Source of the DNA: Sinotaia quadrata
Lineage: Eukaryota > Mollusca > Gastropoda > Architaenioglossa > Viviparidae
DNA length: 64,000 nt
Assembly (NCBI GenBank): GCA_028829895.1
Contig: CM054182.1
Coordinates: 65,028,379-65,092,378 of the forward strand
Direction of reading: 5' to 3'
Position 1 is the first letter of the stretch, and the number at the start of each line of letters is the position of its first letter. Positions 1 to 64,000 of this stretch are shown here, one piece after another. The notes below the pieces were generated by a model, which was given only the letters and a program-made list of their open reading frames with translations, made no database searches and had not been told where the DNA came from. The position numbers and the translations under genes were made by a program.

Positions 1-1830
1 AATGAGAATGTTTGACTGAAGCTGTTCAACTTGTTGGTTTTAAAATCACTTAGCTCAGGGGTTGCCTGTGGTCCTTGGAACTTTGTCTCTGGCCCTAGGG
101 TCATTCCACACTGGCAACACTTCATGGCGCGATTCTCAATGAATTCAACAACCAAGATAATGTGATCTCATTCTGGCATTGATCCATGGCTCAGTGCTCA
201 TCAAATTTAACATCTCAGATAAAGTGCTGATCTACCGATAAAATAAATATTGGCTAAGAATTAATCCTCATGTGTTCTCTAACAGAACACTCTTACTTAA
301 ATGGTCATCTTCTATTTTAATAAATTTAAGTGAAATATAACAATATAAAATATAGTTAAGATTAAATGAACATAGATATAATATTTAGTTGCACAAGCAA
401 AACCACATACCTTCAGCAGTAATATATACAGACAATGGTTTCCTGCTGTTGATAACCAGCATTAAAAGCTAGTACTAGAGTTATTAACATATTAAGACCA
501 GGAGCCACACGTGTCTCACCTCTAAAGTCAATTTGCATTTGACTGATGAATATTAAGTGAGTTTCTAGTATGTTCATTAGTGTGAAGTCGAGCTGCACTC
601 CACTTGATTCATTAGAGTTAGTGTCTGAAACATTCAGGTATGTTTCCAGCACTGAGATAAGGGTCAGCCATTCTAGGAAGTAGGTTTGTGTGGAGGAGGG
701 TGGGTGTGGACTACTTAAGCCACTTAGAGAAGTATAAACAGAATAACTGCGATTAATGGAAGTTTAACTAATAGTTGAAATTTATTTCACTAAATCAGAA
801 CAATTTATACCTGAAAGTACAGTGGATGTCCTGAAATGAATAATTGTAAAGAATAATTAATTCATAACAAAATTATATATATAAGATAGTTAAAATGAAT
901 ACAGTTAATTAATTTATTATAAAATTACACATGCATATACATACACACAAACACAATATATTGAACAAAAAAGCAGAATTAAAATTTTATTTCAAATTTT
1001 CAGTTTGTAAATACGATTAAATTTACATTAAATCTCACAAATTAGTCCTGTCCCTAATTAAAATTAATTTATGTTTTCCTTTATAGTTTGTGTCTTACAG
1101 TAACACGTATTTGTATAAAACGTATTTGTTTCTTTCTGTTTGTTGTTATAAAATGTATTTGTTTCTTTCTGTTTATTGTTATAAAACGTATTTGTTTCTT
1201 TTACTTGTGGACTTTTTGATATTTTCTATTTGTTTCTTTTTTCTTTCATTTCTTTTTTTTCCTGTTTGTTGTTATAAAATGTATTTGTTTCATTTGCTAC
1301 TTTAAGATTGTGATTGCAAAATACTCGTGTCTCGCACGTAATTTTCTTCTCAGCAGCCAGTTATAAATTGTATTTTTCTTTTAAAACAGGAATTTCTACG
1401 TCCTCTCTCAAAGATAAATGACAACCAGAGGTATCTAGAAAAAAAAGTACTGTTCTCTTTTGTAGAATTGATTATCGCTAGACGATAGATTATTTCGTAT
1501 GACTCGTGCTTTTTATTGCAATTTTCCTCAATCATTCGTTTACGCACTTTTCACCCATTTATTCTCGCCAGGTTAGACAACCAGATACACGGACAAGCAC
1601 TTGTGTAACTTACGAGCACACATATTCGCAAATATGTATGTCTTGACAATCATTAGTGCATGCCAATGGATGATAAATCGCCAGTCTGGCTTCACTATTG
1701 GCTTGCAATATCGATTACTCGTCGTCTGTAGAGAGGCATAACAAAGCAAACAAAATGAGAGGGTAGCTTCGAGTGATACGACTTTCAACATATAATGGAC
1801 ATTTGCATAACGGCAGACAACTCACGCATG
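1..1830. other. Intergenic or unassigned, AT-rich
   Basis: I see no supportable gene here. Short open frames occur on both strands, for example at 413-652 and 1573-1791, but they have no recognisable domain and no convincing pair of splice sites. A loosely repeated motif (roughly TATAAAACGTATTTGTTTCTTTCTGTTTGTTGT) recurs at about 1110-1300, giving short TYLFLSV-type frames that are repeat artefacts. Confidence 0.5.
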
Positions 1831-1839
1831 GGCATTGGT

Positions 1840-2290
1840 TCGATTTTTCTCTCTCTCTCTCTCTCTCCCTCTCTCTCTCCTTTTTTTTCTGTCTCTTTCT
1901 ATCTGTTTCATTTTATTTTTAACATCTTTCTTTTCTTTACTGTGTCTATGTTCGTCTTATTTTAATTATTTCATAACTCAGTTTATATTCATTCTTTATC
2001 TCCATTTATCTCCCTTTCTTTCCCGTCTCCGACCTCTCTCTATCTAAATCACCATCTCTGTTTCTGTATTTCCTCTGTCTCTCTTGCTCATAGTTTCTTT
2101 TTAAAAATTCTTTGTTTTGATCAATTATTCTCTCTTTTTAACTTTCTTTCTCCCCTTTTCTCTCTCTCCCTCTCTTTGTCTTCCTTTTTCCTTTTTCCTC
2201 TTTCATACTCTCTCCCCCTCATCCTTGTTCTCTTTCTCCTTCTTTCTCTCTTTCTGTCGACATCGTTAACCCTCTCTCTCTCTCATCAAT
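1840..2290. repeat. Polypyrimidine (CT-rich) tract
   Basis: This is a long C/T-dominated stretch, mostly TCTC and TTTC runs, leading directly into the 29-bp array that follows. The plus strand is open for long distances only because pyrimidine-rich codons contain no stops. No gene is supported. Confidence 0.8.
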
Positions 2291-2899
2291 TTTCTGTATA
2301 TCACTCTGTCCTTCTCCGCTTTCTGTATATCACTCTGTCCTTCTCCGCTTTCTGTATATCACTCTGTCCTTCTCCGCTTTCTGTATATCACTCTGTCCTT
2401 CTCCGCTTTCTGTATATCACTCTGTCCTTCTCCGCTTTCTGTATATCACTCTGTCCTTCTCCGCTTTCTGTATATCACTCTGTCCTTCTCCGCTTTCTGT
2501 ATATCACTCTGTCCTTCTCCGCTTTCTGTATATCACTCTGTCCTTCTCCGCTTTCTGTATATCACTCTGTCCTTCTCCGCTTTCTGTATATCACTCTGTC
2601 CTTCTCCGCTTTCTGTATATCACTCTGTCCTTCTCCGCTTTCTGTATATCACTCTGTCCTTCTCCGCTTTCTGTATATCACTCTGTCCTTCTCCGCTTTC
2701 TGTATATCACTCTGTCCTTCTCCGCTTTCTGTATATCACTCTGTCCTTCTCCGCTTTCTGTATATCACTCTGTCCTTCTCCGCTTTCTGTATATCACTCT
2801 GTCCTTCTCCGCTTTCTGTATATCACTCTGTCCTTCTCCGCTTTCTGTATATCACTCTGTCCTTCTCCGCTTTCTGTATATCACTCTGTCCTTCTCCGC
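2291..2899. repeat. Perfect 29-bp x 21 minisatellite
   Basis: The block is 609 bases, exactly 21 tandem copies of a 29-bp pyrimidine-rich unit beginning TTTCTGTATATCACTCTGTC. I saw no difference between copies. Because 29 is not a multiple of three, three copies make one 87-bp super-period in any frame, so an open frame of about 340 codons crosses the array as an artefact. There are no spacers between units, so it is not a CRISPR-like array. Such uniformity implies very recent expansion, strong homogenisation, or an assembly effect. Confidence 0.95.
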
Positions 2900-3000
2900 T
2901 TTCAGTCTCTTCTCTGTACTTTTGTCTTTCCCCCCTCCCACTCTACCCGTCCGTCCCTTTTCTTTCGCGGTGTTTCTCTCTCCTTCTACTCTTTTTAACA

Positions 3001-3046
3001 CACTCACTCTCACACACACATACACACACACACACGCACGCACGCA

Positions 3047-3081
<35 letters not shown>

Positions 3082-3201
3082 TATATATATACAAAAATCA
3101 TTATTACACATATATACACAAATTCTAAAGCAGTTTTTTCGTACACACGCTACACGTATAAACATTATTACACATATACAAAATTTCTAAGGCACACTTT
3201 C

Positions 3202-3254
<53 letters not shown>

Positions 3255-3274
3255 ACACACACACACACACACAC
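3001..3274. repeat. (CA)n microsatellites with interruptions
   Basis: Two CA-rich runs, about 3008-3080 and 3203-3274, flank a short TA-rich spacer that contains two copies of a motif with ATTATTACACATATA. Open frames across them are dipeptide artefacts. Confidence 0.9.
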
Positions 3275-3429
3275 TGCCAGTCGATAGCATTCCTGATAAC
3301 AGTTTCATATATAGCATCAAGAACAACAGCGCTGTGAAACATGAGTGTTCTACCTTTCATTACGTTTAACAAAACATTGTTCGAGATTTTACAAATATTC
3401 TAAAGTTACAGAGTTTAATTGTTAAAGCC

Positions 3430-4680
3430 ACCACTTCAGATAAATTTATCAATTTTAGTTTAGAGTAACTCCACCACTTCAAATAGTGTGATCAGTTTTA
3501 GTTTAGAGTAACTCCACCACTTCAAATAGTGTGATCAGTTTTAGTTTAGAGTAACGCCACCACTTCAAATAGTGTGATCAGTTTTGTTTTTGTGTGACGA
3601 CGACACTTCATTTAGTGTTAGTAGTTTTGCCTTCATTTGAAGCTACTAATTCAGTAGTTGTTAGTAGTTTTGCCTTCATTTGAAGCTACTAATTCAGTAG
3701 TTGTTAGTAGTTTTTGCCTTCATTTGAAGCTACTAATTCAGTAGTTGTTAGTAGTTTTTGCCTTCATTTGAAGCTACTAATTTAGTTAACAATTTTGTTT
3801 TCGTTTAACGACAGTACTTCTGTCAGCGTTGTCAGCTGGGGTTTTATGCGATGTCACTGTTTCAGTTAATGCTAACACTTTGTTTTCCTTTCATTGATAT
3901 AGTATTAGAATTGATTTTTCACTATGAGTACACCCTACTCAGCTAGTGTTGTCAGTCTTTTCTTTTTTATCTGAAGCGACTACTACAGTGGTTTGTAGAA
4001 GTTCTATTTTTCTATGATGCCACTGCTCCAGTTAGTGTTCATAGGATTGTTTCAAAACCACTATTTCAGTCTGTGTTCATAGTATTGTTTCATGTAAAAC
4101 CACTGCTCCAGTTAGTGTTCATAGGATTGTTTCGTGTAAAACCACTGCTTCAGTTAGTGTTCATAGGATTGTTTCATGTAAAACCACTGCTCCAGTTAGT
4201 GTTCATAGGATTGTTTCATGTAAAACCACTGCTCCAGTTAGTGTTCATAGGATTGTTTCGTGTAAAACCACTGCTTCAGTTAGTGTTCATAGGATTGTTT
4301 CATGTAAAACCACTACTCCAGTTAGTGTTAAAGATATTGGGTATTTTTAACGCTACTATTCCAGTTAGTATTCGTTGAATTGTTTCCATTTATCACAAAG
4401 ACTTGATTCAGTGTCAGAAGTATCGTTTCCATTTAGTGCTACGTTTGTAGTTAATGTTATCAGTTTCATTTGAAATATACGTCTCTATATCACATCAGTA
4501 TGGGTCCATTTTCCTTTGCAAACAAAAAAATCCCCAAATCCCCAAACTTGATTCCACTATTTAAAAGATTGCTAACAGTTTGGTTTTTTGTTTCACTTGA
4601 CAACACTACTGTTGTGTTATTAGGCACAGTTTTTTTGTTTGTTTCCACTTGACAACACTACTGTTGTGTTATTAGGCACC
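3430..4680. repeat. Degraded ~43-bp satellite with re-amplified blocks
   Basis: A family of 42-44-bp units shares a core like CACTnnTCAGTTAGTGTT followed by a T-rich half ending in CATTT. Three stretches are locally homogenised: 3 copies of a 43-bp unit at 3453-3581, 4 copies of a 43/44-bp unit at 3617-3785, and 7 full copies plus a partial one of a 42-bp unit at 4020-4329. Between and after them are diverged single copies, about 3790-4020 and 4330-4680. I read this as one old array with later local amplification. Confidence 0.75.
4020..4329. repeat. 42-bp tandem repeat, 7+ copies
   Basis: Units contain GCTCCAGTTAGTGTTCATAG or the GCTTCAG variant. Variant positions (GCTCC/GCTTC and TTCATG/TTCGTG) recur every third unit, hinting at a 126-bp higher-order period. 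The frame that opens across it (4073-4378) is a repeat artefact because 42 is divisible by three. Confidence 0.85.
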
Positions 4681-4780
4681 GATTGCAGAAGTGTCAACAG
4701 TTTCGTATTTACTCGATAAATGCACTAATTTAAATTAATTTTATTACCTCTTTGAACAGGGCTGCTGGATCTATCTTTCG

Positions 4781-5374
4781 TAGCATCAGCTTCAGTATAG
4801 TCCTACTGAAATCTTATCTTTACTGAAGACGTAACTTTTATAGCATCAGCTTGAGCGTAGTCCTACTGAAATCTTATCTTTGCTGAAGATGTAACTTTTA
4901 TAGCATCAGCTTGAGTGTAGTCCTACTGAAATCTTATCTTTGCTGAAGATGTAACTTTTATAGCATCAGCTTGAGTGTAGTCCTACTGAAATCTTATCTT
5001 TGCTGAAGATGTAACTTTTATAGCATCAGCTTGAGCGTAGTCCTACTGAAATCTTATCTTTGCTGAAGATGTAACTTTTATAGCATCAGCTTGAGCGTAG
5101 TCCTACTGAAATCTTATCTTTGCTGAAGATGTAACTTTTATAGCATCAGCTTGAGCGTAGTCCTACTGAAATCTTATCTTTGCTGAAGATGTAACTTTTA
5201 TAGCATCAGCTTGAGCGTAGTCCTACTGAAATCTTATCTTTGCTGAAGATGTAACTTTTATAGCATCAGCTTGAGCGTAGTCCTACTGAAATCTAATCTT
5301 TGCTGAAGATGTAACTTTTATAGCATCAGCTTGAGTGTAGTCCTACTGAAATCTTATCTTTGCTGAAGACGTAC
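4781..5374. repeat. 60-bp x 10 tandem array
   Basis: Ten head-to-tail copies begin with TAGCATCAGCTTGAG and start every 60 bases from 4781 to 5321. The first copy is the most diverged and the middle ones are nearly identical, differing mainly at GAGCG/GAGTG. About 240 bases of more decayed related sequence (GCTGAAATCCTAC-like motifs) follow to around 5620. Confidence 0.95.
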
Positions 5375-5619
5375 CTTCCGTATTGTAAGTTGCTTTCAAT
5401 TCTGTTGAAACCCTACCTTTTCTATCAATAAGTTCAACTCAACATTGCTGAAATCCTACATTTCCTTTCGACAAGTTCAACTCAATCCAGCTGAAACTCT
5501 GCCTTGTCTATCAACAGACTAAACGCAATTCCAGTCGAAACCTTATCTTTGGTATAGTCAAGCTGAACGCATTCCAATCGAAATCCAATCTTTCGTATTG
5601 TCGGATTGAACTCACGTAT

Positions 5620-6985
5620 GTTGAAATTAACGACGACGCCCTTATGCAATATTCAATGAATAGCAAAACACGGTGATGAATATTTAATCGAATTATCCGA
5701 CAGGGATAATACTGGAGACAGTTGAGCAAATTGGGAATGGTTCGCGTAGTGTGTGAAATAGAAATAAATGGACGAGGCGAACGTAGTGGCTTGGGCAAAG
5801 GAATGGGATGTGGTGAATGTGTACACGAAACATGAACACAGTGACCTAGTTATCATGCTGTCAAAGAGTGCGTCGGTTTGTGGTTCTAGGCTGGTGTGAC
5901 AACAAAAACAGCAACGCACACAGAGTACAAGAATCAGGAACTGATGGTGGGATAAAGAAATCAATGAAAAATGCGTGGACTGAGATGCAGTATATTGTTG
6001 AAGATCTGGCACTAGTCCGTGAAAAAGACAGTGCAAAACACTCACGACTGAGTCGCGTTATTGACTCCAGAACAACAGCCGCTGACAGACAAAAACTTAG
6101 TTCATAATCAATAATTAATCAAGCTCTTTTCTTTTAGGAGTTTCAGTGTTGATTTTGATAGGTGAAAATTTACATAGCGTGAATTAACACTCAACGCTCG
6201 AAAACACGCATGCATACAAAAGTTTGCTTTCTCTTGTAGTCTCATTTAAAAAGCAAAACTTATAGTGGAAAAATAATATGTGCTCCGCATTCCTGACTTT
6301 GAAAAGACAACAGCAAGCACTTGCAGGCTTTTTGACAATAAATTAATTTAAGACAGCATTATCTTTCACAAACATGTCCACAGACACCTTTGATGAGTAG
6401 AAGAAAAGTTGAAGCAATTAAGCATCAATTAACAACTGAACTTTGAGAAAGATTACGTTCACTCACGCTGGCATACACGGCATCAATTCACACAATCAAA
6501 CACATATGTCCTCAGTAAACATACGAATTTACACAATACAACGGCTTCACACATGCATGCTGTAAAGGTATCAGTACATTTACACACATAGCATAAATTC
6601 ACGCATACATTTATATATGGCTATCTATAAACACAAAAGAAAACTTACACAAAACGATCATGATAAATGTGACAACATCAATGCACACATATGCAAGGCT
6701 TAAGTGCACGCATGAACACAATCGAGAACCTCAGTACAAACATGCACATACACCAGGCATCACTTGACAAGCACAAAGAATTAGTACACGCGTATATGTA
6801 ACAATACATCAATACACAGAACACAATCCCGTAACACATATGAACATACACAAAACATCAGCAAATTCAGTGCAAACATACACAAGGCATCATAGGACTA
6901 ATACAAAGAATTAGTACACACATACTTGTACATGCACAAGGCATAAGTATACGCACACAAATGTACACTAACATCAGCACACACG
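5620..6985. other. Intergenic
   Basis: No supportable gene. Open frames at 5653-6045 (minus) and 5868-6107 (plus) overlap each other, have no recognisable domain and lack clear splice sites. From about 6480 onward the sequence is rich in scattered CACA and ACATAC motifs leading into the CA microsatellite at about 6990-7063. Confidence 0.4.
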
Positions 6986-6989
6986 TGCA

Positions 6990-7023
6990 CACACATACAC
7001 AAATACATACACACACACATACA

Positions 7024-7063
<40 letters not shown>
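6990..7063. repeat. (CA)n microsatellite
   Basis: CA dinucleotide run with a few CATA interruptions. The cysteine/valine-rich minus-strand frames over it are artefacts. Confidence 0.9.
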
Positions 7064-7818
7064 GGCATCACAAAACTAACAGAAAGAATTAGTACACACA
7101 TGTATAAACGTACACAAGACATCAGTGCACTAAACACATACAGCTACATCACACCACATCACACTACTCAGACACTCTTTATACGTCTCTTCACCTTTAC
7201 ATTACCAGTTTGCTTACATTAACTACATTCCCATAGAGTTTAGCGCTGCTTTACAACAGGGGTGTTGTCTGTAAGAATGTTGTAGTAGAACAAAACCATC
7301 TAAATTAAGTTTAGACATGTTTATAACTGATGCTAAAACCCCAAGAAGCTGTCCATCCTTTATATGGGATGCTTATATCAACCTGCTAGCATGTTAAAGT
7401 TTGTTGTTGTTTGGTTTTAAAAGTTTTCTGAATTGCTCAAGGGAGGTTAATGCAAGTTGAAAATAAAGAATTTGAATGATCTCCCTTGCATATGTTGGCA
7501 GTAAAGTGGTCATTTTGCTAGATGGCATGCTTTTTGCCTGCTGCCAGTGCCAAGGCTGCATAAAAAGTAAGGTTATATCTTTTCATTACTTCAACATTTT
7601 ACTGACATGTAACAAGTTAATTAATGATCGGGGCAAAAACTAAAATTGTGTCTTTCAGATTTTCCAGTAAATGAATAGTTGTCTTCTTGTGAATAAGCAT
7701 TTGTCCCATTTATGGGATGCTAGGACTGAATGAAATGGGGGTGGGGTCTTTGAGTGTTCAAACATACTGTATGTGTTTTATTTTCAGGCTGTTTAGTGTA
7801 CACCAAGTCATAAGCATG

Positions 7819-9002
7819 CTGGAGGACGACAGTGACTTCCAGGGTGCAGACATTTACAAAATGCCACCACCAGTTGATGAAATGTGATGAAGATAGTGGT
7901 GAAGCGGATGGTGGAGGGCACTGTGGAAAATTTGAGTGGTTGACAGCTTGGAGCCGCTGCAACAACCACAGTTCTCAGGCATGGTGTATGTTAAACAATC
8001 ATTTGTAACCAGATAATTGTGATTTTACTAGTATCCAACACTGCATCACACCATATCAGATGAATGTATTGTATATTTACAGTAATTTTGTTTTTCTATT
8101 CTTCAAACAAAGTGATATATACAATTTTGATGTCTTATAACTTTGCTTACTTTTTTGGATGGAGTTTTCGTTTCTTGCTTTACAGATTGCTGATCTGGAA
8201 GAGGTGTCATCTGATTCTTCTGCCTTCAGTTTGAGCCATACCAAGGAGCTTATAGGAGACACAGTAACTGCTGGATTTGGAATGGGGGTGGGGGTTATCA
8301 TCGATCTGATTGCTAAACTTCATCAGGACCAGTCATTCCATCTAACATTTGATAACTGTTTACAAGTCTCAATCTGGCTGACTACTACTACTACTACTAC
8401 AGCTAAATGGATCACATGCACAGGAACCATTCGTTTCAATCACATTGAATTTGCTCTCTCAAGTCCATCAAAGAAATGGAGAAGACAAAGCAAGGTATGT
8501 ACGACTATGCCACTAATACGACAACTGGTTTAATCGTTGTTCATTGGAACAATAATAACATTGGGTGGCGTCGACAGCAAGGACCAGATGTGGCCAAATA
8601 TCGAAAATCTGTTTGCAGTAAAAAAAAAAAATGGTGGTGGACACTCTTCATCTACTGTTTAGACCTCTCAGTACAGCAAGCATGGCATCTGTACAGGCAA
8701 ACAGAAATTTCCAAAGAGAAGGGGGGGGGGGTATGGACCTTCTGACTTTTTGACGTGCAGTTACCGAAGTGTATCTTGCTAGTGTTGCAGCCATCCTATG
8801 ATCTTCACGAGTAGGACGCCCTGCTGGCCGCATGCAGCCTCTGGACATTCATGTTCCAGACGTTGTGTGCTTTGACAGATTGGATCACTTTGTTATTCTT
8901 TAGCCAACACATCTGCTTTCTTCCTTGTGCAGTCTGAAGACCAAACACAAGTGTATCAAGTGCCATGACAGTGTTTTCCAAGCCTATCACACACCTGACT
9001 GA
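7819..9002 (+). pseudogene. Degenerate piggyBac (PGBD-like) transposase
   Basis: Pieces of a piggyBac-family transposase appear in order on the plus strand. An acidic N-terminal part (LEDDSDFQGADIYKMPPP, then DEDSGEADGGG after a shift) lies at 7819-7960. From 8190 comes the core segment with HLTFDN and TGTIR, the family's (F)FDN and TG(T)xR positions. Next is KQGMYDYATN and VVHWNNNN. The C-terminus at 8735-9002 has CSLKTKHKCIKCHD and YHTPD, matching the cysteine-rich end of PGBD-type proteins. At least three in-frame stops and several frameshifts break it, and the segment that should carry the first catalytic aspartates is missing between about 7980 and 8190. It is a dead copy. No TTAA-flanked ends were identified. 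Confidence 0.75.
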
Positions 9003-9009
9003 CAATCAC

Positions 9010-10330
9010 AATATGCTGGATTGTAGTTTTAAATTATAATACAGATATACTGAACTTTATGTATATTTTTATTTTAGCAAGAAGCGTGAACTAGTTCACA
9101 GTAAATTCAGTTTGCTTCTGCCATTCATTTATATTTCGAACATGTTTTGATTCACTTGCACTGGTTTATTGCTTCCATATCATTTTGTTCTGACTTGAGT
9201 GTTCATTAAAAGAACACTAAAGAACTTTGTTTCAATTTTCCCTTGAATGGTTGTATCTTGTTTCGTTTAATAAAACAAAGAGTTTGGTCTTTAATGTGTG
9301 TTGTTGTATGAGTGTGCTTCAGAACCCTATCCATTCAGTCCTAGTACACAGAGACTATTAATCTTTTCAAGAGAGCTCTAAGGCTCACCCTTTTCACCAG
9401 CAAAATAGAACGTATCTTTTTATGTCACTGCTTGTTCTAGCTGTACATTTTATGAAATCACTGTTATTTATTTTTGTTGTAGTAAATACAGTTATAATTG
9501 TATTTATATTTTTTCGTCTGTAAATACAATAATTTGTTATATAGACCCCTGTCATTTTGCACGTGGATTAATTTTGTTGTTCTTACATTATTTTTACTTT
9601 TCCTAATGCGTAAACTTTGATTTGTACGTCTAATTATTGTAAAGCACTTGGAGTTTTTGTTGTTGTAAGAGTACGAACTATTTATTTTCACTTTAGTTAC
9701 AACTTCTCAGCACACATTTATATATTAGTATTCTATGATTCTATCTACTTGAAATTTGTTCGTTCTATGCAAGCAAACGTTATCATTTAGAAATTATTTT
9801 CGAAATACTGAAAATGCAGAGCCGTATGAAATCAATAATACAAGATTTTCATATACTGCTGGTCATAGTAAAATGTAACAACAAATAAAATCATAAGATA
9901 TTTTTGTGTTTGAGTCTATTTTCCACAGAATAGCGTAAAATATGAAGAAATTGTGGTACGATTTGTTTGTTAGTGCGGCTGTATATTCATATCTGCTGCT
10001 TCGGGCCTAATGAATTTTCTTTGATCTACAGTAGTAGACCATGTAGATTGTAGAAGAACAGTTAGGATAATATATTTTACAGGTAGGTCGAGAGAGTAGG
10101 CCGACCAGTGACCATACTGGTGCACTAACCATTTATAAATCTCTGCTTCCTTCCCTTGGACTTATTTTACCCCAGCGAAACTGTTATATTCATTCTAAAT
10201 CTGATATTGAACTTTTATGCAGCTTCACGTTAACTTCTGCGCATCCATATTTTTAAACAGCAAATAAACTGATGAAGGCTAATGGAAAATAATAATAAAA
10301 TTACAATGCATGCTTATTGCTTGTTTGTCA
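9010..10330. other. Intergenic
   Basis: AT-rich sequence with no open frame of note, no recognisable RNA gene and no obvious tandem repeat. Confidence 0.5.
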
Positions 10331-10354
10331 AGACTCCAAAATACTGTTTCGCTC

Positions 10355-10600
10355 CCCCCCCCCCCCAAAAAAAAAAAAAAAAAAAAAAAGCCGCAATAGA
10401 CTTTTTATCTTCACGATGTTCTCAGTCTTGGTCTGCTTCTGGGGGAGCCCCACAGCCTCGCGGTGCGTCTGAGGTGGAGGGCAGGAGGGCTGGCGGAAGG
10501 AGGTGAAACAGGTCGCAACAGTTTGGCGCACACCCTCAACCGCCCTCCGTCCAAAACACTTGCTAGGTCAGGCCATTCATACAGCAGACTAGATTTAGTG
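10355..10600 (-). repeat. GC-rich retroposon-like segment with poly(T)
   Basis: A C13 run and an A23 run (10355-10389) abut about 200 bases of sequence much more GC-rich than its surroundings. Read on the minus strand, the GC-rich body is followed by a homopolymer tail (T on that strand), the arrangement expected if a short interspersed element inserted here. I could not identify pol III boxes, so SINE identity is only a suggestion. Confidence 0.3.
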
Positions 10601-11061
10601 TGAAATCAGGCTTGAGAAAGCGTTCTCGTAAAACCTTTTCCTTATCCATATTCACTAAATTGTAATCACACGAAAGTATACTAAGAAATATAATATTTTA
10701 AAATTATCAGTTATGGTCATGTTATTTAAACAAACAAAAATATAGTATTGTTCTCGCTGTACTCCTACCAAAGCTATCGTCTGCTATGAGAAGTTAAAAA
10801 GCGTACGATATAACATCACGTACGTGTATTTAATTTAATTTTCTTACTGTTCATTAACAAATAAGCATCTAGGTAAGTTTTAAAAATATAGGATAATTTG
10901 TGTATGATATACGTGCAAAAGCATATGCTTGTGGTAATCAAAATGATTTTATTCTGACAATAAAGGCCTACATTATACGCTACAGAAGTAGAAAAGGATT
11001 GACAATGACCTTTATACATATGCGGTTTGTGGGACGCTACTCTTGTTAATTAAAAAGCTTT

Positions 11062-11086
11062 CTTCCGGCTGAGCGCTCATTTCAAA
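11062..11086 (+). promoter_or_regulatory. Survivin upstream ETS and CHR-like motifs
   Basis: CTTCCGG at 11062-11068 is an ETS-type core. TTCAAA at 11081-11086 is the complement of TTTGAA, the CHR element of cell-cycle genes. Both lie 65-90 bases before the survivin start codon. Human survivin is known to be cell-cycle controlled through CDE/CHR sites. Equivalence here is inference from motif and position only. Confidence 0.3.
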
Positions 11087-11150
11087 AACAAGGATTATGA
11101 CTACTCACTTTTTTCAACCTAAGTTATAAATCATAAAGGAAAGACAGAAT

Positions 11151-14100
11151 ATGGCAGACCTTGCAAATAGTGCCGATTACTTTATGCATTTTAAAGAAGA
11201 AAGAAAGAAATCTTTCAAAAATTGGCCTTTCGAAGATGGCGTTTGCTGCGCCGAAAAGGTTACATTTTTGATTTTATTTTAATTTAGACATTACATTGTT
11301 GGTAAATGGTAATGTTTAGGCCTACTCTTGTACCTATACTACTCAATTACTACAGCGTATGTCGTAATAATGTACTAATCTTACGTATTTATTAATGTTG
11401 TAATTATATCTTATTTAATTTATGTACATTTATTTTAAAGAAAATACAGTAAATAGTAGTTTTATATCTTTCATCTGTCGTAAAATCATAAATGGTAAAT
11501 TTAAATTTAACGAATTTCACATTATTTATGATCATATTATGATATTTATACCACCAGTACAGTCATGACACAAATTGACAGTATATTTAATTTTAATTGT
11601 CAGTTCTTAAATCAGACTGAAAATGGATGAGTCAACCACGTTATTTTTCTGAATTATTATTATATATTATTATTTTTTTTAAAACTTCAACTTCACATTC
11701 AACTGGTTTTGTTGTTAATGTTTTCAAATAAACTGAATGTTGTTATTAATGTTATTCTTCTGATAAATTCAATTCGTAGTTTTTTTTTTTGTTGTTTTGT
11801 ACTAAACTGATGTATAATTATTTGCATAATTTTACATTGTAGTTGTACAAGTAGTGGTAGTTGCAGTGTCAAAATAATTTTATTCATGCACACACACAAT
11901 CAACTAACAAACACAAACCATTTAAATGTTATAGTTGGTTTTTTATGATAATGAGCACATAGTAATAATAAATATGGTTTTGAAATGTTAATAATGAAGA
12001 AAGATTCATAAATGATTATTTACTATATGTAGCTTGCAGATGCTGGCTTCTATCACATCCCAAGCGACCAGTCCCCTGATGCTACTCGCTGCTTTGCATG
12101 CTATAAGGAACTTGATGGTTGGGAGCCAGATGATGACCCTTGGTAACATACTTTATTTTTCAATATTGTTTTTACCAGTAAAATTTAACCCTTTTTTCAG
12201 TTGTACCAAAAATAAATTAGCATATTGGTACTTTTGTAAATTGAAATTAAAATTCAGCTTGATATATAAGGACAGAAAAGTATCATTAAATAGACATAGA
12301 TATCTTAGTTCACCAATTGGCTCAGAAAAGTATGAATAATAAAGTTTTATCTTGGGTAAGCTCACATATAAATGATATATGTATGGCTCATTCTCTGGAC
12401 AAGTGTACCATTCTATGAAATGGAGTACTAAAAATAAAGTGGATTAAATCTAATTCTTCTACAACAGAGCTTAATGCTCACATAAAAACATAAGAAAAGA
12501 TTTTTTTTTTAAATGATGATGTTATACATGTTTATGTTGAAATTTTAGAAAGTAAGGTTGAGGTGTATTTTGCCAGAAAAAAAAATTTCAAATAACTTAA
12601 TATTTTTAATAAGCAGTATAATTATCTCATTACAATGAATATATTTTCTTTATTAATTTAACTTATTAACTTAATATGAATACATATTTATTTAAAATGG
12701 GATAGAAAACTAACTAGTAACTTCATCATGTTGAAACCTTATTCAGTTTCCATAGACAAAATTATCAACTATCATGAAAGTTTATTTTTCTCAACTAAAC
12801 ATAAAACAGGCTAAGTTACTATATGCTGTAAAGATAATATTAAATAATAAACAAAGTATCTATTTAAATACATGTATTTACGTTTTTTTTTAGTATATAA
12901 TAATTAATATTAATAAGCATGTAGATTCACAGATTTTTCTACCCTTACTAGCTCAGGTTTAACCCATTCGCAGGCACGTGGCCGTATATGTGCATAGATC
13001 TAAGTATAGCTGTATGGCGCTTGGCCATGTGTGCAGTGTGCATGCATGCTCAGTGTTACTAATGTTAGTCATTCAAAATTAACCAATCAGTGTGAAGCAA
13101 ATATGTGTTTCCCATTGCAGACATTCTGTTTCAATTCTACCATTGGATAACTGTAATTAGTATGCTTATGTGATAGAAAGAGCACTTTTTTCTGGTACAT
13201 ATACAGATCTGATCTGGGTCAGCAGCCATTGCCACATTTGCTGAAAGTTTTGCAAGTAATGGCTTCATACAAGTCTGTATGCTTTTATCAACAAACTTTG
13301 TCAACCCACAGCTGAATCAGATTACTAGTTAGCTGATGATTCCTATTCTGTTTCTTCTGAGGAGGAATTTTGCCAGCACCTAGTGATTTCATAGAAAATA
13401 ATGTGAAGATGTCAAGCCGGTTGGCCAACATGGCGTGGTGTGGTGTTTGGCATTTGATATGTCAGATCATATGGGAAATAAATAACTGTTACTTTACTTC
13501 ATTTGGATGTGTAATTCTTAAAAAAAAAAAATTGTGTCGTGACTTGCAATATGTGCTATATTTAAAATTTATATATAAATATTTAAAAATTATATATCTA
13601 TATAATTCAAACAAACAAATTTTCTAATAAATAAATATCAGTGATTTTACTTCATCATTCCTTTTATTGTCATGTATACTCAACAAGAACTTTACCTTGA
13701 ACTGTAAAAGAAAAGTACATTTGGACTATATTCAATTTGAGGAAATAATTTTCATTTAGAAAATATCTTAGGACTGAAAATTATGAAGAATAAATAAATA
13801 GTACTTTTGCATCTTATCTGGACTTTTGGAATTAAACTTGTATTTGTTTATTGAAAAATTTATTTTCTACAACATGCAGTAAGGTAATTTTTTCACGTGG
13901 AGTTTCTGAAGACAAAAATGTCTGTGTAACAGTGAAGAAATTAGTTAATTACTTCAATTTGCAATTGAACTTGCATTTGCTTTTCTAAAAAGAATTCTTG
14001 TGCAAATAGTTTTGACACTGTAATGATTTTTTTCACCTTGCATTTCTGGAGGGAAAAAATATCATTTTCATCGACAGTTAAGGAAACTTTTTATTATATA

Positions 14101-15582
14101 TTTATTTTTTAATTTTAAAATACTACTTTTAAAATTCTGTTGTATGTATAACTTAGGAACCAATTTTGAGATCTGTTTTGGTATATTTTGAAGCTTTATC
14201 AGACACCTCTTGGGCGCTAGTTTGCTTGACATTCTTCAAATTTAGTCAGACACAACTGTTGTACAAATAAATAGTTGCATGAGAAAAAAATAAATAAGCT
14301 TTTTTGGTAATTCTGAGTGTAAAGCAAGCATGATTATGGCAGGTGTTTTTGTTTTTGTTTTTGGCTTTATGTTTTTTTGACACTTGCATTGATTAAAATA
14401 CTGAAATCTATTGACCAAATTAAAAAGATGTACTCTGTATGCAAATGTTCTTGCTTCAAGAGTCTGAGTGGTTTTTGAACAACACCATTGTAATTGTAAT
14501 TGCCTAACAGCAGACCCTTCTGGGAACACATTCCTTTATTTATTAATGTAAAACAATACACCTGGTTGTGCTACAAATGAATCACAGAATGCAACCTGAT
14601 TTTGCTACATACCAAAAAATGCATACCCAGTTGTATTAGACTACAAAACACACAGCCAGTTGTGCTACAAACCAACCAAAAATTGTATTTTAACGTTTAA
14701 ACATATATGTACTGTATAAATTTAGCAATATGTGAGAAAAAGCAGCCTGGTTGGAATTGTTTGTTTGTGCCTTTTATTTTCATTAGTCAGATGAAATTTA
14801 TAATATTTACATTTGATTTTATTATAACAATATAAGATATAATCATAGTTCCATACCAGTTTGTCTTGGCATTATTATTTATATACCATAGAGTGTTATA
14901 AATTTATTTAAAATAACATATCATGATACACTTTTTAATGATTCCTGTGTAATTAGCTTTGGAGATTGGCTCAGTAGTAAATCATATTAAATTTTGCCTT
15001 TCTCTAATTTTATGATAACATCATTTCTAGGCATGAGCACAAGAAACATTCACCTGATTGTGCATTCTTGAAACTTGGAGTTCCAGTGGAACAGCTGACT
15101 GTACAAGAGTTAATGAAACTGGAAATCAAAAGACAAGTTTGCAGGATGGTAAGCTTAATCCAAACTCACTTATTTTATATTTTTATAATTAATACTTTTA
15201 TTTAGAGAATTCAGTTAATTTTTTTTTTTTTAAATTTAAATATTTATATGATCTTTACTCATTGTTCATATATTGTTATATATATTTTTTTTTCTTTTAG
15301 TCTTCACAGATAATGTGTCACTCAGATTGATCAATAGCAGAGGTGATCTTTCTTATATTTCATGAAAGTGTCCGGTCATTAAATTTTATCATCTTTGTTT
15401 ATTATTAATGCGAGAAATCATATAGTTCTAAGAAACATACAAGTGTGAAGATCAAAGTTGTTTATTTCTTTTGTTGTTTTCAGAAAATGATTTTGGATTC
15501 AAAATCTAGGGAGTTGGAAGAACAGAGTAAAGCTGTCCGCACAGAAATGGAATCATTCTTAGACAAGCATAAAAAATTCTGA
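11151..15582 (+). CDS. BIRC5: Survivin (BIR-domain chromosomal passenger protein)
   Basis: Four exons join in phase: 11151-11258, 12033-12142, 15031-15148 and 15484-15582, all with GT/AG borders, giving 144 aa (human survivin is 142). The first has the conserved KSFKNWPF. The second and third carry the BIR zinc site CFAC (C56, C59), H76 and C83 with exact C-x2-C-x16-H-x6-C spacing, plus the hallmark [13 protein letters not shown]. The last exon encodes a charged C-terminal helix ending DKHKKF. In the family, this protein docks the chromosomal passenger complex (Aurora B, INCENP, borealin) on phosphorylated histone H3; D70 and H79 sit where the H3-tail pocket is expected. The human Thr34-Pro Cdk1 site is absent: this protein reads [13 protein letters not shown], one residue shorter. 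The gene lies tail to tail with the minus-strand membrane gene. Confidence 0.95.
12143..15030 (+). other. Survivin intron 2 (2.9 kb)
   Basis: This is the largest intron of the survivin gene, flanked by GTAACA and TTTCTAG splice sites. It is AT-rich except for a candidate piggyBac 5' end at about 12959-13430. There are no other open frames of note. Confidence 0.85.
12959..13430 (+). mobile_element. Candidate piggyBac-type 5' end in intron
   Basis: TTAA at 12959-12962 is followed by CCCATTCGCAGGCACGTGG. That fits the TTAA target site plus CCC-starting terminal repeat of piggyBac elements. About 370 bases in, overlapping frames read [12 protein letters not shown] and then [11 protein letters not shown], resembling the acidic N-terminus of such transposases. 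No matching 3' end or catalytic region follows, so at most this is a 5' fragment. The match rests on short motifs. Confidence 0.35.
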
Positions 15583-15704
15583 CTGGCCTGATTCTTTTTG
15601 TCGTCTCTGTCTTCTATGAACAAACACAAATGACTGGCTTGTCTTTTATGAACAAACACCAATGACTGGCTTGTCTTTTATGAACAAACAAAAATGACTG
15701 TGGC
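15580..15704 (+). repeat. ~35-bp x 3 repeat in survivin 3' UTR
   Basis: Three imperfect copies of a unit containing TGACTGGCTTGTC and TATGAACAAACA start at the stop codon itself, so the last codons border the array. It lies in the transcribed 3' UTR. Confidence 0.7.
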
Positions 15705-15827
15705 TATAATTTTAGTATCATTTTATATCTCATCCTGACTTGTTTTATTAATTGAAATAATGTATGTGATTCAATGTTTGTATACATTGTAAAACAGTTT
15801 GTCTGTCTATCTTTTCATCTGTTTCTT

Positions 15828-15833
15828 ATTAAA
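15828..15833 (+). terminator. Candidate survivin poly(A) signal ATTAAA
   Basis: ATTAAA lies 246 bases after the stop codon and is followed by a T-rich stretch. It is the variant hexamer, so the true cleavage site could be further downstream. Confidence 0.35.
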
Positions 15834-15839
15834 TTATGT

Positions 15840-17440
15840 TTTACATTACATCATCTTCATTTTGAATTATTATCTTTTGTATGTTTTTATATTTGATAAA
15901 TAGTAAATGCTGCTTATTATGATCACATTTCTTCTTTTGTATTTTGATTGTTATAAATGACGATTCTTAAAAGCAAAAGTCATGCTAATTTTAAGAAATG
16001 TTTATATAAAGCACTTTTTAACTAAATGCTTATTATTAAAATTAAATTTGTAATTTCTGCACTTTAAAATTTGTACTTGGTGCACAATAACGAATATGTA
16101 CAAGTATCTAAGTGTGCTGTTTTACAGAAAATTCATTGATTTAACATTTTTTTAATTGTCACTTATTGAGACTTTAAGAAAGCTTTGGATATGTGTACAA
16201 GCTATTGTCACATGCCTGGTTATATTTAATGATCCTGTCACAGTATCAGACTCAAAATTATTAATCATCTAATTTATTATATATTAGCTCGAATACTGAC
16301 AACAGCCAGGCAGCCTAATCTGTCTTTCAGTCTCTATGTTAGACCCATTCTTTGGGACATTTATTCATCAACATAGCAACAGACAAATTAGCTGACCTGC
16401 CTCGAGTTGGCAAACATTATCTTTCCCATTGATTAATTATGACTTATATAACACCCAGCCAACTCTTCTCGGTCACACCAACAAATTAACCAAAATATGG
16501 GTTTAAGATAACAAGAAGATTTAATAATAATAATAAAAAGAGAACAATAGAATTCAATTTCCGAAAACACCGGTCAACCAAGACCATCTATATAGTGTCC
16601 CAATGTTACTGTTAATTTCTGAGAAGTTAATATATTTACCACTTGTAGAAACGTGCAAAACCTTTGTCATCTACGCAAATTCATCAACTCTTGTATAGGT
16701 GCGGGCATAGTGTGTCTGTCAAACTACAGATTATCTCATGTCATTGAGCGGAATACAAACGTCCATATAAGGGCATTCCGTATCCTGTCAACATTCACTC
16801 GTTCTTACTGTCACACTTCCCACACGTGATCAATGAACCTGACCTCAATCCTTTACTGTGTGTAGCGTATGCAGGCATGGCAGATTGCATGATTTGACTT
16901 GTAACTATCAATTATAGATTATTAATAAAGAAAAAGAAATAATACAACCACAAAAAGCATAATTTGCCCATGGTTCGACCATCACAGTTATAATTACTGA
17001 AGAATAAAAATGAACATTTCTGTTGGATCACATTTTGAGCACCTGAAGAATTGACCACAGGAAGTGGTAACAGTAGAATAACAAGTTTAGCAAGAGATTA
17101 TGTTCAAAAAGACTGACTCAGCTAATGATGCAGATATATCCTTCTCAATTATAGTAGGCACAGATTTATTTCCAAAGAAAAACCGGTTTGTTGCAAGAAG
17201 GAGTCTATTTCCTTTATAAAATAACAATTCTTGATGCTTAGCTGGTTATGTAGCAACAATATATTGTTTGAAACACTACCTTCCATTGAAGGTAGTTATC
17301 AAGTGATGAGATTTTAATAGTTGCGTTTTAACAAGTTATTGCTGAAGACTGTGTTATGGATATTTTAAATTACTCAAACATCAGTAACTTTGAAGAAAAA
17401 AGGAAAATTACACAGAACAAACACAACAGATTTTATAACT
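15840..17440. other. Space between two convergent genes
   Basis: AT-rich sequence with no supportable gene. A moderately less AT-rich stretch lies around 16290-16900, but no domain or splice pattern was recognised. Confidence 0.45.
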
Positions 17441-17441
17441 T

Positions 17442-17581
17442 TTTATTTAGAAAATATATACAAAATATCTATTTTTAAACTTGCAAAAGTGCACTTTTAT
17501 TTAATCAATAATGTAAATATATTTTCTTAATAAGAATTACAAAAGAATAACCCAAACTTTCTTTTATAAAAGATCTTTATT
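17442..17581 (-). terminator. Cluster of three AATAAA signals (minus strand)
   Basis: TTTATT on the plus strand, read as AATAAA on the minus strand, occurs at 17442-17447, 17496-17501 and 17576-17581. They lie about 1.8 kb past the stop codon of the minus-strand membrane gene. If used they imply a long 3' UTR with alternative ends. Such hexamers are common in AT-rich DNA. Confidence 0.35.
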
Positions 17582-19344
17582 TAATATCAATTTCCTGCAA
17601 AGGGGTAATGTAGGAACAAAAGAAATAACAGTCCCCAATCTGTACTCATTACAAAAATGTAAATAGGAATGTATAAAATATACCCTTGAATTCTAAAATT
17701 TGTTTGAAAATAGTTTGTCACAACATTAAAGGGAAAAAAGTGGATTTCAAAGCAGTTGTTCTAGCTCTGAGTACAAAGTATGTCATAGTTAAATATTTTT
17801 AATTGTGGCTTAAAAGTGATGTTTTAAGAAATGCGATCCAATAGTATAGTTCTGTAATTCTCAAATTAGTGATTTTCTATTCCCTTTCAAAATACCAGGA
17901 ATTAAGCACAGTGCCTCAAATTAATTCCAATGCAAAATGACTCAAAAGTATGACTGAGCATGATAATTTACTTGGTTTTAAATAACTGTTATAGAGAACA
18001 TTTTGCACAGCATGCTTAGAACCTTAGTTTAGATTAAATTATACAAAAATAAACATTTTAGATAATAGAGAATTTATAATAATTAATCGAAAGCATAATT
18101 AGATAAATGTCTAAATATCTCTGCAGAATATCTTAAATATGTTATATAAAAATTTCTAATGACCCCAGTTTTAAAAATTAAACGAGAGCACAAATATATG
18201 CCATTAGTGATGAATTAAAAAAAGAAAAATAATATACACCAGATTAATAAGATATTCAATAGTGTTACATACTATTATCAGCCACACTGATACAACAGTT
18301 TCATCCAGCATTAAATTTCATTCATGCATTCAAAAATTCTAAGTATACACAATATTGAAATTTCAACTTCAAAACTTGTACAACCTTGCAACATTAAAAA
18401 ATCCTATTAAAGCAGTATTCACAAACTGACACCTTAGCAGCCATACTAGATAAAAAGTTAAAAAGTAGTTAAAAATTTTACAGCTTGTCTCTCAAATTTA
18501 TATCTCAAACACCATTGTTATCCAACATTATTTTCCAAAATCCAAATGCTGTTTTCTCCCTTTAACTAACAAATAAGTCGAAGAGGGTAATATTAAATGT
18601 ATATAATGCACACTTGGGGAGGTGTGGTTGAGTGTTCATTGAGGACAAAGTATTAGTAATATGTTAATATATCAATGAATTCAGGTATCTGTAGTATCCA
18701 TTTTTCTGTTTGTAATTACATCTAAGAAAACTTATGCAAATAGTAAAAAGAAGCAAGACTTAAGGCACAACTCTTAAATTTAATTTTATGCAGCAACACT
18801 AGATTTATCAACTGCTACTGATGACAACAGTGTTCACATTTTAATTACCATACATAGATTATTATTAAAAAAACAACTTTACCACTTAACTTGTGCAATT
18901 CCAAACATTTATGATGATGGTTAATAAAGCACTTAATTATGAAAAGTGAGCTACAAAAACCAAACAAAAATATATTAACTAAACAAGGGGTTTGAAAATT
19001 ACCAAATTTTGTTGTTGTATACAACCCCCATTGCTTATTTCTAAAACAAATTACCTCCCCAAGTTTCCAAAAATAAAGATGAATCTTGTCATTTTAATAG
19101 GCCACTACAATAAGATTAACACATGAATATATCAAAACACCCTGACAACTCAGGCATGGGGATTCAATTTGGTACACAAAAGGTTTTTTATTTACACTAT
19201 CTCAATGTACAAAGAACAGTTTTAATTTTCCACTCATGCTTTATAACTATTACATTTGCATACAAAATCCCCCAATGGCAGCAATTTAATGGAAAAAAAC
19301 AGCATCTCATAGCAGAAGTTATTTTGTGTGGACAAGATGGCCAA

Positions 19345-22300
19345 TCAAAGCTCTGACTCGGAATCTTTGCCAACATCCAATTTAACCATACCTGGCCTGA
19401 AAGAGAAAACAAAAAGAGTTGCCAATACAGCATATAAAGTGTTAAAAAAATAAAACAAACAATACTATTTACAATGTCTCATCAGAAATTTCTTTTACCT
19501 ATGCAGTTAATCCTGAAATTTGAAACAGGTGTATGCCCTTGATGAATGTAATTTTTGTAAGATGAAATGTTGGCTGGACTATTTCTTACAAAAAAAGGGT
19601 AAACAGTATTCCACATTGACATGAAAAATAGCATATCTATAACTTTACTACATTATTATTACTATATCAGTTATTGCTTTTATATCTTCTTGTAATATAA
19701 TGATGCTGAAATTAAATTTGATTTCCTGAGAAAATAAGTAAAACTAGAGCAAGAACAAGTCAATTTAAATGTCACTAAAATTGGGAGGGGGGGGGGGTGT
19801 TAAAGAAGAGAGAAGGTAAAATTGGGAGGGGGGGGGGGTTAAAGAAGAGAGAAGGTAATGCAATGTAAATTTGAAGTTTTGACCACTTTACACATTTCTA
19901 CTTTTGCACAAATACTGAAATAGCCCATGTTACTTCACTCAGAAACACCTGTCTGCTTGATCATTTAATTCTTTATAACTTAATTTAATCTAGAGTTTGC
20001 TTTAAGTTAATCACTTTTATTATTATCATTGATACTTCAATCAACAGCAACCTTCTGGCCACTGCCATTTTGTTACTAATGATTGTAAATGCAAAACTAA
20101 ATTCCAATCTGAGTCAGAATAAAAAATGATTTCATGTTTTTCAAAACGAAGATTGTGCAACCCTTAATTCCATGGAAAACTGCATATCTGCAGAAGATTC
20201 ACAGCCCTGTTTAATACAGTAAGTAACTATATGAATCACCCTGCATTTAGATGATAATAAAAATATTAAATTCAACCATTTGCTCTCCTTAAAACGAGTG
20301 AAAAGTATGACCCAGCATTTAGATGATAATAAAAATATTAAACTCAACTCTCCATATATCGAGTGAAAAGAATGACCCAGCATTTAAATATTAAACTCAG
20401 CCATTTGTTCTCCATATAACAAGTGAAAAGTATGACAATGTGTGTCATTGACAAAGATGGACAGGAAATTAAAAAAATCAACCCTTAACAGTAAAAATAT
20501 ATATATTTTTTTAATTAAAAAAACCCAAACCATTGCCTTGTAATATTGGTTATTATGCAAAACACTGACAAAACGGTACGTGAAACTATGTATCTGAGTG
20601 TGTATGCATTAGTGCAATAACTTGAATAAGTACTTTGAGTATGTCTGTCTTTCATGATATCTTTATCATATATATGTATAATTTTAAACATGTCAAAAGA
20701 ACAAGATCAAACATTAAAGAAAAAAGATACAAAAACATAAATTCATCCCCTCCTATGTTCAGGAATATTTGCCCCAAAGACTGTCCCCATCCATTATATA
20801 CACACACATAGATATACATGTATTAAAATATGGGAGACAATTGATACCAATCAGCAAGAGTATTATGAAATTCTACAAAATAGCTGGTCTTGTCAAATAA
20901 TCAGCACAATATTTATTTAAACATTTCCATTTATGTAAAAAAGGTTAGCAAAGCAAAAACTCACGCAGCCACAGGTGATTTATCAAGAAAGCGTGGCACG
21001 CCCCGAGGACGTCGATCCTCTGAGGGTTGTTGGTGCCTGTCATCATCTTGTGGTCCTCTGCGATCGTCATTGCTGTATCCTTTAGGAGGTGGACTTTGCC
21101 GACCTCGCCCCTCAGGAGGAGAACCACCCTCTCGTGGAATACGTTCTCCTTGAGGTGGACGTCTCTGACCATTAGGTGGAGGCCCACGCTGTTCATTTGG
21201 TGGTGGCCCACGTCTACCACAAATAAACTCCCCAAAATCAAATAAAGAAAATAATCTAACCTAAAAAAAATTCTAGACTATATTACCTACAGTTCATTAT
21301 AACAAACATTAAGATATTTAGTCATTTTTATACCTTCCTCTATGTGGTAACATTTAATTTAAATATTACACAATATTTTCTTAAGAAATAACATTTAAGT
21401 TAAATACTGCACAGTATTTTCCTATGTAATAACTTTTAAATTAAATATTATACAGTATTTACCCATTATTCTACCTAAATGATAAAAACTGCATTATACA
21501 GTAAGGATTATATATTAATGTGATCTCTCTTGTCACTAAATTTTAGTGCAGTTATTTGAGAAAAACCAGTCATTAAAAACAACAGTGCTGTAGACAACAT
21601 GCTGAGGAACATTCATTATTAATAAAATATGCCAACATGCACATACACTTGTAAATGTTTATATAAATTACACAGAGTATATTTTTCTCAAGGTAAAGAA
21701 TATATGTGAAACTGAAAGAGAGTATGTGCAAGAAAATTTATTAAAAATAAATACACTACATATAATTTCCCCTCATATTACTTTTATTTTTTTTATAAAT
21801 AGCATATTCCTCTAACTTTGTGCAATCTGACCCATTCAGTGCAACATAATTAATAACTTAAGTACTTTTGTATTTGTAGAATATATTTTTACAGGGGGAA
21901 ATCAGATATTAGAAAATCTCAAAAATTTGTATAAAATATTACATTGGTATGTGTAGAAGTGGTTTACACTTAATTACAGTTGTAACTGAAAATAAGTCTG
22001 TATTGATCTGATGCATTTGAATGGTTATTAGATACCAGAGTTACCACATTTTACAAATGTGTGCATGAACTTTATTTTGATAGAATATTTTGTTAATATG
22101 TGGTCAGCAGAAAACACAATTTTAAGAAAAACAAACTATTTGTGACAAACAACTTTTGTATGGGTGAGGCACAATCTCATTTCATTTAAATTATGGGCTT
22201 GTTTTTTCACACTTAGATTACCTTGATCATGTTTCTTCTTTGATATAGTGTAAATGGGTAATAATCACAATTCTTAATTATAATTTAAAATAACATTTAA

Positions 22301-25300
22301 TTAATTAAACAGATTTTTTATCCTTCTCTATTTTTTAGTTTCCCTTTACTAAGTTTGACCTACATATCACCATGTAATGGTAGAACTTTTTAAGTACAGT
22401 TACATAGATCTCATAAGATAATTAATTTTTAAGCCAGTATATACTAAATATAGTGGTAACCTTTTCATAAAAATAGTGGAGCACTTTTGGTTTAAAATAT
22501 TTATAATGCTAGTTGTAAATTATAGAATTATATCTAATGAATTTTATTAGGCATTTCTTGACTTAAACATAACTATTTAGAAGGTTTTTTTTTAAATTTT
22601 AAGTGATCAAATTAAACTTTTTTGAAATTATTTGGAACCTGAAACTTGCTGCATACGGTCCCCTAATATTTCTTGCTAACAATATTCTGTTATCACATTT
22701 AAGAAAAGTGTTTGTGACTAAAATTATTTAAACAATTCTAGTCACATTTTAAAAAAATAATTTGTATATAAATTTAAGAGAGTATCTTGTATTTTTTAAA
22801 ATCAAAGCACATAACTAAATACTCTTTATGATAAAATTCCCGCATGACTTTGATCAGATGTGTATGGAAAAGTAATATATAAAACTAGTAAAATATCAGT
22901 ATACAGACACTAGAACCAGAGAAAATGAACCATAGTTTTAGTCTTAATATGCCATTTATTGATTCTGAATTATTATTATTTTGTATTATATAGTTTTTAA
23001 TGCTGCTTTTAATGGAGAAAACTGTTTAAAGATCATACTCTTGGATATTGAGGTATGATTTTTTTCAATAATGTATCTCAAAACTCATAACCTACTTACC
23101 TAGTCCCCTTCTATTTTCAATGCTAGCGCTGTTTCAGCTGGGGCACATTACAACTCAAACCATGGTGGACAGTCACAAATGGTGAAAATGAAACTGGCTT
23201 ATTCTGAACATGGATGAATTTTGGCAATGCTAAGATACTATATAGGAGTTAGCTCTCACAGTATTGATTGTTTCATAAATAATACTAATTAAAACCTCCC
23301 CAGTAGAGCTAACTCTATAGACTTCAATGCACAGTTTAACAATATCTACACTGTAAAGAAATTGGCTAGATCGATTCAGTTTTTCAAATTCAGACAAGTA
23401 TTGTAATTACAATATACATACAATTTAAACAATTTTCCACAAATCTTTCATACAAATAGAATTCTTAAGTAGACTGAGTAAAATTTTCTACAATGTAAGG
23501 CTATTGCTTTACATGTTTAAATTTCATTGATAATTATTTTTTTAAGTGATAGGCCTGAGGATATTTTCCTTCTTGTTTGTTTGTATTGTGTTGTAAATTT
23601 AATTATATTTACTGAATTATAGATTCATAAATTTGGGTACAAATATATCAAAAATGGTCAATGCCAAACATGCAGTTATCATAGATGGTCTTTTCAATAT
23701 GATGGACATTTGGCGACAGTGAATTTGCCCTTATGTCCTCTCCATATATAGAGTTCAGTGTAATTTCCTCTCTTCTAGCTTTAGTTTCCTCTTTCCACAC
23801 TACCAGCCAAGACTTACTGATGTTTTCACAACATGGAATAGTTCACACTGTTCCAATCCACTGGCGCTAACAGTGACATTCAATAGGATGATCCCACCAC
23901 TTAATGCATTCATTTCTGATTACTTATTTGAAGATATATGCAGTATAGCAAAGAAATAGTCATAATCTGTCATTACAGCAGTTAAAAATCAAATTTTGGC
24001 CTTAGCAACTGTGTTGATTCAGGGTAGTCTCCCGTGATCTTGATTCGTTATTGTCTACTGTACCATTGTCTCTTGAGAGCAGAGGAGTGTGGTGGTGATG
24101 ATGGACAGAATATTTCAAAATACAGGATTAATATTTAATTGTAGGCTTAATTACACTTAGTTTAGTATAAACTGGATATTTTCTTGCATATCTGATTATC
24201 CAAACTATTTGATTAACAGAGCTAATCTTGTCCCAATAAGTTTGGATAATAATGTTCTACTGTAAATAGCATTGTCTGCCTTTAGTTATATATATGTCAG
24301 GCATATTTAAAACTATTTTACTCATGTAAAAATGTAATTTAAAATATCTGCCATGTACAATGTTACACAATGCATCAAATTTTATATGTTCTTTTTTTTC
24401 TAAAATAAAAAATGTAATAAATTAATACCATTACTGTTTTGGATACTTTCACATTTTAACTGCACAAGTATAAACATCTTTTCTTTAGAAAAATGTCCTA
24501 CAAATGGCTTGACAATTTTTTAAACATGTAAACTCACCTGTCAACATCAATTTCATTGACATGTTCAGTTCTCTGAGTTAAAATTAGTAAAAAAAATATC
24601 TATAATAATTAAATACAAAACTGAATTCTGATCATATAATAAACTGCTTTGAAAAACTGTAACCAAAAAATTTACCTGTCATCAGGTGGTCCTCTAGGTC
24701 GCTCATCAGGTGGTCCCCTACGTCGATCATCTGGTGGTGGTCCCCTACGTCGATCATCTGGTGGTGGTCCCCTACGTCGATCATCTGGTGGTGGTCCCCT
24801 ACGTCGGTCATCTGGTGGTGGGCCTCTACGTCGGTCATCTGGTGGTGGTCCCCTACGTCGGTCATCTGGTGGTGGTCCCCTACGTCGATCATCTGGTGGT
24901 GGCCCTCTGCGCTTCTCATCTCCAGGTGGCCCACGACGTCCATCCTGAGGTCTACGATCACGGTACTGATCACCAGGTCCATGGCGATAGGCCTGGTTGT
25001 TATGCCCACGATGGGACCTACGGTCAATATTGCTCTGAAACCGAGAAAAAATTTAACAGTATATATTTATGTACATTATAGTCAACATAACTCTGGACAC
25101 AAGCATCCAAGTATAAATCAGTTAATATACTCAAGTGACATAGTCTTAGTCCATGATGTATTTTTAGTTTACAATCTTATTACATGATGTATATTGGTGT
25201 TCGACCTTTCTACATTAACTTGAAATAAGCTTAATATACTATGAATAACATATTTTCCTAACTTTTAAAGTTTAGAATGTGCTTACTTTTAAAATTTTAC

Positions 25301-28300
25301 ACAATATATTCATAGTATCATTAACAACAATAAAGATAACACTTAATCAGTTACACTTACAGTCTCAGTATGTAAACTATACTTTATTGGACATCAGCAT
25401 TATTGTCTCTGATATTGTTAGTTTAACATGAAAGTTTCTCAAATTAGTATTATTTCCATAAAATGAAAAATGTATAGAGGATGTGGTGGAGTAAATTTGC
25501 CTATCCTGATTTCTAAATTTAAGTGTTGTATAAATTGTATAATGTCATAAGTGACCCAAAATTTGGGCACTCCTTATGATAGTATTTTTTGTAAGTGTTA
25601 AAGTTGGAAGTAAACAACTCAGGTGGAGAATGTGCTCGAAAACTGCTGATGCAATCCAAACCAGTTCTAACTGGATGAGCATTTTTTCTGACTAATAGCC
25701 TCACACTTTTCATGACAAATTTATCGAATTGGGATGGACCGAAAGTTATTTTCAGTTTTGTTGAAGAAAGTCTATATTCCAATCACTTTGATTTGAATTA
25801 AACTTGAGTCTGGTCATAAAGGCGATCGTTTGCTTATGGCAAGTTAACTGACTGATAAAGAAAGAATGGACTTAGAAATATTTCATACATGTTTGCTATT
25901 GATCTATGATCTGAACTGGAGAAATTTTTATGTAATTGAACCATTATTTCTAGGTTCACCAATTTGATTACATTGTACAGTATACTTGTGAATTTTGATT
26001 GATGCTATATTTCCTATGCTCTGTGCGTATCGGGTTAACGAAACTGTTGCAGGGTTTATAAGTTGAGAATGTTTGTAAGACTAAGAGAGAAAGGAGTTTT
26101 AGAAATGAAATATGCCTGAAGTTTAGTGCTGCCTTAATTTGACTTTCAATGAAAGAAGTGTGCCCTTTTTTTTTTGTTTGGTGCATTTGATCCGCTTTAG
26201 GCCACAGTGACTACTGTACTCTGCAGGATCAAGGTGTGTGTGTGTCCAACATTGTCATTGAACTTATCAGTAAATGTGTTGCTGTAAGTTGATTCCTGTG
26301 AATTCTGTTCCAGAGACAATACGGTGGAAAAATGAGGCTTGAGATAGGTCATGAGAATTCACAAAGATTATTTTGAACATTCCTCGTGGTGTGCTGAGTA
26401 GCATAGAGGAAAATTTGGGAACATTCCTCCTGAGGTGCTTGATAGCACAAGAGAAATTTGGGATGATTTTCCATGGTGTTCTTGGAGAGCATCAAAGATT
26501 CTAGAACAAAACACCCCTAGAAGGGGTATGTGGAACCATCATCTAAATAAAAAAGGTAGTTGCAAACCATGTGATTGTGAATATGTGCTAATGTCAGCAG
26601 CCCTCATTGAAAAAAGGATTGTGTACATTGAGTGATTGACTTTAATTGCTTCTCTATAACTCCGCACATTTCTATGATGTATGACATCCATGAACTTGAT
26701 TTTATATATATATAAGATAATTGACTGCTGATGTCTATGCTAGGATAAACTGAACGATTGTCTAGCATTAATTGATATTGTTGTGAAGTGATGTAAATGT
26801 CAACGCTCTTTTGATTATAATTTATATTCATATGCTGTGTATTTACTATTAAATTTTTTGACCTTAACATATTGATAACCATATGTTGGAGAAATAGGGG
26901 TGGATGAGGGCTCATTAAATACAGATTATAAGACAAATTTATTTTCTCCTTTGGTAAGAAGTTTTATTAGTTTGCTCTCTAATTAAAAGTTGCTTTGTTA
27001 ACATGCATGAAATATCTACTTGGTACAAAATGATATTTCAAATATAATAAGCCCAATGTCTAAGACAGTAAACAGTTATTTTTATTTGGCTCTTTCAAAT
27101 TCTATACTAAACATAAATCATGACATTAGCCACAAATGTCATGAATATTTTGAATTTAAAAATGGTTTGCAATTCTTCTCTGAGTGTGTCAATTGTCATT
27201 CCTTGTATACAACTTCTGAACACATTTACAGAGTTCACACAGTTATATGCTTTGCATATAAAAAATTATAAGGCATCACATATTAACTGTCTTAAAGGAA
27301 TGAGATACTTTAGCCATCACTGATCACGTCCCCAAGTAAATATTTAGTGGAGATGGACAGTTATATCAGTTTTTTTCCCCTAATAAGTAATATCCAAAAT
27401 ACAAAAGTATCCAAAATTAAATGTGCTGACTATCTAACCCAATTAAAACAATCAAACTAACCTGGGAATATGCCTCTGAATGAGGCATAACACTTTTGTG
27501 AGGCGTGGTACCCGACTTCAAGTCATTTCTGAAAACAAAATTTAATTTTTTAAAATATAATTTTATGAAGTTACTGAAACATCTAATGCCAAAATAATTG
27601 TAAAAAAAAATAAAGATGATGCATTTTGAAAGAAATAAATATAAAATATATTTTATCAAGCTAATACTTTTCATTTTTATTCTTATAGTTATACTAAACA
27701 TAGATAAACCTTTTATATACCATTAAGCAATCAAAACATTCTGATTTGAAAATTACAAAATTACAGTATTAATATTTATTAGTAATTAAAATGAGTGGTT
27801 GTAGATTTATTAAGTGTTAAGTTTTTTAAAGAGAGAAAAATAAGTTTTAAAATAACTGTTTTGAATTATATTTAAACCAATTCCCACCCAATAAACCATC
27901 ATTATAAAAAATATATATACATGTACATTAAAAGAAAACAGGTAGAAGATGATATAATTATTTTTTTTAAATATAAAAGCACACAAAATCTTTTTAATTT
28001 CTGTAATAGTGATTAGAAACCTAAATTATAAAATGTTTGACAATTTGTCTCAGCTTTGTTTTCCTACTTAATAAATTGCTGGATTTCAAAAGCAGTTTTT
28101 TCTTTGAAATAGTTTTAGTCGACTTTGTTGAATGTTAACTCTAATGGTTGCCTTGAACCTGAAATTATCTCATCTATATATTGAAATGTTTGGAACCAAT
28201 TCCAATAGTAAACATAAGCCAATGAGGTATATGCACACAAAAAATGTGAAACTAAAGGTGCCAATTATTAAAAGGAAACAATGTTTATGCATTCATCCAA

Positions 28301-31300
28301 TAGGAAGGGAGCCAGTTATAAAAAGTGTATATGAAGCCAATTATTGAATTAAACAATGCAAACATTTTATGTATACATATTTGGAATATGAAGGGTGCCA
28401 ATTTAAAAAGGAATGCAAAGGGAATTAATCATAAAAAGTGAACATATTGTGCTGAAATAATGTGAAATAAGACTTTAAGAGCTGATTATAAAAAGTGAAC
28501 ATAAAAGAGCTTTTTTAAAATGTGAAACAAGAATCACTGTAAAAAAAAAAAACAGGATCATACAAAGTATCTCATTAATTTACATGAGAATTCATGTAAA
28601 AGGCAAATATGATATGCCATTTTAAAATGTGGAATAGGAGCTGATTTAGTATGTTGTTTTTGTTTTTTTTTAAATGGAGCCTTTTGGAATGTGAAAAAAA
28701 GTGAAACTTGTAAAAATTACAAGGAAAATTATGTTTCCTTAAGAGATTTCTTCTAGTTACAAAACTATTGTTATTGCTCCAATGAATATCTGTTTGCATG
28801 AGTTTTTATTTTTTTAATGAATATCAAGTAAATATGAATTACTATTAACAAATATACACACTCGGTAAAAGTAATACAGGATTAGGATGGTACTAATCAA
28901 AAATTTAGTTTGAAAAAATTAGTAAAATTATTTTGATAAATTGTTCACCAGCTATAATTTGAAGATCAATTCCCTTCCAGTTCCAGAAAACCTTTTAATC
29001 ACATTCCACTGGCATACGATACATACATGCATCCCTATTGTTCTCTGGCTATTATTACATTTACAGTACTAATTCTGAAAATGAGTTGCCAAGTTTGGAT
29101 GTGCAGTCATGACAGATAAGATGCAGATATTAATTTATTATGAATTTTAAAAAAAAAAACATATGTACAGAAATGTTTAAACTAAGTATATGTTTTATAA
29201 ACATACAATGTGCTATGTTTAGTTGTTGATTTTTTCTTTCTAAATTGTTATTTTTCAAAGATGAGAGTTGGTAGGTGGCAGCTGTAATTTAATAGGAAAG
29301 AAGTCTGGGGAGAACATTTTTAAAGATGAAATGCTATTTCACATTTTCAGTGAGCAAATACTAAACATATTTAAATGAGCTGAAGTCTAGCAAATGCAAT
29401 GAATATCTCTGGCCCAAATACTAAACACATTTACATGAATCAAAGTCAACCAAAATAATCAAAGGAAATCCACTCTCAGAGAATAATCATATAATGTTAG
29501 AGGTATAAAAATTAATATGAAATGAAAATGCTTGATGACTTATTTATTAAAATACAGTTAACAATGAATAACATTCTTTCTTTGTGGAGAGTTTAATCCT
29601 GATGAATTTTCATCCATGCTTGATCTCCATGGCATTAATAAGAGAAATAAATATGCATAATCTGAATTTAAAAAAAGAAGACTAATGCCTAATGTTCATG
29701 CTTTATTTAGTCAATTGCTCTGCACTTGGTAAACACAAATAAAGACCAAGGTTGATATGGAATTCAGCCATTTGCTCTTCATTAACTAGACACAAATAAA
29801 GATGAGGAAACATTGTTGGTACTACTGATACTGATAGTCAATGTGTGATACATACTTCAGTTCCTGCTCATGCAGCAAGTCTTCCTTGTGGACAGCAGAA
29901 ATGCCATAGTCTCCAAGTGGGTGAAACTGGAAGTTTTCAAAAGACAGTACTATAATTATAAAGACATTCTTAGAGTTAGAGTTGATATACAATTTATTTA
30001 ATTTTTAAAATAATAATTACATGTTATGTTACTAGTTTAATATTCTTTTACAAGAATGATTTGTAAATATCTCTCTTTGAAAGTCTTTCAATTCAGAACT
30101 GAATTTGTTTTGTTTAAAAAAAAAAGTAAAAATATTTATTGATTTAAAATTAAAACCTGAATATTAAAAAAGATTAATTTAATAAACACAATAGGCTAAT
30201 CCCTACTTACTAGTTACTTGTATTAGTTGTAATATTTTAAAAATACAAACTATATAATAATATAAGTTATATTTCTTATTTGCCATGCTTGCCACTGATT
30301 CACATAGTACTAGTAGGGAAATAAAAATAATTTGTGAAAATCTTAGAATATAATTTGCAACAAGGGAGGTATATGACTTTATTAGTTTATAAGACATATT
30401 TATGCATCACCTCATCTTACTACTATTACTTACTAGTTACTACTGTACTAGTCAAGGGTTCAAAACCACCAGGGCAGTAATTGGGATAACAGTTAACACC
30501 AATAATAAAAATAATATTATTTAACACTATAAAAAAAAATACAAGAGGTTTTCTTAACATAGTGGAATTAACAACACCATCTAAACAAAATTGGTTAAGC
30601 ATTCTGTAATCAAATAAAATCATTTAAGTTGATTTAACAGCTTTAATTATTTTAGATTTACTAAATTAAAAGTGTACAACTACAAGTACAAGGTTGTTTG
30701 GGGTTTTATTTATTTATTTATTTTGTGGTTGATTTTCCTTTCTTTTAGTAGTGCTATCTCCACTATCATATTCATAGTGACTATGTCAGTATGTGACAAA
30801 GGTAGCTCTAAACCATGTACTAAAGCATTTCTTGGCCAAATATACAAACTCTCAATATATAGGCCTACTACTTACTAGTATAGTATGTGGTATACATGAT
30901 TTAGAGATACTAAAAGAATATATGTCAGTGAATTTTAAGCAATCAACTTTTTTTTTATATATTAAAAAGTTGCTACATTTCATTTGAAAACATAAGATGG
31001 TCATGGTGGTACTGGTAGGAACTAAATACATAAAAATTAAAAACCATTTCTTTTTCAAATTATGGCCTAGATAAATGCTGTATGAAAACAAACCACTAAC
31101 CTACTAACTATCTTTTACTCACGAAAACTTAAATTTCATAAACACACACACGCAAAATAGGCCTATATATATACTGGTAACATTTCCGGGTACACTTCCC
31201 AATAGGTCAAAAGACACTCACGTAAAGCTCACGACGAAAGCGATTTGAACGTCGAGTGGCGACAAGTGCCAGGTATGTAGCTCCACCCATGCAGAGCAGG

Positions 31301-31551
31301 AACATAATGAAAAAGACAGGTCCGACGAACTGTGCGTTCCAGTCCCAAAAGTATACATGTCTCATACGGAGGGCGACGAGCAAAATTCCTATGAAGAAGC
31401 AAACGAACCCAAAGCCTGCCACAAACTGGGCCAGGCGACTCGGAAACCGTCCTGGTCCCAGAGAAATAGCGTTCAAATCTGAACGGATACCACTCTGGAC
31501 GTACGCATGGTATGCGTCAATTGTATCTTTGTCCAAAAGTTTATCCTTCAT
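19345..31551 (-). CDS. Two-membrane-segment protein with R/P/D-rich tail
   Basis: I do not recognise the family. Six exons join in phase with GT/AG borders: 31551-31222, 29926-29856, 27528-27462, 25034-24676, 21213-20965 and 19396-19345, giving 375 aa. Start is the first in-frame ATG (MKDKLLDKDT), with A at -3 and an in-frame stop upstream. Membrane segments lie at about residues 39-61 (FVAGFGFVCFFIGILLVAL) and 74-97 (FVGPVFFIMFLLCMGG). A basic stop follows (RRSNRFRRELY), suggesting both long ends face the same side. The rest is hydrophilic: HPLGDYGISAVHKEDLL, then an exon of DDRRRGPPP repeats, then proline/arginine-rich sequence ending VGKDSESEL. A 35-nt alternative exon (24572-24538) can replace the repeat exon, giving 267 aa. 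Exons and frame are well supported. The function is unknown. Confidence 0.85.
20230..20430. repeat. Imperfect ~80-bp repeat, 3 copies, in intron
   Basis: Copies contain GCATTTAGATGATAATAAAA and GTGAAAAGTATGACCCAGCA-like ends, the last copy being shortened. It lies within the last intron of the minus-strand membrane gene. Confidence 0.7.
20965..21213 (-). CDS. Exon 5 of the membrane gene (dual open frame)
   Basis: This 249-nt exon is entered with one base completing an arginine codon and left in phase 2 (GC|GTGAGT). It encodes a tail with GPPPNEQRGPPPNGQ, PPEGRGRQSPPPKG and RFLDKSPVA. If the intron is retained the frame stops two codons later (…VAA). If it is spliced, exon 6 adds PGMVKLDVGKDSESEL. 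A second frame through the exon is also stop-free and would be used if both exon 4 and the 35-nt exon were spliced in. Confidence 0.8.
24538..24572 (-). CDS. 35-nt alternative exon of the membrane gene
   Basis: A short exon with strong signals: a branch-like TACTAAT, a TTTTAACTCAG acceptor and a GACAG|GTGAGT donor. Joined from exon 3 it reads RTEHVNEIDVD and leaves two bases (AG) that complete the same arginine codon as exon 4 does. Its length (35) and that of exon 4 (359) are both 2 modulo 3. Either fits alone, and both together shift the frame. This predicts mutually exclusive use or a frame switch. Confidence 0.65.
24676..25034 (-). CDS. Exon 4 of the membrane gene (DDRRRGPPP repeat)
   Basis: This 359-nt exon starts SNIDRRSHRGHNNQAYRHGP and then runs into tandem DDRRRGPPP units. 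Seven 27-bp copies lie at 24727-24915, followed on the coding side by two 24-bp copies at 24679-24726 (DERPRGPP-type). The units alternate acidic, basic and proline blocks and are predicted disordered. The open frames on the opposite strand and in other phases here are by-products of the repeat. Confidence 0.85.
24679..24915 (-). repeat. Coding minisatellite, 7 x 27 bp plus 2 x 24 bp
   Basis: Nearly identical in-frame units encoding nine residues (DDRRRGPPP) lie within exon 4. Differences are mostly silent, GAT/GAC in the second Asp codon. Copy number is likely to vary between alleles. Confidence 0.95.
26360..26515. repeat. ~46-bp x 3 diverged tandem repeat
   Basis: Three imperfect units share CATTCCTC..GTGCT and GAGCAT/TAGCA..AGA motifs, in the intron between exons 3 and 4 of the membrane gene and directly before the dispersed repeat copy at 26525. 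Confidence 0.5.
26525..26965 (+). repeat. Dispersed repeat, copy A
   Basis: This shares ordered blocks with 60025-60340. The blocks are GTTGCAAACCA(T/C)GTG, GTGCTAATGTCAGC, CATTTCTATGATG, then TTTTATATATATATA. After an extra ~150 bases in this copy come GGATGAGGGCTCATTAAATA and TTTCTCCTTTGGTAA. It is an interspersed element of about 300 bp, diverged between copies. No coding capacity or terminal repeats were recognised. Confidence 0.65.
29330..29460. repeat. Short diverged duplication in intron
   Basis: Two imperfect copies of a segment containing AAATACTAAACA(T/C)ATTTA and AAGTC(T/A)A(G/A)C lie in the intron between exons 2 and 3 of the membrane gene. Confidence 0.45.
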
Positions 31552-31599
31552 TTTGACGAATATAACACAACATAAAATGAAGAAAAATAACAACAGCCT

Positions 31600-31655
31600 C
31601 CTGGACAACCTAGGAAGCCATGATGATCGCGGTTGTTTCCTGATTTCCCATCAAC
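31600..31655 (-). other. Upstream short ORF in the membrane gene leader
   Basis: In the presumed 5' leader an ATG opens a 13-codon frame (MGNQETTAIIMAS, then TAG) ending just over 50 bases before the main ATG and out of frame with it. If transcribed it could reduce or regulate translation of the main protein. The transcription start was not determined. Confidence 0.35.
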
Positions 31656-31682
31656 CTTAGCGCATTTTTCTTTTTATTTACC

Positions 31683-31714
31683 TGCGCATGCGAAATGGGG
31701 CGCACCTGTCCAAT
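31683..31714 (-). promoter_or_regulatory. NRF1-like site and CCAAT near membrane gene start
   Basis: TGCGCATGCG at 31683-31692 matches the palindromic NRF1 consensus except at its edge. A CCAAT lies at 31710-31714. Both are about 130-165 bases upstream of the minus-strand start codon, in a locally CpG-richer patch. That position is right for a housekeeping-type TATA-less promoter. Confidence 0.4.
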
Positions 31715-31739
31715 GATTTTACAGGTAGGCAAAAACTAG

Positions 31740-33190
31740 CGGTGACTACCCACAGAGGCTTGGTTTAGATCGCAGTTATTTCCCTTGGATTGTTGGTCGG
31801 ATATTTAGCTGTTCCTACTGTATATTGATTTTCAACTAAATTTTGTTGAACTCATCTCGACAATATTATTTTTAGTTTGTTTCTTAGTTATTGTTGTTAT
31901 TTTTTTCGTTTCTTTCAAACTACATGTATATGCTTGATCAGCTAATAAAAGTTAAGCTTAAAGTAACTCGGCATCCAAATACACATCTAGTCAGAACTGT
32001 CATCTTCCAGCATTTGCTGATTTCGTGCACTTGTGCTGTCCAGTTTGAAGTGAATGATCTGTGTGACATGGTCAAAGCTTTAAATAAAACTTACTTATAT
32101 TTATATATGCTGCAACAGAGTTTTTATTCGTTTGAAAATCGAAGGAGCCCACCACCGAAGCTCTGCACAAGACACACACACACACACCCGGTGCCACTGC
32201 CTCTACACGAGACAAAGCGGTATATGCATGCTTTTATTCGTGGATAGTCCGTTTTCTACCGCTTTTTCCTTGCCTTCGTCCCTGCTTTGCTCTTCCCCTT
32301 AGTAGTGTTTCTTATGCGAATAAACTTTTGTCTGGATTAAACCACTCATCGAGTCTTTCTTCATCTACAGTTTCAAAGCCTCCAGTCTAATTTAGCATTA
32401 AATAAACAATTATATAAAAACAATATCATCTGACATTCCTTCGCCTTCTATTAGAATGTAAACCACGAATTTCGATGTCGAGTCTGATATTTAGGTTTAG
32501 GTCTCTCGTGTTCAGTGACCTGATCCTGTGAGGGATATGCTACTGGCAACCCATTCCTGTTTGGGTGACTCGAGACTGACTTACTTCCCCTTGTAGGTTC
32601 TTGGTGACATCACCAGGTCTGGCTGATTAGCAGTTTCTATGAAGCTCCTTCTTCATGTAACAGATGACGTGTAGTTATCTGTCCTTAAATGCTGCAGTTC
32701 CAGTTCACATAGAGGTAAGCAGTGGAACTGCACTGTTCCCCACTTGATGATCCAAACCTGACACTAACTGTACTGTTAGAACATGTAAGTTAGAGATAGT
32801 CCTCATGTGACATGAATGCTTTCAATTCCTTTCGACATTATTAAATTTTTTAGAGAGAGACTGTTAATATTGATAAAGATTACAAAACCTTTTGTGCCTA
32901 AGACTAGCACTCATGTTTTCTTTCGCAATGTTGACTCTCCTGTTAGAAAGGTTAGAGTTCTTCCTTTTCAAGTCAAAGGTATATTCCTTACCTTTTTATG
33001 TTGAGGCATACAAATATTTTAATCGTTTGTGAAAGCTTCACTGTCTGCCAATAGATTAGATTATCTTCAGACTGTAGGTAAAGAAACTACGACCGGAGGT
33101 CAAACTTTAAAATGTTTGTGTATCTTACGAGACTTTTGTTCTGTAAATTCTTTTAATGAAAAACTTTTCAAAATTGTATTTTCACCCTCA
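31740..33190. other. Intergenic, possibly old LINE body
   Basis: No intact gene. The open frames at 31891-32247, 32816-33004 and 33029-33217 have no recognised domain. Because a reverse-transcriptase remnant follows on the same strand, part of 32800-33190 may be decayed sequence of the same element. Confidence 0.35.
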
Positions 33191-33194
33191 TATA

Positions 33195-33480
33195 ACGTCC
33201 CGCGAATTGTTTGCTGATGAAACTCAGATGCACAAGACTGGCCATTTGAAGAAATCAATCAGCCGTCCAATGCCCTGAGGACTGCATTTCTGATGTCGTC
33301 AAGGCTGAAATGTAACAAGTATCAAATGAATGATAAGAAAATTCAAACCGTATTGACCACTTCAAAACGAAAATCATCTTCACATCAGATTCTCTTCCAC
33401 AATCGATTAACATCAGTGGCATTTCTATCAAGTTTATCCAATCATTGAGAATCGTGGCTGCCATACACGGCACTTACTCT
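33195..33480 (+). pseudogene. Decayed LINE reverse transcriptase fragment
   Basis: Scattered over three frames are pieces typical of a non-LTR reverse transcriptase. LFADETQMHK resembles the catalytic FADDTQLYK strand, with Glu in place of the second Asp. DCISDVVKA is followed by CNKYQMNDKKIQTVL (family pattern NKLxLNxxKTxxxL). SKRKSSSHQ is followed by PQSINISGISIKFIQSLRIV (pattern just before NLG). Frameshifts and stops make it inactive. It resembles the CR1/jockey group more than RTE, but the clade is not certain. Confidence 0.6.
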
Positions 33481-33499
33481 GTTTGCTTCACCATGCTGT

Positions 33500-33595
33500 G
33501 CTCTTATCATCATCCTTGTCACCACCACTACCATCACCATCATCATCATCACCATCATCATCTTCTTCTTCATCATCATCATTATCATTATGGAA
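33500..33595. repeat. (CAT/CAC)n trinucleotide repeat
   Basis: Imperfect triplet run giving poly-His frames on the plus strand and poly-Met/Val frames on the minus strand. These are artefacts. Confidence 0.85.
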
Positions 33596-34203
33596 TAACC
33601 ATAAACTCTAAACGCACTCTTGTAAAGATTAACAGGTGAAAAAAAAAAATGCTTCAGCGAAAGGTGGAGAAAGTGTGTAATATCTTTCATGCCTGGTATG
33701 TCCTATTTTACGAATTGTAGTTTTTTTTAAAGAAAAAGAATACAAATTCCATCTCGAACAGATAATGCATGTAAACGCATTTAAATATGACTTTCCTTGC
33801 ATTTTCTTTTTATTCAGTTATTTACTTTTTTTTAAGTCATGAATTTTAATCCATTTTTTACAATTTCAGATACGTGATACACATCTTTCAGTAATAGATG
33901 ACTAGAGGGTGAAAATTACATGACTGAAAAAGTGTTTTACAAGTATTTTTTATTTCTATTTTCAATTTATTTTTTTAATTTTTCTGCGCTGCCCTTTAGC
34001 TGTCAATAAAAAAATAAAAATGTGTAGGTAAACGCTGGATCGCGAGAATGTGCGAGAAAGCTCCGGGAATGTTGCCAAGGGCCACGTGATCGATAGTTCG
34101 TTGTTGGAAAAACTGATAGAGGCGAGTTGAGGTTGACGGCTCAGCGAGAAGTGGCAGCCGCTGCCGTGTACTAAATCTCAAGTAATTTATTAGAAAGCAA
34201 AAC

Positions 34204-34320
34204 GCGCGCGCACGCACGCATACACACACACACACACCCACCCACCCACACACACACACCCACACACACACACACACCCATACACACACACACACACATA
34301 CCCATACACATACACACACA

Positions 34321-34355
<35 letters not shown>
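34204..34355. repeat. (CA)n microsatellite, interrupted
   Basis: CA-rich tract with CCCA and CATA interruptions, opened by a CGCGCG motif. Open frames over it are artefacts. Confidence 0.9.
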
Positions 34356-34357
<2 letters not shown>

Positions 34358-35444
34358 ATTTCACTTCACCCCCATTCCACAACACCTTTCGATTGTTGCT
34401 TTCTCACCTACATCTTTTTAATTTGAGTAACGCAGCGAGTGCATTAGTAGCAAATAAAGTAATATATTTAATTTTATGTCACAAAACTGAAGTTCCCTTT
34501 TTCTCGAAATATAGTACACAGTTTTCTTTATTTTATAATTCTGTTTTTCATAAGTCTTTCGTTTTCCTTATTTTTTAATTTCCTATTTTAAGGAAGTGAA
34601 TTATCTGCTGGAAGTAAAGTTTCGATCTTTTAATGAAACGACAGATGATTCGTGACATGAGTGGGTGTGATTGTGTGGTAGCTTTGATTTGTGATTCAGC
34701 AGTTGCTAGTGGTTTTGTTTGTTTGTTTTATGTTTATTAAAGAGTTATCTCTTTCAAATATCACTTCTTGAAAAACAACTTTCACACTGGTAGATAAATC
34801 TACTGACTGGGCAATACAGCAACAATAGTGTAAGAACCTGCTAGTTCGTGCGGTTGTCGATGTTTGAATTAAAAAAAAAAAATAGCGAGCCAAAGAATAA
34901 TTTTTATCTTACAATTCTTCACCATATTTAGTGTGCACTCAGGATTGGACATAAATTTAAGCAGGAACAACATCTCCACGATAAACTGACAACTGATTAA
35001 TGATATTGCAATACGACACTCGACACTCAAGAAGTCAATGTGGCCTGCAACGCCACCATTAGAATCAACATCCCGACAAGGCAGCTGCATCTGTTTGGAA
35101 ATAATACGAAATGAGGCCTCTAGCCACTGACCAAACTCCAGTAATATATTTGCCGTATAAGTAAGTGTACGAGACAAGCAAAGTGTGTATCGAACTAAAG
35201 AACATTAGAAAGTGGCTGAAATACTGCAGACCTCTGGTGGCGAATACTAACGCATTTACAACAACAGCGCCGATGGACTAAGGAGCCAGATCGAAGGGGT
35301 AAGAATGAAACAAGCGCAGAGGACCGCGTTTTACTCTCTTCTTACTCCGCCTGTCAATCTCCGACTTCATGCTCTCTGTCCGTGTCTGTGTCTCTGTGAT
35401 GCTTGTAGAACTTTAGACTATACCGGGTTCATTCTCTCTGCCAG

Positions 35445-35446
<2 letters not shown>

Positions 35447-35488
<42 letters not shown>

Positions 35489-35500
35489 CATGCGCGCGCG
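35447..35500. repeat. (TG)n microsatellite
   Basis: TG run followed by a GCGCGCGC patch, inside a stretch of TCTG/CTGT-rich sequence. Confidence 0.9.
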
Positions 35501-35982
35501 CTTCTCTTTATGCTTATAGAGCTTTAAGCAAAGCTTAATGTCTGTCTGTGTTGCACTTAAGAGAGGAGACAGAGATTAAATCAACTTCATTCTGGCTGTC
35601 TTGCTGTCTCTATGTCTTTCTCTGTGTCTGACTTTCTTTCTCTCTCATATATATATCTTGACTTCTGAAAGCTGCAGAAACATTACGTTTCACGTATCAA
35701 TCCTTGCTACCAGAGTTCTCTCCCCTCTTTTACAATAATTATCTTTCATACGCGAATGCGTTCGCTCGCTTTCTGTCCTTGACCCGCGAGGCGGTGTGAT
35801 GTTCCCGTTGTCCCGGTACTGATGTTTTGATTTAATTACATGCACGACTAATTTTTCTATCTCCCTTAAGTGCAACCACAGCAAATTCGCCATGACTATG
35901 TCCATACTTAGGATATTACGTCTTTCTGGTAAAGAGGGGACGAGCTAGACTGGCCGGACTGTGCTGGTTTGGTATTGCTCTT

Positions 35983-36300
35983 TTGCACCCTCTTTCTCTG
36001 CCCTTGTCTTCTGTTTCTCCTTTTCTCTCTCTCTCTTTCTCTAGCCTTGTCTTCTGTTTCTTCTTTTCTCTCTCTCTTTCTCTAGCCTTGTCTTCTGTTT
36101 CTTCTCTTCTCTTTCTCTGCCCTTGTCTCCTGTTTCTTCTTTTTTCTCTTTCTCTGCCCTTGTCTTCTGTTTCTTCTTTTTTCTCTTTCTCTGCCCTTGT
36201 CTTCTGTTTCTTCTTTTCTCTCTTCTTTTCTCTGCCCTTGTCTTCCGATTCTTAGTTTTTCCCCTCTCTCTCTCTTTGCCTTTGTCTTCTGGTTTTTTCT
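35983..36300. repeat. Pyrimidine-rich imperfect tandem repeat
   Basis: Seven or more variable units contain TCTGCCCTTGTCTTCTGTTT and TTCTTTTCTCT. The Leu/Ser/Phe-rich open frames are artefacts. Confidence 0.8.
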
Positions 36301-36569
36301 ATCTCTCTCACTGATTTTTTCAGATTCATTTTAGTGTCCGTTTTTTCCTTCCATCTGCTTTATTGGGTTGCATTTCTTTTTTTTACCCTAAGTTTGTCTG
36401 TTCTGTCTCCCACTTTCTCTGCTTCTCAAAAAAAGACCGTCTCTCATTCTTGTAGTGATTTATTGGTTGGTCTGATTGGCTCCACAGTTAACTCAATAGT
36501 CTCTACTCAGTCATGGTCTCTCGGTCAATACACATATGCGAAAAGGACGTATTCGACAAACTAGGTATA

Positions 36570-36822
36570 GTCACTGTCTATATTAAAGTGTTATGGATCT
36601 AACTAGACACACTGTCTATACTAAAGTGTCATGATTCTAACTAGACACACTGTCTATACTAAAGTGTCATGATTCTAACTAGACACACTGTCTCTACTAA
36701 AGTGTCATGATTCTAAATTAACTGGACACTGTGTATACTAAAGTGTCATGATTCTAACTAGACACACTGTCTCTACTAAAGTGTCATGATTCTAATCTAA
36801 CTAGACACACTGTCTATACTTT
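36570..36822. repeat. ~38-bp x 6 tandem repeat
   Basis: Units read AGTGTCATGATTCTAACTAG then ACACACTGTCTATACTAA. Two copies carry small insertions. Confidence 0.9.
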
Positions 36823-37840
36823 GCTGGAGCCTGAAGTGAAAACTGGATAGTCAGTTTAGTCTCCTGGTCGATCGGTATTTATTGTCCTTGAGTCACATGA
36901 TGAGTAGATTAACTAGTCTTTGTGTCTAAGACTAGTGCCTAAACTTTTGGTAGTAAAACTGTCATGTTAACAGCGACAACTAAAACTTTAGCAGAGTAGG
37001 ATTATTAAACGGTTCACGTTTACAGTAAAAAAAAAAAAAGTTAATTAACATAACTGGCGTGTTTAAGAAGATGCCTAAATGTTACCATAACCGGCTGATA
37101 AGAATGATATCTGAAATGTTAATTTAAAACTAGGTTATTTAAGATTAATGCCTAAATGTTAGTAGTATGATTGGCATGCTAAAGTTAATACCTAAAATAT
37201 TAGCATGCAAGACAAGAGAAGGTTCGCTGGAGAACTGTTGTGGAGGCCCTTTGTTCCACGAGGAATTCAAGGAAATAAGCAAGTAAGCAAGCAAGTGAAG
37301 GTTAGGCATTTTTATCTTGCCATTACTCAAATTAATTCAACGCCTAAAATAATAATGAAACAAAGCCTCATACGTAGTTAGATGGATAATACAAAACACT
37401 TAATTTGTTCGGCAATATCTATTTCTTCTTCTTCAGTTCCCCGTACGAGTTCAGTTTTCTGTCAGAAAGTTAATTTTGAGCCTTGGTCTGGGAATCCTAC
37501 CAGGATTCTGAGAGATCTAGAATTTTAGGAAGGGTATAGGCACCTTGGAGTTTTCTGTTTTTAGTAGTGGTGCAAATCTCCCGTAGTTCCAAAAAAGCTT
37601 AATAAGATAACATTCCGGTTTTTTTCCTTGTTCTGTTCTCCATACCTGCTACTGCTGGTATCATTTCTGTTCTGACATTCCGACTCTGCATTTCTAAATT
37701 TAGGTCTCAATTTTTTTCACTCCTTATCTTATGTTCTTGTTTGTATGATGTCTCTTTCTTACACAAACGTCAGTAAGTGGTGCCATCCTATTGGTCATGT
37801 TGACAAGTACAAAATATGACCTTACTGTGGGGATTATGCA

Positions 37841-38050
37841 AGAATATGATATACATTGTATATATGACGTAGAATATGATAAACATCGCGCTTTTGACGT
37901 AGAATATGATAAACATCGCGCTTTTGACGTAGAATATGATATACATTGTATATATGACGTAGAATATGATATACATTGTATATATGACGTAGAATATGAT
38001 AAACATCGCGCTTTTGACGTAGAATATGATAAACATTGTATATATGAGGA
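37841..38050. repeat. 30-bp x 7 array with two unit types
   Basis: All units begin AGAATATGAT. Type A continues ATACATTGTATATATGACGT and type B continues AAACATCGCGCTTTTGACGT. Their order is A-B-B-A-A-B-A', where A' starts like B and ends like A. The array keeps a frame on both strands because 30 is divisible by three. The resulting EYDKHRAFDV-type peptide has no start or splice context that makes it a likely gene. Confidence 0.95.
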
Positions 38051-38435
38051 AGAGCACAACGGTTATGGATATGCTAGGCGTATGATTTAAAAACAACAGA
38101 AAAAACATAATGAACAACAACTAGAACAACCACTATAATAATAATACGTGCATTCAGTTTTTAATAAAAGTAAAAAAAAATTACAATAATAGACACAAAT
38201 GCACAATTTACAATAATAGACACAAATAATGAGTTTGAATTAAAATGTCAGTTATTACTAATCTGAAGTGAGAATATATGTTATAGATACTGTTGACTTG
38301 AAATAGAAAATATAGCTGATTAACACTATAGCTTGTCAAACATTCTTTGACAATATTGTAATTTTATTGTATTGTATTACAATATTGTAATGTTATTGTA
38401 TTGTGTTACAATTTTTAATATTATTTGCGAGTGTG

Positions 38436-38445
38436 TTGTGTGTGC

Positions 38446-38518
<73 letters not shown>
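38436..38518. repeat. (TG)n microsatellite
   Basis: Long nearly pure TG run. Confidence 0.95.
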
Positions 38519-38521
<3 letters not shown>

Positions 38522-39248
38522 ACTTGTTCGTACGAAGAAAATAAGGCAAAGCATTGTAAGAATTTATGCATATTTCTTTCTTGAATGAAGCAAATTTTCT
38601 AAAAATGTAAGTCTAAACATTATATGGGTTTTTGTATTTTTTAATTGCTTTTGTGTGAGCTTAGCTATACATCCGAGTCATACGTAACACATACATGACG
38701 TCACCTACACGGTCCTACAGTCTAAAACGTCATCATCATCGTGATTTAGAAGCATTGACTTAGGGGCCCTCCATAGCACGTGTCTCTCTCCGTCGTTACT
38801 AAGGAGCCTGTCTTAACTCCTCGCCAACAAAAATTCCTAATCTTCTTCTAAATCCCCGCCAACCAACAACATGTCTTCCTCCAAACAAAAGTAAACAAAC
38901 ATATAAATAGAAACAATAAAAAATAATCATTAAAATCATGACGAAGACATGCAAGCAAGTCCGTTTTCAGATTAGCCAACGAGCAAGTGGCATCTTTTCT
39001 ATCGATCATCATCTCGTGCATAATTGATTATCTCCCCTGGCACAAAGCCGCATTTAAACTGTCACGAGATGACTTCATTAATGCAGTCTTGGAGTGAAAA
39101 CAAAGTTTACAGTAGCACCCATTTGCTCCTATCAGTCACTATACAAGCAGGATAAAAAAATATTCGAGAAATAAGCAGATGCAATATTTTTAATAAATAA
39201 GTAAATTGGCTAGTATGGTATAGGAAAGGTGAGGTGTGAGCATGTGTT

Positions 39249-39296
39249 GGTGTTGGTGGTGGTGGTGGTGGTGTGTGTGTGTGTATGTGTGTGTGT

Positions 39297-39372
<76 letters not shown>
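39249..39372. repeat. (GGT)n then (GT)n microsatellite
   Basis: A short GGT run passes into a long GT run with two TATG interruptions. Confidence 0.95.
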
Positions 39373-39375
<3 letters not shown>

Positions 39376-39429
39376 TAAAACCCCAAACAAATAAGACAAA
39401 CACCAAGTATCATACTTTATGTCAGTCAT

Positions 39430-39740
39430 CGTTTATAACTACAACCTCTTCGGTGTTGACCCAAATTAAAGTACACCCCAAAATGTATTAATTTTAAAAT
39501 GTGTTATAGGAAGGAGATAGGCCAACCACATCTCTGCTGATCCCGATTAGCTTTAGTTCAAAAGTTCAAAATGTTAAATTGTATAACGTTTTGTAGGAGA
39601 TTACATTGACCACTGTTGACACAAAAATCAGATTTGGTACAAAATTTCTATACTGAACAACATTGTATAAAGGATTATAATAACCACTTCACTGCTGATC
39701 CCAATAAAGATTTAGTGCAAAAAGTCTTTACTGTATTAGC
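39430..39740. repeat. Diverged ~75-bp tandem repeat
   Basis: Three to four weakly similar units share CCACT..TGCTGATCCC, ATTAGTGCAAAA-like and TAAAG/TTATAGGA motifs. Confidence 0.4.
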
Positions 39741-39939
39741 GCCAGCAGTAAAGAAGTTAAAGTTGCTTCACAGCAACATACAGCAAACAAAAACTAGTAG
39801 TATCACGAACCTTTAACTAAAAGTTAAAATTAAACAAATAAAATATATCAGAGGAATGAGATTTTTAGGAGCCCAATATTTCTCGTGGTTGAAAGGCTCT
39901 GTAGTTTTCAGTTTTCACTGCTCACTTAATGTCAGAGAC

Positions 39940-40430
<491 letters not shown>

Positions 40431-41554
40431 CACATTTTTCCTATCTCACTAGGCTTAGTTCTCTGCAACAGACACACACTCAGGAAAAAAGGTCTCTTCA
40501 TATCCTTGTTACGCGTGAATGCGCGCGCAGCAGCAAACATGACGCTCGATGTTCCAAGCGTTCATGCAAGTCTTGATGAGTTCCTTCCTGTATTTATAAT
40601 AATAATAATAATAATTCTATAAAGTGTATGTGTGGAAGCATCATCGTGGCCCAAAAAGAACACGCTAGCCAAGTGTAGGCTCGGACCAGAGGAAATGACG
40701 TCATCTTATTTCTACATTTTCTGACGTCACTTGCTGATGTCTGTTATGTTCATTATGGCTTCCTTTGAAACCATTTTATTTCATTTCATCTTCAGTTATT
40801 CAACACTGTTTCTTGAAGTATGATTGTTTATGGTTCCCCTTCCCCGCCGCCTGTGCTTTCCTTGCTTCTTTTTTTAAATTTATTATTGCTGATGAAATAA
40901 AATATTTACAAATTCGGTGTCTTCGTAAAGAAAGCATATTGTCCAGTACAATCAACGTAATACATAAATTATTTTTCTCTATTGCTCAGAAGACAACAAT
41001 AATATTATAAACGAAAATATATTGATCAAGCAGAAATAGTCTCTTCCTTCCCTCGTACTATGAATAAAGTAAATTATTCAATAATTCTTTAAAGTCACTA
41101 GTTAATGTACAGACACAGAGAACTCAAAGTATCTTCAACAAGAAAATAGTTTAAAACAGACTCTTATTGCACCCCCACACCCAATAAAGCAATAAATAAA
41201 AAATAATTTTAAGAAAATACGACAATTGTGCTTGGCGTAGAAAATAGAATATATTTAAAGTTGCTGTTTACTTGGAATAAGACTTTAACACACACAGCAC
41301 AGTATTAATGAAGAAAATTTTTATCGCCTGTTTTTCCTGCCAAAAACGAGACACATCACCTTCGTGCTCTTTTCATCAAGAAAATGCGGAAAGTTTCCAT
41401 TCATTGTGGAAGAATTTATTGTTAGTATTTTATTGTGTAATCGCGCACAGCGCATCTTTCAACAAGAAAATTAAAGTTACAAACAGCACCATAAAAAAAG
41501 TGTGTCTTGGCAAAACGACTGACATATCAATTTTGCAAAACAGACGTTTAGTGA

Positions 41555-41660
41555 GAATGTTGCAGCGTCACGTGATCGATAGTATTTGAGCGTTGCTAAG
41601 GCATATAAAAGAAACATTCAATTTCAGCACTGTCAGTTGTTCAGGGTAGCGATATGCTTT
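41555..41660 (+). promoter_or_regulatory. Candidate TATA/initiator promoter
   Basis: TATAAAAG at 41604-41611 and an initiator-like TCAGTT with its A at 41635 lie 31 bases apart, the canonical spacing. Just upstream is CACGTGATCGATAGT (41569-41583), an E-box palindrome joined to a GATA-type site, repeated exactly at 34083-34097. An ATG at 41654 reads MLSEV before a possible GTTTGT donor. No downstream coding exon was found, so the transcript may be non-coding or the exons may lie outside what I can recognise. Confidence 0.4.
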
Positions 41661-42173
41661 CGGAGGTTTGTGTAAATTAAATTATTTTTATGAGCGGACA
41701 ATTTTGACTGCCTCAGGAAGAAAGATAAAAATGCTGACCAGTTTTATTTGTCATCTTGAACGTTTTCTCAAGGACTGACTAGGCGTCAGACTTTGTCCTC
41801 TACCAGCCTAATTCTCCAGACTTATGTTGCACTGCCAGCAAAACTCAGCATGGAACATATGAAGGTTGCAGAACACAGGTGAAAGAGAAAGTTTTAGAAT
41901 CTTATTAAAAAGGACTTGATTAATAAAATTGTTCAACATAACCAATCAGTAAAATGCCTCAAGGGACTACAGATATAGGGCCAGCGATCAGAACACAACC
42001 AAATATTTCTTCTTAAAACAGTCACTTTTAATTTTTTTGAAAATCAAGAAAACAGTATAGCTGAGATTTAATACAGGCTGAAGAGAACCACTAGAATTTT
42101 TTAAGCATCTGGACACGTCATCCAATGCTTGCTACACATCTATATGTTTAGTCAATAAAAAGGACATTAGTAT

Positions 42174-42176
<3 letters not shown>

Positions 42177-42208
<32 letters not shown>
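42177..42208. repeat. (AT)n microsatellite
   Basis: Pure AT run of about 16 units. Confidence 0.95.
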
Positions 42209-42209
<1 letters not shown>

Positions 42210-42603
42210 GTGTGGCAGTCAGTACTCTTTCACAAAAAGTGGTGTCCAGACACTTATGAGGACCTCTAGGTATATGGGCGAGTCACTTGGTGCTTGATGA
42301 CAAAATTGGTGATTAAAACTAATGACTAAAACGGACCATTAGAACTCATGATGCGTTTGTTTGTGGCAGTCATTGCTTGCTGACAAATCTGATGTCCAGA
42401 CAATTAAAAAGGACTGCTAGAAGTCATGACGTAACTGGGCGTGTCATTTGATGTTCGATGACAAGAACGAACGTCCAAACAATAAAGAGCATGACACACA
42501 TAAGAAGTGCAATGCCACGGATTATTTGTGCTGGTTTGTTTATCCCTTTTTAAAAATAAAAAAAGAGTTGTCGTTCTTTCTGCTGCCCAAAGGGTTCTTT
42601 CAA

Positions 42604-42856
42604 CTACAGTCTCGTAGTTTTTAAACTCTGAAACTGTCTCACACAATCCTCATAATGTGGTGGTGGTTGAAGATCATCCTCAACGGCATTGACGTAGAAG
42701 ACTTCTTCATCATTGACGTAATCATCATTATCGCTCGTGGCGTTACTTTGTCGATGGACTGATGCAAGGTTCATCTGTGGGTTCAGGTGGCCGCTTAGAT
42801 AGTGGTCGCTGGTTACAAGGTCATACGATGGAGGCTCGTCACTGTACAGCCGCGTT
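42604..42856 (-). CDS. C-terminal exon with two PPxY motifs
   Basis: An orphan terminal exon with a TTTAATTAG acceptor, entered in phase 2, encodes 83 aa before TAG. It has balanced coding composition, unlike everything around it. Two PPxY motifs are present, PPSY near its start (EPPSYDLV) and PPHY near its end (QPPPHYEDC), spaced by an acidic segment (SDNDDYVNDEEVFYVNAVEDD). PPxY motifs bind WW domains, for example of NEDD4-family ubiquitin ligases, and often sit in the cytoplasmic tails of small membrane proteins. The upstream exons were not firmly identified. The minus-strand exon at 61.2 kb is the only good candidate but exits in phase 0, so at least one further exon would be needed. Confidence 0.7.
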
Positions 42857-42941
42857 CTAATTAAATTTTTAAAAATAAAATAAAAACAACATCAACAAAT
42901 ATTGAAAAATGTTGAATAAGTAAAATGAAATGAACACATAG

Positions 42942-42948
42942 ATAGATG

Positions 42949-43021
<73 letters not shown>

Positions 43022-43026
43022 GTAGG

Positions 43027-43065
<39 letters not shown>

Positions 43066-43150
43066 GTAGGCAGGTAGGTAGGTAGTTAGGTAGGTGAATG
43101 GGTGGATGGATGGGTGGATGGATAGATAGATAGACAGATAGATAGATAAT
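42942..43150. repeat. (GATA)n microsatellite with GGTA variants
   Basis: Long AGAT/GATA tetranucleotide tract with AGGT and GGAT interruptions in its right half. The poly-YLSI frame on the minus strand is an artefact. Confidence 0.95.
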
Positions 43151-43803
43151 AAAATATAGAATTGTTTGTAAAAAATAAATAATAATTTGTCATCCACCAC
43201 CCATACATAGCTTTAGGAGTGGATGTCATCATCTCCTATCCCATTGCCCTCCCTCCTGTGGTCAGTGGTAAGTTATTCTGTGTGTGTGTGCGCGCGCGCG
43301 TTTGTGAAAGGATGCATTCCTTTCGGTTGTGGAAAATACTAACCACTGAAGACTGACAATGAGTCCAATGACCTTGCGTTATACAGAATGCATGCTAATG
43401 TCAGGTAAGTTTGAAAAACGTTTCGGGTTTTCTGTGCTCCTAGTATTTGAGTAGCCTAATTCTCTTGCCGCCTTTTCGCTAATGTTTTGCAATATAGAAT
43501 GATCCAACCATGCAAGAAATGTTAACTTAATTATGTAACTGCAAATATATGGTAAGAGAAAATATTTAATTTATTTTTGTGGGGAAGATACTCTGTTCAA
43601 CATTTATATCCTTTGTTAAGTTATGTTTCTTTGTAAGTTATGAGAGAGCCTTTCTTCTCTGCTTAACTTATTGTAAATGATGTGTTGTGTCCTATCTATT
43701 TTCTAACATGCTTTGAAAATGCAGAATTTTTAATTTCAAACTATACTTCTACTCTCACTGAATTGGTACTTCCCTTTCAGGCATTACTGGTGATTATACT
43801 TTC

Positions 43804-43985
43804 TATAATTATCTTTTTTGCTTTACATTTTCCACACTTAATTGGCAAATTCTAATATTATCTTTTTTGCTTTAAATTGTCCACACTTAATTGGCAAATT
43901 CTAATATTATCTTTGCTGCTTTAAATTGTCCACACTTAATTGGCAAATTCTAATATTATCTTTTTTGCTTTAAATTCTCCACACT
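43804..43985. repeat. 49-bp x 3.7 tandem repeat
   Basis: Units contain TAATATTATCTTTTTTGCTT and CCACACTTAATTGGCAAATT. The first copy is the most diverged. Confidence 0.9.
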
Positions 43986-45050
43986 GGCATTATTATCTGT
44001 TTTGGCAGAACTTCTAAACAGTGATGTGAGTGTATCTTGCCTTTACAGTAAATAATGTAATTAACTGTTTATCTGTTTTGTTATTTAATATAGTATTAGT
44101 TACTTACTCGTCTATGTACAAGCACCGAGCTGTTGTCTTAGCTAATGTTATAAGACATGGGCCGGATTTTGCTATCTAATTTTATTACCTCTGTCAACCC
44201 TGCTATGTCTGGTGAAATCATTACTATACTCTATAAAGTCTATAGAATGAAAACCAGGAAAGCTACTAAGTACATTAAGAAAGACAGCGCTTATAATGGT
44301 TTACATGTTTTATAGCAGTTTGGTGGTGGTGGGTGTTCTTCCACCAAAATACTTCCTACACAACAGTATTCTCAATCTGTGGATGCTGCATGGACTAATT
44401 CTAGTTTAATGATATATACTGTGATCCCAGATCTTTGTATAATTTTGACTACTATTCTACATATCTTAGGTGAAACTAATGCCATTCACCCATTCTCAGT
44501 CAACAACCCAACATAGTAAACCTTCTATAAGACTACAGCAGTACGTGAATAATTCCCAACCTCACCAAGTGGTGGCAACACTCTGCAAGTTCTGTTTGGA
44601 GAGAGTGCAGATTTAATGACCATCCTCATCCTGCGTTCAATGATTAGACTCTACTTTCTTTACACTATAACTTTTATTACAGCATTATTTGCTTTAACAC
44701 TTTCCATGTCTATGGTGTTGACCCGAACTATTGCTTAGTCTTGTGCTTTATTCTCTCTGCATCCAGAGATCTCGAACCATCCTATCGGTACATATTAGAT
44801 GGCACAGTTTTCTTCATCTGTGTATCCTGTGTATCAACTAACTATCCCTGACCAGGTGTGCATGAGTGTGAGTGGGGGCGAGCCAATACCTGTCAATCAA
44901 TATATCTGGCGTGCAACTGAACGCATCGCTTTGTGATTGTATTCATGCTTCAGCCGCAAGGGAGTGAATGGAATGAGTTTGGAACACTACACAAACGTAT
45001 ATTATTGGAATACCTCATCTTTAATCAAACAACACTACTATTTCTACTAC
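43986..45050. other. Intergenic
   Basis: No supportable gene. The open frame at 44933-45355 is mostly a GAT/GAC triplet repeat (about 45058-45145) plus a CA-rich tract. Confidence 0.45.
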
Positions 45051-45282
45051 TACTACTGATGATGACGACGACGACGACAATAATGATGATTGTGATGATG
45101 ACGACGATGATGATGACGATGATGATGGTGGTGCTGATGATAATGATGTCATCTACAGACCGTTCTCCTCTAATTGTCAGATATAACACACGTGCAGAAT
45201 CCAAAGTTTACAAGATCCAAGTGATATTGTCTTATCTTATAGTTGGTCTCTGTTCTCTAATGGTTCAATACTTCCTAAACAC

Positions 45283-45600
45283 ACACGAACACACACACAG
45301 GCACACGCACAGGCACACACACACACACAACAGAATCACAGACACACAAATATAGAAACACAGAGACACATGCGTAGACATACACACAGACACGCTTACA
45401 GACATACACACAGACATGCTTACAAACATACACACAGACACGCTTACACATATACACAGACATATACGCATATACAGATACAAAGACATGCTCACACATA
45501 GAGATACGCAAACACACGTGCAGACGCACATAGAAACACACACGTGCATACAGATACACATATTCACACACAGAGAAACACACACAGACGCACGCATAAA
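45283..45600. repeat. Imperfect CA-rich repeat (ACACAGACA type)
   Basis: Interspersed CACACAGACA, CATACACA and CACGTGCA motifs. The open frames on both strands are artefacts. Confidence 0.85.
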
Positions 45601-46234
45601 CATACGCTGCAGTTACCAGTCAAGGGAGAGAAGTACTTGAGTGAATGACACAGTCTGCGCATAAATGTCTCCAACAAAGATCAATGAGAGCGTTTTCCTT
45701 TTTTGTGTCGACCACGACTAAGGTGTCACTTTGATACATAGTACCCCAAACATACTTGGACGGTGCACGAGCCTGGTCAGTACTCGGGGAAAGAAAGGGG
45801 GACAAATTTATTCATTGCCGTCGTATTGATTAGCTTCTCTAGAGTCTTTGAAATTCTTCAAAATGTTCTGGAGACTGCGGGCCCTCCTGCTTATCTTCAC
45901 TCGCTCCCATTTTCTTTCTATTTATCTTGGGAAAATAAATAATAAAAGAGAGAGAGAGAGAGGAAGAGAGAGGGTGGTCGGAGAGAAGAAGGCGAACAAA
46001 AGTATCCACAAAGTTGTAGCAGAAAACTAGTCGATATAAAAGCAATTGCCGAAACAATATTTTACATCTCAATTCTCTTATAAAGAAAATATTGTACCTT
46101 TCACTAAAATAGTTTTCAGAACTTACAAAAAGAGAAGCAGTTCAAAGGGTTATTAAATATTAACTTTTCATATATTTATCACTATTCTTGTTTATTATTT
46201 ACTTACAGCTAATATATTTGTTGGGGTTGCCTGC

Positions 46235-46795
46235 AAAGGAGTTACTTTATATTACTAGTTTTTATCTGTTTTCATTTAGTATATAATTTACTTTATATTG
46301 CTCGTATTTTTGCTTGTTGTGTTTGTTTAGTATATAAGTTACTTTATATTGCTCGTATTTTTGCTTGTTGTGTTTGTTTAGTATATAAGTTACTTTATAT
46401 TGCTCGTTTGTTTTCTTGTTGTATTAGTATATAAATTACTTTATATTGCTCGGTTTTTCTTGTTGTGTTAGTATATAATTTATTTTATATTGCTCGGTTT
46501 TTTCTTGTTGTGTTTGTTTAGTATATAATTTACTTTATATTGCTCGGTTTTTCTTGTTGTGTTAGTATATAATTTATTTTATATTGCTCGGTTTATTCTT
46601 GTTGTGTTTGTTTAGTATATAATTTACTTTATATTGCTCGGTTTTTTCTTGTTGTGTTTGTTTAGTATATAAATTACTTAATATTACTCGTTTTTATCTA
46701 TTTGTTTTTATTTAGTATATAAATTACTTTATATTGCTCGGTTTTTCTTGTTGTGTTAGTATATAAATTACTTTATATTGCTCGTTTTTTTTTCC
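46235..46795. repeat. 45-57-bp AT-rich tandem repeat, ~11 copies
   Basis: Units combine AATTTACTTTATATTGCTCG with TTTTTCTTGTTGTGTT(TGTTT)AGTATATA. Copies differ by presence or absence of the TGTTT step, giving alternating short and long forms. Confidence 0.9.
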
Positions 46796-46799
46796 TTGT

Positions 46800-47617
46800 T
46801 TATTATGTAAGTGGATTGATTGTATTCATTTTAGGTTTTTATTTCTTTCTTAGTTAATTTATTTTACTTCTCAATTTATTGTCTGTTAACATTTGTCTGT
46901 TGCTTTGTGGGCTGAATTTGTTTTGTTGCTGTAATTTTTAATTTATCGTTCTGTTTCCTAACTTTGTTGTATTTTGTACTTTAAGGTGGTTTTTAAAACA
47001 AAAATTTCCATTGTAGTTTGTCTGATTTGTATGTTATTTTGATTAGCGTTTACTGCTTAGTTTATTTGTATAAATTTACTTTTTTATTAAGTTTTGTTTG
47101 TTCTTTTATTTGTTTAAACATATTTTTAATTTTAGTTGTTATCTGCTAGTTGGTTTAATTTTATGTTTTAAGTTTGTTTCTTTATTTAATTTTTCATTGT
47201 TTATTTGATTTTTCTTATTATAAAATTTATGCTGCTTTGGTATTTAGAGTATTGTTGTAATTTAGATTTTCAGTCGTTGGAACATTGGTTGCATTATTTG
47301 TTGTTTGGCTCGATGGGCTGTTTTGGTGTTTGGATTATTAATTAATAAGTTGCTTTATATATGTCTACATTTATAAAGGGAGGGGTATTCGTCATAAGTT
47401 TGGTAAAGTATTTAGCTTTTTCTTACAGTGATTATTATTGTTCTATTGTTTGAAATTAAATTACAATTTTTAAAAATAATTGGCTCTATTATACTTCTTT
47501 TATGTTAATGAGCAGGTTTATTTTACATAGTTTGGTTTTATTGTGTTAAATTTGCTGGGTTTAATTGACTTACAGACAACTAGTTTTCTCATTCCCATTA
47601 CCAAGGATCCAGACTAT

Positions 47618-47620
<3 letters not shown>
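46800..47620. other. T-rich intergenic stretch
   Basis: Strongly T-rich plus strand (TTTGTT/TTTATT words) with no recognisable gene. Confidence 0.5.
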
Positions 47621-47709
<89 letters not shown>

Positions 47710-47722
47710 CACGCACACACAC
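47621..47722. repeat. (CA)n(CGCA)n microsatellite
   Basis: A CA run passes into a GCAC tetranucleotide run and back. Confidence 0.95.
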
Positions 47723-48496
47723 GACTTATATGTAAGCATACAGCACATATATATCTTTATATATTGACTTCATCAGACTTTATTATTCATTAAAAAGAAC
47801 ACATAAATCGCATTCAGTCAAATTAAATTCACAAAATCTCCTGCAACTCCGTGACCTGTTGCTACCTCCCTCACCTTTAACCTTTCATCGAACAGTAATT
47901 AAAGACAAGCATAACTGGACTGACAAGATTCCAGCTAAGGGTATCTGTACAGTTTCCTCCCTCCCTCCCCTCCCCCCCCCCCCCCCCCGTCCAAACTCCA
48001 TAACATCATGTTTTCGCTCGTTCAAGTACACGGCGTTCTGAGTGTCTGAGGAGAGCTTTAACCCGTACACTCCTGTTCCCACCCCCCATCCCTGACATCT
48101 TCCGGGTCTTGACGCACCCTGAGGATTCCGTCAATTAAAGACTCACGGAATAACACAGTCCAATGATGATATATATTTTTTTAAATATTAGTTTGAAAAA
48201 ATAATCCCCAGTTAGATATGCGTCGCTGCTGGAACAGACAGCCTGAAGAAAGTGAATCAGTTAACGATCACGACATCTGTGTACAAAAGCCGGTGAATCA
48301 TTAAATTATTGATTGATGAGAGAGATTTTGCTTTCAAAAAGAAAACAACTAATACAGTAATCGGCGTATGATTTTACAGACTGGCGCTAATTCTGACAGA
48401 TTCGTGCATAAGACGTTTACTTGCAGTGAAATACTTATTATATGAGTGAATTCACAAGAAATACTAACTGACAAATTAGCAGATGTGCATTTACTT

Positions 48497-48657
48497 CACA
48501 CTTTGCGAGTCTGATGGTAAGTGGGTACGTGTTTGACTGCACACTTTGCAAGTCTGATGGTAAGTAGGTACGTGTTTGACTGCACACTTTGCAAGTCTGA
48601 TGGTAAGTAGGTACGCGTTTGACTGCACACTTTGCGAGTCTGATGGTAAGTAGGTTT
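48497..48657. repeat. 43-bp x 4 tandem repeat
   Basis: Units read CACACTTTGCGAGTCTGATG then GTAAGTAGGTACGTGTTTGACTG. The last copy is incomplete. Each copy happens to contain a donor-like GGTAAGT. Confidence 0.9.
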
Positions 48658-49689
48658 TCACAGCACGATGATGTCATTAGATTCAGCACAGATGAAATTG
48701 AAACACGCATGCACAAATACACAAACATGCACATACCACACATCATACAATGCGCACATGTGCATACGGTATGTGTGCATGTTTGTATTTATTGATCTAT
48801 TTACAAATCACACACAGATAAGTATAAATGCACACATACAACAACAACACTCACTACCACACATAAGTCATGCCCACCATGCTTAATAATTAAAATTTTT
48901 TTAAATTACACGTTCAACATATAACTAGTAACTAAAATAAACAGCAACCTTGAACTTGATTTCTAAAAAATCCAATATCTAATTAGTAACTAAAATATAC
49001 AATAACCTTCATCTTGGTTCTAAAAAAAAATCATCCTATTAGAATTTTCTTTCTACCTATCTGTGACAATCTAGAACTGCAAATAGAAGTTAATTAAATT
49101 TTCAGATTAATTGACAGTAATTCTAAATTCATGTAAGATGTTTCTGTCGGACTCGTTTTTTGCTGGGATAGCGTCACGAGAAACCTGTCAGAGTGTGGCT
49201 TGTTTGGACAAGACAACTCTGCCTGACCGTGCTTACACAGTTATGCATTGAACTCTACCTAGTGTAGCGTTAAAGGTTAAATGAATAGTTACTTAAGATA
49301 TTCATGGGTAGATGCACTTCCCTTGAGGACATCTTTGCACTCATTTATATCCTTGTATAAATTCAGGAACTTTTATGAATAACAGAACACATACCACTTT
49401 TGGCCCAAGTATTCACCAACTGTCTAGGCAAGAAATCTGAAGCTGTTGTTTATTGGAACAGGTGCGTTTTAGAGTGGAAAATGTTTCCCTAACTTGGAAT
49501 TGAACACAATGAAATACGACTCGAGGAGTCGAGGTCAATACGTGTACAAGCCACTTACATCCAGCTTTTGTTCCAAGCAGAACAATAAGTGTAAATACAG
49601 AAACGCGTGCACGACATTTCAAATTGCTCGTTAGTGTGACGCAATCCCAACTTTTTAAGGTTTCAGTCGGTAAAATGTGCAAAAGTCAA

Positions 49690-50030
49690 GTATTTGTATT
49701 GAGGAAGTTCAATTTTTGTAATTAGAAATTCTGTAGTTGAGTTTTTCATACTCAGAAAATTCTTAAATTGCATTTTTATTTTGTACTTAGAAAGTATTTG
49801 GTTGGACTTTTCATGCTAAAAAAATTCTTCAATCATAAGTTGTTATTTAGGAAATTCTTTAGTGGAATTGTCACACTTAGTAGACTCTCGAGTTGAATTT
49901 TCCATACTCAGAACATTCTCTAAGTGTATTTTGGAAATAGGAACTTTCTTAATTGCATTTTCAAATGTAGAAGATTCCTAATGACATTTTTTAAATTCAT
50001 GCTTCAGAAAATTCTTTATCTGTATTTTTC
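49690..50030. repeat. Diverged AGAAAATTCTT repeat
   Basis: Six or more loosely similar units of about 55 bases share (T)ACT(C/T)AGAAAATTCTT and GAATTTTCATAC motifs. No gene is supported. Confidence 0.5.
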
Positions 50031-50106
50031 TGTGGTTCCATGTTCCATGTATCTGAACCCATATGTTGGGAGAAAGCAGTCACAGGTACAAATGTGTGAG
50101 CATGTA

Positions 50107-50109
50107 TGT

Positions 50110-50203
<94 letters not shown>

Positions 50204-50206
50204 GAA
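50107..50206. repeat. (TG)n(AG)n compound microsatellite
   Basis: A TG run passes directly into an AG run. Confidence 0.95.
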
Positions 50207-51274
50207 AGTGGGGGGTGGAGAGGAGGCTTAATCATGTATCTCTAAGGAATATTCATTCACACATGATATTCTTCCGCAATGCTTTGAAGCCGTCTTCATT
50301 TTCTTTTTTTTTTTGCCCTTTAACTGCCTGAGTCTGCACGATAATTCTTTTTCTTCATCAACATTTTCTTCCGCTGGGTCTATACTACTGCCACGACCAT
50401 GTCATAAGCATGAGCTCAAGAATAATGATGCGAAACATCGCGCTATCCAGGGTCACAAGCTCATGTTGTATCCATTGACACGCCCGGGAAAAGGGGGAAG
50501 GATTGGCCAAGCAGTCACGCAAGGGGCGGAAACTCGGCTGTCATATCCTCCTCCCAGATGAAAACATTTCAATTATAACTTTCTCTATGAGCGAAAATTA
50601 TATTTTCATTAATCATTGTACAAAAGTTGTATCTGTGTCTCTAAGAGCAAAACGTCTATTTCCAGTAATCTTCGTATCTGTGTCGAATTAGTATCTTTGT
50701 GAAAATCAGACTAAATTCTAATTTCTGAATGTTAGTATTTCAAAAAGGAAAGCGATGACTGTTAATAGTTAGAAGAACAATGAACTCTGTTATTATTGAT
50801 GAACAATTGAAATGTACTCATTCTTAGAAGAACAACTGAACTGTCAACATAATACTCTCTAAGCCAGTAATAGGGAAGAAACTCTAGCCCCATAATAGGC
50901 ATTTTGTTTTTTGTTTCCTGTTGCACAGCATTTACTTGACTGATTCAAGAAGCAGAATTTTGTTGTTGTGAATGTCTTTTCTTGTATACTTGAATATTGC
51001 CTTTACATCTCCTTTCTGACTACAGTTGTGTCAGTTTGATTAATTATTGAATCTTTGCATCATATGTCACTTCTTTTGATTATTGATTAATTTTCTTGTT
51101 AAATAAATTATATCATATTGTTACACTCCGCTTATATTATCAAATAAGTAAGACAGGTGCGTTTAGTGGGTTAGAGCCATTTTGATTTGTTTGTTTCTTT
51201 TTTTGAAAGTCGGCCAACCAGAATATCTTTTTGTGAATATCCCACTAAGCCGTGAGACGTGTGACGGCCAGAAT

Positions 51275-51345
51275 CGAATGAGCATTAGTGTAGCAAATCG
51301 CACGCTAATTGGCTTATGGGTTCTAAACCCGTAACACCCAGACGA
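51275..51345 (+). repeat. tRNA-like (SINE head?) sequence
   Basis: An A-box-like TAGTGTAGCAA (51286-51296, 10 of 11 to TRGYNNARNNG) and a B-box-like GGTTCTAAACC (51319-51329, 9 of 11) are 22 bases apart edge to edge. A 5-bp T-arm-like stem ATGGG/CCCGT encloses a 7-base loop. A cloverleaf acceptor stem is not formed, so this is more likely the head of a tRNA-derived SINE or a tRNA relic than a working tRNA. It lies about 100 bases outside the left end of the heat-shock-motif transposon. Confidence 0.35.
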
Positions 51346-51680
51346 AAGAAAATCTATAATGACAATTAATACTTCTGAAGTTTGACCGAAATTCTGCAAT
51401 TATAAATATCTGAACTGGTGGGTTATAGAGATTAAGTAATTGAAGTGATAACACTATGTAACACAATTTTTGTTCCTGGCTTCTAAGTGTTATATTTCAG
51501 TTGCTTATGTCTAAAGTACGTGAAAAAATGACTTCATTAAGCACAAACTTTGCTTACACGACAACAGCACGAAGAAAACTTGTTTTTTGTGAAAATAGAA
51601 CGATTTTTTTTCATTTTCGTCATTATGATCAGGTAAAAACAAAAATTCACAAGGAATAGACAAACACAGTCGGAAACCAC

Positions 51681-52895
51681 TCAACAAGGTTCAGAAATGT
51701 GTAGATTTTCTAGATTTACGATTGTACTGTAAATCACTCTCTCGAAGTAGCCCCCAAATGTAGTCCCCATCATGTTTTCGTTATACTGTCCTTGGTAACG
51801 ACGTTCAAAGTTCAATATATCTTGATGAAAGCGCTCGCCTTGCTCCTCCGAGTAAACGCCCATGTTCTCCTTGAATTTGTCGAGATGCGAATCAAGGATA
51901 TGGACTTTCAGAGACATTCTGCATCCCATTGTGGCATAATTCTTTACGAGAGTCTGCACCAACTCCACATAGTTTTCAGCTTTGTGATTACCTAGGAAGC
52001 CCTGAACAACTGCAACGAAACTGCTCCAAGCTGCTCTCTCCGTCCTGTTCAACAGCTTTGCGAAATCCTCACATTCTATGATCTTCTTGATCTGTGGTCC
52101 GACGAATACACCAGCCTTGACCTTAGCCTCGGACAGCTTTGAAAAAAGATCTTGGAGGTATTGAAATGCTGCTGACTCCTTGTCAAGAGCAGTGACAAAT
52201 TGCTTAATGAGGCCTAACTTGATGTGCAGCGGTGGCATAAGCACTTTATGAGGTTCTATCAGCGGCGCCCACTTCACATTGCTCTTCCCAACAGAAAACT
52301 CGGTCCGTTGTGGCCAGTCCTTTGTGCAATAATGCGCCTTAGTGTCACGGCTGTCCCAGAGACAGAGGAAACAAGGACATTTCGTGAAACCTCCTTGAAT
52401 ACCCATGAGGAATGATACCATGTTGAAGTCATCGATGACCTCCCATCCGTAGTCGTCATACTTTAATACACTCAGCAACATTTTGACACTGGTGTAGTCC
52501 TCTTTGAGATGCACAGAGTGGGCCGTCGGGAGAGACGGGTAGTTGTTTCCATTGTGAAGCAACACGGTTTTGAGGCTCCGGGATGAACTGTCTATGAATA
52601 GGCGCCATTCAATAGGATTACATGCGATACCTATAGCCTGGAATAGACCGGCAACATCGTTGCAGAAGCACAGCCCATCACGCTGACTGAAGAAGTTGGA
52701 GAATCTTTGATGCCGCTTCCTCTGATCCGTGACTTGTACGCTATCATCAACCAAGTTCCACTGTTTGAGCCTGGATATCAGAAGCTCAGCATTCGATTTC
52801 GTAAGCCCGAGGTCCCTAATTAAATCGTTCACGTCTTTCTGGTTAGGGAAGTACGGTTTTCTATCCCCAACTTCATCTGCGGAATCGTAGTCCAT
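51681..52895 (-). CDS. Transposon-associated protein, likely RNase H-like
   Basis: A 404-aa intronless ORF. From memory it belongs to a family found in many copies in arthropod, cnidarian and mollusc genomes and usually annotated as uncharacterised. Visible features are FIDSS (D102), VIDDF (D155/D156), a tight cysteine cluster CPCFLCLWD (173-181), MPPLHIKLGL (220-229) and EEQGERFHQDI (350-360). An acidic-first, acidic-second, late-Glu layout with a Cys insert would fit a DDE-type transposase, but that is inference. Family members begin with a cysteine-rich N-terminal part that is missing here. The matching N-terminal piece (MASRDCLHLADSF, 52990 downward) is out of frame. The ATG at 52895 is the first in-frame Met. 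Confidence 0.75.
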   Translation of the reverse strand: MDYDSADEVGDRKPYFPNQKDVNDLIRDLGLTKSNAELLISRLKQWNLVDDSVQVTDQRKRHQRFSNFFSQRDGLCFCNDVAGLFQAIGIACNPIEWRLFIDSSSRSLKTVLLHNGNNYPSLPTAHSVHLKEDYTSVKMLLSVLKYDDYGWEVIDDFNMVSFLMGIQGGFTKCPCFLCLWDSRDTKAHYCTKDWPQRTEFSVGKSNVKWAPLIEPHKVLMPPLHIKLGLIKQFVTALDKESAAFQYLQDLFSKLSEAKVKAGVFVGPQIKKIIECEDFAKLLNRTERAAWSSFVAVVQGFLGNHKAENYVELVQTLVKNYATMGCRMSLKVHILDSHLDKFKENMGVYSEEQGERFHQDILNFERRYQGQYNENMMGTTFGGYFERVIYSTIVNLENLHISEPC

Positions 52896-53014
52896 ATCTC
52901 CAGTATCTGCCTCGCTATCTGACTTGCTGCTGTCTCCTGAAGATGGCCGATGAATGAATCAGCTAGATGCAAACAATCTCTTGATGCCATATCAAATAAA
53001 TAACTTCTCTTCAA
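52896..53014 (-). pseudogene. Out-of-frame N-terminus of the transposon ORF
   Basis: An ATG at 53014 opens MKRSYLFD followed by MASRDCLHLADSFI at 52990. After that the reading continues out of frame over the start of the 404-aa ORF. In the frame of the long ORF, the upstream bases read HRPSSGDSSKSDSEADTGD, an acidic linker typical of such proteins. The junction lies near 52948, in a TCATTCATC motif. It looks like an internal deletion, with frame change, of the cysteine-rich domain. An unseen splice is the alternative. Confidence 0.5.
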
Positions 53015-53079
53015 CTACGAATCGTTATCCTTTCAGTCTGCAATAACACGAATTGGAATCTTGGTTCGAGACACCTGTG

Positions 53080-53087
53080 CTTTTATA
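53080..53087 (-). promoter_or_regulatory. TATA box (TATAAAAG) of the transposon gene
   Basis: Read on the minus strand, TATAAAAG starts at 53087. An initiator-like CCAATTC has its A at 53054, 33 bases on, and the first ATG is at 53014. The heat-shock motif array begins 19 bases upstream of the box. Confidence 0.65.
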
Positions 53088-53105
53088 CTTGTACAGCTAC
53101 TTTTG

Positions 53106-53181
53106 GAACGTTCAAGAACGTTCTAGAAAGTTCTGAGTTTCTCGAAAGTTCTGGAAGTTTCTTGAACGTTCTAGAGTGTTC
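53106..53181 (-). promoter_or_regulatory. Heat shock element array, 13 perfect pentamers
   Basis: GAA and TTC alternate every five bases: GAA53106, TTC53111, GAA53116, TTC53121, GAA53126, TTC53131. After a two-base slip comes a second series: TTC53139, GAA53144, TTC53149, GAA53154, TTC53159, GAA53164, TTC53169. GAG53174, TTC53179 and GAG53184 follow in register. Three alternating pentamers suffice for an HSF trimer, so this could hold several. A further three-unit site lies at 53253-53265 and a two-unit site at 53315-53322. Confidence 0.85.
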
Positions 53182-53411
53182 AGGAGAATTGTAGAAACAT
53201 GTGGACAACTCTAGCAGTTCAGGGAGGAAGCTCGGCATTGAAAGCAAATCGAGAATTTTCTCGAACACACGCGATTTTCCAAATTTCAATGTCCCGGTCA
53301 CAGAAGCAAAGTTTTTCTGGAATAACAGCGATTCCCTTTCTGTTCTAGACCTAACGGATTAGGAAAACACACTTTCAACCCAGGAACAGAACAAAAGTGA
53401 AAATTTGTTAC

Positions 53412-53446
53412 ATAGTGTAATCTATTAACCCTGCTCATTACACTAT
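53412..53446. repeat. Inverted repeat at transposon right end
   Basis: ATAGTGTAAT (53412-53421) and ATTACACTAT (53437-53446) form a perfect 10-bp stem around a 15-base loop. Its inner arm is part of the right terminal repeat. Confidence 0.7.
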
Positions 53447-53489
53447 CAATACATGTGCATGTGCTCGAACACGCACGAACGCACGAACA

Positions 53490-53495
53490 CGCGCG

Positions 53496-53526
<31 letters not shown>

Positions 53527-53547
53527 GCATGCACGCACGCACGCACA
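53490..53547. repeat. (CG)n(CA)n microsatellite
   Basis: A CGCG run passes into CA and GCAC runs. Confidence 0.9.
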
Positions 53548-53639
53548 TACACTTTGTTTAAGTATGTGTAGTTGTGTTATATATGATGCATACAAAAAAA
53601 ACACTTTTTTATAGTGGGGGGAAAAGTTATTTATAAAAC

Positions 53640-53775
53640 TGTATGGCAAATGTATGAGTTTTGTTTCTGTTGCTTAATAAACTTCATGGCAAAAGTGTGA
53701 GTTTTGTTTTTGTTGTTTTATAAAACTTCATGGCAAAAGTGTGAGTTTTGTTTTTGTTGTTTAATAAAATCTTCC
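53640..53775. repeat. ~44-bp x 3 tandem repeat
   Basis: Units contain ATGGCAAAAGTGTGAGTTTT and TGTTGTTTAATAAAACTTC. The third is diverged. Confidence 0.8.
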
Positions 53776-54479
53776 TGTTTGCTGTGTGAGTTCTGTTATC
53801 TGTCGATTCTTGGCAAAACCGCTCTTTTTTTTTTTTTTTAATGTACGCCTCCTGGGAGATTGAATGTTCAAAACGGGTTATTGTGCTAAACATCTTCACA
53901 ATGGTCAATGCCACAGCTATCGCAGTTAATGAGAGCTGTGAGGGTAGAAACTCTATTTTAAAAAGTCAATACTAAACAGTAAAGAAGCGGACAGCTAACA
54001 GTTTAACGAGACAATTTGGTCAAAAGTGTCAAACATTTGATCCTAAATGTCACTGCGCTGAGTTGAAGTGTGTTATCTCGATTGTTCAAAACAGAAGTTT
54101 TCCAGTCTGTAGCAATCAAACCAATATTGTCTATGCCGCTCTAGACTTTGACAGCGACAATTTCTGTTAACAGTTGAATTCGGTACATTTATGGGAAAAG
54201 CAGAGACACCTTATGTACAGAGGATTTAGCAGAATTTAAAATAATCTAAAAAGAACCACTCCCTCCCAATGATGACGAAGTTTCGACTAATTCTGTCTTA
54301 CCTGGAAGTGCATTCCTGGATTCCAGAAATCTGCATGTCGCATAAACTGAATGTTGCACTATTTCGAAACTGAAATATTAATGTAAAGTAAGGTCATTAA
54401 TAATAATCGAAATTTATGGGTTTTAAAAATGTTTCTGGTTTAAAGTTAAAATGTAAATCACATTAGTACGAAGAAGAAA

Positions 54480-55051
54480 CATAAATTATGAAACGAGAGA
54501 AAGAAAGGAAAGGAAAGAAATAGGAAAAGAGAGACAGAGAGACATACAGAAGAACTGAGAGGGAGAATGGGATTTAGAAAGAAAAAATAAAACTGATAGC
54601 GAGTGCAATAGAGACGGAAAGAAGAGCCTCAGGCAGAGAAAGAAATCTTTGAGAAAAAGAGAGAAAGAGACAGAAAGGTGAGGTAACAAATCAGAGAAGG
54701 GAAAATATAGCAAGAGTAAATGAAAAGAGAAAGATGGACATCTATCAATCTATCTATCTATCTATCTATAGATCGATCTGTCTGTCTGTCTGTCTATCTG
54801 TCTGTTTGTCCGTCTATCGTACATATATAGAAACTAAAAATAAATGAAAAAAGTGAGAAACTGAGACAGACTGTGAGTGAGAGACAAACGAAGAAGTGGA
54901 GGAGAGAAAGACAAGAGAGAGAAAAGAAAGTTATAGAGGGTTAGAGAAACATAACGAGGAACAGACAGAGAAACAGAGAGACTTGTCGAAACTAAGCGTT
55001 TTATTCTTCAGATTTATCCTATGGGCAGTAAAGAGTAAATACTTATATGGG

Positions 55052-55096
<45 letters not shown>

Positions 55097-55400
55097 AGGC
55101 GAAGATATGAACAGTAAGAGAATTTAACATGATTTGTACATAAATAAATAAATATGCAATATCAAATTACTTTGAGCAGGGCAAGAGAAACAGAGAAATT
55201 TAAAGAAAACATATACAGAGAGACAAAGAGAGAAACGAACATAAGAGAAATTGAGATCTAAATTTAAATAAATTAGAGATAAGCAAAGAAAGAAAAGAAT
55301 AAACAGTTAGAGAGTTAAAGAAAGTTAATTAGAGAGAGAGGAGCAAATAGACAGATAGAGAGTTAGAGGAAAGCGATATGATTTTTAACTTTAACCCATG
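54480..55400. repeat. Purine-rich region with GA and TCTA microsatellites
   Basis: Mostly AGAGA/GAAAG words on the plus strand. It contains a TCTA/TCTG tetranucleotide run at about 54745-54815 and a pure (GA)n run at 55050-55093. The Arg/Glu-rich open frames are artefacts. Confidence 0.8.
54985..55175 (+). repeat. Duplicated segment, copy 1
   Basis: Shares with 55725-55910 the ordered words TTCA(G/A)ATT, ATG(G/A)GCAGTAAAGAGTAAAT, a GA run, GAAGGC, ACAGTAAGAGAA, and a TAAATAAATATG(C)AATATCAAAT tail. The copies are about 740 bases apart in direct orientation. Confidence 0.7.
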
Positions 55401-55724
55401 ACACGCATGTGTTCCTTCATTTCCAGTCAAAAAGCAGTTCACAGATATGGCATGAACATCGCGACACTAGGGGAGACAAACCAAGCAGGCCTACATTTTC
55501 ACGGTCCACCTCCTATTGACCTTAGTGAGCACGACAGAAACAAGTGCAGAGCAAAGCATACTGAATATTGGCATGTAAACCCCATGTTAGTTTTAGAATT
55601 ATCTCCCCCTACTTTCGAGTATCTTGAAAGGGATTAAGTTTAAACACATTCTCGAGCAAAAGAAAACATTTCACTACTGCAAATCTAAGAAAATTTTCGC
55701 TCTTCTTTTGTCTCGCTCGCTTGT

Positions 55725-55792
55725 CAAGCTAACTGTTTTGGTCTTCAAATTCATGCCATGAGCAGTAAAGAGTAAATTCATTCATGGGGAGG

Positions 55793-55829
<37 letters not shown>

Positions 55830-55910
55830 GAAGGCAGACATACCAAACAGTAAGAGAAATAAAAATGAATAATAAATAAATATGTAAATATGCAGTATCA
55901 AATAACTTTC
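55725..55910 (+). repeat. Duplicated segment, copy 2
   Basis: Second copy of the segment at 54985-55175, with its own (GA)n run at 55795-55828. Between the two copies lies sequence without a matching partner, including an open frame at 55398-55637 that I could not assign. Confidence 0.7.
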
Positions 55911-56649
55911 ACTAGTATTTTTAATACAGTTTAAGTTATCCATTCATCTACATATCTCTATCTATCTATCTATCTATCTATCGTTTAACTAAAAGTTTAT
56001 CAGCAGTGGAATTCATTTCATTGGGAACACACACACACACATACATACACAAAATAAATGGCACATAATCAACGATTCAGTTGTTTAAAGATGGATTGGG
56101 CTGAGTGAGATTAGAAAGGCTGCCGGAATACTGCTCCGGGGATTGTGTCCGGATATGTCAGGATCGCACACATCACTTTCCAATCGATTGAAGAGACGGC
56201 CGGGATCTTCGCGGCCTTGGAGGAACTTGACTCGTCTGTCGAGCCTTGTTATATAAAATTCTTGGACATTAATTTAATTTGGACGCTGTTTGAAAGTGAA
56301 ATTAACACTAGCAGAAAACTAACTTCATTTTCTTTCTTTATGTGTGTCACCATCATCTACAACAAGAGCAGCAGTAGTAGCGCATTTTCCCTTCATAACG
56401 TTTTTTTAAAATAAAATTTTGAGTGAAATGTCAAGCTACTTTTTAATTAAAAGTCCACGCATAGCGATGTTATTGGATGACAACAAACATTGTGATAATA
56501 GGGGATGACAATTATTTTCTTTTGCACCTGGGTGCTCTCAATAGACTGAAAACGTATTTATTTATATTTTTGAAGTCAATACACTTTTGATAACTTTCAA
56601 AGTTTTTGTGTCTTCTAACATGGAATAGTATTGTCCAACTTCTGAGGAT

Positions 56650-56650
<1 letters not shown>

Positions 56651-56735
<85 letters not shown>
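56651..56735. repeat. (GT)n microsatellite
   Basis: Long pure GT run. Confidence 0.95.
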
Positions 56736-56738
<3 letters not shown>

Positions 56739-56759
56739 GTCCATTTGTCCTAAAGTTTA

Positions 56760-56890
56760 ATACCGGTCAGCAAAGGAATGAATTATAAAATTATCAGAAT
56801 CGAAATCCAATCCAAACCCAATGAATACCGGTCGCCAGCGATGGAATGGATTATAAAATTATCAAAATCGAAATCCAATCCAAATCCGAT
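56760..56890. repeat. ~66-bp x 2 tandem repeat
   Basis: Two copies of a unit containing AATACCGGTC, ATTATAAAATTATCA and AATCGAAATCCAATCCAAA. Confidence 0.85.
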
Positions 56891-57007
56891 GACCTGAGGA
56901 CGCTGCAATCGATCTAGACGTATTTTGTCATTTGGAAAGAGACTCTGTGGTTTGTATAATATAGCAACTTGTGCTTATTGCAGATGTGTGTGTGTACGTG
57001 CTACTGA

Positions 57008-57145
57008 AGGGATTTTAGCACAACAATCTGCAAAAATTACGGTCATTATTGCCTTTTAGCACAACAATCTGCAAACAAAATCACGGTCATTATTGCCTTT
57101 TAGCACAACAATCTGCAAACAAAATCACGGTCATTATTGCCTTTT
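57008..57145. repeat. ~45-bp x 3 tandem repeat
   Basis: Units contain TTTTAGCACAACAATCTGCA and CACGGTCATTATTGCC. The first copy lacks a few bases. Confidence 0.85.
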
Positions 57146-57229
57146 CACGATTACATCATGACATTTACGTAATTTCTATGAATGCGAGTGCAGGAGAGAG
57201 AGAGAGAACAGCTGACAGGATGTGAAAAT

Positions 57230-57725
57230 GATTGAAAGAGATGATGAAGCACAGTGTCAGAAAAGATGAAGGTGTAAATATCTGAAAGATCATGATGTAC
57301 AATATCGGAAAAGATGATGCGCAATGCCTGAAAATATGATGTACAATGTCTGAAAAGATTATATATAGTCTCTGAAAGATTATGATGCGCAATGCCTGTA
57401 AAGATGAAGTGTACAATGTCTGAGAGATTATGATGTACAATGTCCGAAAGACTAAATGTACAGTGTTTGAAAGATTATGATGTACAGTGTTTGAAAGATT
57501 ATGATGTACGGTGAACAGATGAAGATGTACAATGTCTAGTACGATGAAGATGTACAGTGAAGAGATGAAGAGATGTACAGTTAAAAGATGAAGATTTGCA
57601 ATGTGAGAAAGAGATGTAAATGTACAGTGAAAAGATTGGAGATGTACATTAAAACGAACAAAATGTACAGTGAAAAGCTGAACAAGTACAGTGAAAGATG
57701 AAGATGTACAATGAGAAAAAATGAT
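57230..57725. repeat. Irregular 20-27-bp repeat (GATGTACAATGTCTGAAAGA)
   Basis: Around twenty diverged units share GATGTACA(A/G)TG and a GAAA(G)AT half. They vary in length, so the array is old. Confidence 0.75.
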
Positions 57726-58139
57726 TACATGAACAGAGTTTGAAAACCGCCTGAGGCAGATAATTAGAAATGAATTAATTAGTAAAAGTCTTTAATGACT
57801 TACAGTTGCCCCGTCAGCAAACATCACGCCACACAGTGTTTGCAGAAGATAATGATACTTACGTATACTGTTTGAAACTGCTTAGATCATGCACTACTGG
57901 GAAAAGTCTAGGACGTACTACAACTTCAAGAACAAAAATTGGCCATGTTCAGTACTTTTCGAAAAAGTAATGACTGATATTGTTGGAAGAGGATAATGAT
58001 TATATTATTTAAAGATTATTTAATTTATAAAATATTTAATGAATTAAAATGTTGTAAAAGGCACTACGTACCTTTCATCCTCGTCAAACAATGAATATCA
58101 CTGTACTCATTAAATTATTCACTGAACGTCGCTATTCTC

Positions 58140-58600
58140 ATACAACACAGTAAAGTTATTATCTTCATGAAACACTGTGAGTTATTGTCTTCATGAAACA
58201 TAGCACGAAATTATCTTTATGAAGCGTTGCACTCATTATCTGAAGACATATAGAACGTCATTATCTGAAGAAATATAAAACGTCATTATCTGAAGAAATT
58301 TAGTACTCATTATCTGAAGAAATATAGTGCGTCATTATCTGAAGAAATATAATACGTCATTATCTGAACAAATATAGTTCGTCATTATCTGAAGAAATAT
58401 AGCACGTCATTATCTTCAAGAAACAACACGCCATTATCTTCACCAGACAGTGTATGATTCACTATCCTAATTAAACATTGTGAGTCATTATCGCATCAAA
58501 ACTGTCATTCACTATCCTCATATATCACTGACTTTCATTATCTTTAGCAAAACTATAAGACATTGTCCTCGTGAAACATTGCACGTCATTATCTTCAAAA
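58140..58600. repeat. Irregular ~25-bp repeat (CGTCATTATCTGAAGAAATA)
   Basis: About fifteen units share (C)GTCATTATCT and GAAGAAATATAG or CATGAAACA halves. The most regular part is 58245-58410. Confidence 0.8.
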
Positions 58601-59490
58601 AAAACTGTTTGTAATTTTCCTCAATCTAAAGTTATTCGTGATTGTCTTCATCAAACAGCGTCTGACTCGGGATAATGCTATACATGTGAATTGTTTGGCG
58701 AGGACAGTAGTATTCAGACACCGAAAAAGACAACGACTTTTAAATGCATACAAAATAGATAATTACAACTAGGCGCCATTTAATCATAGGGACTCCATAA
58801 GGATCTTCTCTGCTTATACTTTGACTTCTTTCCTTCTTCCAGAGATCAGCATTATACTAAGCACCAAATATTTTTAATGTCCCTAATTTTCTTTCAATTT
58901 CACCATGTCTGTCACGATTTCTCAGACTGCTCAGAAGAGTTGGTACATTCTGACATTTCTAATATGGCTGCTGTTCCGGGTTCTATACACATTAATGGCT
59001 TCTGTAGAATATCCCACACGTGTGGAACTTGAACGATTTTCTTTATTAATACATGTTATGATTTGATTGGAAGTCATGTGACTTGTGCAATCTTTGTTTG
59101 ACGTTATGCGATTACTGTGTCGAAGTTTTGATGACAGAATCAAACGTTATTCTATCAGACTGCTTTGCGGGCAGTTAATAAAATACGAATTAGAGAAGAA
59201 GAGTTGCTTGTTTGGTAAGCAGATAAATATAATTGATCACTCTTGATTCTTTGGGTCTGTTTATGTTTACTTATCGGACATGTAATGTGTGTGTATGTTT
59301 GTGTGTCTGTTCGAGTCATAAGCCATACCTTTGAATTAATGGGCATATTCTGATTCAAACGTATTTGGTAAGAGACCAAACCACTTCCGCTTGCTTATAC
59401 TCCTTATACACTAATGTAAATATTTGACAATATTATACACACGTGCAATGATGAAGCCAAACAAAATAAAATTTTTAGCATAATTTTATA

Positions 59491-59491
59491 C

Positions 59492-59555
<64 letters not shown>

Positions 59556-59568
59556 GTGCGTGTGTGTG
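59491..59568. repeat. (TG)n microsatellite
   Basis: Long TG run ending in CGTGTG variants. Confidence 0.95.
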
Positions 59569-59629
59569 GTGCGATTTTATTCAGTTCATAAATGTCCATA
59601 GTATTGCTGAAATATATATTCATGTTGAT

Positions 59630-59755
59630 AGTGGACTTACTATATCTGCAACGATAGAATCCGCTTGTTGATAATGAAGTTGCTATATTTATCAGCTATA
59701 GAATGCGCTTGTTGATAATGAAATTCCTATCCTATCAGCTATATAATGTTTTATC
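59630..59755. repeat. ~50-bp diverged tandem repeat
   Basis: Two to three units share TTGATAATGAA(G/A)TT, CTAT..TATCAGCTATA and GAATGCGCTTG words. Confidence 0.6.
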
Positions 59756-60024
59756 TTATTTATTTTATTTATAAATTTGAGATAATAGTTTATATAGAAA
59801 TATGTGCAGAAATGGAACTATTTTCAAGTCATTGTACATCCATTTCTTCACAATCCTGGAAAGTTATTGATGTTTCTGATCGTAAAATTTTGAGGGTCAT
59901 TTGAACATTTTTGTCACATTGTTAAATGAAACATAACAACAAAACAACAAAATAGGACCTATACACTTTCATTGCAGTCTAGCTAATCTCCTCAAAGTCA
60001 ACAATATGGAACAGTTAAGTAATG

Positions 60025-60340
60025 TGCCCAGAAGGAGTACGTTAGACATAAGAAAGAACATGACTTGTTGCAAACCACGTGCTTGTGAACACGCGCTAGT
60101 GTCAGCTGCCATCATTGAAAAGGTTAGGTACTTTGACTGTAATTATCTCTCTAAAAATCCAGTCTCATTTCTATGATGAATTATGTCTATGAATTTGGTT
60201 TTATATATATATAGTCTTGCACATATATTAAAGCCTTATGATGGAATAATAATGGATGGATTGGTCTCGTTAAATATAAATAAAAGACGAATTTTTATTA
60301 CTCCTTTAGTAAAAAAAATTCCACCTGCAGAAACATTATG
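60025..60340 (+). repeat. Dispersed repeat, copy B
   Basis: Same orientation and block order as 26525-26965: GTTGCAAACCACGTG, GCGCTAGTGTCAGCTGCC, CATTTCTATGATGAATTATG, TTTTATATATATATA, then TCGTTAAATATAAATAAAAG and CTCCTTTAGTAA. It lacks the internal ~150 bases present in copy A. Confidence 0.65.
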
Positions 60341-61156
60341 CCTCAGTAAAACGTCTATCTTATTACTGTGTAAAGAGTAGAGTTTTATGACACCCTTATA
60401 ATCCGCCAAATGAGAGACATGCTGGTCTTGTGGTAGAATTATTAATAACTATAAATTAAGATTCTCGATCACTTGTAATTATTTATGTGTTATTAATAAA
60501 TAAATAATAATCATAACGAGTGAAGTGTGCCCATCGAGATGTCACAGCTCTTTTCATGAGGTCTTTACCTTTCCCTCCTATTAACTAGCCTTCTCTTCTT
60601 TTACCAGTAGTATGGCCAGTTAGGTAAGACGACCACAGATCGAAGGTGCCTGAATTTTATATTCTCAGAATCAATGGTTCCACTTCTAAAAGTATGAACT
60701 AAAACTGCTCAGTAACTCATCCTCTGAATCACGTTTTATTTTTAATCCGTGTTTGGATCAACTGTGAGCAAGTTCAGCAGATATCTTAATTTTTGCTTGC
60801 CACCAACAGAGCATGAAGCCATTTTGATAAAGGCAAAACTTTTGCTTATAAGTAACCAACTGACCAAATAGACATTTTTTTTAAAATACAGAAAATCAAC
60901 AGTCACGCAAACACATATACAAATGAAATATACATTAAAAAATCCAAGCATGTGTAAAAAAAAAAAAAAAAGGAGATACCAGAAGAGAATTGACATTGAG
61001 TCTTAGAAATATTGGATTGGAATAAACGTCAGCAAATTTTGCTTAAATTTCAAATAAAGAGACTTACTATGACACGCGCCTTTTTTAAGTAGCACGCCGT
61101 ATACTAAGAGTTAATTGTAATGTACTGCGTCTGTCGTTGTCAAGATGACCACTCAC

Positions 61157-61342
61157 CGCAAGAATAGGGCGGCTGTACATCTCGCGGACGTATCTGCGCA
61201 GGAAAGATCTTCGACGCGCAAGACGAGATCGCCGAGGGCGTAGCCTACTGAATGCACCCCGCGCCAGAACGAGTACGCCAGCACCGATCAGCACCGGCCC
61301 TGCGTATCGCTCCTTGTTCTCGTCCTTGTACGCTTCCAGGTT
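61157..61342 (-). CDS. Internal exon with membrane segment and basic stretch
   Basis: A 186-nt exon (62 codons) with a strong acceptor (TTACTTTCAG) and donor (GCG|GTGAGT), phase 0 at both ends. It reads NLEAYKDENKERY, then a hydrophobic stretch GPVLIGAGVLVLARGAF, then an extremely Arg-rich stretch (RLRPRRSRLARRRSFLRRYV), then REMYSRPILA. GC content is far above its surroundings. The layout (GP + IGxG hydrophobic segment, then basic, then R-(D/E)-(I/M)-Y-S) recalls the second membrane segment of TMEM200-type proteins as I remember them. This is a weak resemblance. Partner exons were not established. The PPxY exon at 42.6 kb is on the same strand downstream. Confidence 0.65.
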
Positions 61343-61359
61343 CTGAAAGTAAGGGGGCA

Positions 61360-62739
61360 TAATTCATCTAACGTCATGATCAGCAAAGCTTAATAAAAGA
61401 TATGAGTCATATGACAAACCGTTTATTTACATTCAAACTACTCTATACAGTGGCAGAATACGATCCAAACCCTTGCTCACCCCTCACCCCCATCAAATCA
61501 AAGTTGCCCACCCTCGTGTCATAAAAAATATACTAGGCCTCAGTAGCGTAATTTCGAATGCGCCCCACCCCTCCGCAAAAAATCTAAAATCAGCCCACCC
61601 ATGCACTCTCTCTCTCTCTCTCTCTCTTCGATTCACAAAGAATTAGCTTGCTGTGCGTCCTCCGTAAACTTTATCTTGTGTGTGACGCCAACGCCACCTA
61701 GTTAATGATTATTATTATTATTAATTAAATGTCCATAACTTATTACAAGTGATGAGGATCTTAATTTATATTATTAATAATTCTCCAACAGACATCATTC
61801 GTCCCTCTCACTTGGTGGATATGCGGGTGCTGTAAACGTTTTCTCTTTTCCACAACACTAAAGACAAACATTTAACATTACACAATATTTCCGAAGGTAG
61901 AAAACTTCTTATTAAAGGAGAAGACACGTCCATCTTTAATCACTCTTTAGCGAGCCTCCACCCACCCATTTTCTTCTCCAGCATAAGATTATCAATATGT
62001 GTAAGAAGGACAATAAATCTATTAAGTCAACAATCAAATATGCATATGATAAATTTACTGAAAAAGATGTCTTCACATCAATATTTCCTTAAAACCATAA
62101 GTTGAATAATTTTATATCTATACAGATTTATATCCTAAATACAATTCAACAATAGTGTCAATACAAATCACAGGATAGTTCTTATTAGAGGACAGAAATG
62201 GAGTTATCAGAGATAAGCGATAATACTTTCTACATAACTTGGTTTAAGCACAGTCTCAACAATCTTTCTTGTGCTTTTGCAACAATGTCATAAGTTATTG
62301 TCCACATCAACTCCAGGTGTTACTCTCCTCACATTGAAAACACTGATATGCTGCTATTCTCTTGAAGCTAACCTGGGTGCTTTTTTTTTGCTGTGTCAGC
62401 TCCTTCAAACAGAACAATTGTAGCAATTTCTAATAACTTCCTTGTACCAGAAATCACTCGATGTAATCAGCATACCTTGCCACCATACATCAATGGAGTG
62501 CAGTGTATTCTTACACTTACACAATGCAGTAGAGGCTTCCTGCATCTACCACGGCCATAGTGGTTTATAATCAATAAACCAGGAGATTCAAATAATACAC
62601 GGAAAGAAAGACTGTTTATTCCATGTAAAATATAATCATGGAACAAACGCTAAGTTTCCAATTTATACATTTTAAACTCCATTCACTATTACATTCAAAT
62701 CTCAACTTACAATTACCTGCAACAGTATTTATTAGCCAA

Positions 62740-62806
<67 letters not shown>

Positions 62807-64000
62807 AATAAATACAGCACAACAATTTATGAACAGCTTCCCTAGGAACAATGTCAAATGTTAACATACTATATTCAAGCATCTTAGTTCAAACATTTGT
62901 AAAAACAATAGTCTACTCACATAATACATCTCTAAGTAAAATTCAAGCATAACGTATCACTAGCAAAAACGGGTGAAATATTTAAAAGTCCATTTTCTCT
63001 CAACCATTAAGCTTAAGACCTGACTTCTTGCCACACCAAATGAAGTGATTAGACAATAATTTTCTAAAGCATGTAAACTTTTTTATGCAGCCCATTGACT
63101 GGTCTCGGTCTCGTTCTCGTAAATCGTAACCATTGGATAATAAAACCTACTCATCCAGTTGGAATTGGTTTGCATTTCTAGCATATTCTCAACTCGAGTG
63201 TCTATCCAACTCAGTCACTTTAAAAAAAAAAAACCATCATAAAAAGTGCCCAAGGTCTGGTCATTTCGACAATTAAAAAAATTATATAACAGTTAAGTTT
63301 TAAAATAGGGATAGGAAAATGTACTCTGCCACAATGTGCATATTTTTTCAAATTTCAAGTACAACTCGTTTTTGAAGGAACAAATATTGGATCTCTCCTG
63401 TTAAAAGGCCTTCAGTCACTGCGGGAGGCTGCAGCGCCAGTAGCTACGTCATTGCTTAGCCTATGTCTCCTCGAATAATAACTTTGGTGAGTAATTGTAA
63501 CGGTTTGAGCGTATTGAGTGTGCGTTATTGCGTGCATGTGTGTGTCTGTGTGTGTGTGGCAGTGGCTACAAATGCATGACAACATGATAATGTCCAGGTT
63601 TAAGAGTTATGTGATAAAGGCGCCAGATACAAACAAAAATGACTTCATTATATATTAGCAGGTACATCACTAGGGCAAACGACTCTAGAGCATCTGAAAA
63701 CGGGATTTGTTTCTTTTAAAAAAAAAACAACAACAACATTTCTGATTTTAATTAGGAACATAAATCGATCCCTATCTCAGTGTATCTTATTGAATTTCAA
63801 GGCTAGATATATCTTTGCCTGACAACAAATATTATATATATCTTTGCTAAATAACCAGATATGTACACTTCTTGGCAACGGATTATGTCTCATTGCTTGT
63901 CAACGAGTTATGGACTTTTGCTTGATTAAAAGTGACGCAGTTTGTTTGACAATGAGTTATGTGCCCTTGTTTGCTAAGAGAGCTGCAAATCTAGCAATGT
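61360..64000. other. Intergenic or intronic, right end of window
   Basis: No gene is supported. There is a short (CT)n run at about 61605-61628 and a pure (CA)n run at 62743-62801. A possible small exon at about 63461-63488 (ATG…TTTG|GTGAGT) is too short to call. If the 61.2-kb exon is internal, part of this stretch is its upstream intron. Confidence 0.4.
62743..62801. repeat. (CA)n microsatellite
   Basis: Pure CA run. The poly-Val/Cys frame on the minus strand is an artefact. Confidence 0.95.

Follow-up and report, generated by a model that had tools for sequence, protein, structure and literature searches.

The closest precedent for the element described here is provided by the HSF-1-driven Helitrons of Caenorhabditis. 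The promoter region of the Helitron1_CE Rep-helicase carries 14 heat-shock elements (HSEs), and the gene is up-regulated on heat shock (PMC6927752). Our element resembles these Helitrons in being a DNA transposon with an HSE cluster before its own gene, and in that the element holds the genome's dense HSE clusters. It differs in that Helitrons are rolling-circle elements, as opposed to the cut-and-paste Chapaev3 type, in the animal group concerned, and in that HSF dependence is here putative. The same source presents ONSEN of Arabidopsis as heat-activated and exploiting the host heat response; the present family would share this heat activation, which is putative here, but ONSEN is a plant copia LTR retrotransposon. 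In a fungus, the mobilisation of some elements was raised at 37 °C, and HSEs were noted in two LTRs (PMC12810828). In structure, the described relatives are the Merrow/Garfield Chapaev3 elements, which share with ours the CAC...GTG ends, a TWA duplication between A and T, two exons, and the C(2)C, LH and H(4)H motifs; Merrow_PM measures 2,451 bp, with exons of 78 and 484 aa (PMC4079192). The words heat, stress and promoter occur 0 times in PMC4079192, and no array is described under those words; a Chapaev3 element with an HSE array was likewise not found among the titles and abstract beginnings listed from the openly accessible part of PubMed Central. Should this family prove to be a second case, in a superfamily that is unrelated and moves horizontally, it would show the stacking of HSF sites to be a repeatable strategy, and would make testable both a link from temperature stress to transposon bursts and the titration of HSF by a transposon.

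The window, that is, the whole stretch of 64,000 nucleotides of Sinotaia quadrata analysed in this study (contig CM054182.1, positions 65,028,379 to 65,092,378), contains one such element on the minus strand, with the following features.

51449..51451, no strand: target-site duplication TAA, left (from the sequence; other copies alike)
51452..53417, minus strand (transposase gene): Chapaev3-like (Merrow/Garfield-type) DNA transposon, deletion derivative, 1,966 bp (terminal inverted repeats at both ends; same boundaries in other genomic copies)
51452..51490, plus strand: terminal inverted repeat on the 3' side of the gene (CACTATGTAACA exact at 51452-51463; extent by eye)
51681..52958, minus strand: truncated transposase frame, 425 codons, C-terminus frameshifted (list of open reading frames and comparison with relatives)
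52829..52990, minus strand: short out-of-frame ORF of 53 aa that begins at the original start codon and arose through the internal deletion
52950..52953, no strand: site of the 610-bp internal deletion (the BLAST alignment breaks at element position 1501, where L016 and L018 have 610 more bases)
53050..53056, minus strand: initiator-like CCAATTC, putative start A at 53054 (from the sequence)
53080..53087, minus strand: TATA box TATAAAAG (from the sequence)
53106..53196, minus strand: array of heat-shock elements in two registers, with 15 of its 18 pentamer positions perfect
53253..53265, minus strand: distal 3-unit heat-shock element (strict-chain scan of the window)
53369..53417, minus strand: terminal inverted repeat on the 5' side of the gene (CACTATGTAACA exact at 53406-53417; extent by eye)
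53418..53420, no strand: target-site duplication TAA, right (from the sequence)

Exact matches to CACTATGTAACA were found at only two places in the window, 51452 (plus) and 53406 (minus), with TAA flanking both sides, and the element reads CACTATG...CATAGTG at its ends, in agreement with the 5'-CAC...GTG-3' termini of Chapaev3. Flanks were counted by hand in the 18 loci with two ends. A matching TAA or TTA stood on both sides in 17 of these (L018 differs) as well as in the window, and 16 had an A before and a T after the duplication (L018 and L020 differ), corresponding to the 3-bp TWA duplication between A and T of Chapaev3. The preliminary description had taken the locus for a mobile element, which is supported. 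The residues C336/C339, L384-H385 and H493/H498 were invariant among 26 aligned relatives, the same columns being C196/C199, L244-H245 and H353/H358 in the window copy; in our own reading of the spacing notation of PMC4079192, they are the C(2)C, LH and H(4)H motifs of that paper. The aligned relatives also share conserved acidic columns (D263, D317 and E512/E515), which may include a DDE catalytic triad, and the transposase has an RNase H-like transposase fold of the Transib/RAG-like kind. Transib elements produce a 5-bp target-site duplication, and membership of Transib was rejected, despite this fold, on the 3-bp duplication. The gene has two exons, as in Merrow and Garfield: in L016 and L018, codon ~70 is followed by an intron of about 190 nt with GT and AG at its ends, and five separate exon-1 matches in the transposase search of the host genome begin at codon 1.

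The transposase has a large family of relatives in animals: 2,346 of 5,250 candidate proteins scored E ≤ 0.001, the best being 94% identical, and those with names among the 120 listed belong to fish, sturgeon, frog, lamprey, tunicate, crustacean and insects. Lamprey, sturgeon and Cotesia are names shared by the listed relatives and PMC4079192, which serves only as a lead for clustering with Chapaev3. No Pfam family scored above the cut-off for the transposase, a PDB sequence search with it returned nothing below E 0.09, and no relatives were found in IMG/VR contigs, bacterial and archaeal genome contigs, phages or plasmids. Promoters of other species, sought in the protein databases via the frame reading through the promoter, were not found either. 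The element is a cut-and-paste transposon with Chapaev3 (Merrow/Garfield-type) features, within the CMC group.

The minus strand at 53050-53171 carries two strict GAA/TTC series, TATAAAAG and the initiator-like CCAATTC. By both reading and computation, we found a strict series of six alternating GAA/TTC units with exact 5-bp spacing at 53106-53133 and another of seven units at 53139-53171. The second series continues imperfectly but in register to 53196, with GAG at 53174, TTC at 53179, GAG at 53184, TTG at 53189 and GAA at 53194. The TATA box, at 53087-53080, lies 19 bases from the nearest GAA, and CCAATTC is at 53056-53050, with 33 bases between the first T of that box and its own A. The 13 perfect units (6 + 7), the TATA box and the spacing of CCAATTC had all been reported in the preliminary description and were confirmed. 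Its interpretation as the layout of a heat-shock promoter is also supported, the array comprising at least three alternating nGAAn units in a 5-bp register upstream of a TATA box. Besides the two series, the sole strict chain of at least three units in the window is the 3-unit one at 53253; of three other copies tested for this distal element, L012 and L018 have it, and L016 does not have it as three strict units. When the window was simulated 100 times with a first-order Markov model, chains of at least three units averaged 0.99 per window, and the longest strict chain had four units (in 3/100), as compared with the observed six and seven. Simple chance as the origin of the array was thereby ruled out. 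Elsewhere in the window, a short degenerate tandem repeat of AGAAAATTCT units at 49714-50036 is weakly HSE-like (4/9 units at 49906/49911).

In the host genome searched (984 Mb, 26 contigs), a promoter query of 181 bases gave 374 candidates, of which 40 were scored. The 39 places besides the window's own were 99% identical and spanned 183 bases, as against 181 in the window, and in 17 promoter-selected copies the two extra bases fell at the break between the series. We therefore regard this break as a 2-nt deletion in the window copy. The two-series layout given previously is thus present in the window copy but is not original, two nucleotides having been lost from an array otherwise in one register; the family form has one register of 19 positions, 15 of them perfect.

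Fifteen of the 17 copies measured end to end were 1.95-2.00 kb long, and the remaining two, L016 and L018, were 2.56-2.57 kb. The 610-bp deletion in the window copy removes the greater part of exon 1, together with the intron and the beginning of exon 2. In comparison with relatives, the window transposase is missing its N-terminal part and is frameshifted at its C-terminus, and the first ATG of the gene opens a 53-residue frame out of phase with the transposase. Induction here would therefore give no normal transposase, and the earlier proposal of an ORF switched on by stress does not hold for the window copy, a deletion derivative that may at most be transcribed. The transposase search of the host genome gave 2,573 candidates, 77 of which were scored; in some of the 82 matches the second exon is uninterrupted. 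By hand count among the best-scoring rows only, 28 of the 42 rows spanning codons 144-562 had no stop. The truncated frame (51681-52958 in the window) is often stop-free in the common 1.97-kb deletion derivative. By analogy with the P-element KP, reportedly a truncated protein acting as a repressor, a possible role of the truncated protein would be repression.

The first 20 copies fetched had been picked by promoter identity and cannot show that the array is a family feature. We accordingly rejected the near-zero variation of their arrays as proof of constraint, since they were ranked by promoter identity and a sample not chosen by promoter decays neutrally. That sample consisted of 36 loci from the transposase search (16 long and 20 derivative), of which 34 were readable; L067 lacked a promoter match, and the piece for L075 covers the terminal inverted repeat only. 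All 34 carried the array, with 10-15 of 15 perfect units, and their longest strict chains had between 6 and 10 units. TATAAAA was present in 34/34 and TATAAAAG in 30/34, while CCAATTC was exact in 29/34 and changed or lost in the other five. The layout from array to TATA box and start site was fixed across copies. Other copies that lacked the array, or kept it out of register, had been named in advance as evidence against the proposal; we found it kept in 34/34, with small register-breaking deletions in single copies (2 bp in the window, 1 bp in L083, and 1 bp each at the array edge in L085 and L041). The larger deletions inside the array measured 20, 20 and 30 bp in this sample and 10 and 10 bp in a 22-copy sample; all five are multiples of 10 bp and thus remove whole unit pairs and keep the register. 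Deletions of 20-30 bp were seen in L062, L073 and L066, and the strict chains left in some copies reach 10 units, so that unit number differs between copies. In L009, a second element copy lies about 2.9 kb from the first (5703-6126), its array intact but for one spacer change, with a deletion in the leader.

Changes relative to the majority in the 34 copies amounted to 11/1497 in cores, 20/1593 in spacers and 127/11677 in the rest of the promoter piece (array versus rest, p = 0.77; core versus spacer, p = 0.15). The divergence is thus about 1%, that of a young burst. The 22-copy sample gave 16/990 in cores and 19/1056 in spacers (p = 0.86), although its search pattern pre-selects intact cores and so provides no test of core constraint. 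These data suggest that copies decay neutrally after insertion, single copies showing no sign of selection. In a comparison between the units of the family form, 5/57 positions in the GAA cores were off the majority, as compared with 18/38 flanking letters (Fisher p = 4.5e-5), although core matches were used to set the limits of the array, so that this result is favoured and the p value flattered. In the window copy, the corresponding figures were 3/54 and 16/36. Such uniformity of the cores is as expected if HSF contacts had been under selection during the active life of the element.

To place the array in its genomic context, we used a pattern of three consecutive GAANNTTC blocks (six units), which occurred at 682 places genome-wide, as compared with 2 for the reversed control. 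Among the first 50 of these places, all on chromosome C1, 49 were in the element as judged by matched letters (27 copies, 22 with both blocks, by our own count); 22 of the 27 copies were fetched, and they align to the element promoter. Arrays of this length had been described as rare, and outside the element we found just one among the first 50 listed places, in L044. Scaling from C1, we estimate that about 370 copies in the host genome bear at least one block, in agreement with the 374 candidates of the promoter query. Another stretch with GAACATTCC-type units is present in the window at 26375-26500 and in L044 (4800-4930), where it attains six strict units. By eye, the L044 stretch resembles the window at about 26402-26632 and 59937-60173, and it may be a dispersed repeat.

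The host carries five intact hsp70 genes in one frame, these being the ones near full family length and without stops among 43 HSP70 matches. As in the element, HSE units precede a TATA box in their promoters, with TATAAA present in four of the five upstream pieces (941 bases). In these pieces, however, the longest strict chains had 2, 2, 2, 2 and 3 units, as compared with 7 in the element, and the best 19-position register held 3-7 perfect units, as compared with 15. Similarity between the element promoter and the five pieces did not exceed 23 bases (best E 0.07). The element array is thus longer than those at the five hsp70 genes and not visibly copied from them.

The array of this young transposon suggests an element switched on by heat or protein stress. 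In our preferred hypothesis, which we consider probable, the transposon carries its own heat-shock promoter, HSF would drive it under stress, and full-length copies would mobilise the family. This young multicopy family has kept the array, the TATA box and the initiator-like site, followed by a leader of about 64 nt and a transposase gene of two exons. Host HSF would trimerise under heat or proteotoxic stress, and its trimers would bind the array cooperatively, the 15 perfect units offering room for about five trimers. Bound HSF would then drive transcription from the TATA box, and full-length copies would make transposase, mobilising themselves and the many deletion derivatives. A derivative such as the window copy may still bind HSF and be transcribed, without yielding normal transposase.

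The same promoter layout would be expected if HSF bound the array mainly for expression in the germ line or early embryo, with heat induction as a by-product. Transposons profit mainly from germ-line activity and HSF has roles in development, but an array exceeding those of the five hsp70 promoters would suit cooperative binding under stress, and we consider this explanation unlikely. The promoter might also derive from a heat-shock gene of an earlier host and have been brought in, after its capture, by horizontal transfer. Records P0007, P0010, P0017 and P0026, from fish, frog and crustacean, hold relatives of 72-80% identity, which suggests transfer between hosts, and Chapaev3 transfers are published (PMC4079192), whereas the five host hsp70 upstream pieces offer no match beyond the short one noted above. 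We give this origin little weight; if true, it would leave the working of the promoter unchanged.

Two further explanations dispense with HSF. As a neutral 10-bp minisatellite (palindromic GAACGTTCTA), HSE-like by chance, the array would merely have spread with the element; Tandem Repeats Finder indeed reports a 10-bp period, the larger deletions are multiples of 10 bp, as would also arise by slippage in a tandem repeat of 10 bp, and the decay of copies shows no preference for cores. It is hard to reconcile with this that the flanking letters have diverged between units and the cores have not, and that the array stands directly upstream of a TATA box and start codon and is kept family-wide, which makes a minisatellite improbable. 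The array lies about 220-310 bp inside one end of the element, and the CMC group includes the plant CACTA elements, whose subterminal repeats bind an element protein; it could on that basis be a subterminal repeat for the element's own transposase. We regard this as very unlikely, since the array is at one end only, with no GAA/TTC chain of at least two units in the last 330 bp of L016 and L018, and has exact GAA/TTC cores and a set spacing to the TATA box.

With about 370 copies, the family would have built the longest HSF-binding arrays of its host, several thousand units in all and far more than at the hsp70 genes, which raises the idea of an HSF sink. That a stress-triggered element also forms a dispersed sink, which could damp or delay the host heat-shock response and make neighbouring genes heat-inducible, is a tentative proposal that we consider doubtful.

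Several minor observations were made on the window and genome. Contigs C1-C8 (54-156 Mb) make up nearly all of the 984 Mb, and the host probably has about eight chromosomes. No Pfam family above the cut-off was obtained for six other frames of the window, ARAGORN reported no tRNA in it, and one window exon has three short homologues. At 2291-2903, a 29-bp unit is repeated in 21 copies with 100% identity, a minisatellite that is very recently expanded.
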